Assembly: GCF_014132355.1 (NCBI RefSeq)
Contig: NZ_BLZO01000115.1
Coordinates: 18,584-82,583 of the forward strand
DNA length: 64,000 nt
Origin: Okeania sp. KiyG1
GTDB taxonomy: Bacteria; Cyanobacteriota; Cyanobacteriia; Cyanobacteriales; Microcoleaceae
Direction: 5' to 3'
The stretch's first letter is position 1. Every line of letters starts with the position of its first letter. This document shows positions 1-64,000 of the stretch, piece by piece. The notes below the pieces were generated by a model, which had not been told where the DNA came from, ran no database searches, and saw only the letters and a list, made by a program, of their open reading frames with translations. A program made the translations under genes and the position numbers.

Positions 1-795
1 ATTGTTTTCTTCCATTCTTTCACAACAATCTAATACAGGTGCTTGAATAAATTCTTCTTTACCCTGAGAATTAGCTGATTCAAATAATTTTTGCCAGTCA
101 TCTATTAACTGAGGATTATCTATATTTAGGCTACGAAGTTCTACTATACTTTCTAAAGCATCATACCAAATTCCTTCGGAAGCATAAACAGTTGGCAGAG
201 TTAGAGGTCTTGCTGTTTTTAACTTTTCAAGTAAATCTATATCAGCTTCGATACGTTCTATAAAACCTTGACTCAAATAATCTGCACTTTCTCCAAGAGG
301 GTCATATTCACACCATATTTGTACTCCCCAAGTGTAGGTTTTTCCAATTTCCAAAGGAGCTGATTTTTCAGCAGGAATCTTAATTTTAATAATTCCTGAT
401 TTTTCAGGTAGTTGAAAATCTTCTTGGTATATTTCTTCTTCTGAAATCCATTCTGTCAGAAAAAACCTTGCTTTTTCAGCTTCTTGATAGGGAGGAATGT
501 AGATAAAAAATGTCGGATGTTTAGATAATGTTATTCCAATATTATTTCCTGGTATGAGGAGAGGAACAATTTTTTTTTCAGACAAAAGGCATTGCGGGCC
601 ACGGGTTCCTGAAGATGTTGTAGTTGGAGGTGCGCCTCGGTCTGGAGGTACATAAGTTTGAGAAATTCTCCAGTCACTGCTAATATTTCGGAAGTTAGGT
701 ATTGCTAAAGCTGTTCTTTGTAGAACTCCAGCAATACTTAAGAACTCCATCACTAAAACAACTGATAAAGCGGTCTTTAATAATAGATATCTCAT
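1..795 (-). CDS. DUF928 family secreted protein (3' end outside window)
   Basis: The frame is open from an ATG at 795 to the window edge, giving 265 residues without a stop; the C-terminus lies beyond base 1. Residues 1-31 look like a signal peptide (RYLLLK, then a hydrophobic stretch ending near ALA). The body has hallmarks I associate with the cyanobacterial DUF928 family: a GAPPTTTSSGTRG-like start, a Cys soon after, PLLIPG, HPTFFIYIPPY, then YTWGVQIWCEYDP and GIWYDAL. DUF928 proteins have no established function and are often encoded near CHAT/TPR proteins, whose presence here cannot be seen. The family call rests on recalled motif order, not a profile search. Confidence 0.75.
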   Translation of the reverse strand, partial: MRYLLLKTALSVVLVMEFLSIAGVLQRTALAIPNFRNISSDWRISQTYVPPDRGAPPTTTSSGTRGPQCLLSEKKIVPLLIPGNNIGITLSKHPTFFIYIPPYQEAEKARFFLTEWISEEEIYQEDFQLPEKSGIIKIKIPAEKSAPLEIGKTYTWGVQIWCEYDPLGESADYLSQGFIERIEADIDLLEKLKTARPLTLPTVYASEGIWYDALESIVELRSLNIDNPQLIDDWQKLFESANSQGKEEFIQAPVLDCCERMEENN

Positions 796-952
796 ATAAG
801 TTCTGGGAGTTTCTGAATAAATGTATGATAGTCAAGATTAAGGAGGTTTGAAGAAAGAGTCAGGAGTCAGGAGGGAAAATTGCATGGGAATTCTAACCCC
901 AAACAATTTTGAGTACTGCGGGTGACGGTGGGGTATTAAACCCGCAAAAAAA

Positions 953-1049
953 GGCGTTGCTGAATACTGGGATGATTGAGGCCGAAACGGAGACACGGGG
1001 ATTATAGTTGATCCTCTCTGATAAAATCATCCCGCAATTATGCAATGCC
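953..1049. repeat. MITE-like element, GGCGTTGC family, copy 1
   Basis: Imperfect terminal inverted repeats: GGCGTTGCTGAATACTGG at the left and, on the other strand, GGCATTGCATAATTGCGG at the right; both arms continue into GATGATT. A longer copy with the same ends lies at 52675-52886. It occupies the gap between the DUF928 gene and murQ, where no convincing gene is seen. Confidence 0.6.
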
Positions 1050-1133
1050 CAAAAAAAAGATAAAGCCTCTCCATTCATGGAGAAAAAAGTGGTTGATCCA
1101 ATCCTCTTAAACTTATAAGAATAAGAAGAGGTA

Positions 1134-1169
1134 ATTCTAAATTCTAAATTCTAAATTCTAAATTCTAAT
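1134..1169. repeat. AAATTCT heptamer tandem repeat
   Basis: About five direct copies of the 7-mer AAATTCT end right at the murQ stop codon. The same heptamer recurs at 24157-24200 beside another gene end and, altered, inside tamB (about 4850-4890). It is simple low-complexity DNA with no visible coding role. Confidence 0.8.
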
Positions 1170-2088
1170 CCCCTATTTTTCCTACTTCTTGCAATGCTGC
1201 TCTGATATTACCCTGGTACTCAGATAAAATCCGGTCCCCTTCTTCTTTTTCTAAACCACTCCAATGCATAAAAAGTGCCAATTTAACTGAATCATTACTT
1301 TTATTTAATAATTTTGTGGCCTCATCCCTACTCAACTCAGTTAAATCCTCAATAATGCGTAGGGCACGATCGCGTAACTTAGTATTTTTCACTGCTACGT
1401 CAACCATACGATTACCATAAACCTTTCCCAGTCCGACCATCACTCCCGTTGATAAAATATTCAAAGCCATTTTTGTCACTGTTCCTGCCTTTAAGCGTGT
1501 GGAACCTGCCAATAACTCTGGGCCAACTACCAACCGAATATCTACATCTACTTCCACACTAAACTGATCTACAGGCACACAAGTAATAAAAATTGTTTTT
1601 GCCCCCCTTTGTTTTGCTGCTTCTAAAGCACCATGGACATAAGGAGTTGTACCACCAGCAGTAATACCGACTACCACATCCAAATTCGTAATATGGCGCG
1701 AAGCGATCGCCTGACTACCATCTTCAAAGCGGTCCTCCAAATCTTCCGAACTACGGACTAAAGCACCCGCACCACCAGCAATAATTCCTTGTACCAAATC
1801 CGAAGGCGTACAAAATGTAGGAGGACATTCAGCCGCATCCAATACCCCCAAACGACCACTTGTACCAGCACCCACATAAAAAAGTTTGCCACCTTGGCGT
1901 AGAGCCTCAGTAGTAATGTCCACTGCCTGAGCCAATTGTAAACGGGATGCAGCGATCGCCTCTAAAGTTCGCCGATCCTCTTGATTAAATAAGTCCACCA
2001 ACTCTAAAGAGCTTAACCTATCTAAATTATGACTATTGGGGTTAACCTGTTCAGTCAATAAATGACCTCGTGCCTGTAAATTGTCCAT
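1165..2088 (-). CDS. murQ: N-acetylmuramic acid 6-phosphate etherase
   Basis: A 307-residue cytoplasmic SIS-domain enzyme. MurQ cleaves the lactyl ether of MurNAc-6-phosphate, giving GlcNAc-6-phosphate and D-lactate in cell-wall recycling. The phosphosugar-binding segment is clear: LFYVGAGTSGRLGVLDAAE near residues 68-86, followed by CPPTF. A second signature, GSTRLKAGTVTKMALN, lies near residues 195-210, and the acidic stretch SSEDLED fits the catalytic region. Length and motif order match full-length bacterial MurQ. Its product is a substrate for NagA, encoded at 44083-45270 in this window. No strong ribosome-binding site was seen before the ATG. Confidence 0.95.
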   Translation of the reverse strand: MDNLQARGHLLTEQVNPNSHNLDRLSSLELVDLFNQEDRRTLEAIAASRLQLAQAVDITTEALRQGGKLFYVGAGTSGRLGVLDAAECPPTFCTPSDLVQGIIAGGAGALVRSSEDLEDRFEDGSQAIASRHITNLDVVVGITAGGTTPYVHGALEAAKQRGAKTIFITCVPVDQFSVEVDVDIRLVVGPELLAGSTRLKAGTVTKMALNILSTGVMVGLGKVYGNRMVDVAVKNTKLRDRALRIIEDLTELSRDEATKLLNKSNDSVKLALFMHWSGLEKEEGDRILSEYQGNIRAALQEVGKIGD

Positions 2089-2124
2089 CTTTAGCCCATT
2101 ACTGATTAAAAAATTCTTTTTGTT

Positions 2125-2715
2125 TAGGGAGTAGGGAGTAGGGAGTAGGGACGTTGTATTTAACGTCCGTAGGTCCTAGAAAAATGCTTTTGCTACTGTA
2201 GTCTATCCACTCCATGAGGTCATACCGCTGTTATTTATTGCCTATTCCCTGGTATATCTTAATAGTTTGACAAAAAAATCAACTAGATATGAGGAGATTC
2301 AGTGAGAGAATATAGCAAAAAGGAATGCTTCCATCTCCCCCACTTCCCCACTCCCCTACTCCCCCACTCCCCTGCTTTCCATGGAGCTTACTCATGGAGA
2401 ATAAAAAATACTTTTAATTTTTAAATTTTAACTTGATTGTGTACAAAACAACTATAGAACCCTGATGGTATCTTTGCACGCGGTATGTGCTTTTGGCATA
2501 GAAGTCTATCCTGGTGAATTCAGGAAATTCAGTCAGAGAATATGGCAAAAAGCGGATGCGACCCCGCATCGCCCTTAGGCGCAAGGAAACGCGCACCAAG
2601 CAGGTAGAAAAATGTTTCCATCTCCCCCACTCCCCTACTCCCTCACTCCCCTACTCCCTCACTCCCCCACTCCCTCACTCCCCCACTCCCCTACTCCTCC
2701 ACTCCCCATCTTTAT
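2125..2715. repeat. Intergenic low-complexity heptads and short palindromes
   Basis: This 600-bp gap carries runs of GGGAGTA (2130-2150) and CTCCCCTA/CTCCCTCA (2335-2375 and 2623-2708). It also holds a palindrome around TTTAACGTCC (2150-2172) and a short element at about 2552-2602 (GCGGATGCGACCCCGC to GAAACGCGCACC), related to the insert in tnpB at 37240-37294. No gene is supported; open frames here are translations of the repeats. Confidence 0.7.
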
Positions 2716-2728
2716 AAACAAATGGGTT

Positions 2729-3100
2729 CTATAAAAGACCCTCCAGTTGACGCCTAATTCTATCTAAGTCAAACTCTGAGTTTTCAGCCTTTTCAGACAT
2801 TTGGTCTGCATCTAGTTGCCAATCAGTATTTTCTACATTATTCTCTGGGGGTATCTCCAAAGAACCTGCTGGTATAACTTCCCACTCATAATTTACACCC
2901 CTACAGAATTCCATAATTTCTTCTTGGTCAAATTCTTCCACTGTCGGAGAAGGAAAATCTTGAGCTTCTAGTAAAACACCAAACCGAGTGGCATCATCCT
3001 CTGACTCAAACATCAATACCTTATTACGATCGCCAATCTGAATAGTATGAATTCCTTCATTTTCAGTTCTAGCATTAAACAGTAAAACAAATACTGGCAT
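2729..3100 (-). CDS. DUF3110 domain protein
   Basis: A 123-residue acidic protein starting MPVFVLLFNARTENEGIHT, which I recognise as the DUF3110 family of cyanobacteria and plastid-bearing organisms. The family has no defined function. The domain covers roughly residues 1-85, with the typical conversion of an incoming value by 'VLMFESEDDATRFG' and ending near CRGVNYEWEVIP. The C-terminal 35 residues are low-complexity and charged (ending RIRRQLEGLL). AGGAAAAG lies 3 to 10 bases before the ATG and supports the start. It is transcribed away from tamB. Confidence 0.8.
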   Translation of the reverse strand: MPVFVLLFNARTENEGIHTIQIGDRNKVLMFESEDDATRFGVLLEAQDFPSPTVEEFDQEEIMEFCRGVNYEWEVIPAGSLEIPPENNVENTDWQLDADQMSEKAENSEFDLDRIRRQLEGLL

Positions 3101-3245
3101 AACTTTTCCTAATATGAATAGACAATTGTTTTGTCTATATTAGTAGAGACAAAGAAATAATGTGGTCTAAATTATAATCAAGGAAAGGGGAGGGTGGAGA
3201 GTACATGGTCTGGTGTTACTATAGTCTCACCTTTCAAGGTGATGA

Positions 3246-3310
3246 AAAGCGGTCGTTAGCGGAGCTTCCCGTAGGGTGGGATGGCGAGGAAACCTGCGCC
3301 ATATCCAATC
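3246..3310. repeat. Dispersed repeat shared with 17024-17091
   Basis: The stretch from AGCGGTCGTTAGCGGAGC to about CCATATCCAATCGACCAAG matches, in opposite orientation, the sequence at 17024-17091, including GATGGCGAGGAAACCTG. It lies in the tamB upstream region, just before a TGATAAC direct repeat at about 3395-3420. The promoter of tamB could not be assigned. Confidence 0.6.
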
Positions 3311-3423
3311 GACCAAGAGAAAGTAAACTTCAGTATTTCGGTGCTTCTGACTTTAGCGGTCGGTACTGATAACGAAGTTCCTCCGATAGGAGGCTAACTG
3401 ATAACTGATAACTGATAACTGAA

Positions 3424-6400
3424 ATGACCAACACTCCAGACAATTCTGATCAGCAAACGGATACCTCCAAGTCTAGAAATTGGCGCAGAATAGTAATTAT
3501 TAGTGGTCTGGGTTTAGGGACAGTCTCTGTAGGAGGGGGAGCAGTAGGAACTTGGTGGTTTCAAGAAAAGTTAGCCCCAATGGTGAGTGAGAATCTAACC
3601 AGACTTACCCAAAGGCCAGTTAAAGTGGGCGAACTGAAAAAATTTAGAATTGGTTATCTAGAATTTGGCCCTTCATCTTTACCTCCAACTTCAACAGACT
3701 CGATCGCTGCTTCTACGGAGATAGTTAAGGTTAGGTATGCTCTTGGACCTCTGTTATTTAAAACTCTGAAACTTGATATTACATTTGGAAAATCTGAAGC
3801 TAATTTACGACAAGAAGCTGATGGTTTGTTTAAAATTCCAGAATTGGCAGATTTACCACCTCCTCCTTTTAATGTTGATATTACAGCTCTACGTTTCCCG
3901 GAACTGGATGTTAGTATTTTGCCTGCTGAAACAGGAAGGTCTTCTGAACCGATATTGTTAGATTTAAGTAATAGTGAAGTTTTTTCTAGGGACAAATTGC
4001 AACGTTGGTTGGTAGACCTGAATGGGAAAGTTATTGATGGTGGTGGTAATTTTCGGGTTGATGCTGATGTTAATCTCAAAAATTCGGAAGTTAAAGCTGA
4101 TGTCGTAGCGCAAAAGTTGCAATTACCAATATTTGTTCCTTTAGCATTAGCGTTTGAAAATATTCCTGATGTGAGTCTGCAAAGTGGGGTATTAAATGCA
4201 GACCTCCGGACTGAGATTAAACTAACTGATAAAGTTGCTGACTTTGTACAAAATATCCAGGGAAAAGTTAGTTTGCAGGAGTTGAGTGCTAACAGCAGTT
4301 TCCTGAGCGACACTGTTAACCTGAATACGGTTGCTAATGTTGCTTGGCCAAAAGTTAGGGTGGAAAGTTTAAATGCTAACTATGGGAATATTGGATTAAA
4401 ACTCCAGGGTACGGCACAAACAACGGCGGACTTAGATCCTCAAAATCTTAATCTGAATTTGAATGCGGAGGTTTTGCCTGTTAGTTTCGACACTTTGTTT
4501 AATACTTTTACTACAGAAATTGATTTACTTTCGCAGCGTATTGAAACAGTAGAAACTAAAGAGCAACTTCAGCAAATTCGGAGTCAAATTCAGGATATTA
4601 GACCTTTATTGGATGGGGGTGTGAAAACTAATTTCAAGATTGTTGGTAGTTTGCTGCAACCAGTGGTTTCAGGAAAAGTTCAAACGACTGAAGTTACTAG
4701 GGTTGATAGATTAAGTTTTCAGGATATTGCGACAAATTTTACTATTAGTCCGCAGTTAAACCAAGAATTTCAACCGCTCAGTTTAACTGCTGGTTTTTCT
4801 GACTTACAAATTACTCCAGTGGTGGGAGGGAAAATTACAGGCAATTCAGAATTTAGAATTCAGAATTTAGAATTTAGAATTCAGGAGGGAGTCAGTAGTC
4901 AGTCAGTTCAACAAGGAGTGGGAACTCAGAATTCAGAACTCAAAACTCAGAACTTACAAGTCGGGAGTCGGGAGTTAGTCAGTAAGGAGCAGGAAACGAA
5001 TTTTAATCCTGTAGTTGACTTAAACCTGAAGGTGGAAAATTTACCCCTAGAACCGATCGCTCAACAATATGGTATTATTTCACCTCTTCCCTTGGGTGAT
5101 TTTTCTTCTGAAGTAGCGATCGCTGGTGCTTTGGAAAGTTTGAAAGGACAGGTTCTATGGCAGTTACCGAATGCTGTTTATCCGGTGAGTGGTACTGTTG
5201 ATGTTGTTGATAGTCAGGCGAATATTAAAAATACTGTTGTTGAGGTTGGTGGGGGAAGGGTTAATATTGATGGTACTGCTAATCTGGAAAACTGGCAGCT
5301 CAATGTTACTGTAAATCAAGTTAATTTAGATAATTTAGAACCTTTAAAACCATTGGGTTTACCATCTGGGTTGGAGGGTATTGTTAATGCTGAAGCTAGT
5401 TCTTCTGGTCTCACGAGGGATTTTTCAATTAATACTATTGATGGGAATGGGAGTGGGGTAATAAGTGTTGCTGGTGGTCAGGTTAATTTTAATGCTCGGG
5501 CAAATAATGGTAATTTGCAAGGTAAGGGAAATGCTGTTCAATTGAGTTTAAGTGCTTTAGAAAGAATAGGGAGAAATGCAAATTTTCTGACGACTCCTAA
5601 TCCTATTTTGTCTAGTCAAACTGATGGAAAGGTTAATGGTGAAGCTACTTTTTCAGCTAATCTAAATGATTTAAGTTTGCCTGGGATGACGAGTGGTTTT
5701 CAGGGGAATGTTAATCTGGCTAATGGTAAGGTTAATGTTAATGGGAGGGTTAATAATGGTAATTTTCAAGCATTGGTTGATACTGAAGATTTACCACTTA
5801 ATCCTTTGTTAGATTTGGGGTTATCGGCAGTAAATTCTGGAGTTATTACTGACCAGGAACAGTTAAATAATATTAGAGCTAATATTCCCAGGTTAAAAAC
5901 TCTGAATGGTAGACTCAATGGTAAGGTTAATTTATCAGGAAATCTGGCAAATCCTACTCCGGAAAATATAGCAGGAAATTTAGCTGGAAATCTCAAAATA
6001 GAGGAAGGTACAATTAATGCTACAGGTAGTTTAAGTTCGGGTGATTTTCAAACGACAGTTAAAACTAATCAAATATCTCTTACTGCTGTGGAAAAGTTAT
6101 TAACAGAGGCACAAATTGTTTCTCTGAAAAATAATGTTTTACCAACAGATACTAAGGGAAATATTCAGGGGGAAGCGACTGTATCTGGAAATATTAATAA
6201 TTTAACTCCTACAGGAATTACTGTTGATGGGGATGGAAAGGTAATTATTGCTGGAGGATTTGTTGATGCTACGGGGAGGTTAAATAATGGTAATTTTCAA
6301 GCTTCTGTTAATAGCAGTAAATTAGCAGTAAATCCTCTTTTAGATTTGGGAGAGGCGGTTTTAATTTCGGGATTAATTCCTGTAGAACCTAATCAAGTTC

Positions 6401-9400
6401 AAATTTTACAGGCTCAAATTCCTGCTATTAAATCTTTAAATAGTCAAGTTGATGTTAATGCTAATTTATCTGGAAATTTAAACAATTTATCTCCTGAAGC
6501 AATTACTGCTAATAGTAATAGTCAGGTATTTGTTGATGGCAATGTTGTTTATATTGATGGAAAACTCGAACGAGGCAACTTTTTTGCTAATGTAGAAACA
6601 GAAAATATTGCTTTACGTTCTTTGGAAGAAACGGTCAGAAAAACTGGTTTATTTGCCATATCCCGTAGGGGCGAATGGCATTCGCCCTTACCCCCAGGAA
6701 TTGAAGGAGAATTATTTGGCAATCTGACCGTATTTGGTAACTTAAATAATCTGAGTCCTCAAGCAATAGCTGCTGATGGAACCGGAAAATTAATCATTGG
6801 AAATAATACAATTAATGCCACAGGAAAATTAGATAATGGTAATTTTGTAGGTTCCGCGATCGCTGAACCTATTCCATTGAGTTTTGTCAAAAAAATAGCT
6901 AAAGAAATTGGTGTAGTTCCTCCAGAAGTTTTGCCTTATTTAGAAACAATAAATGGCAATATTCTCGGTAGTGCTAAAATCGCCGGAAATTTAGAAAATT
7001 TAAACCCAGAAGCTATAGCTGCTGAAGCAGAAGGAAAAGTACTTTTAACAAATGGTGGAGCAGTTAATATTACTGGAGAATTAGTAGGTCAAAAATGGCA
7101 AACTGCTGTAGTAGGAGAGCAAATTCCTTTAGAGCAATTTTCGGCAGCATTGGAAAAACAAGAACAGACAAAATCAACCGTTGCAACTATTAGACGGGTA
7201 CAAAAATTATTAGGGCAAGCTGAAAATTTACCAGTAATTGGTGGCTTTTTAAATACAAATATAGACTTATCCGGAACCCTAGCAAATTTATCTCCAGAAG
7301 CTATAGCAGCTCAAGCCAAATTAACACTTTCAGAATTACCAGTTATTCAACAACCTCTTAATTCTCTGTTTGACTGGAAAGGTAAACAAGTAGAAATAGA
7401 AAAAGTTTCTATCCAGCCAGCATTTAATGCTAATGGAATTGTAGGGGTGATTCGCGAATCACCCCTACAGCGCCAATCACCCGTACAGGATTTTCCACAG
7501 CAAAAAACACCGACAATTTCGGGAATTAATATTAATGTCAACTTATCAGACTTTGACTTAGAATCTCTGCCCATAGAAAAATTAACGCAAGATTTACCCA
7601 TAGAAAAAAAAGGAGAGTTATTAACAGGTAGAGTCAACTTTGATGGAAAAGTAATCGGTAAATCTATCGAAGATTTAAGTTTAGTTGGCGATGTTGTCTT
7701 GCGAAACTTAGCCGTAAATTCAGTAGATTTTGATTCCGTTTTATCTGGAAAATTAAATGCAGGAATAGCTGATGGAGTAACATTTAAAATTGCTGGCGAA
7801 CAAGACCGTCTAGAATTAGTATTAGACCGATTTGATCAAACCTATTTTCCCACTGCTTTCTTAATTCAACGCGACCAAGCAAAACTCGCAGGAGTCACAG
7901 AAGGAGAAAACCTCCTAGTAACATTAGAGCAATTTCCTGTCGAATTATTAGATATAGCACCAGCAGCACAATTTGATATCGCTCAAGTTTCCGGGGAAGC
8001 ATCCGCAAAAATAGCAATATCTGGTTTGAGAACATTTGACCTGAACTCCATCACCGCAAACGGAAATCTTGCAGTTGCCAAACCTAGTATTGGTTATATA
8101 GATGCAGAAAGTTTCACCGCAGACATCAATTTTGCCAAAGGTATAGGAACTCTCAATGACGGTACATTATTATTAGGAGACAGTCGATATATCTTACAAG
8201 CAATGGTTGATATTAATTCTCCCGCTGCCAATTTCGACCCCAAATTTGCTGGCAACCTAAAAATTGAAAAAGGAGAAGCTCAAGATATTTTGACCGCCCT
8301 CCAATGGTTTAACTTAGAAGATATTGCACGAGGTATAGCAACTCCAAATTATGCCAACGCTAAAGATGTACAACCAGTTGCAGTAGGTTTTCCAGAAAAT
8401 ACACCAGTCATTTCCCAACTGCGTCGGTTTGCCGAAATTAAAGCCTTGCTAAAACAACAACAAGAAAGTCAACAACCAAATATTCCCATACAAATACCAC
8501 CCCTTGCAGACCTAGATATTACATTTTCAGCAGAAGTAGCAGCAAAAGGATCTTTGCAGTCTGGTATTGACGGTAAATTTGACATCAATGGTAGGGACTG
8601 GAATTGGGGACCTTACAAAATCGATAAATTTCTGCTAGAGGGTCAATATGAAAACGAAGTGCTGACAGTAAAACCACTAGAAGTACAAGTAGGAGAAACA
8701 CTATTAGCATTTAATGGAGATTTGAGTCCAGAAAATCAGACTGGGAAATTACGATTAGAAAATATAGATTTAGCAGAAATACAGAAATTTGCCCAAAATT
8801 ATATACCACCAAATATCAATATTAATATTGCAGGAAAATTGAATGCCGAAACAGAAATAGGAGGAAATTTTGAAGACCCCAGAGCTGTAGGTGAAATCAA
8901 TATAGTAGACGGCACCTTAAACGAAAAACCCATTGAAAAAGCACAAACAGAATTTATTTACAACACCGGACGTCTGCGTTTTGGTGGAGGTCTTTCCATA
9001 ATTGGAGACCCAATTTTGTATAGAGGTGATGTACCCATAGACTTACCCTTTGCTCAAGTTTCCGCAGGGAGCGATTTAATTAACGTTAGCGTCAATATTA
9101 AAAATGATGCGTTGCAGATAGTTAATATCTTGACCGACCAGTTAACATTAAACTCTGGTAAAGGAGATATATTATTGGAAGTCAAAGGAACATTACAACA
9201 ACCAAAACCAGAAGGATATGCTAAATTTGCAGACATGAGTATCACAGCAGCAGCATTTCCCCAACCCCTCACAGACCTAACAGGTACAGTTTTATTTCAG
9301 AGCGATCGTATCGAAGTAAAAGAACTCCAAGGAATTCTTAGTGACGGTAAAGTTGAAGTCATTGGTGTTTTACCAATTTTTCAACCCTTTGACAGTCAAG

Positions 9401-10461
9401 AACCAGATATAAATAACCCCCTGACAATTACATTAGACCAACTCAATATAGACTTTCAACGAGTTTTTCAAGGTGGTATTGATGGAAAAGTCCTGATTAC
9501 AGGTGCAGCTTTGCAACCAGAAATAGGCGGTAACGTTGAAGTCTCCCAAGGTAAAATATTCTTAAATCAGGCAGCAGGTTTTGCAGCAGCAGCAGGTAAT
9601 GGAGAAAATGCACCTGATTTTGGCATAGAGATTGGTCTAAATAATTTTCAGGTGATTCTAAGCGATCGCCTACTGATGATTAGTCCAGGACTAGCTAACT
9701 TTGAAGTTGCAGGTGGTTTACTGATAAACGGCACCCTCAGCGATATTCGTCCCAGCGGTGATATCGACCTTGAAGCAGGGGTAATTAATCTATTTACTAC
9801 AGAATTGCGTTTAGACCCCAACTATAAAAACACAGCTACCTTTACCCCAATTAATGGACTCGATCCCATTGTGGATGTACAGCTATTAGCATCAGCTTTT
9901 GAGACCAACCGCTCATCATCCCCATCATCACCATTATCATCCGAGACAATAGACGCTCCATCACCAGGCACCTTGAATAGTAGTCAGAGAGTGAGAATTA
10001 TGGCAACAGCAAAAGGACCTCTATCAGAATTAGAAAATAACCTAGAATTGACCAGTTCTCCAAGGCGATCGGAAGTACAAATAGTCAGTTTGTTGGGCGG
10101 TAATATTATTAATACCCTTAGTGAAGATAGGAATTTAGCATTAGCTAATGTAGCAAGTACCACTATTCTTGCTAACTTACAACAGGATATTATTGCCGCG
10201 ACTGGGTTAAGTGAATTTCGGATATTTCCTGCAAGTATTCCTAAACGTGGAGCGCGACGTGCTTCCTCTTTGGGTTGGGGTTTGGAGGTAGGTGTTGACG
10301 TGACGAATCAATTAGGAGTATCCATGACTAGACTTTTTGGCGCCAATGAACCAACGGAATATTCTCTGCGTTATCAAGTTAATGATGAAGTACGCGTTCG
10401 AGGCGGCAGTAACTTTAGTGATAATGCAGTATTATCAGTGGAATATGAAGTACAGTTTTAA
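3424..10461 (+). CDS. tamB: TamB-like (DUF490) translocation/assembly module protein
   Basis: A 2345-residue protein of the TamB/AsmA-like family, which spans the periplasm and is linked to outer-membrane protein assembly or lipid transport. Residues 20-48 contain one N-terminal membrane anchor (RRIVIISGLGLGTVSVGGG). Residues about 550-1330 are repeated blocks of 100-130 residues (GNVNLANGKVNVNGRVNNG, NLNNLSPEAI and similar), suggesting a long beta-groove. The last 450 residues resemble the DUF490 C-terminal domain and end in a strand-rich tail (NAVLSVEYEVQF). Three repeat-derived inserts keep the frame, at residues about 475-522, 1081-1090 and 1340-1350. No BamA/TamA partner is adjacent. Start: the first ATG after a repeat-rich leader; no ribosome-binding site was clear. 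Confidence 0.88.
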   Translation: MTNTPDNSDQQTDTSKSRNWRRIVIISGLGLGTVSVGGGAVGTWWFQEKLAPMVSENLTRLTQRPVKVGELKKFRIGYLEFGPSSLPPTSTDSIAASTEIVKVRYALGPLLFKTLKLDITFGKSEANLRQEADGLFKIPELADLPPPPFNVDITALRFPELDVSILPAETGRSSEPILLDLSNSEVFSRDKLQRWLVDLNGKVIDGGGNFRVDADVNLKNSEVKADVVAQKLQLPIFVPLALAFENIPDVSLQSGVLNADLRTEIKLTDKVADFVQNIQGKVSLQELSANSSFLSDTVNLNTVANVAWPKVRVESLNANYGNIGLKLQGTAQTTADLDPQNLNLNLNAEVLPVSFDTLFNTFTTEIDLLSQRIETVETKEQLQQIRSQIQDIRPLLDGGVKTNFKIVGSLLQPVVSGKVQTTEVTRVDRLSFQDIATNFTISPQLNQEFQPLSLTAGFSDLQITPVVGGKITGNSEFRIQNLEFRIQEGVSSQSVQQGVGTQNSELKTQNLQVGSRELVSKEQETNFNPVVDLNLKVENLPLEPIAQQYGIISPLPLGDFSSEVAIAGALESLKGQVLWQLPNAVYPVSGTVDVVDSQANIKNTVVEVGGGRVNIDGTANLENWQLNVTVNQVNLDNLEPLKPLGLPSGLEGIVNAEASSSGLTRDFSINTIDGNGSGVISVAGGQVNFNARANNGNLQGKGNAVQLSLSALERIGRNANFLTTPNPILSSQTDGKVNGEATFSANLNDLSLPGMTSGFQGNVNLANGKVNVNGRVNNGNFQALVDTEDLPLNPLLDLGLSAVNSGVITDQEQLNNIRANIPRLKTLNGRLNGKVNLSGNLANPTPENIAGNLAGNLKIEEGTINATGSLSSGDFQTTVKTNQISLTAVEKLLTEAQIVSLKNNVLPTDTKGNIQGEATVSGNINNLTPTGITVDGDGKVIIAGGFVDATGRLNNGNFQASVNSSKLAVNPLLDLGEAVLISGLIPVEPNQVQILQAQIPAIKSLNSQVDVNANLSGNLNNLSPEAITANSNSQVFVDGNVVYIDGKLERGNFFANVETENIALRSLEETVRKTGLFAISRRGEWHSPLPPGIEGELFGNLTVFGNLNNLSPQAIAADGTGKLIIGNNTINATGKLDNGNFVGSAIAEPIPLSFVKKIAKEIGVVPPEVLPYLETINGNILGSAKIAGNLENLNPEAIAAEAEGKVLLTNGGAVNITGELVGQKWQTAVVGEQIPLEQFSAALEKQEQTKSTVATIRRVQKLLGQAENLPVIGGFLNTNIDLSGTLANLSPEAIAAQAKLTLSELPVIQQPLNSLFDWKGKQVEIEKVSIQPAFNANGIVGVIRESPLQRQSPVQDFPQQKTPTISGININVNLSDFDLESLPIEKLTQDLPIEKKGELLTGRVNFDGKVIGKSIEDLSLVGDVVLRNLAVNSVDFDSVLSGKLNAGIADGVTFKIAGEQDRLELVLDRFDQTYFPTAFLIQRDQAKLAGVTEGENLLVTLEQFPVELLDIAPAAQFDIAQVSGEASAKIAISGLRTFDLNSITANGNLAVAKPSIGYIDAESFTADINFAKGIGTLNDGTLLLGDSRYILQAMVDINSPAANFDPKFAGNLKIEKGEAQDILTALQWFNLEDIARGIATPNYANAKDVQPVAVGFPENTPVISQLRRFAEIKALLKQQQESQQPNIPIQIPPLADLDITFSAEVAAKGSLQSGIDGKFDINGRDWNWGPYKIDKFLLEGQYENEVLTVKPLEVQVGETLLAFNGDLSPENQTGKLRLENIDLAEIQKFAQNYIPPNININIAGKLNAETEIGGNFEDPRAVGEINIVDGTLNEKPIEKAQTEFIYNTGRLRFGGGLSIIGDPILYRGDVPIDLPFAQVSAGSDLINVSVNIKNDALQIVNILTDQLTLNSGKGDILLEVKGTLQQPKPEGYAKFADMSITAAAFPQPLTDLTGTVLFQSDRIEVKELQGILSDGKVEVIGVLPIFQPFDSQEPDINNPLTITLDQLNIDFQRVFQGGIDGKVLITGAALQPEIGGNVEVSQGKIFLNQAAGFAAAAGNGENAPDFGIEIGLNNFQVILSDRLLMISPGLANFEVAGGLLINGTLSDIRPSGDIDLEAGVINLFTTELRLDPNYKNTATFTPINGLDPIVDVQLLASAFETNRSSSPSSPLSSETIDAPSPGTLNSSQRVRIMATAKGPLSELENNLELTSSPRRSEVQIVSLLGGNIINTLSEDRNLALANVASTTILANLQQDIIAATGLSEFRIFPASIPKRGARRASSLGWGLEVGVDVTNQLGVSMTRLFGANEPTEYSLRYQVNDEVRVRGGSNFSDNAVLSVEYEVQF
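4850..4990 (+). repeat. Low-complexity repeat inside tamB, in frame
   Basis: AATTCAGAATTTAG units followed by GGAGTCAGTAGTCAGTC and CTCAGAATTC units, typical of this genome's intergenic repeats, are translated here as NSEFRIQNLEFRIQ and following residues, up to about SRELVSKEQET. The frame stays open for the whole stretch. It sits between two AsmA-like segments and appears to be a spacer expansion. Confidence 0.7.
6665..6690 (+). repeat. Palindrome inserted in frame in tamB (copy 2)
   Basis: The sequence GTAGGGGCGAATGG and its inverted partner CATTCGCCCTTA form a near-perfect palindrome, translated as RRGEWHSPL. The same palindrome is intergenic at 10517, 42007 and 62192. Here it interrupts the tamB repeat pattern without a frameshift. 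Confidence 0.8.
7441..7468 (+). repeat. Perfect 28-bp palindrome in frame in tamB (copy 3)
   Basis: The half-site GTAGGGGTGATTCG is followed at once by its exact reverse complement, giving a 28-bp perfect palindrome. It is translated as VGVIRESPL. A degenerate half (CAATCACCCGTACAG) follows directly, so the total insertion is about 60 bp and remains in frame. Confidence 0.85.
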
Positions 10462-10479
10462 TGTTGCTAGGAGTCATTT

Positions 10480-10592
10480 CAGTTATCAGTTATCAGTTAT
10501 CAGTTATCAGTTATTGGTAGGGGCGAATGGCCATTCGCCCTTACAGGGTTTTGGTTATGACGATGTGGTTCATTAATCTGAAAAGCGCTGTA
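10480..10592. repeat. Repeats downstream of tamB
   Basis: AGTTATC direct repeats (10480-10512) precede the palindrome GTAGGGGCGAATGG with its inverted partner (10517-10543). The stretch 10560-10592 (GATGTGGTTCATTA to AAAAGCGCTGTAAAC) matches the right half of the element at 60771-60880. No gene is seen. Confidence 0.7.
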
Positions 10593-10619
10593 AACTATAT
10601 TATATCAAGTCCACAGGAG

Positions 10620-11126
10620 CTATTGTTTCTCAGCAGGAGGACTGAAACGAATTTCTATTCGCCGTCTTGTTTGGTCTGGATAGCACTCTACTCTCGCATA
10701 TTCTCCTGAAGGTAGATAAAGTTGTGCTGCTGAATAAGCTCGGAATTTTAATCCTAGTTGCTTTAAACGAGGGTTTTTTTCAAGTTCTTTTACTACTGCT
10801 AGAGCTCGCATTAAACCTAAGTCTACATTTGAAGCTGGAGTCAGATTATTAATATTGTCATTACCAATAACTTTTTCTAAGCGATCGTCTAAATTACTTA
10901 CTTGAAAACGATTATTTTGTTCACCATCAGTATGACCGATTATTTGTACGATATAGCCTTTTTTTCCTTGAGCATAATTTTCGATTTGCTCCACTAAATG
11001 GTTCTGAATAAAATTAATTAATCCATCAGATAATTTGGCACTACCAGATGGATATTTGTGGTTAGATACTTCTGTAATTTCAATTGGTGGATGGGATTTT
11101 AAGCTAGAAATTTCTCCCTTTCCACT
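10620..11126 (-). pseudogene. OmpA-family C-terminal domain remnant
   Basis: The frame is open from a TGA at 11127-11129 to the stop at 10620 and encodes about 168 residues with no credible start. The sequence reads PPIEITEVSNHKYPSGSAKL, then IIGHTDGEQN, then a stretch ending RRRIEIRFSPP. This is the peptidoglycan-binding OmpA/MotB-like domain, with the conserved HTDG and a C-terminal RRIEI. Full-length cyanobacterial relatives have an N-terminal membrane region that is missing here. The only internal starts (for example a GTG at 10994) would cut into the domain. Most likely a gene truncated at its 5' end; a short expressed domain cannot be excluded. Confidence 0.65.
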
Positions 11127-11214
11127 TCAGTAATCTTTGTATTGTCACATCTATTGACAGTTCAAACCTTCTAAATCCTTTCCTTGATTTTATCTTCAAC
11201 TATTTAGTATAAAC

Positions 11215-11344
11215 TCCAGGGCAAACACATCTAAATTCTGGAAACTTGTACTGTTAAGCTTTACAAAAGTGATAAGTATAAATACTTAGGAGCCTGACAT
11301 CCTTACCCTGTCAGAACTTCAAAATAAGATGCGTTTGCCCTGGT
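11215..11344. repeat. MITE-like element with CAGGGCAAAC ends
   Basis: The left end CAGGGCAAACACATCT is mirrored at the right by AGATGCGTTTGCCCTG, and TATAAACTCC flanks both outer sides. The inside holds a hairpin, CTGACATCC to CCCTGTCAG. Length is about 130 bp and there is no open frame. Single copy in this window. Confidence 0.7.
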
Positions 11345-11598
11345 ATAAACTCCAGTTGTTGTAGTTCACCTTGTCAAATTCAAAAATTTTTGGTAATAAT
11401 TGTAGTAAAGAAAGCTAGCAAGAAATTTGAGAGTGAAGGGGTTGTACGCGAATTGTATAGCAACTCAATTGATTTTCACAGACAGCTAACTCTGAGATAT
11501 ATTTTTCTGTTATAATTTCACCTAGTTATAGATGGAGGGTTGACTCAATACATAAAAAAATGTAGAATTTCCTTGGTGGTGTAATAAGTAGGGTTACA

Positions 11599-11636
11599 AA
11601 GGCACTTGACAAAGTTTACCAGACCAACCAAGTGCC
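11599..11636. repeat. Hairpin AGGCACTTG / CAAGTGCCT
   Basis: Perfect 9-bp arms separated by about 20 bases. No T-run follows on either strand, so it is not a clear terminator. The following 230 bases contain direct repeats of TAATTACCAA and TAGATAACTT before the small gene at 11944. Confidence 0.55.
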
Positions 11637-11943
11637 TCTGCCCCCTATATTGGCCTTATCTGCACAATGAATGCAGGGTTGAATAACAATACATAGTAAT
11701 TACCAAGCTGTAATTATTAGTAATTACCAAACTGTATTTTTAGTTAATTGATTGCTCGAGTTAAAAGATAACTTAAATATAGATAACTTGAATATAACTT
11801 TTGCAATCTTTATATTCCCTAGTTTATACAGTGGGTTTTGTTTTGTCAACTATTTGTGATAAATCTCACATTAACTTGTGATAGCTATCACTTACTCAAA
11901 TGAGTCATTTCACATAAAAAGCGCATCAACACAGAGGAAAGCA

Positions 11944-12189
11944 ATGGCAAAAACAAACTCAGAGCAGGTAAGCAAGCTACAAGCATTGCTAAACAAAGCA
12001 CAGAAAATTTCAGGGAAATCTATGACAGTCATATTTTTTGTAAACCAGCTATTGTCGTACAGCTTTGCAATGGAAATAGACCAAAATAGCATCAAAAGAA
12101 TAGAATTCCGCAAAGAACCCAACGGGGTAATAGAAAAGATTCTTTATTTTCTTTCCGGTGAGAAAAATGATGAGGAGGACAGAGATTAA
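11944..12189 (+). CDS. Small hypothetical protein (81 aa)
   Basis: I do not recognise this 81-residue protein (MAKTNSEQVSKLQALLNKAQ at the start). It has a predicted helix at residues 5-20, a hydrophobic stretch around residues 25-40 (MTVIFFVNQLLSYSFAM), too short and broken for a clear membrane span, and a charged tail GEKNDEEDRD. The frame extends upstream to an ATG at 11878, but AGAGGAAAG sits 3-11 bases before the ATG at 11944, which is therefore preferred. A strong terminator at 12247-12280 follows, which supports a real transcript. Confidence 0.55.
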   Translation: MAKTNSEQVSKLQALLNKAQKISGKSMTVIFFVNQLLSYSFAMEIDQNSIKRIEFRKEPNGVIEKILYFLSGEKNDEEDRD

Positions 12190-12244
12190 AATCTTGGCTG
12201 AACAATTAACCATTTCTTAAATTCATCTGTCAAGTAATTCGTAG

Positions 12245-12388
12245 CTAAAGCTTTCTCAATACTAGGGAAAGCTTTTTTTTGTAAGGATTTCTCATTTGCT
12301 CGAGATTAGCAATTAGTCTCAAGGGAAAAGCTGCATATTCTTTAACTATTACAATTTGGTCTTCCGCTTGAGGGGGTTTTAGACCCAT
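12245..12388 (-). pseudogene. Possible C-terminal fragment of a tubulin-like-domain protein
   Basis: The minus strand reads a 47-residue frame starting MGLKPPQAEDQIVIVKEY and continuing AAFPLRLIANLEQMRNP before degenerating into KKKLSLVLRKL. The ordered PPQAEDQIVIV and YAAFPLRLI segments resemble, from memory, part of cyanobacterial tubulin-like-domain proteins. It is far too short for a gene, and its end overlaps the terminator of the gene at 11944. The family match is tentative. Confidence 0.3.
12247..12280 (+). terminator. Rho-independent terminator after the 11944 gene
   Basis: The arms AAAGCTTTC and GAAAGCTTT surround an 11-base loop and are followed by a run of eight T. It lies 58 bases after the stop of the small gene. 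The shape is a classic intrinsic terminator. Confidence 0.8.
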
Positions 12389-12554
12389 GTTATTTTGATA
12401 AATTTAAAGATTTAGGAAATGAGTATAAGTTGATTAATGCTGGAATGAATTAAATTATAGCCTATCATCGTAAATCCGCTTCAGGGTAAGCTCATCTAAT
12501 TTGGTATAAAATGTACTTGATAAAAGAAGAGTATATAGAGGTAACTGTTTCGAT

Positions 12555-12848
12555 ATGAATAATAAATTTTTGCTCGCTATTATTCCCTTATATTTTGGCT
12601 TTGCTTGTACCTATCCAGCAATGGCCTTAAATAATTTGACTAACATCAAAACTGAACAAAAAAGCTTAGAGGAAAATCAAATTATATTAGCTGATCGCAA
12701 AGATAAATATCGTATTCGAGCGCGTCAAAAGGAAGATGAGTACCGACAAAAAAAAAGGCATGAACTACATGAAAGAATTGATCGCAGGATTAAACATGAG
12801 ATGGATAAACCTCATAACCGAAGTCTTCCTAAAGCAGAAAAAGTCTGA
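12555..12848 (+). pseudogene. Truncated copy of the Arg/Tyr-rich secreted-protein gene
   Basis: This 97-residue frame (MNNKFLLAIIPLYFGFACTY at the start) is nearly identical to the first 96 residues of the gene at 23264-23899, at both DNA and protein level. It includes the signal peptide ending near AMA. Similarity stops abruptly at about 12845, after KAEK, where the frame meets a stop after one more codon. The basic Tyr/Arg repeat region of the full gene is missing. This is a partial duplication joined to unrelated sequence. A short secreted product is still possible because signal peptide and frame are intact. Confidence 0.75.
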
Positions 12849-13032
12849 ACAAAATCTCACTCTTGAAGTTACAACGGATCCACAACAAGCATCCAAAAAG
12901 ACAGAGCTATCCCTTACTACAGACAATGCAATTTTTCTTAATGGCGTCAAATTAGACTTACTTTCAGCTGGTTGCTACGGCGTGGGTGACGGAAAAATTG
13001 GCTACTGGATAACGCCTACGTTACTAGAATGA
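12841..13032 (+). pseudogene. Unrecognised gene fragment downstream of the duplication joint
   Basis: From the joint at about 12845, another frame is open to the stop at 13030-13032. It reads EQNLTLEVTTDPQQASKKTE, then LSLTTDNAIFLNGVKLDLLS and AGCYGVGDGKIGYW. The composition is protein-like, but I do not recognise it, and it has no start of its own. It is probably the 3' end of a gene whose 5' part was replaced by the duplicated segment. A chimera with the upstream frame would require a frameshift. Confidence 0.4.
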
Positions 13033-13186
13033 AGCAGGAATAGAACAGATAATCTTATGTTTCTATAGATTATCGTAGGTTTCTAAGAACGGTATACGGT
13101 TACTTTGTCACAGACTCATATCCTTGGGTAATGGGGTGTTTCAAAGGCACTCCCGACAGTTCATTTAACAAGCAAAAGTCGAAGAA

Positions 13187-16100
13187 TTAACCGAAATCGC
13201 CGCACAGGTGGCGATCGCTCTGTTCTAACTGTTGATTGGTTTGTAGATAATCTTTTACCCAATTGCAAGCATAACCTAGTTTGTCAAGCTGAAGAATCCG
13301 ATCCAAATTCCACAGAATGATTGTGCGATCGCTACTAGCAGAAGCGAGAATTTTTCCATCAGGACTAAAAGCAACTCCTCTAACTCCACCAGAGTGTGCG
13401 GTTAGAGTTTTTAATAAAGTACCGTCAATGTTCCAGAGTTTGACTGTTTTGTCCAAAGAACCAGAGGCAATAATTTTGCCGTCGGGACTAAAGTCTACTC
13501 CCCAAATAGAAGCATCATGTCCAAAAAAGCTTCTTAATAAGGTCCCATCTGGCTGCCAAAGTTTAAGCATATTATCTGCCCCAGCAGAGGCAATAATCTC
13601 ACCATCGGGACTAAAAACTACACCTCTAACTGTCGATTTATGTCCAGTAAGAGTTCTCAATAACTTTCCGTCCGCCTGCCAGAGTTTAACCGTATTATCA
13701 ACAGAAGTTGAGGCAATTATCTTGCCGTTAGGACTCCAAGTAACGTCTTTAACCTCAGCAGTATGTCCTGTCAAAGTGAGTAAAAATTTGCCATTTGTTT
13801 GCCAGAGGTTAACTGTATTGTTTCCCAAAGCGGAGGCTATTTTGTCGCCGTCGGGACTAAAGGCAACCCCCCAAAAAACAACATTTTTCTCAAGGGTTTG
13901 CAGCAACTTGCCATTTGTTTGCCAGATTTTAACGCTACGGTCTGCTGATGCTGATGCGAGAGTTCTATTATTAGGGCTAAAATCCACATCAAAAACAATA
14001 GCCTGATGTCCTTCCAGACTTCTGAGTAACTTACCATTTGTTTGCCAGAGTTTAACGGTGGTATCTGCTGATACAGATGCAAGTAAACTTCCGTCAAAAC
14101 TCCAGGCGACTGCCCCTACCCAATCCTCATGGCCAGTAAGGATTTTATACAAACTGTTGTCAAGTTTCCAGAGTTTTACAGTCTTATCTTCACTCGCAGA
14201 GACGATCGTCTTTCCATCAGGACTAAAAGCAATATCTCTAACAACAGCACTATGTCCTCTCAAAGTTCTATACAGTCTCCCATCTCGATGCCAGATTTTC
14301 ACTGTAGTGTCTATCGAAGCAGAAGCAAGCATTTGTCCGTCAGAACTCCAGGCCAGACGATAAATCATACCATCATTATCGGTTAGAGTATTTAACAACT
14401 TGCCGCTTTTGTTCCAAAGTTTGACTGTTCGATCTTTACTAGCAGCAGCTATGATATCGCCGTCGGGACTAATTGCTACTGATCTGACTCCAACACCAGT
14501 TAGAGTATTTAACAACTTGCCGTTTTTGTTCCAGAGTTTGACGGTTCGATCTGTACTAGCAGAAGCTATAATCTCGCCATCCGAACTAATTGCCACATCA
14601 GCAACTTTCATGCTATGTCCTTTTAATGTTCTCAATAACTTGCCACTTTTGTTCCAGAGTTTAACTGTTTTATCCTCACTAGCAGAGGCAATGATCTTAC
14701 CGTCGGAACTAAAAGTAACTCTTGAAACCGCTCCACTGTGTCCTTTCAATGTTCTCAATAACTTGCCATTTTTATACCACAGCAAGATATTCCCCTGTTC
14801 ATCACTAGAGGCAATTATTTCTCCGTCTGGGCTAAAAGTAACTCCCAAAACCCCCGAATTGTGACTCGTGAAAGTTGTCAACAGCTTACCGTTTTTATTC
14901 CAGAGTTTGACGGTTCGATCTGCACTAGCAGAGGCAATAAACTCGCCGTCGGGACTAACCGCAACTCCCCAAAGACCCGCACTGTGACCGATTAGGCGAT
15001 TGTACTCGTCTACCCCATACAAGGCTTTCGTAAGTACTAATTCAACTTGGTTTTTGAGCTTTGAGTCTACTTCTCCTAATGTTTGTACTTGATTGTAGGC
15101 TTTAATCGCAGACAAAAGTGCATCTAATCTTTGATGTGAGTTGTAGTTTCCAGTAGAAGAAGAAACTAATGCTTTGATTTCGCTAATTATTGCTTCCTTT
15201 TCACGAGTTTCTGCTCGTTGATATTGTATAAAAGTTATTATTCCCAATCCAGAAACGACTAATAAGGCTAAACTGACTGCACCCAGAAATACCCTTTGTA
15301 GCTTCGCAGTTTTTTGCTCTTGCAGTAATCTTTTTTGTTCCTCTGCCAGTTGTGCTTCAATTGCTTTAGTCTTTTCGGCTTCTAATGCTTTTTGTATTTC
15401 CGATTTGTCAAATTCTACCGACGCAGCTAAAAATTCATAATCTATATCGCTTAAACTTTTCCCCTGAGACCACTTTTGAGCATCTTTTAATGCCAGTCCC
15501 CGCAACAAACGAGATGGGTCAGTTTTGTTTGATGCTATCCAAGCTTCTAATACCTGAGAATAAGGACGTAGGACATTTAATTGCTTTTCTACCCATTCTG
15601 TGTTAAAGACTTCCGCATAAATCCGGTTTTTCACCTTCAATAAACCATCCTTTTTCACTACCAAACCAGACAAAATTAGTTCCATTTGTTCTCGAGAGTC
15701 ATCTATTTTTATTTCTTTTCTTTGTAAAATAGCCTGATAGATTCCTAATAACTTGGCGGCACGTTTTTCATTTCGTTGAATCCTATCTCTAATTGTTCTT
15801 AAATGTTCTGGTTCGTCTTGTGATTCCCACTTGTGCAGTATCTTCGTTCTCACTATGCTTTCCACCCAAAATTTTTCGTTCCCTGGGGGAATAGTGAGAA
15901 TTTCACTGACTGAATCTCGACTAGCTTCAACCACTAATTTACATAACTTTTGGCTGAGAAATGGTTGCCCATTTGTCCAATACAATATCTGTTTTATAAC
16001 TTCAAAACTATCTCCTATTCCAATTTTTAATCCTGCTGCTAAAGGTTGAACTTGCTCTAATGTAAAACCATCTAGTTCAATGGCGCGACCAATATTAAAA

Positions 16101-16684
16101 GGAGTTCTAGTTTTATCTTTAATTAAATCTGATGGCGTGGCAACCCCAAAAATGCAAAAAGTTATGCGTTTGTATTCTGGATCTATTGCTCGTTGATTAT
16201 AACAGAATCTGATCAAGGCAAAAAAGTCATCTACAGAAAAATCTAGACTGAGAATACTATCAATTTCATCTATAAAAATGACAATATTGTTTTCGGGAAA
16301 TTGTTTGAGCAGAATATCACAAATAAAACGACTCAATCTTTGCAGTAAAGAAATATTTTCTTCTTCTTTCCACCATTTTTTCAAATTAACTTTGCCTAAA
16401 AGTTGAAACCCCCGCCATAACTCACCAGCTACTCCCTTATACCACTGTGTAGGAGTAATATGTTTACTGCCAATATTAGTTAGATCGACAGTGCTACATT
16501 TGATACCTTCTTTTTGTAATTTATGTCTGGTTCTAACTAATAGGGAAGATTTGCCCATTTGACGAGAATTAAGCACATAGCAAAACTCCCCTCGTTTTAA
16601 GGCTTCATATAGTTCAGTGTCAGCAAGTCTTTCGACATAGCTGGGCGAATCATCTTGCAGGCTACCACCAATTTGATACATCAT
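13187..16684 (-). CDS. AAA-like ATPase with 14 WD40 repeats
   Basis: A 1165-residue protein. Residues about 1-340 form an AAA-like ATPase domain (AAA_35 type) beginning MMYQIGGSLQDDSPSYVERL, with Walker A around RQMGKSSLL and Walker B IVIFIDEID. Residues about 455-495 are a Gln/Glu-rich helix followed by a hydrophobic segment (VFLGAVSLALLVVSGLGIIT), a probable membrane anchor. From about residue 560, 14 WD40 repeats follow (GHS...SPDG...IASAS...TVKLW), enough for two seven-bladed propellers. This architecture is common in multicellular cyanobacteria and is presumed to act in signalling or conflict; substrates are unknown. Start: the ATG at 16684 has GGAG ten bases upstream, favouring it over a TTG at 16699. 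Confidence 0.88.
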   Translation of the reverse strand: MMYQIGGSLQDDSPSYVERLADTELYEALKRGEFCYVLNSRQMGKSSLLVRTRHKLQKEGIKCSTVDLTNIGSKHITPTQWYKGVAGELWRGFQLLGKVNLKKWWKEEENISLLQRLSRFICDILLKQFPENNIVIFIDEIDSILSLDFSVDDFFALIRFCYNQRAIDPEYKRITFCIFGVATPSDLIKDKTRTPFNIGRAIELDGFTLEQVQPLAAGLKIGIGDSFEVIKQILYWTNGQPFLSQKLCKLVVEASRDSVSEILTIPPGNEKFWVESIVRTKILHKWESQDEPEHLRTIRDRIQRNEKRAAKLLGIYQAILQRKEIKIDDSREQMELILSGLVVKKDGLLKVKNRIYAEVFNTEWVEKQLNVLRPYSQVLEAWIASNKTDPSRLLRGLALKDAQKWSQGKSLSDIDYEFLAASVEFDKSEIQKALEAEKTKAIEAQLAEEQKRLLQEQKTAKLQRVFLGAVSLALLVVSGLGIITFIQYQRAETREKEAIISEIKALVSSSTGNYNSHQRLDALLSAIKAYNQVQTLGEVDSKLKNQVELVLTKALYGVDEYNRLIGHSAGLWGVAVSPDGEFIASASADRTVKLWNKNGKLLTTFTSHNSGVLGVTFSPDGEIIASSDEQGNILLWYKNGKLLRTLKGHSGAVSRVTFSSDGKIIASASEDKTVKLWNKSGKLLRTLKGHSMKVADVAISSDGEIIASASTDRTVKLWNKNGKLLNTLTGVGVRSVAISPDGDIIAAASKDRTVKLWNKSGKLLNTLTDNDGMIYRLAWSSDGQMLASASIDTTVKIWHRDGRLYRTLRGHSAVVRDIAFSPDGKTIVSASEDKTVKLWKLDNSLYKILTGHEDWVGAVAWSFDGSLLASVSADTTVKLWQTNGKLLRSLEGHQAIVFDVDFSPNNRTLASASADRSVKIWQTNGKLLQTLEKNVVFWGVAFSPDGDKIASALGNNTVNLWQTNGKFLLTLTGHTAEVKDVTWSPNGKIIASTSVDNTVKLWQADGKLLRTLTGHKSTVRGVVFSPDGEIIASAGADNMLKLWQPDGTLLRSFFGHDASIWGVDFSPDGKIIASGSLDKTVKLWNIDGTLLKTLTAHSGGVRGVAFSPDGKILASASSDRTIILWNLDRILQLDKLGYACNWVKDYLQTNQQLEQSDRHLCGDFG

Positions 16685-16689
16685 AATAG

Positions 16690-16763
16690 AAATCTCCAAG
16701 AATCAAAAATAAAATCAATTATTTCCCTCTAATGCCTGCTCCCTATTTTCTGGAGATGTCTAA
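16690..16763. repeat. MITE-like element, AGACATCTCC family, copy 1
   Basis: The left end AAATCTCCAAGAATCAAAAA and the right end TGGAGATGTCTAA are inverted versions of each other in their outer parts. A similar 93-bp element at 47021-47113 shares the AT-rich inside (AATCAATTA) and ends. The left arm overlaps the ribosome-binding region of the WD40 gene at 13187-16684. Confidence 0.55.
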
Positions 16764-16884
16764 TAGTATCCGGATAATTAGTTATTGTATAGTAGTTCAA
16801 CTTAAAAATGAGATGTTTTTAGTCTGAAACTCCCTCATAGCAAGAAAGCTTTGTCTCAATCTAAAGTTAAATGACTATATGAGC

Positions 16885-17180
16885 ACAAGAGTCAGGAGTC
16901 ATTTCAGTTAGCCTCCTGTCGGAGGAGCTACGCTAACAGTACCTCTACCTGTTTGCGCAGCATGACCTAGGAAAGTAAAGTGAATTGAAATATTGAACTT
17001 GATTTTTTCTTGGTCTCATGGATATGGCCAGGTTTCCTCGCCATCCCATCCTACGAATGCTCCGCAAACGACCGCTGTCTTGGTTGATTGATATGGTTAG
17101 GAAACCCATCCATCCCTCAACCGCTTTTTCATCCCCTTGTAGAGCGCTAGCTCGCGGCGCAGCCAAGGGGAGACTATTGA
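16885..17180. repeat. Dispersed palindromic repeats between the two ATPase genes
   Basis: This part of the 1.1-kb gap holds a palindrome around TTAGCCTCC/GGAGGAGCT (16905-16938), and at 17024-17091 the inverted relative of the repeat at 3246-3310. A second copy of GATATGG...GGAAACC follows at 17091-17120. Open frames here are repeat translations. No gene is supported between 16764 and 17572. Confidence 0.6.
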
Positions 17181-17572
17181 CCTTATTTTTTGGTCAGTAG
17201 GAAGAAAGGATGAGAGTTGGAATTATCTGGGGATAAGTAGGCATTTTATGTCTGCATTGCATGGAAGTAGAAAGTGCGATAACTTTATAACCAGATTTTA
17301 TATCCCACCCACACGCACTTCAAGAGCGTATCATCAAAAGTAGTATATGAATCTGTAGCTTGGTAAGTTATTTATACTATGCAAATCATCTCAATTACTT
17401 TTTTCGTCCATCAAATTCCTAGTAAAAAATTTACGCATAAATACTTGCTTGATCCTGATTACTCAATCACGGCAGTTATGATTTTCTTCTAAAATTCTGT
17501 CTCCTGTCTCCTGTCTCCTGATTCTATACTACATTTTGTGGTGCGGAATGTGGGTTATATCATTTATTAGTT

Positions 17573-17757
17573 ATATCATGTCCGTTTGAATACTTATAAA
17601 TCAGGGAGTAGGGAGTAGGGACCCACCCCTAACCCCTCCGGTGGAGGGGAAAAAGGGAGTAGGGAGTAGGGAGTAGGTATGGAGGGAAAATATAGAGATT
17701 TGCCCTCGCTTGTGACAGGATAGTTTTTTTCATCACGCTCTTATCCGGACATGATAT
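17573..17757. repeat. MITE-like element, ATATCATGTCCGG family, copy 1
   Basis: ATATCATGTCCGTTTG at the left and TCCGGACATGATAT at the right form terminal inverted repeats. The inside carries GGGAGTA heptads and GGTGGAGGGG low-complexity DNA. Related copies are at 22713-22865 and 61939-62167. It ends nine bases before the stop of the HTH-ATPase gene. Confidence 0.75.
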
Positions 17758-17765
17758 TAGCTGAA

Positions 17766-19091
17766 TTAAACCGTATTTTCTTCTTGTTGGTATTGACCAG
17801 CAAAATAAAGACGATACATTTGACAGGAGGGGTAAGCGCGATCGCCGTCTAATTTGATGAGTCCCATACTTTCTAGTTTATAAGTCACAATTGGGTTTAA
17901 CTTGACGCTTTCGCTCGTCATTACCACCTGATGAAGTGCTGCTGATAGTGTTGGTTTTTTTTGTATGATTTCCCAGTGATGGCGTAAGATACCACCATAA
18001 ATTCCTCCTTGAGTAGGAGCTTGTTGTAACAATGTTTCTAATGTTATTTGTGCTTGAGCCAAATGGTAGAGAGCAATACGCACTAAATAAGGATGTCCTC
18101 CCACCATTGCCATCAACTGCTTAACTCTATCTCCTTCTGTCCAGTTTAGTCCGTGTCTGGTTACTAAATCTTGAATTTGCTTGAAATTAAATTCAGGCAG
18201 CTTTATCGGCAATCCTATATTAAATGGAGATTGATTAATATCTAGGGATATATACACTTCTGTAGAATGAACTACAACTAAACGCAGTTTTTGAAATAGG
18301 GTACTTTGCCTTGCTTGTTCGTGCCAAGATCGCAGCAGGGGTAAAAATTCTTCAGCGATGTCCGGATGTTCAAAAACTAAATTAATTTCGTTTAAGACCA
18401 AAACGATAGGGGTGTCTACTTGCCCTAATAAATACCCTTCAAAATAAATCCCGCAACTTACTTTACTACCCATCTCCTCGTCCCAATATTCGTCTAGGAG
18501 AGGTTGTAGTTGTAGCTGGCGAGCTATATTCGCACAAAACCAGCGTAAGAATTTATTTAAGTGGGCATAAACGGCCTTATCTGCTTCCTGAAAGTCTATT
18601 TTTACTATTTTGTAGCTCTGTTGTTGAGCAAAAGCCATAATTCTAAGCAGCAGAGAACTTTTTCCCATTTTCCGAGGTGCTTGAATGCGAGTAACACTCC
18701 CAGGTTTAAGAATTTCATTGCAGCTCAGTTGTTCCATCGGGGGACGGTCGATATAAAAATGAGAATCTAGGGGGACTGGGCCGTTGGGGTAGGGAGGCGA
18801 CTTGTCCGGGTTGGCATCTCTGAACTGAGGGGTTTCCGGATTAAAGTTGCTTGTCTGGGATGGCACATCAAAATCTAAATCAGCGATTTCTCTCCACGAG
18901 AGCATCAATTTATTAGACAGTTCTTCAAAAGTCGTAAAGTCAACAGGTTTACCTGTGAGGAAATTGCTGACTGTGGCCAAAGCCAAGCCGACATCCTCAG
19001 CCAAAGCTCGCTGGCTGGGAAAGCCATTACGCCTGACTGCTAGTTTAACTGTTTCAATGCACCCTTGACGAACTTTAAGTGACCTTGGCAT
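17766..19091 (-). CDS. HTH-domain AAA-like ATPase
   Basis: A 441-residue protein with an N-terminal helix-turn-helix region (residues about 12-75, including NGFPSQRALAEDVGLALATV and SNFLTGKPVDF), then a linker rich in Pro, then an AAA_35-like ATPase domain (residues about 105-400). Walker A is APRKMGKSSLLLRI. The Walker B position reads IVLVLNEINLVFE, with Asn where Asp is expected (the two WD40 paralogues have IDE), so ATP hydrolysis may be altered. The C-terminus has a winged-helix feel (GIYGGILRHHW, LIKLDGDRAYPSCQMYRLYF). Such proteins are common in cyanobacteria and may be conflict or signalling components. It is encoded close to, but separately from, the WD40 ATPase. Confidence 0.85.
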   Translation of the reverse strand: MPRSLKVRQGCIETVKLAVRRNGFPSQRALAEDVGLALATVSNFLTGKPVDFTTFEELSNKLMLSWREIADLDFDVPSQTSNFNPETPQFRDANPDKSPPYPNGPVPLDSHFYIDRPPMEQLSCNEILKPGSVTRIQAPRKMGKSSLLLRIMAFAQQQSYKIVKIDFQEADKAVYAHLNKFLRWFCANIARQLQLQPLLDEYWDEEMGSKVSCGIYFEGYLLGQVDTPIVLVLNEINLVFEHPDIAEEFLPLLRSWHEQARQSTLFQKLRLVVVHSTEVYISLDINQSPFNIGLPIKLPEFNFKQIQDLVTRHGLNWTEGDRVKQLMAMVGGHPYLVRIALYHLAQAQITLETLLQQAPTQGGIYGGILRHHWEIIQKKPTLSAALHQVVMTSESVKLNPIVTYKLESMGLIKLDGDRAYPSCQMYRLYFAGQYQQEENTV

Positions 19092-19284
19092 AGCTCCTCA
19101 ACCTAACTACTATATATACTTTACCATTGATTCACTAAAAGTCAGTAACAAGTCAGATATTCTCAGGCGATAAGTCAGTATGCAGTGAAATTTAATGAAT
19201 ATATGAGGTTCAAAGAAGTCGAGCTTGATGCTCAACAAAACTGAACTCTGTTGTTTGTAATGAAGTAATAAGGAATTTTCTCAA

Positions 19285-19602
19285 ATGGCTGTATCAACAA
19301 TGACTGTATCAACAATGCCAGTATTAAAAGAAGGAGATAGTGGAGATAGTGTTCGGTTTCTTGAACAATTGTTATCCTCAATCTATTGGTTTGGTCTCCA
19401 ACAAGGTAGACCATCTCTGATTACAAGTAACGTGAGATTTAATGCCAACTACGATAGTCAATGCCAACAAATAGTAACTGAGTTTCAGGAAAATTATAAC
19501 GCTACTTTTCCTTTTCCATCGCCTGATATTACAGTAGATGGAGTGGTAGGTCCTGAAACATGGAAAGCATTAGGTGATGCTATCTTCAAATACACCTATT
19601 AA
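19285..19602 (+). CDS. Single-domain peptidoglycan-binding protein
   Basis: A 105-residue protein with one peptidoglycan-binding (PG_binding_1) domain: LKEGDSGDSVRFLEQLL near residue 14, FNANYDSQCQQIVTEFQENY in the middle and VDGVVGPETWKALGD near the end. There is no signal peptide and no catalytic domain. AAGGA lies upstream of the ATG. It is the first of four PG-binding genes in a row but is more divergent than the three that follow and lies outside their 742-bp repeat. Confidence 0.85.
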   Translation: MAVSTMTVSTMPVLKEGDSGDSVRFLEQLLSSIYWFGLQQGRPSLITSNVRFNANYDSQCQQIVTEFQENYNATFPFPSPDITVDGVVGPETWKALGDAIFKYTY

Positions 19603-19740
19603 AACTTAAACACTCTTGTTGCTAAATATCTAGAGATGTAGCAACAAGAATGTACAAACTCTTGGACTAAAGTCCTGGGGTTCCTGACCAAATCGATATA
19701 ATTTCTCATACTCATCTATCCTAATACAGGAGAATTAACA

Positions 19741-20184
19741 ATGACTTTAAGTGTTTCTAGTTCTTTTTCTTTACCAGTTTTACGCAACGGAAGCAACGGT
19801 TCTGATGTAACTCTGATACAACGCCTTCTCAATAATGCTGGCTATGGTTCTTTAGTGGAAGATGGCATCTTTGGTGTTCGCACTGACGCCGCAGTTAAGC
19901 AGTTCCAAAAAGACCGAAGTTTAACAGTGGATGGTATAGTTGGTTCTCAAACTTGGGGAGCTTTACTGCCTCCTACTATTGCTCGGGGTAGCAGCGGTGA
20001 TGATGTTAAACGTCTGCAAATGACCCTGAATGAAATGGGCTATTCTCTAGTTGGAGATGGTATTTTTGGTTCCAACACTGAAGCAGCTGTCAAGGAATTC
20101 CAAAAAAATAGCAGCTTAGAAGTTGATGGCATTGTCGGTCCTTTAACTTGGTATGCTCTGATGAGCATTATGATTCAAGACTAA
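19741..20184 (+). CDS. Two-domain peptidoglycan-binding protein, copy 1
   Basis: A 147-residue protein made of two PG_binding_1 domains (residues about 12-75 and 80-143). Each has the pattern RxGSxGxDVxxLQxxLN, GYxxxxDGIFG, AAVKxFQKxxSLxVDGIVG and TWxALL. There is no N-terminal signal peptide, so export is unclear; it may be carried by a non-classical route or bind wall material after lysis. CAGGAG lies 9-14 bases before the ATG. Copy 1 has GDDVKRLQ at the start of domain 2, where copies 2 and 3 have SDDVERLQ. Confidence 0.9.
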   Translation: MTLSVSSSFSLPVLRNGSNGSDVTLIQRLLNNAGYGSLVEDGIFGVRTDAAVKQFQKDRSLTVDGIVGSQTWGALLPPTIARGSSGDDVKRLQMTLNEMGYSLVGDGIFGSNTEAAVKEFQKNSSLEVDGIVGPLTWYALMSIMIQD

Positions 20185-20210
20185 TGATTTTTAGAAAGTA
20201 CTGGCTTAAC

Positions 20211-20297
20211 CCACGCTCCCGTGTTTAACTGTCCGGTTCGTTCTTCATGGAACTGGCGTTCGCATTCCCAGGAATGTCATTGAGAGCGAGAGCGTGG
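20211..20297 (+). other. Structured intergenic segment in the 742-bp unit
   Basis: The ends CCACGCTC and GAGCGTGG can pair over about 87 bases. Inside lie a hairpin CATTCC/GGAATG and a GTTC/GAAC pair, with GTCAGA/TCTGAC (20299-20320) just outside. An identical copy lies at 20953-21039; after copy 3 of the gene it is missing. It could be a terminator region, a small RNA or mobile-element DNA. Function is unknown. Confidence 0.45.
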
Positions 20298-20482
20298 CAG
20301 TCAGAACTTTAACTCTGACCGATAATGTAGACAAAGGATATTTTAAGCAGGTCAGGTGTTGGCTTGTTTACTTGGAGCGAGCGCAACAAGAATGTACAAA
20401 CTCTTGGACTAAAGTCCTGGGGTTCCTGACCAAATCGATCTAATTTCTCATACTCATCTATCCTAATACAGGAGAATTAACA

Positions 20483-20926
20483 ATGACTTTAAGTGTTTCT
20501 AGTTCTTTTTCTTTACCAGTTTTACGCAACGGAAGCAACGGTTATAATGTGACTCTGATACAAAGCCTTCTCAATGATGCTGGCTATGGTTCTTTAGTGG
20601 CAGATGGTATCTTTGGTGTTCGCACTGACGCCGCAGTTAAGCAGTTCCAAAAAGACCGAAATTTAACAGTGGATGGTATAGTTGGTTCTCAAACTTGGGA
20701 AGCTTTACTGCCTCCTACTATTGCTCGGGGTAGCAGCAGTGATGATGTTGAACGTCTGCAAATGACCCTGAATGAAATGGGCTATTCTCTAGTTGGAGAT
20801 GGTATTTTTGGTTCCAACACTGAAGCAGCTGTCAAGGAATTCCAAAAAAATAGCAGCTTAGAAGTTGATGGCATTGTCGGTCCTTTAACTTGGTATGCTC
20901 TGATGAGCATTATGATTCAAGACTAA
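20483..20926 (+). CDS. Two-domain peptidoglycan-binding protein, copy 2
   Basis: A 147-residue near-identical paralogue of the genes at 19741 and 21225. It differs from copy 1 at a few sites, including YNVTLIQSLLNDAG for SDVTLIQRLLNNAG in domain 1, ADG for EDG before IFG, and SQTWEALL for SQTWGALL. Both PG-binding domains are intact. The leader, with the hairpin GGACTAAAGTCC and the CAGGAG ribosome-binding site, is almost unchanged, so the three copies are probably regulated alike. Confidence 0.9.
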   Translation: MTLSVSSSFSLPVLRNGSNGYNVTLIQSLLNDAGYGSLVADGIFGVRTDAAVKQFQKDRNLTVDGIVGSQTWEALLPPTIARGSSSDDVERLQMTLNEMGYSLVGDGIFGSNTEAAVKEFQKNSSLEVDGIVGPLTWYALMSIMIQD

Positions 20927-21224
20927 TGATTTTTAGAAAGTACTGGCTTAACCCACGCTCCCGTGTTTAACTGTCCGGTTCGTTCTTCATGGAACTGGCG
21001 TTCGCATTCCCAGGAATGTCATTGAGAGCGAGAGCGTGGCAGTCAGAACTTTAACTCTGACCGATAATGTAGACAAAGGATATTTTAAGCAGGTCAGGTG
21101 TTGGCTTGTTTACTTGGAGCGAGCGCAACAAGAATGTACAAACTCTTGGACTAAAGTCCTGGGGTTCCTGACCAAATCGATCTAATTTCTCATACTCATC
21201 TATCCTAATACAGGAGAATTAACA

Positions 21225-21668
21225 ATGACTTTAAGTGTTTCTAGTTCTTTTTCTTTACCAGTTTTACGCAACGGAAGCAACGGTTCTGATGTGACTCTGG
21301 TACAACGCCTTCTCAATAATGCTGGCTATGGTTCTTTAGTGGAAGATGGCATCTTTGGTGTTCGCACTGACGCCGCAGTTAAGCAGTTCCAAAAAGACCG
21401 AAATTTAACAGTGGATGGTATAGTTGGTTCTCAAACTTGGGGAGCTTTACTGCCTCCTACTATTGCTCGGGGTAGCAGCAGTGATGATGTTGAACGTCTG
21501 CAAATGATCCTGAATGAAATGGGCTATTCTCTAGTTAGAGATGGTATTTTTGGTTCCAACACTGAAGCAGCTGTCAAGAGATTCCAAAAAAATAGCAGCT
21601 TAGAAGTTGATGGCATTGTCGGTCCTTTAACTTGGTATGCTCTGATGAGCACTATGATTCAAGACTAA
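21225..21668 (+). CDS. Two-domain peptidoglycan-binding protein, copy 3
   Basis: A 147-residue paralogue in the last, incomplete repeat unit. Differences cluster in domain 2: MILNEMG for MTLNEMG, LVRDGIFG for LVGDGIFG, AAVKRFQK for AAVKEFQK, and STMIQD for SIMIQD at the C-terminus. Both domains keep their core motifs. Sequence after the stop (TGATTAACG) departs from the other units within about 10 bases. Confidence 0.9.
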   Translation: MTLSVSSSFSLPVLRNGSNGSDVTLVQRLLNNAGYGSLVEDGIFGVRTDAAVKQFQKDRNLTVDGIVGSQTWGALLPPTIARGSSSDDVERLQMILNEMGYSLVRDGIFGSNTEAAVKRFQKNSSLEVDGIVGPLTWYALMSTMIQD

Positions 21669-21755
21669 TGATTAACGATTTTTAGGTTGTATTATCGCGT
21701 GGGAGTTAACTGCTCCCACTTCTGACTTCAGTTATTCTCACCTATCTTAAATATA

Positions 21756-21845
21756 ACAGGACTTACGCAAAGGCACTATGTATAGAGTTCAGTAACTATT
21801 GGACAATAGTTTTGAGTACTATATATAGCGTATCTGCGTAAGTCT
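21756..21845. repeat. MITE-like element, ACAGGACTTACGCA family, copy 1
   Basis: The left end ACAGGACTTACGCA is mirrored by TGCGTAAGTCT at the right. About 90 bp, with no internal open frame. Five further copies are in this window (30709, 41977, 51007, 61156, 62164), most of which contain a GTAGGGGCGAATGG-type palindrome; this copy does not. Confidence 0.8.
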
Positions 21846-21885
21846 AATATAAAACATTCTAGCGCATTTTAGACCGCTATTAATT

Positions 21886-22110
21886 TACAGCGTTTTCTGT
21901 TGTTATGAGGTACAAAATTTTAGGTTTGAGGGAACAGGGAACAGGGAACAGCGGTGCGACCCCGCGTCGGCGTCAGACGCAAGCGGTCAGACCCCGCGAC
22001 GACGCCAGCTCGCTTGCGGAATGCTGACCAAGAGAGGGAACGCGCACTCCTGTGAGGGAACAGAAAAGAATAAAAACTACTGTACCTCATAGCTTCGGAA
22101 ACTGCTGTAG
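21886..22110. repeat. MITE-like element with TACAGC...GAGGTAC ends, copy 1
   Basis: The left arm TACAGCGTTTTCTGTTG followed by TATGAGGTACA is mirrored by TGTACCTCATA, GAAACTGCTGTA at the right. The inside contains two nested palindromic blocks (GCGGTGCGACCCCGC, GACGACGCCAGCTCGC). A shorter relative is at 32239-32347. It ends six bases before the ATG at 22116. Confidence 0.75.
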
Positions 22111-22115
22111 AAAAC

Positions 22116-22604
22116 ATGACAGACGTAATAAAAGTATTACTTAATTTGCAAATACCAACCATGCTAATTGTGGCAGGACTATTGATTATTATTTTAGGAT
22201 TTGTTACAAAAATAGGTGGTATAATTGAGGTTTAACGAGAACAAAAAAGATTTACTATTCCTATAGGGTTATTTCTTCTAGTGCTTGGTATTGTTCTTAA
22301 CTTTGCATCATCTTCAACTCCAACTACAGATGAAAAATTATCTCCTAATAATTCTAATATTGAACCTACAGTTACATATAATATGAATGAAATAGATAGT
22401 AAGAATAGTTATGCCGAAATAAAGATAGGTAATCAAAATATTAGTGGTACTTTTATTGTCGAAAGATTAACTATTAATTGGGATTACTCAGAATGTCTCC
22501 AATTAACTAATGAATCTGATGTAGGTGGTTTGACTATGGAAGAGTTTAAATACAGTGCTAGTTTAACTCAGAGACTGTTTGTAAAGTTTTGTAATATACA
22601 ATGA
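22116..22604 (+). pseudogene. Two-membrane-segment hypothetical gene with an in-frame stop
   Basis: Reading from the ATG at 22116, a hydrophobic helix (MLIVAGLLIIILGFVTKIG) is followed at codon 40 by TAA, and the same frame then continues REQKRFTIPIGLFLLVLGIV with a second helix and a soluble tail ending FVKFCNIQ. Membrane helix pairs like this are continuous in related genes as I remember them; CAA to TAA would explain the stop. The total is 163 codons. An alternative is a separate product from the GTG at 22281, but it would lose most of helix 2. I do not recognise the family. Confidence 0.55.
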
Positions 22605-22712
22605 TTGACCATTAAACTGTAACAACTTGGTTATTTATCCCAGATTTGTAGGCTGAAATACCCAATTTGCGAGGGGGAAAAACACTTCATAATTCTTTAC
22701 AAACAACCTCTT

Positions 22713-22865
22713 ATATCATGTCCGGATAATTAGTTATAAAAAAACTTTCTCCTTCAACTCCAGTTCTTCTTCTTCTTTCTTCCCTCTTTCCTCCTGACTC
22801 CTGACCCCTGACTCCTGACTCCTCCGTAGTTATTTATTTATCACTGTTCAACCGGACATGATATT
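22713..22865. repeat. MITE-like element, ATATCATGTCCGG family, copy 2
   Basis: ATATCATGTCCGGATAA on the left and CCGGACATGATAT on the right are terminal inverted repeats. The inside is low-complexity (CTCCTGACTC heptads). It has the same ends as 17573-17757 and 61939-62167. From 22866 to 23263 I see nothing coding; 22989-23035 has only a single end-like CCGGACATGA. Confidence 0.75.
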
Positions 22866-23263
22866 AGATGATCAGGAATTCAAATATCCTCCTAATGATG
22901 TAGATAAATACTGAAAACCTAAAATCAATTTCAGTGTTAAACTAAGCAAGCTCATTTCCAGATTGATTCTTTTATAGAACCTGCTCGTTTTCAGAACCGG
23001 ACATGAGATTTTGACCTCATCCGACTTCTCTGTTAAGCGTCCCTTGTCATGGGTACATCCTTAAAATTCCACCTTGGACTTAATGAGTCCATAATGGTTA
23101 ACTGCTTTTGGCGTTGCACAGTGATGAATGATTTGAGATTTTTGATGAATAGGATTTTGGATTCTAGAATTGCTAGAATGATTAATATTCGGTTTTTTTA
23201 GTCAAAGTATAAACCAATTTCTTGCAGTATCATTCGAGAATGTGCAATCCCATTGTTTTGATT

Positions 23264-23899
23264 ATGAATAACAAATTTTTGCTTGCGATTATTCCCTTAT
23301 ATTTTGGCTTTGCTTGTACCTATCCAGCAATGGCCTTAAATAATTTTACTAACATCAAAACTGAACAAAAAAGCTTAGAGGAAAATCAAATTATATTAGC
23401 CGATCGCAAAGATAAATATCGCATTCGATCTCGTCAAAAGGAAGATGAGTACCGACAAAGAAAAAGGCATGAACTACACGAAAGAATCGATCGCAGGATT
23501 AAACGAGAGATGGATAAACCTCATAACCGAAGTCTTCCTAAAGCAGAAAAAGAAAGAATTATTCAAGAAGCTCACGACGACCTAGACCGCAGACTTGACC
23601 GCAAATGGAATACTTTAGAAAATTATCGACTACGAATACGAAAAAGACGCGACAGATACGACCGGGACTATGATTATGGGCGAAGACGCGGCAGATACCA
23701 CCGGAATTATGATTATGGGCGAAGACGTGGCAGATACCACCGGGACTATGATTATGGGCGAAGACGCGACAGGTATGACCGGGATTATGATTCTTATAAC
23801 AGAAATTGTGACTATTATGGCAATTGTCACTACTTTGAAAATCGGCCTAGAAATATTAGAAGAAACATTAGATTCAAATACTATCCCAACCGTAATTAA
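23264..23899 (+). CDS. Secreted Arg/Tyr-rich basic repeat protein
   Basis: A 211-residue protein with a signal peptide (NNKFLLAIIPLYFGFACTY, cleavage near AMA), a highly charged region (residues about 25-125, rich in Arg, Glu and Lys), then 13-residue repeats of the form YDYGRRRGRYHRD (about four, residues 128-180), and a short Tyr/Asn/Cys tail. Function is unknown; the basic, tyrosine-rich tail might bind nucleic acid or polysaccharide, but that is speculation. The frame opens upstream at 23222, but the ATG at 23264 places the signal peptide at the N-terminus and is where the truncated copy at 12555 also begins. Confidence 0.65.
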   Translation: MNNKFLLAIIPLYFGFACTYPAMALNNFTNIKTEQKSLEENQIILADRKDKYRIRSRQKEDEYRQRKRHELHERIDRRIKREMDKPHNRSLPKAEKERIIQEAHDDLDRRLDRKWNTLENYRLRIRKRRDRYDRDYDYGRRRGRYHRNYDYGRRRGRYHRDYDYGRRRDRYDRDYDSYNRNCDYYGNCHYFENRPRNIRRNIRFKYYPNRN

Positions 23900-24192
23900 G
23901 GGAATAGGGAGTAGGGAATAGGGAGTAGAGAGTAGGGGAGTAGGGGAGTGAGGGAGTACGGGAGTAGGAAAAAATATAGTTTTTCTAATCCTGAGTATGT
24001 TGTTAAATAATATCAAATCCGTTTGATTAGATATAAAAAAATTCTCCCATCGTCATAACTACTGAATCTTTGTGATTCTCTCTCATCCTGAGGAGGTCCG
24101 ACTGACTTCCCCTCCTGTGAGGGGAGGGGCGAGGGGTGGGTTGTCTCCTCCTGACTTCTAAATTCTAAATTCTAAATTCTAAATTCTAAATT
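23900..24192. repeat. Intergenic low-complexity repeats
   Basis: GGGAGTA and GGGGAGTAG heptads occupy 23903-23966. The segment 24010-24040 (ATATCAAATCCGTTTGATTA) resembles one end of the ATATCATGTCCGG family. AAATTCT heptamers fill 24157-24200 and reach the stop codon of the SBBP gene. No gene is seen. Confidence 0.7.
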
Positions 24193-26895
24193 CTAAATTC
24201 CCGATCGCCCTTCAGCTTCACCAAACAAAATAAAGTGTTCAAACCCAGTATTAAAAACACCATTTTCTACTGCTAAAGCTACAACCGGATTAGAAGCTAA
24301 ATAAAATCGTTCATCAAATTCAGTAGTTCTTTCATCGCGTCCTTCAAAAAAACCAACATTAATAAAATGATCGAACCCACTATTAAACACATTATTATCT
24401 ACTGCTTCTGCCACCCCTGGATTTTCAATTAAATAAGTAGTTTCATCAAATAAAAGACTGGGGTTGCGTCCTTGAAATTGACCTTGATTAATAAAGTGGT
24501 CTAAACCATTTGTAAACAAACCATTTTGCACAAATCTGGCTACATCAACGTTATTTTCTAAATAAAATTCTTCATCAAAATATATCTCTATTGGATTAAT
24601 TTGTTGTTCCGTCAAATACTGAATAAAATTCTGGAAAATTTCAGGTGGCGTAACATCTGAAACAATCTTAGCTACAAAAGCATTAGACTCTAAACCAAAA
24701 TTATTCAAAGCATCAATAACTGGAAAATCTATAGAATCAGAAAAACCAACTATATAAGTATTTTGAGCAGGGTCTATAACAATACCATTTCCAGATTCAT
24801 TCCCCACACCGCCAATAGTTGCAGAAAAATCTAAAAACAATCCACTACTAGAAACTTTACTCACAAAAGCATCATCGGGTAATCCTAAACCAACCCCTTC
24901 TTGAAACTCATTAATAATCGGAAAATTCACAGAAGCAGTGCTACCTGTCACATAAGCATTACCCAAATTATCCACAGCAATATCATTAGCAAATTCACTA
25001 TTATTTCCACCTAAAAAACTCGCATATCCCAAACTACCATTCCGATTAATTTTCATCACAATAGCATCACTACTACCGCCTCCAAAGAAATTTTTAAATC
25101 CACTCAAAGCAGGAAAGTCTCCCACAGGAGAAGTAGCAATATCTCCCTGAAGAATACGAGTTCCTGTTGTACCAGAAACATAAATATTTTCAGCTAAATC
25201 TATGGCAATACCACTACCTGAATCACCATCGCCCCGACCATAAAAAGTTGAGAAAAGTAAGTCGCTACCTTCTGGATTTAATTTAGTAATAAAAATATCG
25301 CTATCTCCCCCATAAAAATTTTGCAGTGGATTCTGGAGTGGGAAGTCAAAAGACCTAGTTGAACCTGTAATATAAGCATTACTATTATTATCAACTTCAA
25401 TATCAATTGCTGAATCAAAATCTATCCCACCTAATAAAGTAGAATATTCTAAAGTTTTGCCATTTCTGGATAATTTAGTTACAAAAGCATCTCGATTCAA
25501 ATTATTAGTAGTTTCGGTTTGAAAGGCATCTTCTGTAGTAGGAAAGTCGGCAAAACCAGGAATTGGGTCTGCCGGAAATGGGGAAAAACCACCCGTACTT
25601 CCTGTTACAAAAGCATTGCCATTATTATCCACAGCAATACCTCTACTAATATCTTCGTCTCGGCCACCAAGGTAAGTAGAATATTGTACGCTATTACCTA
25701 AACTAGAAAGTTTTGTCACAAAAGCATCGCCATTAAAACTACCTCCACCATAAGTAGTTTGCAAGGCATTAACTGTTAGGAAATCTAGGGAATTAGTATT
25801 ACCTGTAACGTAAACTCCGCCTGCTATATCTACAGCAATATCTGTGCCAAATTCATCATTACTTCCTCCAAAATAAGTAGACCAAAGAACAGTTCCATCT
25901 TGGTCGAGTTTAGTGACAAAAGCATCGTTATTAAATACTACTCCCCCACCATTAAAGTCTGATTGAATTGCATTTATTGTGGGAAAATCAACGGAAGTAG
26001 TATCTCCAGTTATATAAACATTTCCGGCAACATCTACAGCAATACCATTGCCACGATCAAAACCATTTCCGCCGATTAATGTGGAATATTCTACAGTGGG
26101 GTCGATAACTAATTCATAGTTTGGATTATATTCTCCAATGTCGAATCCTACTTGATTATTTTCGAGGAGTTCATAGGCAACTTCGACTTCAATTTGCTGA
26201 CCATTTATTTCTTGATAAGCAATTGGGGGTGCTTCAGTTAATTCTCCAAATTTAGTATCTATAGATAAAGTACCGTCAGCAAGAATATTAACTTCTTCTA
26301 TCCCACTGTAGTTAAGAATAATTTGAGAAGTGTCGATGTTGGGAGAAATAATAAAATCACTTTTTAGGTTGCCATCTACACCACTATATATTAGGTCGAT
26401 ACCTGGATATAAATTTTCATATTCAATAGCGGCATAAGTCGGAATATTTATATATGAATCGTATGAATTATCAGAGTTATTACCTTGGAAAAAATTGGCA
26501 ACTCCCGGCAGTTGATTTAAAGGTTTAATAATAGGTTCCGGATTAGCATTTTGGAAATTTAATTTCACTACATCTGAGGTAGTTTGACCTTCTATGTCTT
26601 GAGCGGCAGCAAAGATAATTTCATCTGGGGCAAATAATAAATCATAGTTATTTGCTTTTGCTAAATATTCAACTTCAGTGTTGTTAATTTGTCCGGCATT
26701 TTCAATAAAACTAATGTCTGTCAGAGGGTCATTATTGATGGATAAATCAGTCGGAGGTGTTTCAAGTTTTTGTACTTCTAGTTCTGGGATAAATGTTTCC
26801 GAACTAGAGACAATATTTTGATTGTTAATTTGATGATCTTCCGGAAGATTAGTTAAAGGTAATGCTGCTAATTGATTCTCTGATAAATCTATCAT
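24193..26895 (-). CDS. SBBP-repeat beta-propeller protein with C-terminal FDExxYL repeats
   Basis: A 900-residue protein without a classical signal peptide. Residues about 60-260 match the domain that precedes SBBP repeats (FIENAGQINNTEVEYLAKAN, then YENLYPGIDLIYSG). Residues about 265-750 hold eight or so SBBP repeats (STYLGG...GIAVDxxGNAYVTGxT..DFP), which build a beta-propeller. The last 135 residues are three repeats of about 45 residues: FDEEFYLENNVDVARFV..G.F..G.DHF...G..QGR, a module I associate with secreted cyanobacterial proteins. Probable extracellular or surface role, unproven. Its ATG overlaps the stop codon of a hydrolase fossil (TAATG, 26892-26896). Confidence 0.85.
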   Translation of the reverse strand: MIDLSENQLAALPLTNLPEDHQINNQNIVSSSETFIPELEVQKLETPPTDLSINNDPLTDISFIENAGQINNTEVEYLAKANNYDLLFAPDEIIFAAAQDIEGQTTSDVVKLNFQNANPEPIIKPLNQLPGVANFFQGNNSDNSYDSYINIPTYAAIEYENLYPGIDLIYSGVDGNLKSDFIISPNIDTSQIILNYSGIEEVNILADGTLSIDTKFGELTEAPPIAYQEINGQQIEVEVAYELLENNQVGFDIGEYNPNYELVIDPTVEYSTLIGGNGFDRGNGIAVDVAGNVYITGDTTSVDFPTINAIQSDFNGGGVVFNNDAFVTKLDQDGTVLWSTYFGGSNDEFGTDIAVDIAGGVYVTGNTNSLDFLTVNALQTTYGGGSFNGDAFVTKLSSLGNSVQYSTYLGGRDEDISRGIAVDNNGNAFVTGSTGGFSPFPADPIPGFADFPTTEDAFQTETTNNLNRDAFVTKLSRNGKTLEYSTLLGGIDFDSAIDIEVDNNSNAYITGSTRSFDFPLQNPLQNFYGGDSDIFITKLNPEGSDLLFSTFYGRGDGDSGSGIAIDLAENIYVSGTTGTRILQGDIATSPVGDFPALSGFKNFFGGGSSDAIVMKINRNGSLGYASFLGGNNSEFANDIAVDNLGNAYVTGSTASVNFPIINEFQEGVGLGLPDDAFVSKVSSSGLFLDFSATIGGVGNESGNGIVIDPAQNTYIVGFSDSIDFPVIDALNNFGLESNAFVAKIVSDVTPPEIFQNFIQYLTEQQINPIEIYFDEEFYLENNVDVARFVQNGLFTNGLDHFINQGQFQGRNPSLLFDETTYLIENPGVAEAVDNNVFNSGFDHFINVGFFEGRDERTTEFDERFYLASNPVVALAVENGVFNTGFEHFILFGEAEGRSGI

Positions 26896-26960
26896 TAATT
26901 TTCTCTAATAAAATCAAGAACAAGATGAGCAGTAACTTGTAATTTTTCCAAGTGTGAAAA
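26893..26960 (-). pseudogene. C-terminal fossil of an alpha/beta hydrolase gene
   Basis: The minus strand reads FSHLEKLQVTAHLVLDFIRE followed by N and stop, closely matching the last residues of the hydrolase at 29743-30639 (VPHLEKAEVTANYILDFIRE). DNA is also similar over about 65 bp. The rest of the gene is absent. Its stop overlaps the start of the SBBP gene. Confidence 0.7.
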
Positions 26961-27010
26961 AAGTCTATTTAGGCTAAAACTTATTAAATAGCTATTTTTT
27001 GTATGTTGTT

Positions 27011-27988
27011 TTAGTGTTTTTTTCTTTTATAAGAAACTGTTTCCTCCTGCCATTTTTCTATTGTCGGCATATATAACCAATGATTTAATTTTTCTGCTGC
27101 TACATAACCTTTTAATTCTGGGTCTGGCCAAATATGAAGCTTATCTAAACATCCAATACTTTTAGCTGCTTCTTCCACCTCTTCCCACTGCTTAATAAAA
27201 TTTTCTGCCCACGATTTTTTAGTCATAATTGAACGAGCAAATTCTAAACCTGCCGCTATCATACGTTTACCATTACTTCCACGAGCATTAATAGGTTCCC
27301 AAAATATTACTTCTGGGTCAATTTTCATAATTTGTTCTAAATTTATTTTAAAATCATCTAATGTCATTATCGGAGGAGTGGGAGCCATAGCTACATACAA
27401 TCTGCATCCTGCTTGATGACCTTTTTGTAGAGCTTCATAACGTTTAGAAGGCGGGGGTGCTTGTGGTTCAATTTTGAGACTAAGTTCATCATTTAAAAAT
27501 GGTAAACTCATGCCAACTGTAATATTAGACTGATTAAGAATATCTAAATCATTTACCCATAAAGGACTACGAGTTAAAATTCTTACTCTTCTCTCATTTT
27601 TAGATAATATTTCGACAGTTTGACGAGTAATTTTTGCTGTTTGAGAATTTTGATATGGGTCGGTTCCAGAACATAATAAAACGACTCCTTTACCTTCTGG
27701 TGTTTCGCGCCATTTTTTCTTACGATTTAACTTTTCTTCTAATTGCTGAGGTATATTTTCTCGAACTAATAAATATTTTCCCCAATCCATCTGAGGATTA
27801 CTAATTCCTTTTTCTTGTAGTTCCTTTTGCTTTGTTCTAATTGCCGGAGTTGAAGGTACATAACAAAATGTACATCCATGAAGACAACCAGATGCTATAT
27901 TAATGACATAATCACATAAACCTTTCTTTTTGAGGGCACTTTCTTGAAGGGGATTAACAATTTTTTCTGAGCCTTTAATAATAGACAT
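27011..27988 (-). CDS. Radical SAM protein of the SPL/DUF5131-neighbour type, paired with TcmP
   Basis: A 325-residue protein with the radical SAM iron-sulfur motif CLHGCTFC (CxxxCxxC) near residue 33 and the flanking YVINIASG. Further motifs fit spore-photoproduct-lyase-like radical SAM proteins: LLCSGTDPYQ, RILTRSPLW, VGMSLPF and FWEPINARGSNGKRM. It should bind a 4Fe-4S cluster and cleave S-adenosylmethionine; the substrate is unknown. Start: the ATG at 27988 has GGGAG ten bases upstream; a TTG at 28003 is less likely. It follows the tcmP gene on the same strand with a 122-bp gap, so the two may be co-expressed. Confidence 0.8.
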   Translation of the reverse strand: MSIIKGSEKIVNPLQESALKKKGLCDYVINIASGCLHGCTFCYVPSTPAIRTKQKELQEKGISNPQMDWGKYLLVRENIPQQLEEKLNRKKKWRETPEGKGVVLLCSGTDPYQNSQTAKITRQTVEILSKNERRVRILTRSPLWVNDLDILNQSNITVGMSLPFLNDELSLKIEPQAPPPSKRYEALQKGHQAGCRLYVAMAPTPPIMTLDDFKINLEQIMKIDPEVIFWEPINARGSNGKRMIAAGLEFARSIMTKKSWAENFIKQWEEVEEAAKSIGCLDKLHIWPDPELKGYVAAEKLNHWLYMPTIEKWQEETVSYKRKKH

Positions 27989-28110
27989 AGCCAACACTCC
28001 CAAGTAATTTGTATCATATATTTTGGTGTTTGTAGTCTTTTATTTTACTTATTCATAATAGTTTTCTAGTACTTAAAATAAATAAAGCTGTTTATGACCT
28101 GTATATCTAA

Positions 28111-29367
28111 TTATATCTTTTTTTGTAATTTTTTCACATCTCTTTCTCTTACTATTTTATCATTTCTTATGATTTCTATTTCTTTATCTTGTAATAATCT
28201 GTTTATTAATAAGTCTTCAAAGTGATCTTTAGTTGCAGGATGTTTCTCCATATAATCATTCCAGATTTGACATAAGGTTGCTTCATAACCATTTCTAATA
28301 TTTTTACCTAAGTCTTTGTCTAAAATATCTATACAAGATTCGTGATTCTCTAGAGAGTCTTCTATGTAAAAATCTAGCTTTTGATTTTGCTCATAATAGT
28401 CAATAGTTTTTAATCCAAAACCATAAACCTCAAACTCAAAGAAATGATATAAATTATTGTGCTTCCACAAAGCATCTCTCATTACTTGTAAAGCAGTTAT
28501 ATTCTGAGAAAAGTGCATTAAGTAATATAAAACAACTGTAAAACCTTTAGGTATCAGAGAAAATGTATGTGCGTATTTAGCATTTCCTTTATCCCTAAAT
28601 AACCTGAGAGATTCATTCCTGAAATAGCGCTGCTCACTAACTCTATCAAGTAATTTTAAATTTTCTAATTCATAATACCCACTTGCTTCTAGAATTTTAT
28701 TAAAATTGACCGTATCAACACCATTTTTGCCGATGACAAATCTTTTTAAATCTCTAATCATATAGGTATAGAGAATTTCTGAACCCTTGAGAGTATTTAT
28801 GCGCCTGATACTATTCATTGATACATGGCTCCATCCAAAAGGATCGATTAAAAAGAAAGAATGACCTTTACGATTTTCAGCTATACTTATGCAATAAGAA
28901 ACTATATTTTCAAAATCTCTACAAATAAATTCACACTGCTCTATTAAACTACCAAAATCTCCAGAAATTTCATGCTGTTGTTCATTTGCTAATTCTTCTA
29001 GACCTGCTTCTAACATAGAATAATTTTTCAAACAGTCTATATGATTTTTATCGTTATCTATAAAAATATATTTAATATTGAGCGGATACTTGCGTTTACA
29101 TTTTTTATAAGCTGAACGAACAGCTTTAATAATTCTAATAGGAGAACCTTCCCACTGTCTTGAAGACTCTTGGTCATCATACATACCACCACCACAAAAC
29201 CCATCTATGAAAGTAAAAGTTTTTTCTCCTTGTCTTGCTTTCTGATAGAGAGTTATAATCAGATTTTCTATATACTCTTCAATAATTTGATGCTTGGCTT
29301 TAGTATGAGGGTCTATTATAGGAAGCTCACTACCATCAGCACCCCATTTTGCTTTCGAGTTACTCAT
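28111..29367 (-). CDS. tcmP: Three-Cys-motif partner protein TcmP
   Basis: A 418-residue protein whose N-terminus KWGADGSELPIIDPHTKAKH and following FTFIDGFCGGGMYDD match the TcmP family. The FIDGFCGGG segment resembles a Rossmann nucleotide (SAM) binding loop, YIFIDNDKNH its acidic second strand, and FFLIDPFGW a methyltransferase-like catalytic loop. TcmP is defined by its regular neighbourhood with Cys-motif proteins; its biochemical role is unknown. Here the partner is the radical SAM gene directly downstream. GGAG lies about ten bases before the ATG. The AT-rich, Ile/Lys-rich composition differs from the metabolic genes nearby and may reflect transfer. Confidence 0.85.
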   Translation of the reverse strand: MSNSKAKWGADGSELPIIDPHTKAKHQIIEEYIENLIITLYQKARQGEKTFTFIDGFCGGGMYDDQESSRQWEGSPIRIIKAVRSAYKKCKRKYPLNIKYIFIDNDKNHIDCLKNYSMLEAGLEELANEQQHEISGDFGSLIEQCEFICRDFENIVSYCISIAENRKGHSFFLIDPFGWSHVSMNSIRRINTLKGSEILYTYMIRDLKRFVIGKNGVDTVNFNKILEASGYYELENLKLLDRVSEQRYFRNESLRLFRDKGNAKYAHTFSLIPKGFTVVLYYLMHFSQNITALQVMRDALWKHNNLYHFFEFEVYGFGLKTIDYYEQNQKLDFYIEDSLENHESCIDILDKDLGKNIRNGYEATLCQIWNDYMEKHPATKDHFEDLLINRLLQDKEIEIIRNDKIVRERDVKKLQKKI

Positions 29368-29470
29368 TATTGCTTTTCTCCAGAAATAAAATTACTATTA
29401 GGAAAGTAATATAAGTATTGTGCTTATATACGCTAGGATATTCAAATTATTCTATCAATTTTATACAACA

Positions 29471-29713
29471 ATGAAAATTGCTACTAAACTAACTCAAGAA
29501 CAGGCGCAAAAACTTGTCTTTATCCAGGAAAAAACTAAACAAAGCACAGATTAAATTTTATTATCTGCTCTAGAGTATTACTATCAACAACTTTTGAATA
29601 CTTCTGAAAACCACCTGGAAAAATTTAGTCAACTTGACTTTATTAGTTGTATTGAAGCTGAACCAAATTTTGCTGAAAACTGTGAATCAATTTTGATAAA
29701 AAGTAATAGCTAA
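29471..29713 (+). pseudogene. Orphan ribbon-helix-helix antitoxin with nonsense codon
   Basis: The frame from ATG 29471 reads MKIATKLTQEQAQKLVFIQE, then KTKQSTD, a TAA at 29552-29554, then ILLSALEYYYQQLLNTSENH and onward to a TAA at 29711-29713. Across the stop the pattern matches a small RHH (CopG/ParD-like) antitoxin. One substitution (GAA to TAA) would explain the break. No toxin gene (PIN, RelE or similar) is next to it. It is probably a dead remnant of a toxin-antitoxin pair. Confidence 0.65.
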
Positions 29714-29742
29714 TCAAGAATAATTATTTAAAAAATCTATTA

Positions 29743-30639
29743 TTAATTTTCTCTAATAAAATCAAGAATATAATTAGCAGTAACTTCTGCTTTTTCCAAG
29801 TGAGGAACATGACCACAATTAGGAATCCAAATCAGTTGAGAATTAGCGATCGCTCCCTCTAATTTACCAGCATCACCAATACCCAAAATCTGGTCATTTT
29901 CTCCCCACAAAATCAATGTTTGCTGTTGCAGAGAAGGCAATTTATTTTTGAAATTACCATAGCCACCACTTTTAGTAAAAGAAATTAAAGCTTGACTCCA
30001 ACCAGGCATTTCTAGATGCAATCTGGCACAAATATTAGCATCTAAAGTAGCAAAACTTTTATCAAAATAAGCACTACGACTAATACTTGCTCGAACCTGA
30101 GGGCGACGCAAAAATTCTGTGGCGAAATAGTCAAGTGGAGGAAAAATAAACTTACTAATAATTGGATTATTTTGCATTCCAGCACTATCAATTAATACCA
30201 ATTTTTTCACAACTTCTGGATAAGTCAGAGTAAAATCAATAGCAGCAGCACCACCCATAGAAGCACCTATTAAAATAACAGGTTGATTAATCCAACTTTT
30301 CCAAAAATAATAAAGATGAGTAGCGATCGCCTGTGGATTAATTTTTAAATTCGGCAATCTATCTGTAAAACCAAACCCCAATAAATCAACAGCAAAAGTT
30401 TGATTTTGGGCAGCAAGTAATGGCAAAAGGCGACGATATTCAAAAATAGAACTATCAAAACCATGTAGTAATAAAATCGGGGTATTATCTTCACCTTGAG
30501 AGACAAAACTTGTATTAATTGTTTGAGAAGTCAGAGGAGTATAAATTGATTGATACTGAATATTTTGAGCAAAAGAAATAGATGTAGATTCAGTTAGACT
30601 TTCAGTTAATTTTGGTAGAAAATCAGGATACATTGGCAT
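29743..30639 (-). CDS. Alpha/beta hydrolase
   Basis: A 298-residue alpha/beta-hydrolase. It has the oxyanion segment LLLHGFDSSIFEYRRLLPLL near residue 78, the nucleophile elbow LIGASMGGAAA (GxSxG, Ser near 138), an Asp region ILWGENDQILG and the His region NCGHVPHLEKAE near residue 278. All three members of a Ser-Asp-His triad are therefore visible. The substrate is not predictable. There is no signal peptide. A fossil of the C-terminus of a close relative lies at 26893-26960. Confidence 0.88.
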   Translation of the reverse strand: MPMYPDFLPKLTESLTESTSISFAQNIQYQSIYTPLTSQTINTSFVSQGEDNTPILLLHGFDSSIFEYRRLLPLLAAQNQTFAVDLLGFGFTDRLPNLKINPQAIATHLYYFWKSWINQPVILIGASMGGAAAIDFTLTYPEVVKKLVLIDSAGMQNNPIISKFIFPPLDYFATEFLRRPQVRASISRSAYFDKSFATLDANICARLHLEMPGWSQALISFTKSGGYGNFKNKLPSLQQQTLILWGENDQILGIGDAGKLEGAIANSQLIWIPNCGHVPHLEKAEVTANYILDFIREN

Positions 30640-30708
30640 TAAACAATTAATAATTAATAATTAATAATTAACAATTACCTCTCCTTTAAAGGAGAGTCTT
30701 TAAACCTT
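30640..30708. repeat. AT-rich repeats and CTCTCC hairpin
   Basis: TTAATAA units (30646-30672) precede the palindrome CTCTCCTTTAAAGGAGAG (30679-30696). A related but larger inverted pair lies at 45341-45412. It sits upstream of the hydrolase gene. Confidence 0.6.
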
Positions 30709-30823
30709 ACAGGACTTACGCAAGATACCAATTTATACGCCACCTGTAGGGGCGGTTCGCGTTTGCGGAGCATTCCGTGAGGAAACCGCCCCTACTAGAT
30801 ATGGTGGTTCTGCGTAAGTCCTG
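30709..30823. repeat. MITE-like element, ACAGGACTTACGCA family, copy 2
   Basis: Ends ACAGGACTTACGCA and TGCGTAAGTCCTG. It contains a nested palindromic block from GTAGGGGCGGTTCGCG to GGAAACCGCCCCTAC. About 115 bp. Confidence 0.85.
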
Positions 30824-30889
30824 CCTTAATTATTCGGTAAAGGAGGGAAAGCAAGGTTAAATATTAGCAAACACAAGGATATAGTGTAT

Positions 30890-31268
30890 ATAGCGTTTCT
30901 CAAATTGGTGAGATACAGTTTTAGATCCCCCCTAACCCCCCTTAGTAAGCTATCCCTTATAAGGAACTCCTGAAACCCTTGTGGGAGGGTGGAGAAGAGG
31001 GGGAGGAGGGGGAGGAGAGGGAGGAAAAATTCTGTCTACAGTTATCAAAAAAATGTGTTTTTCAACACACTTTTCTCCCAAAAAAGCCTTTAGAGGCTTG
31101 CCCATAACTTGTCTATAATGTCTACGTTTTATGTTAAGAAAGATGTTTATAAAGCATAGCTTAGTAAGGGGGGAACCGCTTAAAAAGGGGGGAGGTTTCA
31201 AAGTCCCCCTTTTTAAGGGGGATTTAGGGGGATTGTAAATTTACCTCATCTTTATGAGAAATGCTACT
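30890..31268. repeat. MITE-like element with AGCRTTTCTCA ends
   Basis: The left end AGCGTTTCTCAAATTGGTGAG and the right end CTCATCTTTATGAGAAATGCT are inverted relatives. The inside carries GGGGGA/TCCCCC-rich repeats (CCCCCTTTTTAAGGGGGATT and mirror) and purine tracts. About 380 bp; the open frame on the minus strand is low-complexity and not a gene. Confidence 0.6.
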
Positions 31269-31282
31269 ATGAGCTACAAATA

Positions 31283-31595
31283 TTAACAATTAAATGCCTG
31301 TAGTGCGGGCATCTTGCCCGCTATAGCATCTTGCCCGCGATGGGTGTACTTCACCAAAGTGGAATCTGCTGTATACAGGACTTATGCATGAAGTACGAAA
31401 GACTAGGATTTGAGATTGCTTCTCTATCGGTAGCAATGCCAAAAATACTTTACAGGCAATTCATTAATAGTTGATAGCTGAATGCTTATCTAAGACTAGG
31501 AGCTGAGATTGCTTTCCTATCGATTGTAATGACGAAAATACATTAAAGGCAATTAATTAATAGAGCTGATAGCTGACCGCTGATAGCTGATAGCT
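31283..31595. repeat. Palindromes and a direct repeat upstream of the hydrolase cluster
   Basis: TGCGGGCATCTTGCCCGC (31305-31322) with a partial second CATCTTGCCCGC, then an element end TGTACTTCACCAAAGTGG to CTGCTGTATA (half of the 32239-32347 family). From 31403 to about 31590 two roughly 90-bp direct repeats share ACTAGGA..TGAGATTGCTT and GCAATT.ATTAATAG. No gene is seen. Confidence 0.55.
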
Positions 31596-31602
31596 AATTA
31601 AA

Positions 31603-32181
31603 CTAATTACTCAACTCAATATTTACCTCATTAACAATTCTACGTTTAAGTTCAACAGACTCAGAGCGGGGTAATAAATCAAAAACTTCTCGAAAAGCAT
31701 CATCTACTTTTTCAAACGCAACTTGACCTTTAGCATTTAAAGCAACTTTTCCTTCTTGGTCAATTAAAACAGTTTGAGGTACAAATCCTTCGTAATAATA
31801 AGCTGATTTTGTAGAATCATCAGTTATAGGAGTAACAATAGCATCCACATTAACAGGAATAAAACTTGCTGCACGACCATAGAATGCTTGAAGTTGAGAA
31901 ACTACAGTCGAAAATTGTTTACAATCTTTACTATCATCTAGAAAAAAGACTAATAGGGCAGGTTTAGAACTTTTGAGAGATTCGTTTAATGTTACTCTAG
32001 CAGGTACAAGAGAACCATTACCCGCATAAAGGGCAAAAATATTACCATCAAATCTATCATCATTTAGACTTGCTAAAGCAGTGGGAGTAGCTATTAGCAG
32101 TAATAAAAATATTGCTAATAAAAAACTCAATAAAGTAGAGAGAATCTTTTGCCATGAAAATTGTTGTATTGGATTTAGCAT
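31603..32181 (-). CDS. Thioredoxin-like thylakoid protein (PSI accumulation factor family)
   Basis: A 192-residue protein with a membrane-targeting N-terminus (hydrophobic residues 12-36, ending near ALA) and then a conserved sequence LNDDRFDGNIFALYAGNGSL. A thioredoxin-like fold follows: PALLVFFLDDSKDCKQFSTV, then FIPVNVDAI, then YYYEGFVPQTVLIDQEGKV. The usual CxxC is not complete: only one Cys (DCKQF) is visible, so classical disulfide exchange is doubtful. I recognise this as the family annotated as a thylakoid membrane photosystem I accumulation factor; this is from memory. It would act on the lumenal or thylakoid-membrane side. Confidence 0.75.
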   Translation of the reverse strand: MLNPIQQFSWQKILSTLLSFLLAIFLLLLIATPTALASLNDDRFDGNIFALYAGNGSLVPARVTLNESLKSSKPALLVFFLDDSKDCKQFSTVVSQLQAFYGRAASFIPVNVDAIVTPITDDSTKSAYYYEGFVPQTVLIDQEGKVALNAKGQVAFEKVDDAFREVFDLLPRSESVELKRRIVNEVNIELSN

Positions 32182-32238
32182 AATTTAAAAAGGTTGTAGA
32201 TTTTAAGTTTAATTAATTGGGAGTTACGCACTGACAAC

Positions 32239-32347
32239 ATACAGCAGATTTCGGGTAAATGGTGTACAAGGTGAATGATGAAAATATTGCAGTGCGGGCA
32301 TCTTGCCCGCGATGAGTGTACCTCATAACAACGGAAAGTGCTGTATA
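32239..32347. repeat. MITE-like element with TACAGCA...GTAC ends, copy 2
   Basis: The left arm ATACAGCAGATTTCGGG with GGTGTAC is mirrored by GTGTACCTCATAACAACGG and AAGTGCTGTATAT. The centre is the palindrome TGCGGGCATCTTGCCCGC. About 109 bp. Confidence 0.75.
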
Positions 32348-32388
32348 TAGGGTTTCGCTCAGTTACGCTAACACTAACACACCCTACT

Positions 32389-32690
32389 GGACTGACACAG
32401 CTAATTTAGTGCAATAGATTATTGGTGCGGGGGCGGGTTTACCAGGTCGTGGGTAAAACCATTAACTTAACGCGGAACCCGCCCCTACTGGACTGACACA
32501 GCTAATTTTATGCAATTAGATTATTGGTGCGGGGGCGGGTTTACCAGGTCGTGGGTAAAACCATTAACTTAACGCGGAACCCGCCCCTACTGGACTGACA
32601 CAGCATTAGATTATTGGTGCGGGGGCGGGTTTACAAGGTCGTGGGTAAAACCGTTAACTTAAGGCGGAACCCGCCCCTACAGACGCTTGA
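32389..32690. repeat. 101-bp tandem repeat, three units
   Basis: GGACTGACACAG recurs at 32389, 32490 and 32592. Each unit contains TTATTGGTGCGGGGGCGGG and, inverted, GGAACCCGCCCCTAC, flanking GTCGTGGGTAAAACC. The third unit is slightly shortened (GCTAATTTTATGCA lost) and ends just before the stop codon of the WD40 gene. Confidence 0.9.
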
Positions 32691-32694
32691 CCCC

Positions 32695-35600
32695 TTACAT
32701 ATCACAAATTTCTAAATCTTCCTTCACCTTGGGATGAGTAATAAAATAATCTTGAAGCCAATCACAAGAACCTTTCAACAAATCATTTAATCCTTTCACG
32801 CGCCACAACTGTAAATTATTATCCACCAAAGTTGCCACATATTTACCATCCACACTTAAAGCCTTAGCATTCTCAAATTGAGCTAATTGACGTCCAGTAA
32901 TATCCCAAATTCTTACCATTCCATCTTTGCCCATACTAGCCACCTGTTCCCCATCAGCACTAAAAGTCAAATTATTCACACTACCTATATTGCCCTTCAG
33001 ATCCGCAATTTGATTGCCCGAAAAATCCCAAATTTTGACTACCCCATTGCTATCTCCCGTCACTATATACTTTCCAGATGGACTAAAAGCCATACTCTCG
33101 ACCCAACTTGAAAGAATTTTTAATTCTGTCACAAGCTGAAAAGAACTATCCCAGATTTTGGCAATACCATCCTCTCCAGCAGTACCAATATATTGCCCGT
33201 CTGGACTAAAAACCACATCCAACACGCGACCATTATGTCCTTTTAACTCAGCCAACTGTTGACCAGAATTATTCCAGATGCGGGCAACACCATCTTCTCC
33301 CACCGTTGCTAAACGTTGTCCATCTGGACTAAAACCAATTTGCTTTGCTCTCCCCTTTTTACCTTTTAGCTCTATCAACTCTTCTCCTGAAATCTTCCAA
33401 ATTCTACCCTGACCACTATCTCCCGCAGTAGCTAGACGTTGACCATCAGGACTAAAACTCATATCCCCAAACATTCCCAGATATCCATTGAATTGAGCTA
33501 AAGGTTTTCCCGAAATATCCCAAATACGGGCAGTACCATCAACTGCTGCTGTTGCTAATTTCTGACTGTTAGAACTAAAACTTACTGACCCAAAAATATC
33601 GGAGTTTCCCTTGAGTGTTGCCTCGTGATTATCTTCTAGTTCCCAAGTTCTACCCGTACCATCCTCTCCTAAAGTTAATAGTCGTTGTCCATCAGAACTA
33701 AAGTTAACTTCCCAAACCCTGCCTTGATGTCCTCTAAGATTGGCTAACAAATTACCATTATTGTTCCAAATTTTCACACTACCGTCACTACCTGCTGTAG
33801 CTAAACGTTCACCATCCGGACTAAAACTTACACTGGTGACAATTCCTTGATGTCCGGGAAGTTTTGATAATACTTGACCTGAAGTATCCCATATCAAGGC
33901 TGTTCCATCTTCTCCTGCTGTAGCCAAACTTTTGCCATCCGGACTAAAGCTGACATTCCAGACCCCGCCTTCACCTCCCTTAAGTTTGGTTAGGAGTTTA
34001 CCTGAGCTACGTCGCCAAATCCTAATTGTGCCATCCCATCCTGCAGTGGCTAAACGTTGACCATCTGGACTAAATATTACTTTTTCAACACTACCTTTAT
34101 GTCCCCTGAGTCTGGCTAACTGTCTGCCGGATCTATTCCATATTCTCGCGGTCCCATCCCATCCAGCAGTAGCTATATATCTACCATCTGGGCTAAATGT
34201 GACATCTAAGATTCGACCTCGATGTTTTTTGAGAGTCGCTATTTTCTTGCCTGATATATTCCAAATTCTCGCAGTGCCATCTTCTCCAGCAGTAGCTATA
34301 TATTTACCGTCAGGACTGAAAGTAATTTGCCAAATTTGGCCTTTATGGCCTGTTAGTTCTACTTGCTGCTTACCTAGAAAATCCCAGATTCTAACTGTAC
34401 TATCATCTCCTGCTGTAGCTAAAATGTTTCCTTCTGGTGAAAATTTAATGTGAGAAACTTTGCCCTGATGTCCTCTTAATTGAGCTACGGACTGACCTGA
34501 GTATTTGAGGATTTTGGCTGTACCATCATTGTTAACTGTGGCGAGTAGTTGGCCATCAGGACTCATGGTAATTTTTTTGACGTTGGGAATTTGATTTTTC
34601 TCGTGAATATTATTGAGGATTTGTTGCAGGGCAAATATGGGACTTGTAGCTGGATAATATTGAAGTGGGCGATCGCCTCCAACTAATTCTTTTAGTTCTT
34701 TTCCAGCTTGCATTGCTGATAGTAATGCTTCTATTTCTGCAATTTCAAATTTTCTTAAAGCACTAATTCCTTTGTGTTCTAGTTTTGTACCTTCTTGTGC
34801 TTCTTGAAGTTCATATTGTGCTTTTTCTAGCTGATATTCTGTTCTTTGAAGTTGATTTTGTGTATCTTGAAAAAGTTTAGTTGCCCAACCAACTACTGTC
34901 ATTGCTGTTATTGATACTATAACTAAACCTGCCACTCCTAGTTTCAGTTTATTCTGTTGATTTGAAGATTTTTTGACTTTTTTCCGAACTACCTGTTTTT
35001 TTTGAACTTTATTCTGATTTTTTTGTACTGCTATCTCCTGTTGTTTCTGTTGTAATTGAAGCGGAATATTATTGGGATTATTCTGAATTTTCTGTGCTGC
35101 TATTTCCCCTAATTCCTGTTGTGGCTGAACCTGAATTTCATTGGGATTATTATTTTTATTATCTTTTTCTTTTGAGTTTAATACCCCGCCGTCTACAGGG
35201 TGTTGAAAATTGGATAGGGACTCAAACCCCAACAACTTTTTCCTCCCTCCTTTCAAAGGAATGCCTTCTTCCTCCCTACTTTCAAAGGGGGGCAAGGGGG
35301 GATAATTTCTTCCTTCTTCAATGTGATTCTGATTTTTTTGTACTGGTATCTCCTGTTGTTTCTGTTGTGGTTTAATCAAAGCATTACTATTTATTGGATT
35401 AATTTCTGTCACTTCAATATTAGAAAAATCAGGTACCATTAGAGATATTTTTTCCCGGTCATTTAATTCTAATATTTGAGGATTAGTTTGAGGAGCAAGA
35501 TTAGTTACTGTTGGTAAATATTGTTGTACCCATTCTTGATTGAAAATTTCTGCATATATCGGACTGTATACCTCTAAAAAACCATTATTTATTTTCGCTA

Positions 35601-36648
35601 CACCAGACCTCAATAACTCTTTAATTTCCCATTTATTATTAGCGATCGCATCATTTTTAAATTTTTGATTATCTTGACCAGGTGGTCTTAATCTACCATG
35701 TTTTAATAGTTGTTGATATATTTCTAAATGACTTATAGATTTCTGTATATTCTTCAGCAAGAGATTTTGTATTTTGTTGAAATGAATCGGGTAGTCTTGT
35801 GAATCCCAGTTTTCGATCGCACAAATTGTTACTAAATCTTCTATTAAAGCTATATCATTAGAATTTTCTTCTCCTCTTCTTTCTCCCAGATAGTCAATCG
35901 CTATTTGACACAATTTTTGCATCAAAAATGGTTGTCCGCCTGACCAATATAATATTTTTTCTATAACTTGTAGTGGCTGTTTAACTATCCCTTTAAATGG
36001 TTGTGCTAAATGAGCTACTTCTTCTTTTTTGAAACTATTAAGTTCAATAAATCTACATCTATCTATTAAATTATCGGGTATAGTTGTCCCCAGCAAAGCA
36101 AATGTTAAGCGTTTAAACCTTGGATTATTTGTTCTTTCCTCAATACAATAATCAATTAATACCCCTAAACTACTAAAGCCTGAATTAACAACACTATCAT
36201 CATTAACTTCATCTATAAAAATTACTATTTTCTCATTTTGAGTATTAACTAACAGTACCTCTTCAATAAAAATAAATAATCTTTCATCCGCAGGTAAATC
36301 TGCCATTTCTTCCCACCATAATTCCGGGAAATGCCGAGGAAATAAAAAAGTCTTCTCTAAAGTCAAAATTATTTGCTCATACCATTCTTCTAGAGTCAAA
36401 AGTTTATTGTTAACTCTAGTCATATCTAAGGCAATACAGATAATATTTTCTGCTTGCAACAGTTGTATTGTTCTAATTTTTAAACTAGATTTTCCCGTTT
36501 GTGGAGAACTTAATACATAACAATATTCACCTGCTTTCAAAGCATTAAATAGCTCTTTATCTGCCGAGCGTCTAACATAAGTGGGATGATCTAATGCTAA
36601 ATAATTACCTACTTGATAGCTATATTTTTGATTCTTCTGTATTTTCAT
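32695..36648 (-). CDS. AAA-like ATPase with about 14-15 WD40 repeats
   Basis: A 1317-residue paralogue of the gene at 13187-16684. Residues about 1-330 form the AAA_35-like domain: YQVGNYLALDHPTYVRRSAD, Walker A SSPQTGKSSLK, Walker B IVIFIDEVND. A long Gln/Asn-rich linker (residues about 400-570) contains an in-frame repeat (PPLPPFESREEEG) at roughly 35165-35305 in the DNA. A hydrophobic segment (VAGLVIVSITAMTVVGWA) precedes a coiled-coil stretch. About 14-15 WD40 repeats (SPDGQ..ATAG.DGTARIW) end the protein. Start: the open frame reaches 36774, but its first 42 residues are translated repeat; the ATG at 36648 gives MKIQKNQKYSYQVG, aligned with the paralogue. Confidence 0.87.
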   Translation of the reverse strand: MKIQKNQKYSYQVGNYLALDHPTYVRRSADKELFNALKAGEYCYVLSSPQTGKSSLKIRTIQLLQAENIICIALDMTRVNNKLLTLEEWYEQIILTLEKTFLFPRHFPELWWEEMADLPADERLFIFIEEVLLVNTQNEKIVIFIDEVNDDSVVNSGFSSLGVLIDYCIEERTNNPRFKRLTFALLGTTIPDNLIDRCRFIELNSFKKEEVAHLAQPFKGIVKQPLQVIEKILYWSGGQPFLMQKLCQIAIDYLGERRGEENSNDIALIEDLVTICAIENWDSQDYPIHFNKIQNLLLKNIQKSISHLEIYQQLLKHGRLRPPGQDNQKFKNDAIANNKWEIKELLRSGVAKINNGFLEVYSPIYAEIFNQEWVQQYLPTVTNLAPQTNPQILELNDREKISLMVPDFSNIEVTEINPINSNALIKPQQKQQEIPVQKNQNHIEEGRNYPPLPPFESREEEGIPLKGGRKKLLGFESLSNFQHPVDGGVLNSKEKDNKNNNPNEIQVQPQQELGEIAAQKIQNNPNNIPLQLQQKQQEIAVQKNQNKVQKKQVVRKKVKKSSNQQNKLKLGVAGLVIVSITAMTVVGWATKLFQDTQNQLQRTEYQLEKAQYELQEAQEGTKLEHKGISALRKFEIAEIEALLSAMQAGKELKELVGGDRPLQYYPATSPIFALQQILNNIHEKNQIPNVKKITMSPDGQLLATVNNDGTAKILKYSGQSVAQLRGHQGKVSHIKFSPEGNILATAGDDSTVRIWDFLGKQQVELTGHKGQIWQITFSPDGKYIATAGEDGTARIWNISGKKIATLKKHRGRILDVTFSPDGRYIATAGWDGTARIWNRSGRQLARLRGHKGSVEKVIFSPDGQRLATAGWDGTIRIWRRSSGKLLTKLKGGEGGVWNVSFSPDGKSLATAGEDGTALIWDTSGQVLSKLPGHQGIVTSVSFSPDGERLATAGSDGSVKIWNNNGNLLANLRGHQGRVWEVNFSSDGQRLLTLGEDGTGRTWELEDNHEATLKGNSDIFGSVSFSSNSQKLATAAVDGTARIWDISGKPLAQFNGYLGMFGDMSFSPDGQRLATAGDSGQGRIWKISGEELIELKGKKGRAKQIGFSPDGQRLATVGEDGVARIWNNSGQQLAELKGHNGRVLDVVFSPDGQYIGTAGEDGIAKIWDSSFQLVTELKILSSWVESMAFSPSGKYIVTGDSNGVVKIWDFSGNQIADLKGNIGSVNNLTFSADGEQVASMGKDGMVRIWDITGRQLAQFENAKALSVDGKYVATLVDNNLQLWRVKGLNDLLKGSCDWLQDYFITHPKVKEDLEICDM
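35165..35305 (-). repeat. Repeat inserted in frame in the WD40 ATPase linker
   Basis: GGGGGCAAGGGGGG, AAAGGAATGCC and AGGGAGGAA purine-rich blocks are typical of intergenic repeats here. Read on the minus strand they give NYPPLPPFESREEEGIPLKG and following residues (ending near PVDGGVLNSKE). The surrounding linker is Gln/Asn-rich, so the insert causes no frame loss. Confidence 0.65.
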
Positions 36649-36689
36649 ATTTATCAAAATAATATGGGTCGCGCAACCCCGCCTTGATT

Positions 36690-36770
36690 GGCGAAATATT
36701 TTTGGAGCGAAGCTCAAATCCCCGTTACAAAAATAACTTTTGACTTCTGACTTCGTTAACTTGACTATCC
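36690..36770. repeat. CCCCGTTACAAAAAT / TGACTTCTGACTT repeat
   Basis: This block (AATATTTTTGGAGCG, CTCAAATCCCCGTTAC, TTTTGACTTCTGACTT) also occurs at 44098-44155, at the end of nagA, and in inverted form at 51162-51230. It forms the unlikely N-terminal extension of the neighbouring WD40 frame. Confidence 0.7.
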
Positions 36771-36815
36771 TCACTCTAGCAACTGTATCAAATTTGACAT
36801 CCTCCCGATGCTCCT

Positions 36816-38123
36816 CTACGAGACAGCGCGGGATTTCCTAGCATCACTGTTAGGGGCTTTCTGTTTCATAGCACCTGCCTTCCGGGATTTACTCCCTTCG
36901 GGTCTTACGGTCGCTCCACAGACTGACACTGCGAGTCCCGCAGCCTTCTTGGTGGGCGTTCCCTTGCGTCTATCGCCGACGCGGGTTCCCATCCGCAAAA
37001 TATTTAACGAAGCGTTTATGTCCCTGTCATGGTGACTACCACACTCTGGGCAATCCCACTCTCTGATATTTAGAGGTAATTTTTCTACTATATGTCCACA
37101 ATTAGAGCAACGCTTAGAACTGGGGAAATATCTGTCAATTTTGATTAATTCCCGTCCATACCATTCAGCTTTGTACTCTAATTGCCTGACTAGCTCTCCC
37201 CAGTTGGCATCACTAATTGCTCTGGCTAATTTATGGTCTCTTGGTGCGCGTTCCCTTGCGACTGGCGTCGTCGCGGGGTCGCACCGCTTTTTGACCATAT
37301 TTTTTACTGCCAAATCCTCAACTACTATTGTTTGGTTTTCTCTGATTAGTTGAGTCGTTAGCTTATGGGTATAGTCAAGCCTTGAATCTTTGATTTTTGC
37401 GTGTATCCTAGCTACTTTCAGCCTGGCTTTTTGATAATTATTTGACCCAAAGGTTTTCCTTGATAGACACTTTTGAGCTAACCTTAATTTTTTGTGTAAC
37501 TTGTTGAGATTTTTAGGATTAGCTATTTTTTTTCCATCACTGGTAGTTACTAAGCTGGTAATTCCTAAGTCAATACCTATCTGTTTATTAACTGGTTTGA
37601 GCTTTAAATCTCTAGTGTCATTGATTCTCACAGAAACTGACCATCTGCTGCTAGGGTCAAGTTTTACTGTTATTGTGGTTGGTATACAGTTTTGTGGTAG
37701 TTGCCTACTCCATCTGATAGGTAATGGTTCAGCACATTTGGCTAGATAGACTTGACCATCTTTCCACTTGAAGGCTGATTTTGTGAACTCAGCACTACCA
37801 CCATTACGTTTTTTCTTGAAGTTAGGATATTTAGTACGCCCACTGAAAAAATTAGAGAAGGCAGTCTGCAAATGTCTCAAACCTTGCTGTAATGGAACAC
37901 TACTTACTTCTGTAAGAAAATCTAAATCTTCCTGCTTTTTCCAGTTGGTAAGCATAGCAGAAGTTTGCTTATACCCTAACCGTTCTTGTTTCTCATACCA
38001 AGCTTGAGTCCTTGCTGCTAAAGCTTTGTTGTAGATTAAACGCACACAACCCAATGTTCTCCGTAACAGATTCTCCTGTTCTGGAGTTGGGTAGAACCTA
38101 AATTTGTACGCTTTCTCAACCAT
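36816..38123 (-). CDS. tnpB: RNA-guided endonuclease TnpB (IS605 family) with palindromic insert
   Basis: A 435-residue TnpB. It begins KAYKFRFYPTPEQENLLRRT and has the RuvC-like motifs IGIDLGITSLVT (catalytic Asp near residue 190), VVEDLAVKNMV (Glu) and the last Asp in HHDRDINASLNIL. The zinc finger is CSNCG...CPECG. TnpB proteins are guided by an RNA made from the element's right end. Between KNMVKK and HKLARAISDANWG about 18 residues (RCDPATTPVARERAPRD) come from a palindromic repeat at 37240-37294; relatives read directly from NMVKN to HKLA. Whether activity survives is unknown. The start ATG is 38123. Confidence 0.88.
   Translation of the reverse strand: MVEKAYKFRFYPTPEQENLLRRTLGCVRLIYNKALAARTQAWYEKQERLGYKQTSAMLTNWKKQEDLDFLTEVSSVPLQQGLRHLQTAFSNFFSGRTKYPNFKKKRNGGSAEFTKSAFKWKDGQVYLAKCAEPLPIRWSRQLPQNCIPTTITVKLDPSSRWSVSVRINDTRDLKLKPVNKQIGIDLGITSLVTTSDGKKIANPKNLNKLHKKLRLAQKCLSRKTFGSNNYQKARLKVARIHAKIKDSRLDYTHKLTTQLIRENQTIVVEDLAVKNMVKKRCDPATTPVARERAPRDHKLARAISDANWGELVRQLEYKAEWYGRELIKIDRYFPSSKRCSNCGHIVEKLPLNIREWDCPECGSHHDRDINASLNILRMGTRVGDRRKGTPTKKAAGLAVSVCGATVRPEGSKSRKAGAMKQKAPNSDARKSRAVS
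37240..37294. repeat. Palindromic repeat inside tnpB
   Basis: GGTGCGCGTTCCCTTGCG ... GTCGTCGCGGGGTCGCACC is the inverted version of intergenic blocks at about 2552-2602, 21952-22050 and 51097-51153. About 54 bases, a multiple of three, so the frame of tnpB is kept. Confidence 0.8.
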
Positions 38124-38259
38124 TTACTGCTTGCTAATTTTACTTTCACATTTTAACATATTTTCTGTGAAACCACAACATTGATTGGCATTCCCATAGG
38201 ACGCTCCCACAGGCCGGAGAGCATGGGTATAAATCCCAACATTATAGAAAAACCAAAAT

Positions 38260-38928
38260 ATGAAAGTATTAATTGTGTATTGGCATCCCGAACCCCAGAG
38301 TTTTAATGGTGCAATGTTTCGTCAAGCTTGTGAAGCTTTAGTAGATGCAGGAAATGAGGTAAAAACTTCAGACTTACATGAAATGAATTTCAATCCTATT
38401 TCCAGCAGACAAAATTTCAAAACTGTCAAAGATCCAAATTATCTCAAACTACAACTTGAGGAAAAATATGCCACTGAAGTGAATAGTTTTGCCGAAGATA
38501 TCAACTCAGAAATAGAGAAAATTGAGTGGTGTGACCTAATGATTTGGCAATTTCCGTTGTGGTGGTTTGGTTTACCCGCAGTTTTAAAAGGATGGGTTGA
38601 CCGTGTATTTGCTATGGGACGAGTTTATGGCGGCGGTCGAATATATGAAACAGGAGTTTTTCAGGGAAAACGGGCGTTATTGTCGTTGACCACAGGTGGT
38701 GGTGAAGATATTTATATTAAGGGAGGTTTCAACGGCGATATTAATGGAATTTTACGCCCTATTCATAGAGGAATGTTGCAATTTGTTGGTTTTGATGTAT
38801 TGGCACCAGAAATTGTATATGCACCTGTTCGGATGACTAATGAACAGAGAGTGAAAATATTGGAAAATTATGCTGCACGTCTGAAAGAAATAAGTAAAGA
38901 ATCTGCCATTAATGTTGGTACTTATTAA
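38260..38928 (+). CDS. NAD(P)H oxidoreductase (flavodoxin-2 family)
   Basis: A 222-residue cytoplasmic flavoprotein. MKVLIVYWHPEPQSFNGAMF carries the flavin-phosphate-binding start of NAD(P)H:quinone reductase-type proteins. QFPLWWFGLPAVLKGWVDRV (near residues 95-114) and the glycine-rich TTGGGED (near 145) are typical of the family (MdaB/KefF/YwrO-like). It should carry FMN or FAD and reduce quinones or similar acceptors; the physiological substrate is unknown. It lies directly outside the left end of the tnpB element. Confidence 0.88.
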   Translation: MKVLIVYWHPEPQSFNGAMFRQACEALVDAGNEVKTSDLHEMNFNPISSRQNFKTVKDPNYLKLQLEEKYATEVNSFAEDINSEIEKIEWCDLMIWQFPLWWFGLPAVLKGWVDRVFAMGRVYGGGRIYETGVFQGKRALLSLTTGGGEDIYIKGGFNGDINGILRPIHRGMLQFVGFDVLAPEIVYAPVRMTNEQRVKILENYAARLKEISKESAINVGTY

Positions 38929-38935
38929 TATGCTG

Positions 38936-39013
38936 TAGGTTGGATTAAGCGACAGTAAAACTCAACAAAAAAACTACATTTGTTTAAGCTACGTTCTCTC
39001 AATTCAACCTACG
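38936..39013. repeat. GTAGGTTGGATT inverted-repeat element
   Basis: TGTAGGTTGGATTAAGCG at the left is mirrored by AATTCAACCTACGG at the right, over about 80 bp. It follows the stop of the oxidoreductase gene. Confidence 0.6.
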
Positions 39014-39212
39014 GATATAACTCAAATAAATATTTTTAAAGATTAGAGATAGGGATAGGTTTTTAGGTATAAAAAAGTTTGGACACTTCAGTTATTAGAC
39101 CTCTTAAGCAAATTTAAAATCAAATAAATGATAAGACAAAAATCATAAATTTTTCTTTGCCAGAAGTCTCAAAGTAATTTCTAACTACCTGTCACCTAAC
39201 ATAAAAAAACCT

Positions 39213-39249
39213 ATCTCTAAAACGTAAGCATTTCCTGCGGAATGCTTAC
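39213..39249 (-). terminator. Probable terminator of glnB
   Basis: On the minus strand GTAAGCATT and AATGCTTAC can pair around an 8-base loop and are followed by GTTTTAGAGATAGGTTTTTTT. It lies eight bases after the glnB stop. The hairpin also resembles dispersed GCGGAATGCT palindromes, so it may be a co-opted repeat. Confidence 0.55.
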
Positions 39250-39256
39250 TCTAAAA

Positions 39257-39607
<351 letters not shown>

Positions 39608-39788
39608 TTACACTTAAATTTTTAGTTTACTTAGTTTATCAGGATGACATCTTTAATAAGATTGTCACCAAGTGGGCCTTGTCTGTTAAGAAAAATACAT
39701 TTACTCAGCAGTTTTTTGAGTAGCCTTCTCAAATCTTAAAAATATCGAAAAAATGACTCTTAGAAGCTATTTGTAAACAAAAAATTAA

Positions 39789-39898
39789 GTAGGGTGTGCG
39801 ACGATACCTTTACCATTATTCCAGAAATAATGGTCGGTTTGACAGCTACACCGCGTGCTGTGGGATAGTGCCTTACATTTCATTAACGCATCCTACAT
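39789..39898. repeat. GTAGGGTGTG inverted-repeat element
   Basis: AGTAGGGTGTGCGA at the left is mirrored by AACGCATCCTACATGG at the right. An inner hairpin CCATTATT..AATAATGG lies at 39811-39832. It sits between glnB and ilvB, whose promoters are not assigned. Confidence 0.65.
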
Positions 39899-40046
39899 GG
39901 TTTAATATTTATTCTACAAACACTCTCTTATAGAGAATCTTAAAGTTTTTTGTAAATTATGTAAAAAAAGACTTTTTATTACATCCCATTTTTGATTAAA
40001 ATTATACTTTTAACTATACATAATAGTATCTAGAGAGGAATTACCT

Positions 40047-41885
40047 GTGCAATTACAAACTAAAGTTACCCTAAAACGAGCAACGGGTGCTTTTGCACTA
40101 ATGGATAGTCTCAAGCGTCATGGAGTCAAACACATATTTGGCTATCCAGGGGGTGCGATATTACCAATTTACGACGAACTCTACCGTTCAGAAGCTGCAG
40201 GAGACCTAGAGCATATTCTAGTTAGACACGAACAAGGAGCTGCTCATGCCGCCGATGGATATGCCCGTGCCACTGGTAAAGTAGGTGTATGTTTTGCTAC
40301 ATCAGGTCCGGGAGCCACAAATTTAGTAACAGGCATAGCCACTGCCCACATGGACTCAATTCCCATGGTAGTAATAACAGGCCAAGTAGGCCGAAAAATG
40401 ATTGGTACTGATGCCTTCCAAGAAACAGACATTTATGGCATTACTCTACCAGTTGTTAAACATTCTTATGTTGTCCGAGACCCAAGGGATATGGCCGGAA
40501 TTATTGCCGAGGCATTCCATATTGCCAGTACAGGTCGTCCAGGTCCAGTCTTGATTGACATTCCCAAAGATGTAGGTTTGGAAGAATTTGACTACGAACC
40601 CGTGGAACCAGGTGCCATCAAATTACCTGGATACCGTCCCACTGTCAAAGGCAACCCTCGACAAATTAACCAAGCAGTAAATTTGATGCTAGAGGCACGC
40701 CGTCCTCTACTATATATAGGTGGTGGTGCCATATCCGCAGATGCTCATGCAGAAATTCAAGAATTAGCAGAACATTTTAATATTCCTGCAACTACTACTT
40801 TGATGGGTAAAGGTGCTTTTAACGAACATCATCCCCTATCAGTAGGAATGTTAGGAATGCATGGCACTGCCTATGCTAATTTTGCTGTGAGTGAGTGTGA
40901 CTTATTAATTGCTGTTGGTTCCCGTTTTGATGACCGGGTAACTGGAAAGTTAGACGAATTTGCTTGTCATGCTAAAGTAATTCATATTGATATTGACCCC
41001 GCAGAAGTGGGTAAAAACCGGATTCCTGAAGTTCCAATTGTTGGGGATGTACGCCAAATTTTGATAGACTTGCTGCGTCGTTGCCGAGAAATAGGAGATT
41101 TAGCTAATCCTCATCAAACTCAACCTTGGTTAGAAAAGATTAATCGCTGGAAACAAGATTATCCTTTAGTTGCCCCCCAACATTTAGATAGTATTTCACC
41201 TCAAGAGGTAATTAACGAAATTGGCAAAATGGCTCCAGATGCTTACTACACTACTGATGTTGGTCAGCATCAAATGTGGGCTGCTCAATTTCTGAAAAAT
41301 GGACCTCGGCAATGGATCTCTAGTGCTGGTTTAGGGACTATGGGTTATGGGATACCTGCTGCTATGGGGGCGAAGGTGGCACTGCCAAACCGGGAGGTGA
41401 TTTGTATTGCTGGTGATGCGAGTGTTCAAATGAATATTCAGGAGTTGGGGACTCTGGCGCAGTATGGCATTAATGTTAAAACTGTGATTATTAATAATGG
41501 TTGGCAGGGTATGGTGCGTCAATGGCAAGAGGCGTTTTTTGGCGAGCGCTATTCTTCTTCTAATATGGAGGTGGGAATGCCTGATTTTGTGATGTTGGCT
41601 CAGGCTTATGGAATTAAAGGTATGATGGTTTCTAGTCGGGAGGAGCTTAAAGAGGCGATCGCTCAAATGTTGGCTCACGATGGACCTGTGTTGATGGATG
41701 CTCATGTGACTAAGGATGAGAATTGTTATCCTATGGTAGCCCCTGGTAAGAGTAATGCTCAAATGGTTGGTTTACCTATTCGCAAGCAACTTGAACAAGC
41801 TGTGGAGTTCATTACTTGTAGTAATTGTGGGGCACAAAATAGTGTTACTCATAATTTCTGTTCTGAATGTGGCACTAAATTGTAA
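40047..41885 (+). CDS. ilvB: Acetolactate synthase large subunit with C-terminal zinc ribbon
   Basis: A 612-residue thiamine-diphosphate enzyme that makes acetolactate from pyruvate in valine, leucine and isoleucine synthesis. [34 protein letters not shown] (with the catalytic Glu), [10 protein letters not shown], and the cofactor motif [19 protein letters not shown] with [12 protein letters not shown] are all present. Typical length is about 570-600 residues; here the tail is [20 protein letters not shown] followed by GTKL, a CxxC...CxxC zinc-ribbon-like motif. The start is GTG at 40047 with AGAGAGG upstream. The regulatory small subunit (ilvH) is not in the window. Confidence 0.95.
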
Positions 41886-41959
41886 GTAAGAAGGAAGAGG
41901 GAAGAAGGAAGAGGGAAGAGGGAAGAAGGAAGAGGGAAGAAGGAAGAGGGAAGAAGGAA
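41886..41959. repeat. GAAGGAAGAGG low-complexity repeat
   Basis: Purine-only direct repeats of GGAAGA/GGGAAGA, about 70 bp, directly after ilvB. No coding potential. Confidence 0.85.
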
Positions 41960-41976
41960 AAATATTGCTTTGTCTA

Positions 41977-42071
41977 ACAAGGCTTACGCACCAAGCGCCA
42001 TATCTAGTAGGGGCGAATGGCATTCGCCCCCTACAGATAGCGTATTGTCTCAGAATTTGCGTAAGTCCTGT
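41977..42071. repeat. MITE-like element, ACAGGACTTACGCA family, copy 3
   Basis: Ends ACAAGGCTTACGCA and TGCGTAAGTCCTGT. The centre is the palindrome GTAGGGGCGAATGG plus its partner (42007-42034). Confidence 0.85.
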
Positions 42072-42126
42072 CTAAGTTTTAAAGAAGCAGTCAGCGGTAA
42101 ACTTTTCCTGCGGAATGCTGCGCAAA

Positions 42127-44030
42127 CAGCTTTCAGCAGATTTTTTTTGAGATGCTCTGGTTTGCCTTTGGGTAGCATCTCTTTCCAAAAGTATTCCGGA
42201 ACAGAAAAATTAAAGAACAATTATTCCGACTTTCTCACTCTTGCCAAATTTTTCAGTAGATTTTTTTTGAGGCACTCTGGTTTGCCTTTGGGTAGCATCT
42301 CTTTCCAAAAGTATTCCGGAACAGAAAAATTAAAGAACAATTATTCCGACTTTCTCACTCTTGCCAAATTTTTCAGTAGATTTTTTTTGAGGCACTCTGG
42401 TTTGCCTTTGGGTAGCATCTCTTTCCAAAAGTATTCCGGAACAGAAAAATTAAAGAACAATTATTCCGACTTTCTCACTCTTGCCAAATTTTTCAGTAGA
42501 TTTTTTGAGGCACTCTGGTTTGCCTTTGGGTAGCATCTCTTTCCAAAAGTATTCCGGAACAGAAAAATTAAAGAACAATTATTCCGACTTTCTCACTCTT
42601 GCCAAATTTTTCAGTAGATTTTTTGAGGCACTCTGGTTTGCCTTTGGGTAGCATCTCTTTCCAAAAGTATTCCGGAACAGAAAAATTAAAGAACAATTAT
42701 TCCGACTTTCTCACTCTTGCCAAATTTTTCAGTAGATTTTTTTTGAGGCACTCTGGTTTGCCTTTGGGTAGCATCTCTTTCCAAAAGTATTCCGGAACAG
42801 AAAAATTAAAGAACAATTATTCCGACTTTCTCACTCTTGCCAAATTTTTCAGTAGATTTTTTTTGAGGCACTCTGGTTTGCCTTTGGGTAGCATCTCTTT
42901 CCAAAAGTATTCCGGAACAGAAAAATTAAAGAACAATTATTCCGACTTTCTCACTCTTGCCAAATTTTTCAGTAGATTTTTTTTGAGGCACTCTGGTTTG
43001 CCTTTGGGTAGCATCTCTTTCCAAAAGTATTCCGGAACAGAAAAATTAAAGAACAATTATTCCGACTTTCTCACTCTTGCCAAATTTTTCAGTAGATTTT
43101 TTTTGAGGCACTCTGGTTTGCCTTTGGGTAGCATCTCTTTCCAAAAGTATTCCGGAACAGAAAAATCTCCCGAACAATTATTCCGACTTTCTCACTCTTG
43201 CCAAATTTTTCAGCAGATTTTTTTTGAGATGCTCTGGTTTGCCTTTGGGTAGCATCTCTTTCCAAAAGTATTCGGAACAGAAAAATTAAAGAACAATTAT
43301 TCCGACTTTCTCACTCTTGCCAAATTTTTCAGTAGATTTTTTTTGAGGCACTCTGGTTTGCCTTTGGGTAGCATCTCTTTCCAAAAGTATTCCGGAACAG
43401 AAAAATCTCCCGAACAATTATTCCGACTTTCTCACTCTTGCCAAATTTTTCAGCAGATTTTTTTTGAGGCACTCTGGTTTGCCTTTGGGTAGCATCTCTT
43501 TCCAAAAGTATTCCGGAACAGAAAAATCTCCCGAACAATTATTCCGACTTTCTCACTCTTGCCAAATTTTTCAGTAGATTTTTTTTGAGATGCTCTGGTT
43601 TACCTTTGGGTAGCATCTCTTTCCAAAAGTATTCCGGAACAGAAAAATTAAAGAACAATTATTCCGACTTTCTCACTCTTGCCAAATTTTTCAGTAGATT
43701 TTTTTTGAGATGCTCTGGTTTACCTTTGGGTAGCATCTCTTTCCAAAAGTATTCCGGAACAGAAAAATTAAAGAACAATTATTCCGACTTTCTCACTCTT
43801 GCCAAATTTTTCAGTAGATTTTTTTTGAGATGCTCTGGTTTACCTTTGGGTAGCATCTCTTTCCAAAAGTATTCCGGAACAGAAAAATTAAAGAACAATT
43901 ATTCCTACTTTCTCACTCTTGCCAAATTTTTCAGTAGATTTTTTTTGAGATGCTCTGGTTTACCTTTGGGTAGCATCTCTTTCCAAAGTATTCGGAACAG
44001 AAAAATTAAAGAACAATTATTCCTACTTTC
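42127..44030. repeat. 120-bp tandem repeat array, 16 copies
   Basis: AGCATCTCTTTCC recurs 16 times with spacing 118-121 bp, at 42174, 42294, 42414, 42532, 42650, 42770, 42890, 43010, 43130, 43251, 43370, 43491, 43612, 43732, 43852 and 43972. Each unit contains TTTGCCTTTGGGTAGC, TTCCGGAACAG and TTATTCCGACTTTC. Because 120 is divisible by three, open frames run across units (FLRHSGLPLGSISF and so on), but they are best read as by-products. Variants: GAGATGCTCTGG (units 1, 10, 13-16) pairs with AGCATCTC, while GAGGCACTCTGG in the others does not; TAAAG versus TCTCCCG also alternates. Confidence 0.95.
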
Positions 44031-44082
44031 TCTGTCTTCCCACCCTCCCCACACTTCCCACCCTCCCCACATTTTGCTTTTT

Positions 44083-45270
44083 TCAGCAAACTCTAAATAT
44101 TCTCTGCCAACTCAAATCCTCATTACAAAAATGACTTCTGACTTCTGACTTCATTACCCTCCATCTCAATAAATTTTTCCCAGACTTACCAATAATTTCA
44201 CTATCTATTCCTAACGCCTTCCGAGGTGCAATAGTCGCCAAATAAATTCCCGTTTCAATATCACAAATTCCCCACTTCACCAAATTATTAACCCCAACTA
44301 ATAAAGGTAAAGTTGTTCCAGATAAAGTTCCATCTTTTAATCTTGCCGTACCATTTTTAACTTCTATTTCTCTAGTATCCCAAGGATAAATTCCATCAGG
44401 TAATCCCAAGGGTGCTAAAGCATCACTAACTAAAAATATTCCCTGCTGATATTGACTCGCTTTCAACAAAATTTCTATCATTGTTGAACAGACGTGCTGA
44501 CCATCAGCAATTAAACCACACATAACATCCGAATTTGTAATTGCTGCTCCTAATAAACCAGGTTTTCGATGATGTAAACTCGGCATCGCATTAAAAGCAT
44601 GAGTCACCATTGAAGCTCCCAATTGAAAAGCTTTTTCTGCTTGATTTGCTGTGGCTTGAGAATGCCCTAAACTAACCGTAATTCCTAGATTTTTTAAATA
44701 GGGAATGACTTTTTCTGTAGAGTCTAATTCTGGAGCCAAAGTAATGATTTTAACTATCTCAGCATACTCTCCCAAAACTTCTTTGACATTTTTGAGCGTT
44801 AATGGTAGTAAATATTCCAATGGATGAGCCCCTCGCTTTTCTGGATTGAGAAAAGGACCTTCTAAATGAACGCCCCAAATTTTTGCCATTTCTGGGTCTT
44901 GAGGTTGTGAGGCCAAATTGTGGAAGACTTGGAGCGATCGCTGAATATTATCTATAGAAGTTGTGACAATAGTGGGTAAAAAAGCATCTATTCCTTGCTG
45001 CCATAAATACTGACAAATTTCCTGTATTTTAGTAGTAGAATTTGCATCTACTTCGGGAAAAGCTAAACCCAAAGCACCATTAATTTGTAAATCAAACCCA
45101 CCAAGAGAAACCCAATCTTGTTGAACATCAATAGTGGTAGATGAGGTAGGCAAAAGTTCCTCTGTTTGAGAGATAATTTCTTGAATATTGCCAGTAGAGT
45201 CGAGGGAAATTTGTTGTAGGTCTTGATAACCAGGGACTTTAGCGTTAATAATTTTAGTAGTTAAATTCAC
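44083..45270 (-). CDS. nagA: N-acetylglucosamine-6-phosphate deacetylase with repeat-derived tail
   Basis: A 395-residue amidohydrolase. NagA removes the acetyl group from GlcNAc-6-phosphate, the step after MurQ in wall recycling. GVHLEGPFLNPEKRGAHP (metal/substrate region), SLGHSQAT, MVTHAFNAMPSLHHRKPG and FLVSDALAPLG (catalytic Asp) are clear. The natural C-terminus seems to be near GKSGKNLLRW; the last 25 residues (VMKSEVRSHFCNEDLSWQ onwards) are translated from the repeat shared with 36690-36770, so the original stop has probably been lost. The start is a GTG at 45270. It is separated from ilvB by the 120-bp array. Confidence 0.9.
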   Translation of the reverse strand: MNLTTKIINAKVPGYQDLQQISLDSTGNIQEIISQTEELLPTSSTTIDVQQDWVSLGGFDLQINGALGLAFPEVDANSTTKIQEICQYLWQQGIDAFLPTIVTTSIDNIQRSLQVFHNLASQPQDPEMAKIWGVHLEGPFLNPEKRGAHPLEYLLPLTLKNVKEVLGEYAEIVKIITLAPELDSTEKVIPYLKNLGITVSLGHSQATANQAEKAFQLGASMVTHAFNAMPSLHHRKPGLLGAAITNSDVMCGLIADGQHVCSTMIEILLKASQYQQGIFLVSDALAPLGLPDGIYPWDTREIEVKNGTARLKDGTLSGTTLPLLVGVNNLVKWGICDIETGIYLATIAPRKALGIDSEIIGKSGKNLLRWRVMKSEVRSHFCNEDLSWQRIFRVC

Positions 45271-45307
45271 GGGCTTAAATTTTATTGAAGAAGGTGGTAG
45301 TTGTTCA

Positions 45308-45412
45308 ACAATTAATAATTAATAATTAATAATTAATAATTACCTCTCCTTGGAAACGGATAGGATTGACGAACAGGAAAATTTTTTCTTGTTTCTCTTT
45401 TAAAGGAGAGGT
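45308..45412. repeat. AT-rich direct repeats and an inverted CTCTCCTT pair
   Basis: AATAATTAATAATT repeats (45311-45340) are followed by ACCTCTCCTT and, about 55 bp later, AAAGGAGAGGT. A compact relative of this pair is at 30679-30696. Confidence 0.6.
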
Positions 45413-45518
45413 TTTATACCAATTTGAAAAAATAATTCTATATTTAAGTGACATTTCAATTATTAAGTAATTAACACAGACTGAATAATTTTTTGATAAT
45501 TATTAGCCAGTTATTGTT

Positions 45519-45779
45519 AATTAGGGTTTGCTGAATAAAGCTAAAAGTCAGCATAGCTAAAGCTATTGAGCTTTTTATATTCAGTTTACCTCCAAGTTTA
45601 TGACTCTTATTTGCCTCAAAATACTGAAATTTTCTGCTGAAATTCAAGAAAATTTCTTCGTATAAAATGGCCGAAACCGTTGCCTGTTCCTCCACAAATC
45701 GACCTGTCTCCGCGTCTCCGCGTCTGGTGCGTCCCCGTGTCCTACCCCCACCAACCAATTTTTTCAGCAGACCCTAATT
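45519..45779. repeat. MITE-like element, AATTAGGGTCTGCTGAA family, copy 1
   Basis: The left end AATTAGGGTTTGCTGAA is mirrored by TTTCAGCAGACCCTAATT. The inside has ATGGCCGAAACC and GTCTCCGCGTCTC blocks also found in the copy at 61331. The minus-strand open frame (45471-45758) is an element translation. Confidence 0.8.
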
Positions 45780-45979
45780 ATTCTTATTTTTATCTCTCCC
45801 CTACTCCCTCACTCCCCTACTCCCCGCAATGCGAAAATGTAGCAAATATTTATCAAACTGGTATTAAACCTTAATTATTTGGTAGGTGAATAAAAATTAG
45901 AGTTAGGAAAATATGAGAATCGGTGTTAAACTAAGTGGCAATTTAATAAGATATTTTTGATGAAAAGAAGTGTATAAAA

Positions 45980-46678
45980 ATGCAGATAAATCAACTTAAA
46001 TTTTGTACTTTAAGCGCTCTACTTTTAAGTTTTACATTTGCCCAAAAAAGTCATGCTGCAACTTTATTTCAAGTGGAGCAGGTATCACAATGGTTCACTG
46101 GCTTATTTGATAATACTAAACAGGTTGCTGATAATCCTATGATTCCTCAGGTTACAATGTCAAATTGTCCGGTTAAACTTATTGGTAGTGACCTGATGGA
46201 AAATACAGAAACTGTTTATTTAGAGCAAACAACAGGAGGGTTTCCTTTTCGGGTGCGCTTGTATTCTTTTTTTAGTAATAATGACTCTCAAGTTACTATT
46301 AGTATTAGTCGTTTCCTCAACGAAACTTCTTTATTTGGTTTATGCGATCGCCCTGAATATGAACAATTTATTAATGCTACAAATTTAGATAGTTTTAACT
46401 GTGAAGTAAACCTTTCTTTTGTTTCTAATACCTATGTAGGGACTAACGAACCAGAAGGTTGTTCGACGACTTTTCCTGGGGGTAAAGTTGTTTCTGATAT
46501 TGTGATTAAGCCTAATAGTATTGACTCTTTAGACCGTATTTTTGATGGTAATGGTAATCTGTTATTTGGCACATCTATAACCTTTAATCGCATTGAAGCA
46601 GTTCCTGAACCTTCGATATTATTCGGATTATTTATATTAAGTGGTTTAGGGATAATAACAGCATCCAAAAATGATTAA
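45980..46678 (+). CDS. PEP-CTERM sorting-domain protein
   Basis: A 232-residue secreted protein. Residues 1-27 are a signal peptide (LSALLLSFTFAQKSHA). The C-terminus AVPEPSILFGLFILSGLGII followed by a short basic tail fits the PEP-CTERM sorting signal recognised by an exosortase. The central region has an even spacing of Cys residues and Asn/Ser-rich beta-like sequence (TNLDSFNCEVNLSF) but no domain I recognise. It is probably exported and anchored on or released from the cell surface; the exosortase gene is not here. No other PEP-CTERM gene is adjacent. Confidence 0.8.
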   Translation: MQINQLKFCTLSALLLSFTFAQKSHAATLFQVEQVSQWFTGLFDNTKQVADNPMIPQVTMSNCPVKLIGSDLMENTETVYLEQTTGGFPFRVRLYSFFSNNDSQVTISISRFLNETSLFGLCDRPEYEQFINATNLDSFNCEVNLSFVSNTYVGTNEPEGCSTTFPGGKVVSDIVIKPNSIDSLDRIFDGNGNLLFGTSITFNRIEAVPEPSILFGLFILSGLGIITASKND

Positions 46679-46754
46679 AAAAATCTGGTTTCTGGGAATT
46701 TAGTGACGTATCCTAATCTATGAAGTAAACACAATAATAATTGGTAGTCCTGCA

Positions 46755-46910
46755 TAGTAATGGTAGGTAGAGATAAAGAACACTTAGAACGGGAGCAAGA
46801 TGCTCCCACTGGCTATACTGTGACAAAAATAAAAATAAAAATAAAATATTAGATGTAAATACCATTACAATGCACCACTACCTAATAATTAATGCGCTCC
46901 TAGTGCAGGA
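46755..46910. repeat. Element with GGGAGCAAGATGCTCCC palindrome
   Basis: ATGGTAGGTAGAGA (46758) is mirrored by GCACCACTACCTAA (46871-46884), with the palindrome GGGAGCAAGATGCTCCC in between and AAATAAAAATAAAA simple repeats. The same palindrome is at 60979-60995. From 46885 to 47020 nothing further is seen. Confidence 0.55.
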
Positions 46911-47020
46911 TGGCGGAAATAACTGACCAGTCACAAAATCCTAAAACAATTACAAATCAAAAATGATTGACTTTTAAATGCATAACTTTTAACTTCCGGG
47001 TAGCGACACTAGGATGCTAA

Positions 47021-47113
47021 TTAGACATCTCCAATAATAAAAAATCAAATCAATTATCGGACATAAATTATCAATTATTTCCCCCCTACTGACTCTTTTC
47101 TGAAGATGTCTAT
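47021..47113. repeat. MITE-like element, AGACATCTCC family, copy 2
   Basis: The left end TTAGACATCTCCAATAAT is mirrored by TGAAGATGTCTATTATC. It has the same AT-rich inside (AAATCAAATCAATTA) as 16690-16763. About 93 bp. Confidence 0.65.
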
Positions 47114-47282
47114 TATCAAAAAAGTGATAAGGCTAGTGTTAATTACTTAATAATTGAAGTGCTACCTAAGTTAAGTATTAATCCATGGTAATTAGTATGA
47201 TGCAATAATTAAGGCTTAGGATGATAGAAAACTTAATGGTTGTTCTGCTCACTAACGTGTGAAGATATACATTTTTGAATTT

Positions 47283-47435
47283 TTCCCCTACTCCCCTACT
47301 GCCCTACTGCCCTACTGCCCTACTGCCCTACTGCCCTACTCCCCTACTCCCCTACTGCCCTACTGCCCATCTCCCCACTCCCCACTCCCCACTCCCCACT
47401 CCCCCTACTCCCCTACTCCCCTACTCCCTACCTTC
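47283..47435. repeat. CTACTGCC / CTACTCCC heptad repeats
   Basis: Over 20 heptads (CCCTACTG, CCCTACTC, CCACTCC) lie immediately upstream of purE. Short open frames here are repeat translations. Confidence 0.9.
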
Positions 47436-47473
47436 GCTATACAATACCGATGCTACAGAACATAATATGAAAT

Positions 47474-47989
47474 ATGAACCCAATCATCGGAATTATTATG
47501 GGCAGTGACTCAGACTTGCCCACAATGAAAGAAGCGATCGCTATCTGTGAAGAATTTGAAGTCCCCTTAGAAGTCGCCATTGTCTCAGCCCACCGCACGC
47601 CCCAGAGAATGTTTGAATATGCCCAAACTGCCCATCAAAGAGGATTAAAAGTCATAATTGCCGGAGCGGGTGGTGCAGCACATTTACCAGGGATGGTCGC
47701 ATCTTTAACGCCACTACCAGTAATTGGTGTCCCCGTACAAACCCGAACATTACAAGGTATTGACTCCTTATACTCTATAGTGCAAATGCCAGGAGGAATA
47801 CCAGTAGCCACAGTAGCGATCGGCAATGCCAAAAATGCTGGTTTATTAGCCATTCAGATATTAGCATCCCACCAACCAGAATTATTAGAACGAGTCCAAA
47901 AATATCGTCAGACCCTAGCTGAATCAGTCATGGACAAACAAAATAGATTAGAGGAAATGGGATATCAGGAATATTTAACACAAATTTAA
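47474..47989 (+). CDS. purE: N5-carboxyaminoimidazole ribonucleotide mutase
   Basis: A 171-residue PurE that converts N5-CAIR to CAIR in purine synthesis. [48 protein letters not shown] and LPVIGVPVQ are the family's signature segments, with the catalytic His in SAHRTP. The length fits a class I PurE. No purK is adjacent. The upstream 150 bp are heptad repeats, so transcription must start within or beyond them. The downstream 185 bp show no gene. Confidence 0.95.
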
Positions 47990-48174
47990 TTAAATTGCAA
48001 ACATTTTAGAACAAAAATCTGACAAATAATTGGTATTCTTACAGGCAGAGACTTTAGTGAAAAGACTCAAACAACTATTGCTACTAAATTAAATAAAAGT
48101 AGCAAGAGACACAGAAAATCTATACAAGAATTGGTGCGCTATTTTCAATTGTAAACTATTAATTAGTTCTCACA

Positions 48175-49661
48175 ATGACATCTAAAGTAAAGTTCAAGAA
48201 CAATAGAACAAAAAAGAAACAGTTATTATCGGCAAGATATAGCAGTTTCTTAGAACCGACAGCACTAATAAACAGGTTACATCGGACAAGATGGTTTTCC
48301 CCTGCGACATTAGCCTGTATACCTCTAGTATTCATAATTATTGCCTTATGGGCAGGAGCTGCCACAGCTCAAGACCAAGAATTAACCCCAGAGTATGTCA
48401 AAGGGGTATTAGACTCAATATGGATTTTAGTAGCTTCAATATTTGTGATTTTTATGAATGCTGGTTTCGGAATGTTAGAAACTGGCTTTTGTCGTCATAA
48501 AAATGCAGTTAATATTTTGGCAAAAAACCTAATTGTATTTGCCATAGCTACATTAGTTTATTGGTCTATAGGATTTTCCATAATGTTTGCCGGGGACCAT
48601 CCCTTCATTGGTGGAGGTGGTTTTTTCCTAACTGGGGAAGCTACTAGCTACGGACTAGACCCATTTCCTTCAGGTTTACCATTGCCTGTATTTTTCTATT
48701 CCAAGCAGCTTTTGCCGCTACTGCAGCCACCATTGTTTCTGGCGCTGTAGCTGAAAGGATTGAATTTAGTGCCTTTTTATTCTTTAGCTTGTTAATCACA
48801 GGTATTTCATACCCCATTACCGGACATTGGATCTGGGGTGGTGGTTGGCTAGCTGAAATGGGCTTCGGTGACTTTGCAGGCTCAACAGCAGTCCACTCAG
48901 TTGGTGGCTGGGCAGCACTGGTCGGAGCATATATTTTAGGGCCAAGGATGGGCAAGTATGATGAGGATGGTCAACCGAGAGCTATTCCTGGTCATAATAT
49001 GGGTTTTGCTACCTTGGGCTGTTTAATTCTGTGGATCGGCTGGTTTGGCTTTAACCCAGGTTCAGAACTAGCAGCAAACGAAAATGTGGCTTATATCGCC
49101 GTAACCACAAATTTAGCAGCCGCAGCAGGGGGAGCTACTGCAACTATTACATCTTGGCTCAAAGATAGTAAGCCAGACCTTTCAATGATTATTAACGGTG
49201 TTTTAGCTGGACTGGTAGGTATTACAGCAGGTTGTAATGGCGTATCTTATTTAGAGTCAGTAATTATCGGTGGTGTTGCTGGCATCATTGTTGTATTTTC
49301 TGTACCTTTATTTGACAAGTTGAAAGTTGATGACCCAGTAGGTGCCACATCAGTTCACTTAGTCTGTGGAATATGGGGGACTCTAGCTGTTGGTATTTTT
49401 GTTGAAGGCGCTAATATCTTGACTCAGGCCATAGGTGTTATCTCAGTAGGATTATTTACAGTGATTATGAGTACTATCTTCTGGCTGGCTTTGAAAGCTA
49501 CTATGGGAATTCGCGTCCATGCAGAACAAGAATTTGAAGGCTTGGATATTGCCGAACATGGTATGGAAGCTTATACAGGGTTTATGAAAGAACCTGATGC
49601 TCTTGGTACTACTGGTATGGCAAATAGAATGGATATTGATCGAGGTCTGCAAAAACACTAA
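48175..49661 (+). pseudogene. amt: Ammonium transporter, frameshifted
   Basis: An Amt-family transporter split by one frameshift. Frame 1 runs from ATG 48175 to a stop at 48748-48750, frame 2 continues to 49661. Adding one T to the T-run at 48691-48695 restores [20 protein letters not shown] in one frame of about 495 residues. The N-terminus has a signal-like segment ([15 protein letters not shown]), then the conserved [45 protein letters not shown] and [20 protein letters not shown]. The protein moves ammonium across the plasma membrane with about 11 helices and is usually regulated by PII proteins. One missing base may be a sequencing error. Confidence 0.9.
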
Positions 49662-49714
49662 TGGGAAAATTCTAGGTAAAATGGCCATAGCCATAAATCA
49701 GTTACTTCAGTATC

Positions 49715-49790
49715 GGAGACTAATTTAACTTCCCTGGCGGGAAGTCCCGCGCTCTCCTGAAGGGGAGCGTCGAGATGAATGCCAGGGCTA
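49715..49790 (+). other. Relic resembling a tnpB-element right end (omega-RNA-like)
   Basis: Hairpins ACTTCCC/GGGAAGT and CGCTCTCC/GGGGAGCG follow each other. The string GAAGTCCCGCGCTCTC and GGAGCGTCGAGATGAAT align with AAATCCCGCGCTGTCTCG and GGAGCATCGGGAGGATG at the 3' end of tnpB (36790-36835). No tnpB is next to it. Likely the leftover right end of an IS200/IS605-type element. Confidence 0.45.
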
Positions 49791-49946
49791 AGAGTCGGAG
49801 ACCTCCACACATAAAACCTTCCTATACCCTTGACAACCTAGCAGGTATGCATGTTATTATCAAGGTCAACACAGGGGGAGGGCATCACCTCTGTCAAAAC
49901 AGCGGTCGTTTTTTTCATGACTGAAGAGTCCTGCGTTGTAGCTTAA

Positions 49947-50843
49947 GTGCAACTTCGGGAGTATGTCAATTCAGCTACGGTGTTTACTTTATCTAAAAAT
50001 GTTCCAACTTGGGCTTGGTTTTCCTTAGCTGCTAACGGGCTACTGTTCTTAACAGTGGCCATTCTAGTAATGAGTGACTATAAATTGTCAGAAGAGCCTC
50101 AAGCAAATGCTACAACAAACTATGTTACTGATAGGATTAGAACTAATAAACCAAGTCCACTATTTGGAGAACCCAGGAAAGAGCTTCTGGCTATTGGTAG
50201 AACCCATAAATGGACTTATGAACAATGGGTAGAACAGTTACAGCGAGAGGCGATCGCTGCTGCTAAAAATCGTCCCCATCGTCTAACTGTTATGGTGGGA
50301 GACTCTTTGAGCCTTTGGTTTCCCTCACAACTTCTCCCTAGAGATAGAACCTGGTTAAATCAAGGAATTTCTGGAGAAACTTCGTCTGGCCTATTGAAGC
50401 GACTTTATTTATTTGATAGTACCAGGCCAGAAACAATTTTTGTGATGATTGGTATTAATGATTTAATTCATGGAGAGAGCGATCAGGTCGTTTTAGCAAA
50501 TCAAAAAAAAATTATTAACCAATTACGCTCCATTCATCCTGGCAGTCAAATAGTTATCCAATCTATTTTACCCCACAGTGGAGAGGCAGCTATCTGGGAA
50601 GGTCGTGATTATCTGTTACAATTACCTAATAGTCGCATCAGAAGAATAAATCGTAGCTTAAAAGCTTTAGCTGATGCTGAGGGAGCATTTTTTTTAAATC
50701 TTCACCCATTATTTACAGATTCTCAAGGTTTTCTCCGAGGGGACCTTAGTACTGATGGTCTCCATCTAAATGAGAATGGTTATCAAATTTGGAGTACGGC
50801 GATTCAAATGTATAGCAAAATGAGACTAGAAGAACCGCAGTAG
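49947..50843 (+). CDS. SGNH/GDSL hydrolase with N-terminal membrane anchor
   Basis: A 298-residue protein. One membrane helix (WAWFSLAANGLLFLTVAILV, residues about 22-42) precedes a SGNH esterase domain. Block I is TVMVGDSLSLWFP (nucleophile Ser), block II contains the Gly of NQGISGETSSG, block III is MIGINDLIHG (Asn), and block V is STDGLHLNENGY (Asp and His). All four catalytic positions are visible. It probably removes acyl or acetyl groups from a cell-envelope glycan or lipid; the substrate is unknown. Start: GTG at 49947; the frame has no better ATG before the helix. Confidence 0.85.
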   Translation: MQLREYVNSATVFTLSKNVPTWAWFSLAANGLLFLTVAILVMSDYKLSEEPQANATTNYVTDRIRTNKPSPLFGEPRKELLAIGRTHKWTYEQWVEQLQREAIAAAKNRPHRLTVMVGDSLSLWFPSQLLPRDRTWLNQGISGETSSGLLKRLYLFDSTRPETIFVMIGINDLIHGESDQVVLANQKKIINQLRSIHPGSQIVIQSILPHSGEAAIWEGRDYLLQLPNSRIRRINRSLKALADAEGAFFLNLHPLFTDSQGFLRGDLSTDGLHLNENGYQIWSTAIQMYSKMRLEEPQ

Positions 50844-50935
50844 GGGAGTAGGGGAGTGGGGGAGTGAGGGAGTAGGGGAGTGAGGGAGTAGGGAGTAGGG
50901 GAGTGAGGGAGTGGGGGAGTAGGGGAGAAGTAAAG
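50843..50935. repeat. GGGAGTA/GGGAGTG heptad repeats
   Basis: About 12 heptads after the SGNH hydrolase stop, in the purine-rich orientation opposite to that before purE. Confidence 0.9.
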
Positions 50936-51006
50936 ATAACAATAATTAAGGCTAACTAGGGCGCTAATTATCAAAAATTCTATAAAAGCTATTGATTCTA
51001 ACCCCT

Positions 51007-51269
51007 ATAGGACTTACACAAATTGACTTTTAAATCACCATCTGTAGGGGCGAATGGTATTCGTCCTCCCCTTAACGAAGTCAGAAGTCAGAACTCAGAA
51101 GCGGTGCGACCCCGCGACGACGCCAGCTCGCTTGCGGAACGCGCACTCCTGTGAGTCAGAAGTTATTTTTGTAACGGGGATTTGAGTTCCGCTCCAAAAA
51201 TATTGCGCCTTAAAAGGCAGGGTTGCGCGACCCATATTATTTTGATAAGTAGAGTCTCTGCGTAAGTCC
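51007..51269. repeat. MITE-like element, ACAGGACTTACGCA family, copy 4, with nested inserts
   Basis: Ends ATAGGACTTACACA and CTGCGTAAGTCC. Inside are the palindrome GTAGGGGCGAATGG (partner damaged), the palindromic block GCGGTGCGACCCCGCG (51099) and the inverted AACGGGGATTTGAG repeat (51172) shared with 36690-36770 and 44098-44155. At about 263 bp it is more than twice the size of its relatives. Confidence 0.8.
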
Positions 51270-51329
51270 CGAAGATGAAAAAGATGGCATATTCCTCAAG
51301 AGTCATCTTAAGATAATTTAAGCTATTAG

Positions 51330-51349
51330 CCAAGGATTAAAATCCTTGG
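51330..51349. repeat. CCAAGGATT palindrome upstream of ispH
   Basis: CCAAGGATTAAAATCCTTGG is a 20-bp hairpin, 47 bases before the ispH start. No T-run follows, so it is not a clear terminator; it could affect ispH mRNA or be another dispersed repeat. Confidence 0.6.
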
Positions 51350-51396
51350 TGAGCTATAAAATAAAAGAAATTTAATCATAAGGTTGAACATAATCT

Positions 51397-52600
51397 ATGG
51401 ATACAAAAGCTTTTACCAGGGCGCTAAAAAAATCTGAGAATTATAACCGCAAAGGGTTTGGTCATGCTGAAGAAGTCGCCACAGTTATGCAGTCTGTTTA
51501 TCAAAGTAACTTAATTCAACAAATTAAAGATAACGATTATACCCTGCAAAAAGGGGATGTTACTATCAAACTCGCAAAAGCTTTTGGTTTTTGTTGGGGT
51601 GTTGAAAGGTCAGTAGCTATAGCTTATGAAACTCGTCAACATTTTCCTAACCAACAAATTTGGATTACTTATGAACTAATTCATAATCCTTCTGTTAATC
51701 AAGATATGAGGGATATGAAAGTTAAATTTATTCCTGTAATTGATGGTAAAAAGATTTTTCTGTAGTGGGAGATAATGATGTTGTAATATTACCTGCTTTT
51801 GGTGCAAGTATTCAGGAAATGCAGATATTAAAGGAAAAAAATTGCCAAATTGTTGATACTACTTGCCCTTGGGTTTCTAAAGTTTGGAATAGCGTAGAAA
51901 AACAGAAAAAGAAAAATTTACTTCTATTATTCACGGTAAATATAATCACGCAGAAACTATAGCTACTAGCTCTTTTGCTGATAAATATTTGATAGTTCTG
52001 AATAAATCACAAGCAGAATATGTCTGCGATTATATTCTCAATGGTGGCAACCGTGATGAGTTTATGGATAAGTTTAAACTAGCTCATTCTGAAGGTTTCG
52101 ATCCGGATTTAGATTTAGAACAAATTGGTATTGCTAATCAGACTACTATGCTGAAGAGTGAAACTGAAGAAATAGGAAAGTTGCTGGAACGAACAATGAT
52201 GAAAAAGTACGGACCGGATAAATTAAATGAGCATTATCAAAATTTTAATACTATCTGCGACGCGACTCAAGAACGGCAAGATGCAATGACGAGTTTATTC
52301 GATGAAAAGTTAGATTTAATGGTAGTAATAGGAGGTTTTAATTCTTCTAATACGACTCATTTACAGGAAATGGCAATAGAAAATGGCATTCCTTCCTATC
52401 ATATTGATGATGCTAAAAGAATTTTATCTGGGAATATAATTGAACATAAACCTTTAGGAAATGAGGTAAAAATATCCGAAGGTTGGTTGCCTGAAGGTCA
52501 GATAGTTGTAGGTGTGACTTCTGGCGCTTCAACTCCAGATAAAGCTGTTGAAGAGATTATTAATAAAATTTTGGAGATGAAGTTAGTTACTGTGAATTAA
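51397..52600 (+). pseudogene. ispH: 4-hydroxy-3-methylbut-2-enyl diphosphate reductase, two frameshifts
   Basis: The last enzyme of the MEP isoprenoid pathway, split over three frames: 51397-51765, 51765-51962 and on to 52600. Adding one A to the run at 51748-51752 and one T to the run at 51917-51919 restores one frame of about 400 residues. The three cluster-binding Cys regions are present: [27 protein letters not shown] and [27 protein letters not shown] and [18 protein letters not shown] complete the family pattern. IspH is normally essential in cyanobacteria because no mevalonate route exists, so sequencing error is likely. Confidence 0.9.
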
Positions 52601-52674
52601 ATATTAGTCTGTTTTAATTGAGAAAATTTAGTGGTGATTCTTAATTTGATAGTTTCACCACTACTAGAAAAAAA

Positions 52675-52886
52675 GGCGTTGCTGATTCTGGGTATGATGC
52701 AGAGCTACCCGAGCAAGCCAATTTTGGGGGGAAGAAACTCTGAAAGTCCCCCTTTTTATCCCCCTCCCGTCCCCCGCAGGATCGGGGGAAGCCAGAAGAT
52801 GCTGCACTTTTTGTTGAATGGGGGATGCGCGGGGGCGAAGGCGAGAACCAAACAATCGCGCATTCATACTTCCATTCAGCAACGCC
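52675..52886. repeat. MITE-like element, GGCGTTGC family, copy 2
   Basis: GGCGTTGCTGATTCTGGG at the left is mirrored by TCCATTCAGCAACGCC at the right. The inside contains GGGGGGAAG..CCCCCTTTTT and CCCGCAGGATCGGGG blocks. Open frames on both strands are translations of the element. Confidence 0.75.
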
Positions 52887-53047
52887 GAAAAAAATTAGGG
52901 GTTGCTGAATTGAGCTGCGGAAAAAATCTCTCCAAAAAAGCCCAACTGTCTCGCCCATTTGCTGCACTGAACTTTAGACAAAAGAGAAGGCGTTTGCCAC
53001 TCGCCAAATTTGCATCGCCTTCTCCTTGCAAAAAAACAGAGATAGGA

Positions 53048-53509
53048 TTACTTCTTCGTAATTCCCTGAATACTAGAATAGGGTTGAATCTTAGAGATGA
53101 ACATTGTACCAACATCTCCGTAACATTCAGAGTTAGGCTTGTTAAAGCTATAGACCATACTAATAGCATTGCGATACCTATTTATAACTCCCCTGTTTTT
53201 AGCGAAAGAATCTTCTGGGTTTTCTATAGGAGCTAATTTAAACCTGATAAAGTTGTTGTATTTACCTGACAATTTACCTTTGAAAACTCGATCCGGGAAA
53301 CACTTTGTGTTACCTATCACCGAGATGCCGTACACATCCTTTCCTTCATTTTTGATGTCCATTTCTACTACACCATTGTAATTAGGTGCATTTAGGCTAG
53401 TCCATGTTCCCATCCAGTAACCACTAAGATCTCCTTCGGTCTCAGCAGCTCTCGCGGGAGAGGAAATTAACAATATTGAAACAAGAAAAATAATTATTGC
53501 GCGTATCAT
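53048..53509 (-). CDS. Small secreted protein of unknown function
   Basis: A 153-residue protein with a clear signal peptide (RAIIIFLVSILLISSPARA). The mature part begins around ETEGDLSGYWMGTWTS, with alternating hydrophobic strands (NGVVEMDIKNEGKDVYGISV) and two Cys residues (NTKCFPD and NSECYGD) that could form a disulfide. It reads like a small beta-barrel or lipocalin-like fold, but no family was recognised. AGGAGTC precedes the ATG (TTTTTGACTCC on the plus strand at 53510-53520), supporting the start. Expressed toward a MITE at its 3' side. Confidence 0.6.
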   Translation of the reverse strand: MIRAIIIFLVSILLISSPARAAETEGDLSGYWMGTWTSLNAPNYNGVVEMDIKNEGKDVYGISVIGNTKCFPDRVFKGKLSGKYNNFIRFKLAPIENPEDSFAKNRGVINRYRNAISMVYSFNKPNSECYGDVGTMFISKIQPYSSIQGITKK

Positions 53510-53520
53510 TTTTGACTCCT

Positions 53521-54144
53521 TGAGGAATGTTTAAGTTGACTAGGCTTTAACTCAGCCATCTTTTCACTTGAGGGCGAGTTAATGTAGGTTAGATTGAGTG
53601 AGGTCTAACTTAGAATTGTCTTGCACCTTCTAAAAATCTAGACAATCCTAGACACGCTCTTCATCGGTGATGTTAAGGGATTTTCCGACTCACCTGTCCA
53701 TAAGTCTACTGGCACGGGAAGGTTAATGTTCCGCTCAAGCACATTGAGTTTAGGATTCCCTCGGGGTTTTCATCTCTGATGAAAAGTCGAGTGCAAAACA
53801 CTCAATAATAGTTGCTAAAATCCTCTGGTCTTAGCAGACGTATGTGATAATAACACAAATTAAAGGCGTAAAAACATAGACATTTTGTAGATATAAGTCT
53901 TGGATAGTCTATGTTTTTAAGTTCTAGCAAGCAACAGTACAATATTCTGTTCTGTATGGCGTTACAATTACCACAAATTACCGATAAATGTCAATTCCTT
54001 CGTACTTTCCATCTGAATCTGCTCCTTATACTTCAGAATTTCCGGTGGTTAAATTATTAAACTATTGGATAATTAATAATTAATAATTAATAATTAATAA
54101 TTAAAGATATTTTTCATTATCCATTATCAATTAATAAGTATCGG
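53521..54144. other. Intergenic region without recognised genes
   Basis: No gene is supported. Features seen: GGTTAGATTGAGTGAGGTCTAAC (53587-53609), a stem TTTTCATCTCTGATGAAAA (53768-53786) followed by GAGTGCAAAACACTC, and AATTAATAATT direct repeats at 54068-54103. The stem region might be the remaining left end of the tnpB-type element that follows, but this is a guess. Confidence 0.4.
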
Positions 54145-54273
54145 TTGAAAAATACAGAAGTCGTAAATTTAGCTGTATTGGGAGATGACAAGAAAAAATG
54201 GCGACCTAGAAAATATAGTTATAGTCGTTGGGGTTGTCAATTAAAATTGAGATTTCCTATAGTTAAATTGTAA
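54145..54273 (+). pseudogene. Rpn/PD-(D/E)XK nuclease-family gene, 5' remnant
   Basis: Reads LKNTEVVNLAVLGDDKKKWR, then PRKYSYSRWGCQLKLRFPIV, K, L and stop. The segment from VVNLAVLGD to LRFPIVKL is typical of the middle part of cyanobacterial Rpn-like putative nucleases (PD-(D/E)XK transposase-associated family), as far as I remember it. Sequence upstream is AT-rich repeats, so the true start is lost. The downstream half is at 55911-56275. Confidence 0.6.
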
Positions 54274-54484
54274 GCATTCAGCCGTCAGCCATCAGCTAGC
54301 CTCCTCCGGAGGAACTGCGGACTTCAGCTATTACTTTTAGTTTAGGATAAAAGCAATATTTAATTGTCTTACTACAAAAGTTGCTTCCCTTCCTTGCCCT
54401 TAAAGTCAGTTGTTAATTTAAACACTGTCCTTAACAAGAGAATCTTGTTGCTGATAGCTGACTGCTAATAGCTGAATGCTTACA
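54272..54484. repeat. GTAAGCATTCAGC inverted-repeat element
   Basis: GTAAGCATTCAGCCGTCAGC on the left is mirrored by GCTGACTGCTAATAGCTGAA and TGCTTAC on the right. The inside has AGCCTCCTCCGGAGGAACT, a palindrome shared with 16905-16938 and 3373-3395. It begins exactly where the nuclease reading frame stops. Confidence 0.65.
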
Positions 54485-54495
54485 AAATCCTCTCG

Positions 54496-55792
54496 TTAGA
54501 TTGGAAATTGACATCCTCCCCGGCCTAAAGGCACGGGGATTCCTACCGAGCCGTAACTCCTCGGTGGGTTGACGTTTTGCTTCGCATAGCTGTCGCTAAC
54601 AATGGCTGCTGCTACCTTGGCGGTAGTCTTACACTTGCCTCCACGTCCGTTTAGTGTCTCGGACTGCCCGCCCGCGACTAATATATTTATTGCTGCATTC
54701 TCGTCTCTATCATGTTTTGCACCACAGTTGAGACACTCCCATTCTCGCACCTGAAGGTCTAGCTTCCCACCTTTAAAGCCACAATTTGAGCAAATTTGAG
54801 ATGTAGGCTCCCAACGACTAATTACTCTAAAATCGCGACCATATTTTTCTGCTTTTCCTTCTAAGAAGTGTCCGGAATTGTCTCCAACCTAAATCGGATA
54901 TTGCCCTGGATAATTTACGATTCTTAACCATCCCAGAAACGTTGTTATACTTCTAAAACAATTGTTTGGTTTTCACGAATTATTTCAGTAGATAATTTAT
55001 GTAGAAAATCTGTTCTTGTATCTTTCAGTTTGGCATGGAATTTAGCTACTCTAATCCTTGCTTTTTCATACCTTTTAGAGCCTTTAGTTTTATGAGATAA
55101 TGACAAACTTAACCTTTCTTAACTTCTTAATTCGTTTCTTGAGTGGTTTAGGAGCATCAACCTTTGTACCGTCACTAAATGTAGCAAAGGTTTTAATACC
55201 TAAATCTATACCTACTGAATTATCAGTTTTAGGTAAGATTTCTGGTTGTATTTCTACTACAAAACTCAAGAAATATCTATGTAGGGGCGAACGGCCGTTC
55301 GCCCTACGTCTTTGATTACTGTTACTGATGATGGAGCAGTAGGTAACTCTCTTGACAAAACAATTTTCAGCTTTCCAATTTTTGCTAAATAAACTTTATG
55401 TTGACCAACTTTAAACCCTCACGAGTGTAAACCTAGCAGTTTGCTTTGACTTTCTACTCTTAAATTTAGGAGGTTTAACAGGTTTACCTTTTCTCTGACC
55501 TTTAGTTGATTTGAAAAAGTTTTGATAAGCCTGGTTTAAATCATTTAAAGATTGCTGCAATGGTATAGCAGAAACCTCTGATAACCATTCTCTATTTTCA
55601 GTCTTTTTAGCTTGAGTAATAAACTGTTTTTGTAGTTCTGAGATAAGTAGGTTTCTTTTCTCCTGATTTATACTTTTCTTGGCAGCAAGCTAGACTATCA
55701 TTCCAAACCACACGGACACAACCAAATAGCTTGGCTAATTGATATTTTTGTCCCGGTGTTGGATAGATACGATACTTAAATCTAGCTTTCAT
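54496..55792 (-). pseudogene. tnpB: Decayed tnpB
   Basis: N-terminal remains at 55607-55792 read KARFKYRIYPTPGQKYQLAK, and the C-terminal zinc finger and last Asp are at 54496-54750 (REWECLNCGAKHDRDENAAI). Between them, several frames carry pieces such as the RuvC-like 'GIDLGIKTFATFSDG' region, with stops and shifts. The palindrome GTAGGGGCGAACGG and partner (55281-55307) interrupts the middle. The 54496 frame ends in a short tail containing CQFPI. It is a dead gene of the same family as the intact tnpB at 36816-38123, but not a close copy. Confidence 0.8.
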
Positions 55793-55890
55793 AATTTGAC
55801 TCTTAAACTAACAACATGATAACATATTTATTGAAATAAAATCAACTAAAAAAGTCGCCCGCTTATGGGCGAGGCTTTAAACCCAATTTT
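54500..55890 (-). mobile_element. Remnant IS200/IS605-type element splitting a nuclease gene
   Basis: On the transcribed strand the right end is GGAATCCCCGTGCCTTTAGG followed by CCGGGGAGGATGTC, a hairpin like that of the intact element. The left end is GCCCGCTTATGGGC (55858-55871) followed by CTTTAAACCCAATTTTTCGG. Flanking sequences are the two halves of a nuclease-family gene. The same left-end string, with one change, occurs alone at 62262-62294. Confidence 0.65.
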
Positions 55891-55910
55891 TCGGTAAATT
55901 AACTTTGGTG

Positions 55911-56275
55911 CGGTTACTATATGAGAGGGGTTATAGTAGAGAAATGGTGATTCAGTTGTTCAGATTAATAGACTGGATGATGATTTTGCCAGAGGAATTG
56001 AAAAGACAATTTCAAACAGAAGTATATAATTATGAGGAGGAAAAAAGATACCTTATATTACCAGTATAGAGGAGATTGGTCTGGAAAAAGGGAAACTAGA
56101 ATCTACAAGAGAATCAATCATCACAGTGTTAGAAACTAGGTTTGAAAATGTACCTACAAATATTGTGGATACTGTTAATCAAATTGATAATATTGAATCG
56201 CTCAAACAGTTAACTAAAACTGCTGTATTAATTGATTCTCTGGAAAGTTTTGCCGATCTCTTGTCTCAGAAATAG
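55911..56275 (+). pseudogene. Rpn/PD-(D/E)XK nuclease-family gene, 3' remnant
   Basis: The frame reads RLLYERGYSREMVIQLFRLI, then DWMMILPEELKRQFQTEVYN and YEEEK. After an A-run at 56041-56046 it shifts; adding one A restores KIPYITSIEEIGLEKGKLES and the open frame to the stop at 56273-56275. This is the C-terminal part of Rpn-like nuclease-family proteins (LFRLIDW, LP.EL...F, ITSIEE). About 80-100 codons between this and the 5' remnant are missing. Confidence 0.65.
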
Positions 56276-56328
56276 CGATCGCCCACCCGTCCGTTGCACA
56301 GACTTTTTAGACCGGGTTCTCTGACAAT

Positions 56329-57669
56329 CTACGCCAGTGTAGCCAGATTGGATTTGACAGCCACATTAGTAGCATCCAGATTAGGTTGATCAGTTACAGA
56401 TACCTGGAAATTTAGGGAAACACTAGGCTGAAATACTAGGCAATGGGTAGATCCTCCGAAATGGAACATACCCAACTGATCGCCCCGTTTAACATTATCC
56501 CCTACGCGTACCGTAATTTCGCAGCTGGATACTTCGGCCATACCTACCGCAACAAAGGCCATTAGGCCAATACCCCGCTCACAAGCATCAATGAAGATTA
56601 CAGCCCGAGTAGCTACTGAGGTAATAAAGGGCTGTGAAGCATTAGGAGCTGATGGATCTGGTTCGGAACTGTATACTCCCTCGTACCTGTTCTCCAAGTA
56701 GTAAGATCCATTAACGACAAAGGCCTTTACAATTACCCCATCCACGGGGCTGTGCCAGCGATGATAGCTAAGTGCACTTAGAAATGCCTGATAAACCAAA
56801 CCTCCAGCAAACTGAGTTGCCAAAGGGTCAAAATTGAGCATATTTTCCAGGGAGTAGGGCTGACCCTTGAGCCAAAACAGATCTGACAATTGGACATTGC
56901 TCTTGTACTGCAATGGGGCAGATTCACAGGCATTAACTACCGAGGCAGAACCCACGGGGCGTAATCCAGGCTTAAACTCACGTATAAAGAATTGGTCCCA
57001 GGAATTAAAGCCTAGATAATAAGGATCTTGAGGATCTGGTACTTGGAAAATTTCCTCGAATTTCTTATTTAAGCAAGCAGAGCTGTCTTGACTGGGTTGA
57101 CATGCTACAGCTACCATCTGCTCTTTGGCTGACTTGCTCAACCAGGCAATAGAGGGAGGATCTGCATCGGGCTCGCCATGAGCCAAGACATAGCGCGATT
57201 TCTCAGTAGTCAGAAATTGCCCCCAATATTTGAGTACTTTCTGAAATTGACGGTTAAACAGATCGGAAGAAAACGTGGAGTAGCCTGAAGTAGTGCCCAT
57301 AGGCCAGTCTAGTAAGGCATTAATAGGAAAACCCACCAACCCTTGTGCCTTTCCATCATTATCTACAATAAATTCTGGGGATGTAGTCATAATATTGTTG
57401 AGCAGACCCAGAAACTGTGGCCAACTGGTCACAGCTGGAGCTCCAGTAGGGTTATCCGGATCGTATATGTAGGCTTCGGTAAACATGGCTTGGGTAGTGA
57501 GCTGTAGACTAGGCGTATTGGCTACCAAATTTTGCAACTCCTGGATAGGAGGGACATAATCAGATGGATCGGCCACAGGTTTAGACAAAAACTTAGTTAC
57601 CCACTTACGAAGTAATTCCGGCTTGGATGGTAGCCAGCCACCCAAGCGTTGTTTGTTTACTCTCACCAT
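56329..57669 (-). CDS. PsiD-like phosphatidylserine decarboxylase family protein
   Basis: A 446-residue protein. The C-terminal half is a phosphatidylserine-decarboxylase-family catalytic domain: LSYHRWHSPVDGVIV (conserved His), IGLMAFVAVGMAEVSSCEI, and the processing site MFHFGGSTHCLVF, where cleavage before the Ser would make a pyruvoyl cofactor. The N-terminal 200 residues resemble the extra domain found in PsiD-type L-tryptophan decarboxylases (FNRQFQKVLKYWGQFL, PYYLGFNSWDQFFIREFKPG). Substrate could be an aromatic amino acid or a lipid; sequence alone does not decide. Start: ATG 57669 with AGGA upstream; a TTG at 57690 lacks support. Its G+C looks higher than that of neighbours, which may indicate transfer. 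Confidence 0.82.
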   Translation of the reverse strand: MVRVNKQRLGGWLPSKPELLRKWVTKFLSKPVADPSDYVPPIQELQNLVANTPSLQLTTQAMFTEAYIYDPDNPTGAPAVTSWPQFLGLLNNIMTTSPEFIVDNDGKAQGLVGFPINALLDWPMGTTSGYSTFSSDLFNRQFQKVLKYWGQFLTTEKSRYVLAHGEPDADPPSIAWLSKSAKEQMVAVACQPSQDSSACLNKKFEEIFQVPDPQDPYYLGFNSWDQFFIREFKPGLRPVGSASVVNACESAPLQYKSNVQLSDLFWLKGQPYSLENMLNFDPLATQFAGGLVYQAFLSALSYHRWHSPVDGVIVKAFVVNGSYYLENRYEGVYSSEPDPSAPNASQPFITSVATRAVIFIDACERGIGLMAFVAVGMAEVSSCEITVRVGDNVKRGDQLGMFHFGGSTHCLVFQPSVSLNFQVSVTDQPNLDATNVAVKSNLATLA

Positions 57670-58206
57670 AGATTTTAGGTTCCTAATCAAAAAATGGAAA
57701 TAATTAAATTATATACCTGGATATCTGCTATTCTGGCTCAGAATAATTAATAATTGAGAATTTAAAAATTAATTAATTCTACATTCTGCATTCGCGCATT
57801 CTGTTAAGCGTGTCTTTCAATTTAGCAATCTTAAATTGGTTGTGACAATTTTTATAATAGTTAATTTGAACTGAAAACCTTTCCCTAAAATCCCCAACTA
57901 TTGTATACCAATTTATTTGATAAATCCTGAATATACCTTTGATCGCTACTATAGAATTTATTTTATGCTCCTACTCAATACTTGATTCAATCTGGAATAT
58001 TTAGTGGTGTTGGGGGGTAACAATGAGTTAAACTTGGCTTTGGAAAATAAGGAGTTAAACTTGGTATGTAAGAAGTACGTTAAGATTATCGGGCTGGATC
58101 TAATCCAACTAATACTATTAATATTTGCTATCTATATCCAAATCAACGAATAATTCTGCTGGCACTCGCACTATCCTCTCTATAATCCTATAAATTTTGG
58201 TAACCC

Positions 58207-58473
58207 ATGGGTACAGAAGTTAACTTAGATAAAATTATAATTGATAGGAATTCCAACTCTAAACTTTCTGGTATTTCTATTATTTCCATCGAAAGAATAG
58301 TTAAGTTACAAAAAAATCAGGAAACTTCTTGGGTAAATTATCCTCTAATTAATTTAGATATATTTTCTCCTAGCTCTAATACTGCTTTATTACTAACTAA
58401 ACTAGATCGATCTAGTTGTGCTAATTTAACTTATTTTCAAGAATATTATCGGGGAAAAAGTTTTTCAATCTAA
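58207..58473 (+). CDS. Short hypothetical protein (88 aa)
   Basis: An 88-residue frame starting MGTEVNLDKIIIDRNSNSKL with a Cys in the C-terminal part (DRSSCANLTYFQEYY). I do not recognise it. It has no signal peptide or membrane segment and no ribosome-binding site beyond the GGTAACCC before the ATG. Codon use is not obviously abnormal. It may be a gene remnant or a chance frame; the region 57691-58206 shows no gene. Confidence 0.3.
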   Translation: MGTEVNLDKIIIDRNSNSKLSGISIISIERIVKLQKNQETSWVNYPLINLDIFSPSSNTALLLTKLDRSSCANLTYFQEYYRGKSFSI

Positions 58474-58556
58474 GCTGAGGTCAAAGAATTAATTCCCAGG
58501 TTAAGAGCTAGAAAATTCTGGGAATGATCAATTTGAAGATGAATATATGAAAAAAT

Positions 58557-59342
58557 TTATAGGATATTGTCTGATAAAAGTTTATTCTCCTGCACAACCC
58601 CATCTTCAAGATAAACTACTCTATCAGCAGAACTTATTATTCTAGGATCGTGAGTGACCATTAACACTGTACAACCACCTTCTTTTGCAAGACGACGCAG
58701 TAACTCAATAACTGTATGACCACTGTGAGAATCTAACGCTGCTGTTGGTTCATCAGCCATAATTACTCTAGGACTTCCACATAGGGCACGGGCGATCGCC
58801 ACCCTTTGTTTTTGGCCACCAGATAAATCTCTTGGGTGTAGCTTGGCCTGGGGCGCTAACCCTACTTGCTCTAAAAGTACCTGAGCTTCATGTTTTGCTG
58901 CCTTACCTTTGATACCCTTCATATTCAGAGCCACTTCTATATTTTCTCTCGCCGTCAATGCAGGGAACAAGTTAAACCCCTGAAATATAAAGCCGATATT
59001 CTTAAGTCTAAATTTGGCCAGTTGGCTTCTGGACATTTTAGTGATTTCTTGTCCCAGGATACATACTCTACCAGATGTAGGTGTTAATAATCCTGCTAAG
59101 ATTGACAGTAAAGTAGTTTTACCAGAACCAGATGGTCCCATCAATAGCTGGACATCACCTTTGTTTACTGTCAAGTCAATATTCTTTAGTACCTGGTATG
59201 ACTGTTTTCCAGATTGGTAGGTCATTGTCAACCCACAAGCCATAATTGCTGATGTGTTCAATTTAGCAATATCTCTATAAGTGGAGACATCAGAGCTTTT
59301 AGTTTTGGTTGCGGCAGCCATGTACATATTGAAAGTGGTCAT
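58557..59342 (-). CDS. ABC transporter ATP-binding protein, DevA/LolD-like
   Basis: A 261-residue ATPase. Walker A is GPSGSGKTTLLSILAG near residue 70, the Q-loop is FIFQGFNLFPALTARENIEV, the signature is LSGGQKQRVAIARAL, Walker B is VIMADEPTAALD, and the H-loop His is in VLMVTHDPRI. The set, with GFNLFPALT, fits the MacB/LolD/DevA group that powers membrane-fusion-protein exporters. The N-terminal 30 residues (from TTFNMYMAAATKTKSS to NTSAIM) are a non-conserved extension; a downstream start is possible. No permease (DevC) or fusion protein (DevB) gene is next to it. Confidence 0.9.
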   Translation of the reverse strand: MTTFNMYMAAATKTKSSDVSTYRDIAKLNTSAIMACGLTMTYQSGKQSYQVLKNIDLTVNKGDVQLLMGPSGSGKTTLLSILAGLLTPTSGRVCILGQEITKMSRSQLAKFRLKNIGFIFQGFNLFPALTARENIEVALNMKGIKGKAAKHEAQVLLEQVGLAPQAKLHPRDLSGGQKQRVAIARALCGSPRVIMADEPTAALDSHSGHTVIELLRRLAKEGGCTVLMVTHDPRIISSADRVVYLEDGVVQENKLLSDNIL

Positions 59343-60770
59343 AGTGTGACTTTATAGTAAGCTAGAGTGTTTCCGGGGTAGAGGAATATACCTCTGGTAA
59401 TTTTTGCTTATGCAAGCATTATTATACGAATGTCTTTGGTTACCTAATTTTTGGCTTTGGACATAATCATCATTGAATCTCTTTGACACTCTCACAGTTA
59501 AATCTCGCGATTATAACGGGAGATTCTTGCGAGTGCTGGCGCAAAGCTACGCTAAAACAGATTCTCGGGCTAGATAACAAATCAAATAAACTGAGTTGCA
59601 CCCCCGCTACTACCATCTCCAGAAGCTTTCTTGCTCCGTCTTGACGCTAAGGAACCCTCAGCAGAGGCGGTGCGCTTTTATTCAACCGTGTACCCCACGA
59701 CTATTTATATGATTATAACGCCAAAAATGCGCGCGGGTATTACTCAATTATTTTTCTGGTTGAAATTCGCATTGGGGCGCTCGAGCGTGGGTTTCCCGCG
59801 CAGTTTATATGCCCCGTATCACTGTTAAATAAGTGCGATTATAACGGGAGTCCTCTTCAACATTATTTATGGTAGGAAAATTTAAGTTACATCTGAGTGA
59901 GTTATTTCAATATTATGGCCTTTCACCTGAAGAGAAACTTTATTATATAGTTTCATCAATCAAATTTTATTTTAGCCTAATCAGCCCTATTATCAGAGAT
60001 AAAATTGAATAAACAGATACTATTTACTGAGAATTGAATGAGAATCAACTCTTTAAATAGTTAGAAGCTACATATTTGAGTCTTTGAGTATCTTCTTCAT
60101 TTTTTCCTGATTCAATTTCGGATTGTTCAGTGCTGGGCTTGAAAAATATGAATTATGAATATTGATGGCTCAAGTTCAAGTTATTGGCATAATTTCAGTC
60201 TACATCTTTAACTATAATCATAACCCCAGTCTTATGCTTTTGCTTCACAAATTTTTTTTTTCTCTAGGATGTAATTATTAGTACCCAGGTGTGAGTATGG
60301 CTCTGTATTTAAACTATTAACTAAATGAAGTGAAGTTATTAGTTTAAATACATAACAGGGAATAAAAGCGATCGCTAAATAAATTGTATTGCTTACGAAT
60401 TCTGTCTCTTAAAACACAAAATAGTTAAACTTCTTACAAGAGTTTCTGAATAGGTAATGGAAGACCGAAAAGATAAATATTTAGAAAGAAAAAGATTTAA
60501 TTTTGATTTTTGCCAGAGGTATGTGCTGGATTAATAATTTACTAATTATTGGCTTAACTAACTTCAATGTCATATATTTACGAGCTTATAGTATAAGATT
60601 CATTATGGTATAAAACATGGCAGATATTAATTAAAACTTATGCTTTGTTATAAAAATAAAAAATATTTATTCAAGATAGTTATAGAATATTTAAAAATAC
60701 AAATAATAGTCATAGAATAGTTAATTGAAAAATATCTAAATTGAAAACTTAGAACTTATACTAATTTTAT
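59343..60770. other. Gene-poor region with GCGATTATAACGGGAG direct repeats
   Basis: No gene is supported. The direct repeat GCGATTATAACGGGAG occurs at 59508-59523 and 59834-59849, with a related GATTATAACGCC at 59711, around a G+C-rich block of about 310 bp (ORF 59631-59828 is not protein-like). The rest, to 60770, is AT-rich with no repeats that I could define beyond a single GCGATCGC. Function unknown. Confidence 0.5.
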
Positions 60771-60880
60771 TTACAGCGGTTTTCATGATTAGTAGACCAC
60801 AGTAGGGACGTTCCATGGAACGTCCCTACAAGGTTTGATGTGTGAAGATGTGGTTCATCGAATGAGCAAAAGCGCTGTAA
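60771..60880. repeat. MITE-like element with TTACAGCGC ends
   Basis: The left end TTACAGCGGTTTTCATG is mirrored by GCAAAAGCGCTGTAA. The centre is the 28-bp perfect palindrome GTAGGGACGTTCCA plus reverse complement (60802-60829). The right half is also found at 10560-10592. Confidence 0.8.
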
Positions 60881-60896
60881 GGCTACACAGAATTAG

Positions 60897-61050
60897 GTGT
60901 TAGGTGGTAGGTGGTAGGTGGTAGGTCTGATAGTCCTCAGGAGCGTCATGGTATACAGCAAAGAGGAATACCAGGCACGGGAGCAAGATGCTCCCACTGC
61001 CGTACCTCCTAACAAACATTGCCGGACAATGCACCACCACTTATGCAACT
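60897..61050. repeat. TAGGTGG tandem run and GGGAGCAAGATGCTCCC palindrome
   Basis: Four copies of TAGGTGG (60898-60926) are followed by the palindrome at 60979-60995, then AATGCACCACCACTTA, a relative of the sequence at 46871-46884. The open frame at 60918-61106 is a repeat translation. Confidence 0.55.
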
Positions 61051-61155
61051 TCCCTACTACTTGCTTTCAAGAAGAGGTAGCAAAAATGTGTGATATTTGG
61101 TTTTAGACCAAGGATGAAAAAAGAATGCTGAACTTAAGTGACACTTCAATTATTA

Positions 61156-61270
61156 ACAGGACTTACGCACAGACACTACATCCAGTGAGGGCGAATGCCA
61201 TTTGCGTTCCGCAAAGCTCCGAATGGCGCCCCTACATATGGTGTTTTCAAGGTTGATTTGCGTAAGTCCT
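61156..61270. repeat. MITE-like element, ACAGGACTTACGCA family, copy 5
   Basis: Ends ACAGGACTTACGCA and TTTGCGTAAGTCCT. The inner palindrome GGGCGAATGCCATT is itself interrupted by TTGCGTTCCGCAAAGCTCC before the mirrored GGCGCCCCTAC. Confidence 0.8.
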
Positions 61271-61330
61271 GATTAAGTAATTAATACAAACTGAATAACT
61301 TTTTTGATAATTAGCACTCCAGTTATTGTT

Positions 61331-61583
61331 AATTAGGGCTTGCGCTCATAAAGCTAAAATTCAGGATAGCTTAGGGTAATGGAGCTTTTTATATTCAGTA
61401 ATTCTCCTACGTTTATGGCTGTTATTGGCATCAATTTACTGAAATTTTCTGCTGAAATTCAAGAAAATTTATCCACATAAAATGGCCGAAACCTTTGCCT
61501 GTTCCCCGATCTCCGCGTCTGGTGCGTCTGGTGCGTCCCCGTGTCCTACTCCCACCAACTAATTTTTTCAGCAGACCCTAATT
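61331..61583. repeat. MITE-like element, AATTAGGGTCTGCTGAA family, copy 2
   Basis: The left end AATTAGGGCTTGCGCTC and the right end TTTTCAGCAGACCCTAATT. It shares the ATGGCCGAAACC and CTCCGCGTCTGG blocks with the copy at 45519-45779. It is joined directly to the next copy through a shared AATT. Confidence 0.75.
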
Positions 61584-61839
61584 AGGGCTTGCGCTCATAA
61601 ATCTCAAAGCATTTACAGGTAAATGTTTTAGACTTTTAGGTCTAGAAATTGTACCTGGTTTTCAGCTCTTCATGCTCAAAGAAAGAGCGTATTTTGGGCG
61701 AGAGTTGGGCAAAAAAATTCTCCCGTACGGACTTATGCAACGTCCCTACCCTACTCCCCTTTTCCCCTCCTGGGAGGGGAGGAGCGAGGGGTGGGTCCCC
61801 TACTCCTTAAAAAAGACTAGTGAAGCGCAGACCCTAATT
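61580..61839. repeat. MITE-like element, AATTAGGGTCTGCTGAA family, copy 3
   Basis: AATTAGGGCTTGCGCTC and, mirrored, GAAGCGCAGACCCTAATT. The inside differs from copies 1 and 2 and is rich in CTCCCCTTTTCCCC and CAACGTCCCTAC strings. The open frame at 61672-61929 lies across it and is not a gene. Confidence 0.65.
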
Positions 61840-61938
61840 ATTCTTATGTACGGGTGTTGTATGCAACGTCCCTACCCACTCCCCTACTCCCCCGCTCAAG
61901 AAGATGTAGCAAAAATGCGTGAGATTTGATCGTGACTT

Positions 61939-62167
61939 ATATCATGTTCGGTTGAATACTTATAAATAACTGTTCTGAGGAGTCAGGAGTCAACCCACCC
62001 CTAACCCCGACCGTGGAGGGGAGGGGAAGTCAGGAGTCAGGAGGGAAGAAAGGAGGAATGCTTATGAAATATTGGATAATAGTATTGATAATTTCAGTAT
62101 TTCTTTAGTACTGTCGGTACTGTAAGTCCTTGAATTTTATTATAACTGACCCGTCCGAACATGATAT
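61939..62167. repeat. MITE-like element, ATATCATGTCCGG family, copy 3
   Basis: ATATCATGTTCGGTTGAATA at the left, CCGTCCGAACATGATAT at the right. The inside is GAGTCAGGAGTC-type low-complexity DNA. Confidence 0.75.
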
Positions 62168-62250
62168 TACGCACGGAGACTAAGTCGAGTGAGGGCGAAT
62201 GGCATTCGCCCCTACAATAGTTTTCAAGGGAGTTGCATGGGTAAGTCCTG
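62164..62250. repeat. MITE-like element, ACAGGACTTACGCA family, copy 6
   Basis: The left end ATTACGCACGGAG is degraded, the right end is GGGTAAGTCCTG. The centre is the palindrome GAGGGCGAATGG and its partner (62192-62216). It directly abuts the preceding element. The string CTTTAAACTCAATTTTTCGG (about 62270-62289) that follows matches the left end of the decayed tnpB element. Confidence 0.65.
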
Positions 62251-62489
62251 TTGATATTAGAGGGGGAAAGCTTTAAACTCAATTTTTCGGTAAACTGTTG
62301 TAATTAACTAATACCATTTCACTTAAAAAATGTCACAAATAGTTGGTAAATGATGAAGTAAAATAATAAGCTTAAATTACTGTATAGTAGAGGTTTTAAG
62401 TACTTAAAATATAACTTTTAACTTCTGAATTTTTACTTTTTACTTTAGTGAAACGGTATAATAATATCCAAATCTGTCAATATTTTGCT

Positions 62490-64000
62490 ATGCCGACATT
62501 TTTATTAGAAATTGGTACAGAAGAATTACCCGCAACTTTTGTCTCTGAAGCAATATCACAGTGGGAAAAACTTATCCCTACTGCATTGAGTGAGGCATTT
62601 TTAACAAATGATGGGGTGAAAATATATGCTACACCCAGACGTTTAGCTGTTGTCATCAACAGTTTACCTACTAAACAACCAGACCGAGAAGAAGAAATTA
62701 AAGGTCCTCCGGCAAAGGCAGCTTTTAAAGACGGTAAACCTACAAAAGCAGCAGAAGGCTTTGCTAAAAAACAAGAAATAGAATTAAAAGACCTAGAAAT
62801 ACGCCCGACTGAAAAAGGTGATTTTGTTTTCGTCAATAAAAAAATTCAGGGTAAACAAACAGCAGAAATTCTTATCAAATTAGTACCTGAATGGATTAAT
62901 AAACTTGAAGGTAAAAGATTTATGCGTTGGGCAGATGGAGATATCAAATTTCCTCGTCCTATTCGGTGGTTAGTAACATTATTAGATGGGGAAATATTGC
63001 CGATAAATTTAGAAAATGGCTCTGAGATAATTACTTCTGGTCGTATCTCCTACGGACATAGAGTTTTACATCCTGAATATATTGAAATTGAGCAGGCAAA
63101 AGATTATGCAGAAGTCTTGAGAAAGGCTTATATAGAAGTAGATTTTCAACAAAGAAAGAGTCAAGTTGAGCAACAAATACAAACTGTAGCCAAAAAAGTT
63201 CAAGGAATCGCAGAAGTTCCGACAGAATTATTAGCAGAAGTTACAAATTTAGTTGAATGGCCGACAGCAGTAGTTGGTAAAATTGACGAAGAATTTTTAA
63301 TTTTGCCCTCGGAAGTAACAACAACGGTTATGGTGACACATCAACGTTACTTTCCTGTTTTGAAATCCACAAAAACTCCTAAATCTAAAGTTGAATTACT
63401 GCCATATTTTATTACTATCTCTAATGGCGACCCGGAAAAGTCAGAGATTATTGCTAAGGGAAACGAACGAGTAATTAGAGCTAGGTTAGCTGACGGGCAA
63501 TTTTTCTATAAGGCAGATTTAGCTAAACCATTAGAAAGTTATTTACCTGAATTGGAAGCTGTAACATTCCAAGCAAAACTAGGTTCAGTGCGGAAAAAAG
63601 TCGAACGTATTGTTAATATAGCTAAGTTAATAGTTGAACAGTTAAAAATCAGTCAAGAAGAAAGCAAAAATATAGAAAGAGCAGCCCTACTTTGCAAAGC
63701 TGATTTAGTAACTCAAATGGTTTATGAATTTCCCGAACTCCAGGGAATAATGGGAGAAAAATATGCTCGTGCTTGTGGGGAAGATGAAGCTGTAGCAACA
63801 GCAATTTTTGAACATTATTTGCCTAGAGGTGCTGGAGATATTTTACCTGAAAGTATTAGCGGTCAAGTTGTGAGTTTGGCAGATAAACTTGATACTTTGG
63901 TAAGTATTTTTGGATTGGGAATGTTACCTACAGGTTCCTCTGACCCCTTTGCTTTACGTCGGGCAGCAAATGCAGTGGTTAATATTACTTGGTCAGCCGA
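62490..64000 (+). CDS. glyS: Glycyl-tRNA synthetase beta subunit (3' end outside window)
   Basis: The frame from ATG 62490 is open for 503 codons to the window edge. [20 protein letters not shown] is the classical GlyS N-terminus. [72 protein letters not shown] and [20 protein letters not shown] follow in family order. It works in the cytoplasm with the alpha subunit GlyQ, not in the window, to charge tRNA-Gly. The rest of the protein (about 200 residues, with the HD/anticodon-binding part) lies beyond base 64000. Confidence 0.97.

Follow-up and report, generated by a model that had tools for sequence, protein, structure and literature searches.

The window analyzed here, a stretch of 64,000 nucleotides from Okeania sp. 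KiyG1, carries two genes that lie on the minus strand as the sequence-only reading had described them: a gene for a TcmP protein (28111 to 29367; 418 amino acids, with a match to TIGR04474) upstream of a gene for a radical SAM (rSAM) protein (27011 to 28003; 330 amino acids when counted from a TTG codon, with a match to PF04055). Besides this TTG at 28003, the rSAM gene has an ATG at 27988 (MSIIKG), which we judge the likelier start and which yields a protein of 325 amino acids. The spacing of 122 bp reported earlier is correct for the ATG start, and the gap is 107 bp when measured from the TTG. The frame on the plus strand that had been called a dead antitoxin (approximately 29471 to 29713) does contain an in-frame stop, the name “antitoxin” being given by resemblance. 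The pair is flanked by an alpha/beta hydrolase gene (29743 to 30639, minus strand; PF00561, E value of 4.2e-23) and by a gene for an SBBP-repeat protein (24193 to 26895, minus strand; PF06739 and PF25778), both of which we treat as markers of the site that stand outside the system. Repeat comparison showed that the 3′ end of the hydrolase gene (29723 to 29807), located upstream of the pair, recurs downstream of it (26875 to 26959; 84% over 85 nucleotides). Such a direct repeat on both sides of the pair would fit an insertion at the 3′ end of the hydrolase gene; among the reading frames of the window, no integrase gene was found between the two copies.

The smaller protein was proposed to be a radical SAM enzyme, and both its profile match and its cysteines agree with this. 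It reaches 41.5 bits against PF04055 (cut-off, 29.5; E value of 2.1e-10) and holds a CX3CX2C cluster motif (Cys40, Cys44, and Cys47; 27863 to 27886, minus strand) that is invariant in 41/41 aligned rows, features that place it, at the level of sequence, in the radical SAM superfamily. Four relatives (L075, L076, L077, and L117) carry an intein-like insert at Cys47. Since the only other cysteine that is invariant throughout the 41 rows is Cys30, the protein has no SPASM-type extra cluster. The structure predicted by AlphaFold2 (mean pLDDT of 90.5) suggests a fold like that of spore photoproduct lyase (SPL, or SplB), which occupies the first six ranks among the PDB matches (E values from 1.5e-8 to 2.6e-7; TM scores of 0.55 to 0.58 over 313 to 319 columns), ahead of every other radical SAM enzyme matched. 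Nevertheless, identity to SPL is only 12 to 14%, and the protein stays below the cut-offs of the Pfam SPL model (18.8 versus 27) and of TIGR04070 (15.2 versus 400). A cysteine is present at position 111 in 28/41 rows and at position 116 in 12/41; the catalytic cysteine of SPL is C140 according to the titles of the crystal entries, to which either position is at most a candidate equivalent. The window's rSAM family further differs from SPL in lying nearly always beside TcmP, as we know of no SPL with such a neighbor. Its best relatives in NCBIfam are PA0069 (95.6 bits), Rv2578c (68.9 bits), and mobile pair B (49.6 bits), all below the cut-offs for membership in these equivalogs (360, 430, and 410, respectively). 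The protein has no PF07505 match that would make it a DUF5131 protein, and PADLOC models returned 0 families at E values up to 1. Viperin was discarded as an identity, since it appears only at rank 50 of the structural matches.

TcmP of the window scores 153.3 bits against TIGR04474 (curated cut-off, 53; E value of 1.2e-44), a family whose members, as we take its name to mean, adjoin a protein with a three-cysteine motif. In the window, the adjoining gene is the radical SAM gene with its CX3CX2C, and NCBI annotation places a radical SAM gene next to TcmP in other genomes too. Among the relatives studied here, we distinguish class A, the type found in the window, from class B (about 290 residues) and class C (about 280 residues). 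The two motifs singled out by the sequence-only reading are both present as read. FIDGFCGGG (motif I; 29185 to 29211, minus strand) consists of invariant and nearly invariant alignment columns and is, by analogy, a putative SAM-binding loop. DPFGW (motif IV; 28831 to 28845, minus strand), in which D175, P176, and G178 are invariant in 30/30 rows of an alignment of class A and haloarchaeal proteins, may by the same analogy mark the catalytic position. Since class C proteins have SDENG instead of DPFGW (7/7), it is possible that not every TcmP transfers methyl groups. Toward the C terminus lies a region that is probably a winged helix (28159 to 28371, minus strand); its resemblance to the GMT-like wHTH family PF22560 is below threshold (E value of 3e-4; 21.6 bits against a cut-off of 27), and the other TcmP encoded in the same genome exceeds that cut-off with 70 bits. 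The structure model (mean pLDDT of 85.4) predicts a class I methyltransferase fold. The earlier proposal would have been contradicted by a TcmP lacking SAM binding in structure models; at the level of the fold, the prediction speaks against such a lack. By E value, the first structural match is EgtD; by TM score normalized to the target, the best among the 50 matches listed are RlmJ and Rv0187 (0.53 each). Sequence searches against the PDB gave only motif-length or chance matches.

The likeness to RlmJ (DUF519), the 23S rRNA m6A2030 methyltransferase, extends to sequence in one respect. Its motif I aligns with the profile of the TcmPs that accompany DUF5131 (31 columns; E value of 1.2e-4, probability of 56), while the profile of window-type TcmPs gives an E value of 0.031 and a probability of 1.6; RsmJ, used as a yardstick in this comparison, gives 0.46. 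On the other hand, identity is about 10%, TcmP has DPFG where RlmJ has DPPY, and it possesses an extra C-terminal region. One could imagine from this that the pair modifies tRNA or rRNA, combining an RlmJ-like methyltransferase with radical C-H chemistry of the methylthiolation or C-methylation type; one conceivable use would be the protection or marking of RNA in the course of an infection. The appearance of MiaB among the structural matches of rSAM points the same way, but only at rank 33 and far below SPL, and a housekeeping modification is disfavored because the pair varies in presence and absence within a genus (see below); we therefore regard an RNA modification pair as distinctly unlikely. 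Many radical SAM enzymes and class I methyltransferases mature peptides or small molecules, and SkfB and SuiB (for rSAM) and BamL (for TcmP) are indeed among the structural matches. Nevertheless, the lack of a SPASM-type cluster and of a recurrent third gene among genes of at least 120 amino acids makes maturation of a RiPP or small molecule highly improbable.

We found the pairing to be conserved in other genomes, as the earlier proposal requires. The order was represented by 195 genomes, of which 15 have a TcmP of the window kind and 54 an rSAM (E value up to 0.001, many of the matches being remote). When only full-length close homologs of rSAM are considered, TcmP lies beside 16 of 17, the window included; these loci comprise 11 class A (one truncated), three class B, two class C, and one without TcmP. 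Scanning genome contigs with two peptide patterns yielded 64 rSAM loci, 50 of them cyanobacterial and 14 haloarchaeal. A whole or broken TcmP adjoins rSAM in 46 of the 50 cyanobacterial loci (35 class A, 5 class B, and 6 class C). The remaining four are a locus at a contig edge (L098), a locus with a gene of the leucine-carboxyl-methyltransferase type at the place of TcmP (L115), a locus judged by eye to be a prophage (L125), and one with integrase and ParA-like genes nearby, again judged by eye (L128). A methyltransferase in the prophage was considered as a possible TcmP, which profile comparison did not support (E value of 0.19). Among haloarchaea, 13 of the 14 loci have a TcmP: three are class A matches (L119, L124, and L130), two pass TIGR04474 (L120 and L127), one is TcmP by annotation (L121), and seven are assigned by weak local matches with E values from 4e-8 to 7e-4 (L122, L123, L126, L131, L134, L135, and L137). 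Two rSAM genes are present in 11 of these 14 loci, and in the locus that has no TcmP (L133) a gene for an Eco57I-type DNA methyltransferase overlaps the start of rSAM.

Plasmids carry the genes as well. There are 58 plasmid records that match rSAM, and in seven of nine of the best ones TcmP is annotated alongside (two of the nine, H17 and H19, also belong to the 64 loci); on the other two, plasmids L139 and L201, TcmP profiles detected no TcmP beside rSAM. For TcmP, 56 plasmid records give a match, and Pseudomonas accounts for 34 of them. Seen from the side of TcmP, matches occur in 42 of the 386 cyanobacterial genomes searched, and among the best 30 of 51 cyanobacterial TcmP rows, 10 lie beside rSAM (one of them a remnant), 19 lie beside a DUF5131 gene, and one, a fragment of 85 amino acids, adjoins neither. 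By these counts, the association between TcmP and rSAM is beyond chance. Searching viral contigs by tblastn with TcmP and rSAM queries revealed no relative. Remote rSAM homologs occur in nine phage records, including four of Acidianus two-tailed virus/Bicaudavirus, and remote TcmPs in five (Gordonia phages), with no record among these carrying both.

The pair is also mobile. In the corresponding stretch at the hydrolase gene of ten relatives, it is present in three (L225, L231, and L229, where TcmP is split), stumps remain in two (the end of rSAM in L226 and the start of TcmP in L228), and neither pair nor stump is found in five (L224, L227, L230, L232, and L233, the last of which is short). 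Within the six genomes of the window's own genus, the stretch compared holds the pair in two (the window's own genome and G517), a stump in two, and neither in two. As for decay, among the 50 cyanobacterial loci, a broken TcmP stands beside a whole rSAM frame in five (L076, L079, L081, L085, and L108), the reverse is seen in none, and both genes are broken in four (L074, L116, L132, and L136); L129, whose TcmP runs off the contig end, was excluded from this count. Such a pattern is what one might expect of a poison and its antidote, with TcmP modifying nucleic acid of the host in a harmful manner and rSAM reversing the modification, so that the pair would act as a selfish or abortive-infection unit. 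SPL, the closest fold to rSAM, is itself a reversal enzyme that reverses a DNA lesion, and an rSAM without TcmP does occur (L128). Yet five against none is a weak difference, the frames of draft genomes are possibly wrong, and, since rSAM served to find the loci, any site that kept a whole TcmP but lost rSAM would have escaped notice. We therefore consider a poison-antidote module unlikely, if worth keeping in mind.

One gene of the pair is exchanged while the other stays. The order hydrolase, pair, and SBBP gene is the same in the window and in a relative (L075), whose flanks are 94 to 95% identical to those of the window and whose rSAM is 97% identical over 272 columns. Between these conserved parts (94 to 97% identity), the block from 27989 to 29466, containing the class A TcmP of the window, is replaced in the relative by a block (3692 to 4860) with a distantly related TcmP of class B that is read in the opposite direction. 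A second case is found in Pseudanabaena, where L099 has a class C TcmP and L101/L106 have a divergent class A TcmP, with upstream sequence (94% identity) and rSAM in common. TcmP has thus been swapped in place between conserved flanks at both sites. A third candidate at the lysS site (L050 versus L053) was not counted, its alignment being limited to rSAM and the lysS side.

In agreement with these swaps, a single rSAM family partners all three TcmP classes. A quick rSAM tree with 71 inner branches, 19 of them starred and 28 lacking support, requires the class of TcmP to have changed at least 7 times, or 11 times when orientation is counted. Class A TcmPs that are codirectional and those that are divergent each form one group on the TcmP tree (support of 93 and 54, respectively), and orientation therefore seems to travel with TcmP. 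TcmP also changes faster than rSAM: across 15 class A loci, mean identity is 58% for TcmP versus 73% for rSAM, and TcmP is the less similar protein in 104 of 105 pairs. Hence, rSAM is the constant and TcmP the exchangeable part of the system, and we regard this anatomy and modularity of the pair as well supported.

Neither the exchange in place nor the fast change of TcmP is explained if the two genes form a horizontally moving DNA-repair pair, in which an SPL-like enzyme would reverse lesions together with a partner that binds lesions or DNA, of benefit to cells exposed to UV and without any role in immunity. The occurrence of a DUF5131 form of the pair on plasmids of Acidovorax, Pseudomonas, and Methylobacter is not accounted for either. 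What speaks for repair, apart from the SPL-like fold, is that the hosts are cyanobacteria and haloarchaea, both of which live in light, and that SplB-like radical SAM proteins are found with SOS repair operons, as one report describes (PMC3765255). Weighing these points, we think it quite unlikely that repair is the function.

The DUF5131 form leads to the nearest known systems. On another contig of the window's genome (11 Mb in 198 contigs) lies its one DUF5131 gene together with one further TcmP gene, convergent and overlapping. This DUF5131 protein matches the PADLOC families PDC-M30B (E value of 5.9e-107) and PDC-M41B (1.1e-108), and both TcmPs of the genome match PDC-M30A (for the window's TcmP, PDLC04567 with an E value of 1.9e-24); the window pair therefore amounts to half of a listed defense candidate with a different second gene. 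A class B TcmP (L053) matches PDC-M41A at 4.8e-120, and a class C TcmP (L063) matches PDC-M30A weakly at 2.9e-9. PDC-M30/M41 resemble the window pair in their TcmP match, in consisting of two adjacent genes, and in being mobile, but their second gene is DUF5131/Gp37-Gp68, whereas that of the window encodes an SPL-like radical SAM enzyme; beside the window's TcmP, no match to a DUF5131-type model, the B gene of PDC-M30, was found.

The two kinds of second gene appear to be connected. In L172 and L173, a TcmP of the window's class A is paired with DUF5131, and these two DUF5131 proteins have a plain CX3CX2C, in contrast to the CX6CX2C of the other 17 aligned. Profile alignment of rSAM with DUF5131 extends across the cysteines and beyond, with an E value of 3.1e-5 in this one comparison and a probability of 73. 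From this exchange of partners in both directions and the alignment, we conclude that DUF5131 and the SPL-like enzyme probably represent two branches of radical SAM enzymes that serve TcmP in equivalent ways. The mobile pair A family resembles DUF5131, at 83.2 bits and below the family's cut-off of 355, and adjoins mobile pair B, so that the mobile pair joins relatives of both kinds; it differs in that TcmP annotation is absent at the one mobile-pair locus examined.

Thus, the suggestion that the window holds an uncharacterized system needs to be divided. TcmP with DUF5131 is already listed by PADLOC as the candidates PDC-M30/M41, and the window pair has to be seen as one of this kind and not as an isolated new operon; what looks new is the SPL-like rSAM in place of DUF5131, with an exchangeable TcmP partner. 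The literature searched offered no mechanism for TcmP/DUF5131 pairs and nothing on TcmP with a radical SAM partner; this literature consisted mostly of papers outside subscription, and among the papers listed for the word “TcmP” the term has other meanings. Two papers touch on the subject. One gives PDC-M30 predictions for 32 P. aeruginosa strains, of which 68.8% were resistant, a correlation (PMC10855318); in the other, an expression table of Sinorhizobium meliloti has the Hna defense gene and a TcmP gene in neighboring entries (PMC12445080).

Next to individual pairs, genes of conflict systems can be seen. On a Nostoc plasmid, the pair stands beside BREX genes, and one DUF5131 pair stands beside genes for a DNA methyltransferase, a helicase, and a GIY-YIG nuclease. 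As a broader measure, we compared 123 of the 333 flank proteins with 123 control proteins, sampled in 20 stretches across 7 cyanobacterial genomes with no haloarchaea among them, using PADLOC. At E values up to 1e-20, 96 families were matched in the flanks and 82 in the control, numbers that count families, not proteins, and hence give no rate. Cas1, Orf5, type I and type II REase, PsyrA, HEC-06, type IIG, PDC-S70, and type II methyltransferase are among the flank matches listed, and PD-T4-6, PDC-M37B, mad6, MkoA, DolB, and C3a189 are among those listed for the control; between these two samples no clear enrichment of defense genes in the flanks was seen. Several of the 25 flank Pfam families listed are housekeeping, and among genes of at least 120 amino acids no Pfam family recurs as a third gene in more than two of the 123 sampled flank proteins. 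Neither gene of the pair encodes a nuclease.

Taken together, we propose that TcmP and rSAM together make up a mobile system of two genes, self-contained and directed at nucleic acid, whose most likely role, held tentatively and at somewhat less than an even chance, is genome defense. Action on nucleic acid is suggested by the folds, which are of nucleic-acid types (SPL for rSAM, and RlmJ among the closest for TcmP). A role in conflict, with TcmP as the target module, is favored by the swapping and fast change of TcmP, by the patchy presence of the pair, by the plasmids, and by the BREX and DUF5131-pair neighborhoods described above. Of the earlier suggestion of a modification pathway or a defense function, mobility, presence and absence, and swapping fit a conflict system, and the defensive role itself is what we infer from them. 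Several observations argue against defense: there is no clear defense signal in the flanks and several neighbors are housekeeping, some rSAM genes lack TcmP (L115, L125, L128, L133, and the edge-cut L098 among the 64 loci, plus plasmids L139 and L201), the loss of DPxG in class C implies that methylation is possibly not the common function, the pair encodes no nuclease, and the resemblance to RlmJ is weak, with Rv0187 scoring alike.

It is tempting to speculate how a defense system of this composition would work. TcmP would recognize a target in nucleic acid and, in most classes, might methylate it; rSAM would remove hydrogen from a base at this target and thereby complete, or undo, a modification or lesion. 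The modified or damaged target could then mark self from invader DNA or block the invader, and swapping TcmP would change the target, much as specificity subunits are exchanged in restriction-modification. That DUF5131 is replaceable by an SPL-like enzyme suggests that what both forms have in common is a radical reaction on the bases of nucleic acid. In its boldest version, to which we give only a small chance of being right, an SPL-like rSAM writes or erases an unusual C-H base modification and is steered by traded TcmPs, with DUF5131 as the sister branch, and the whole would be an undescribed immune system. The loci described here provide concrete pairs, with the same site, the same rSAM, and different TcmPs, in which a TcmP swap can be compared. 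Viperins are a known radical SAM defense, and, if our proposal were confirmed, radical C-H chemistry on nucleic acid would join this small set of radical SAM defenses.

The pair is bordered by an 84% direct repeat (26875-26959 versus 29723-29807 of the window), which consists of the 3' end of the neighboring alpha/beta hydrolase gene and a second copy of that end across the pair from it. Just upstream of TcmP, at about 29471-29713 on the plus strand, lies a putative antitoxin-like frame, so named by resemblance, which carries an in-frame stop.

Elsewhere in the window, three near-identical 147-amino-acid ORFs are arranged in tandem at a spacing of 742 bases (19741-20184, 20483-20926, and 21225-21668); by eye, they resemble peptidoglycan-binding-like repeats. 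A 1359-amino-acid STAND-like protein (32695-36774, minus strand), with what appear by eye to be an ATPase-like start and WD40-like repeats, could itself be a defense or signaling protein. The ORF at 36816-38123, which by eye looks TnpB-like (IS200/IS605), is encoded on the minus strand, as are both genes of the pair.

In 11 of the 14 haloarchaeal loci (L119, L120, L122-L124, L126, L127, L130, L131, L134, and L137), one TcmP gene is found near two related radical SAM genes. In Halorientalis persicus (L133; 4934-5923 and 1353-3209), the radical SAM gene occurs without TcmP and is overlapped by a gene for an Eco57I-type DNA methyltransferase; an ORF nearby looks like a C5-cytosine methyltransferase by eye. 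A remote homologue of the radical SAM enzyme (33%) is present in archaeal viruses, the Acidianus two-tailed viruses (KX607101; L144:3869-4774).

In several relatives, the radical SAM enzyme is interrupted at its third cluster cysteine by an intein-like insert (L075:4861-6819, L076:3941-5908, L077:3151-5124, and L117:4858-6825), of which a shorter version lacks the middle part (L067/L132:2161-3294); the window copy is free of it. The insert begins with cysteine and ends in HN, followed by cysteine. If it is an intein, formation of the cluster site would require splicing.
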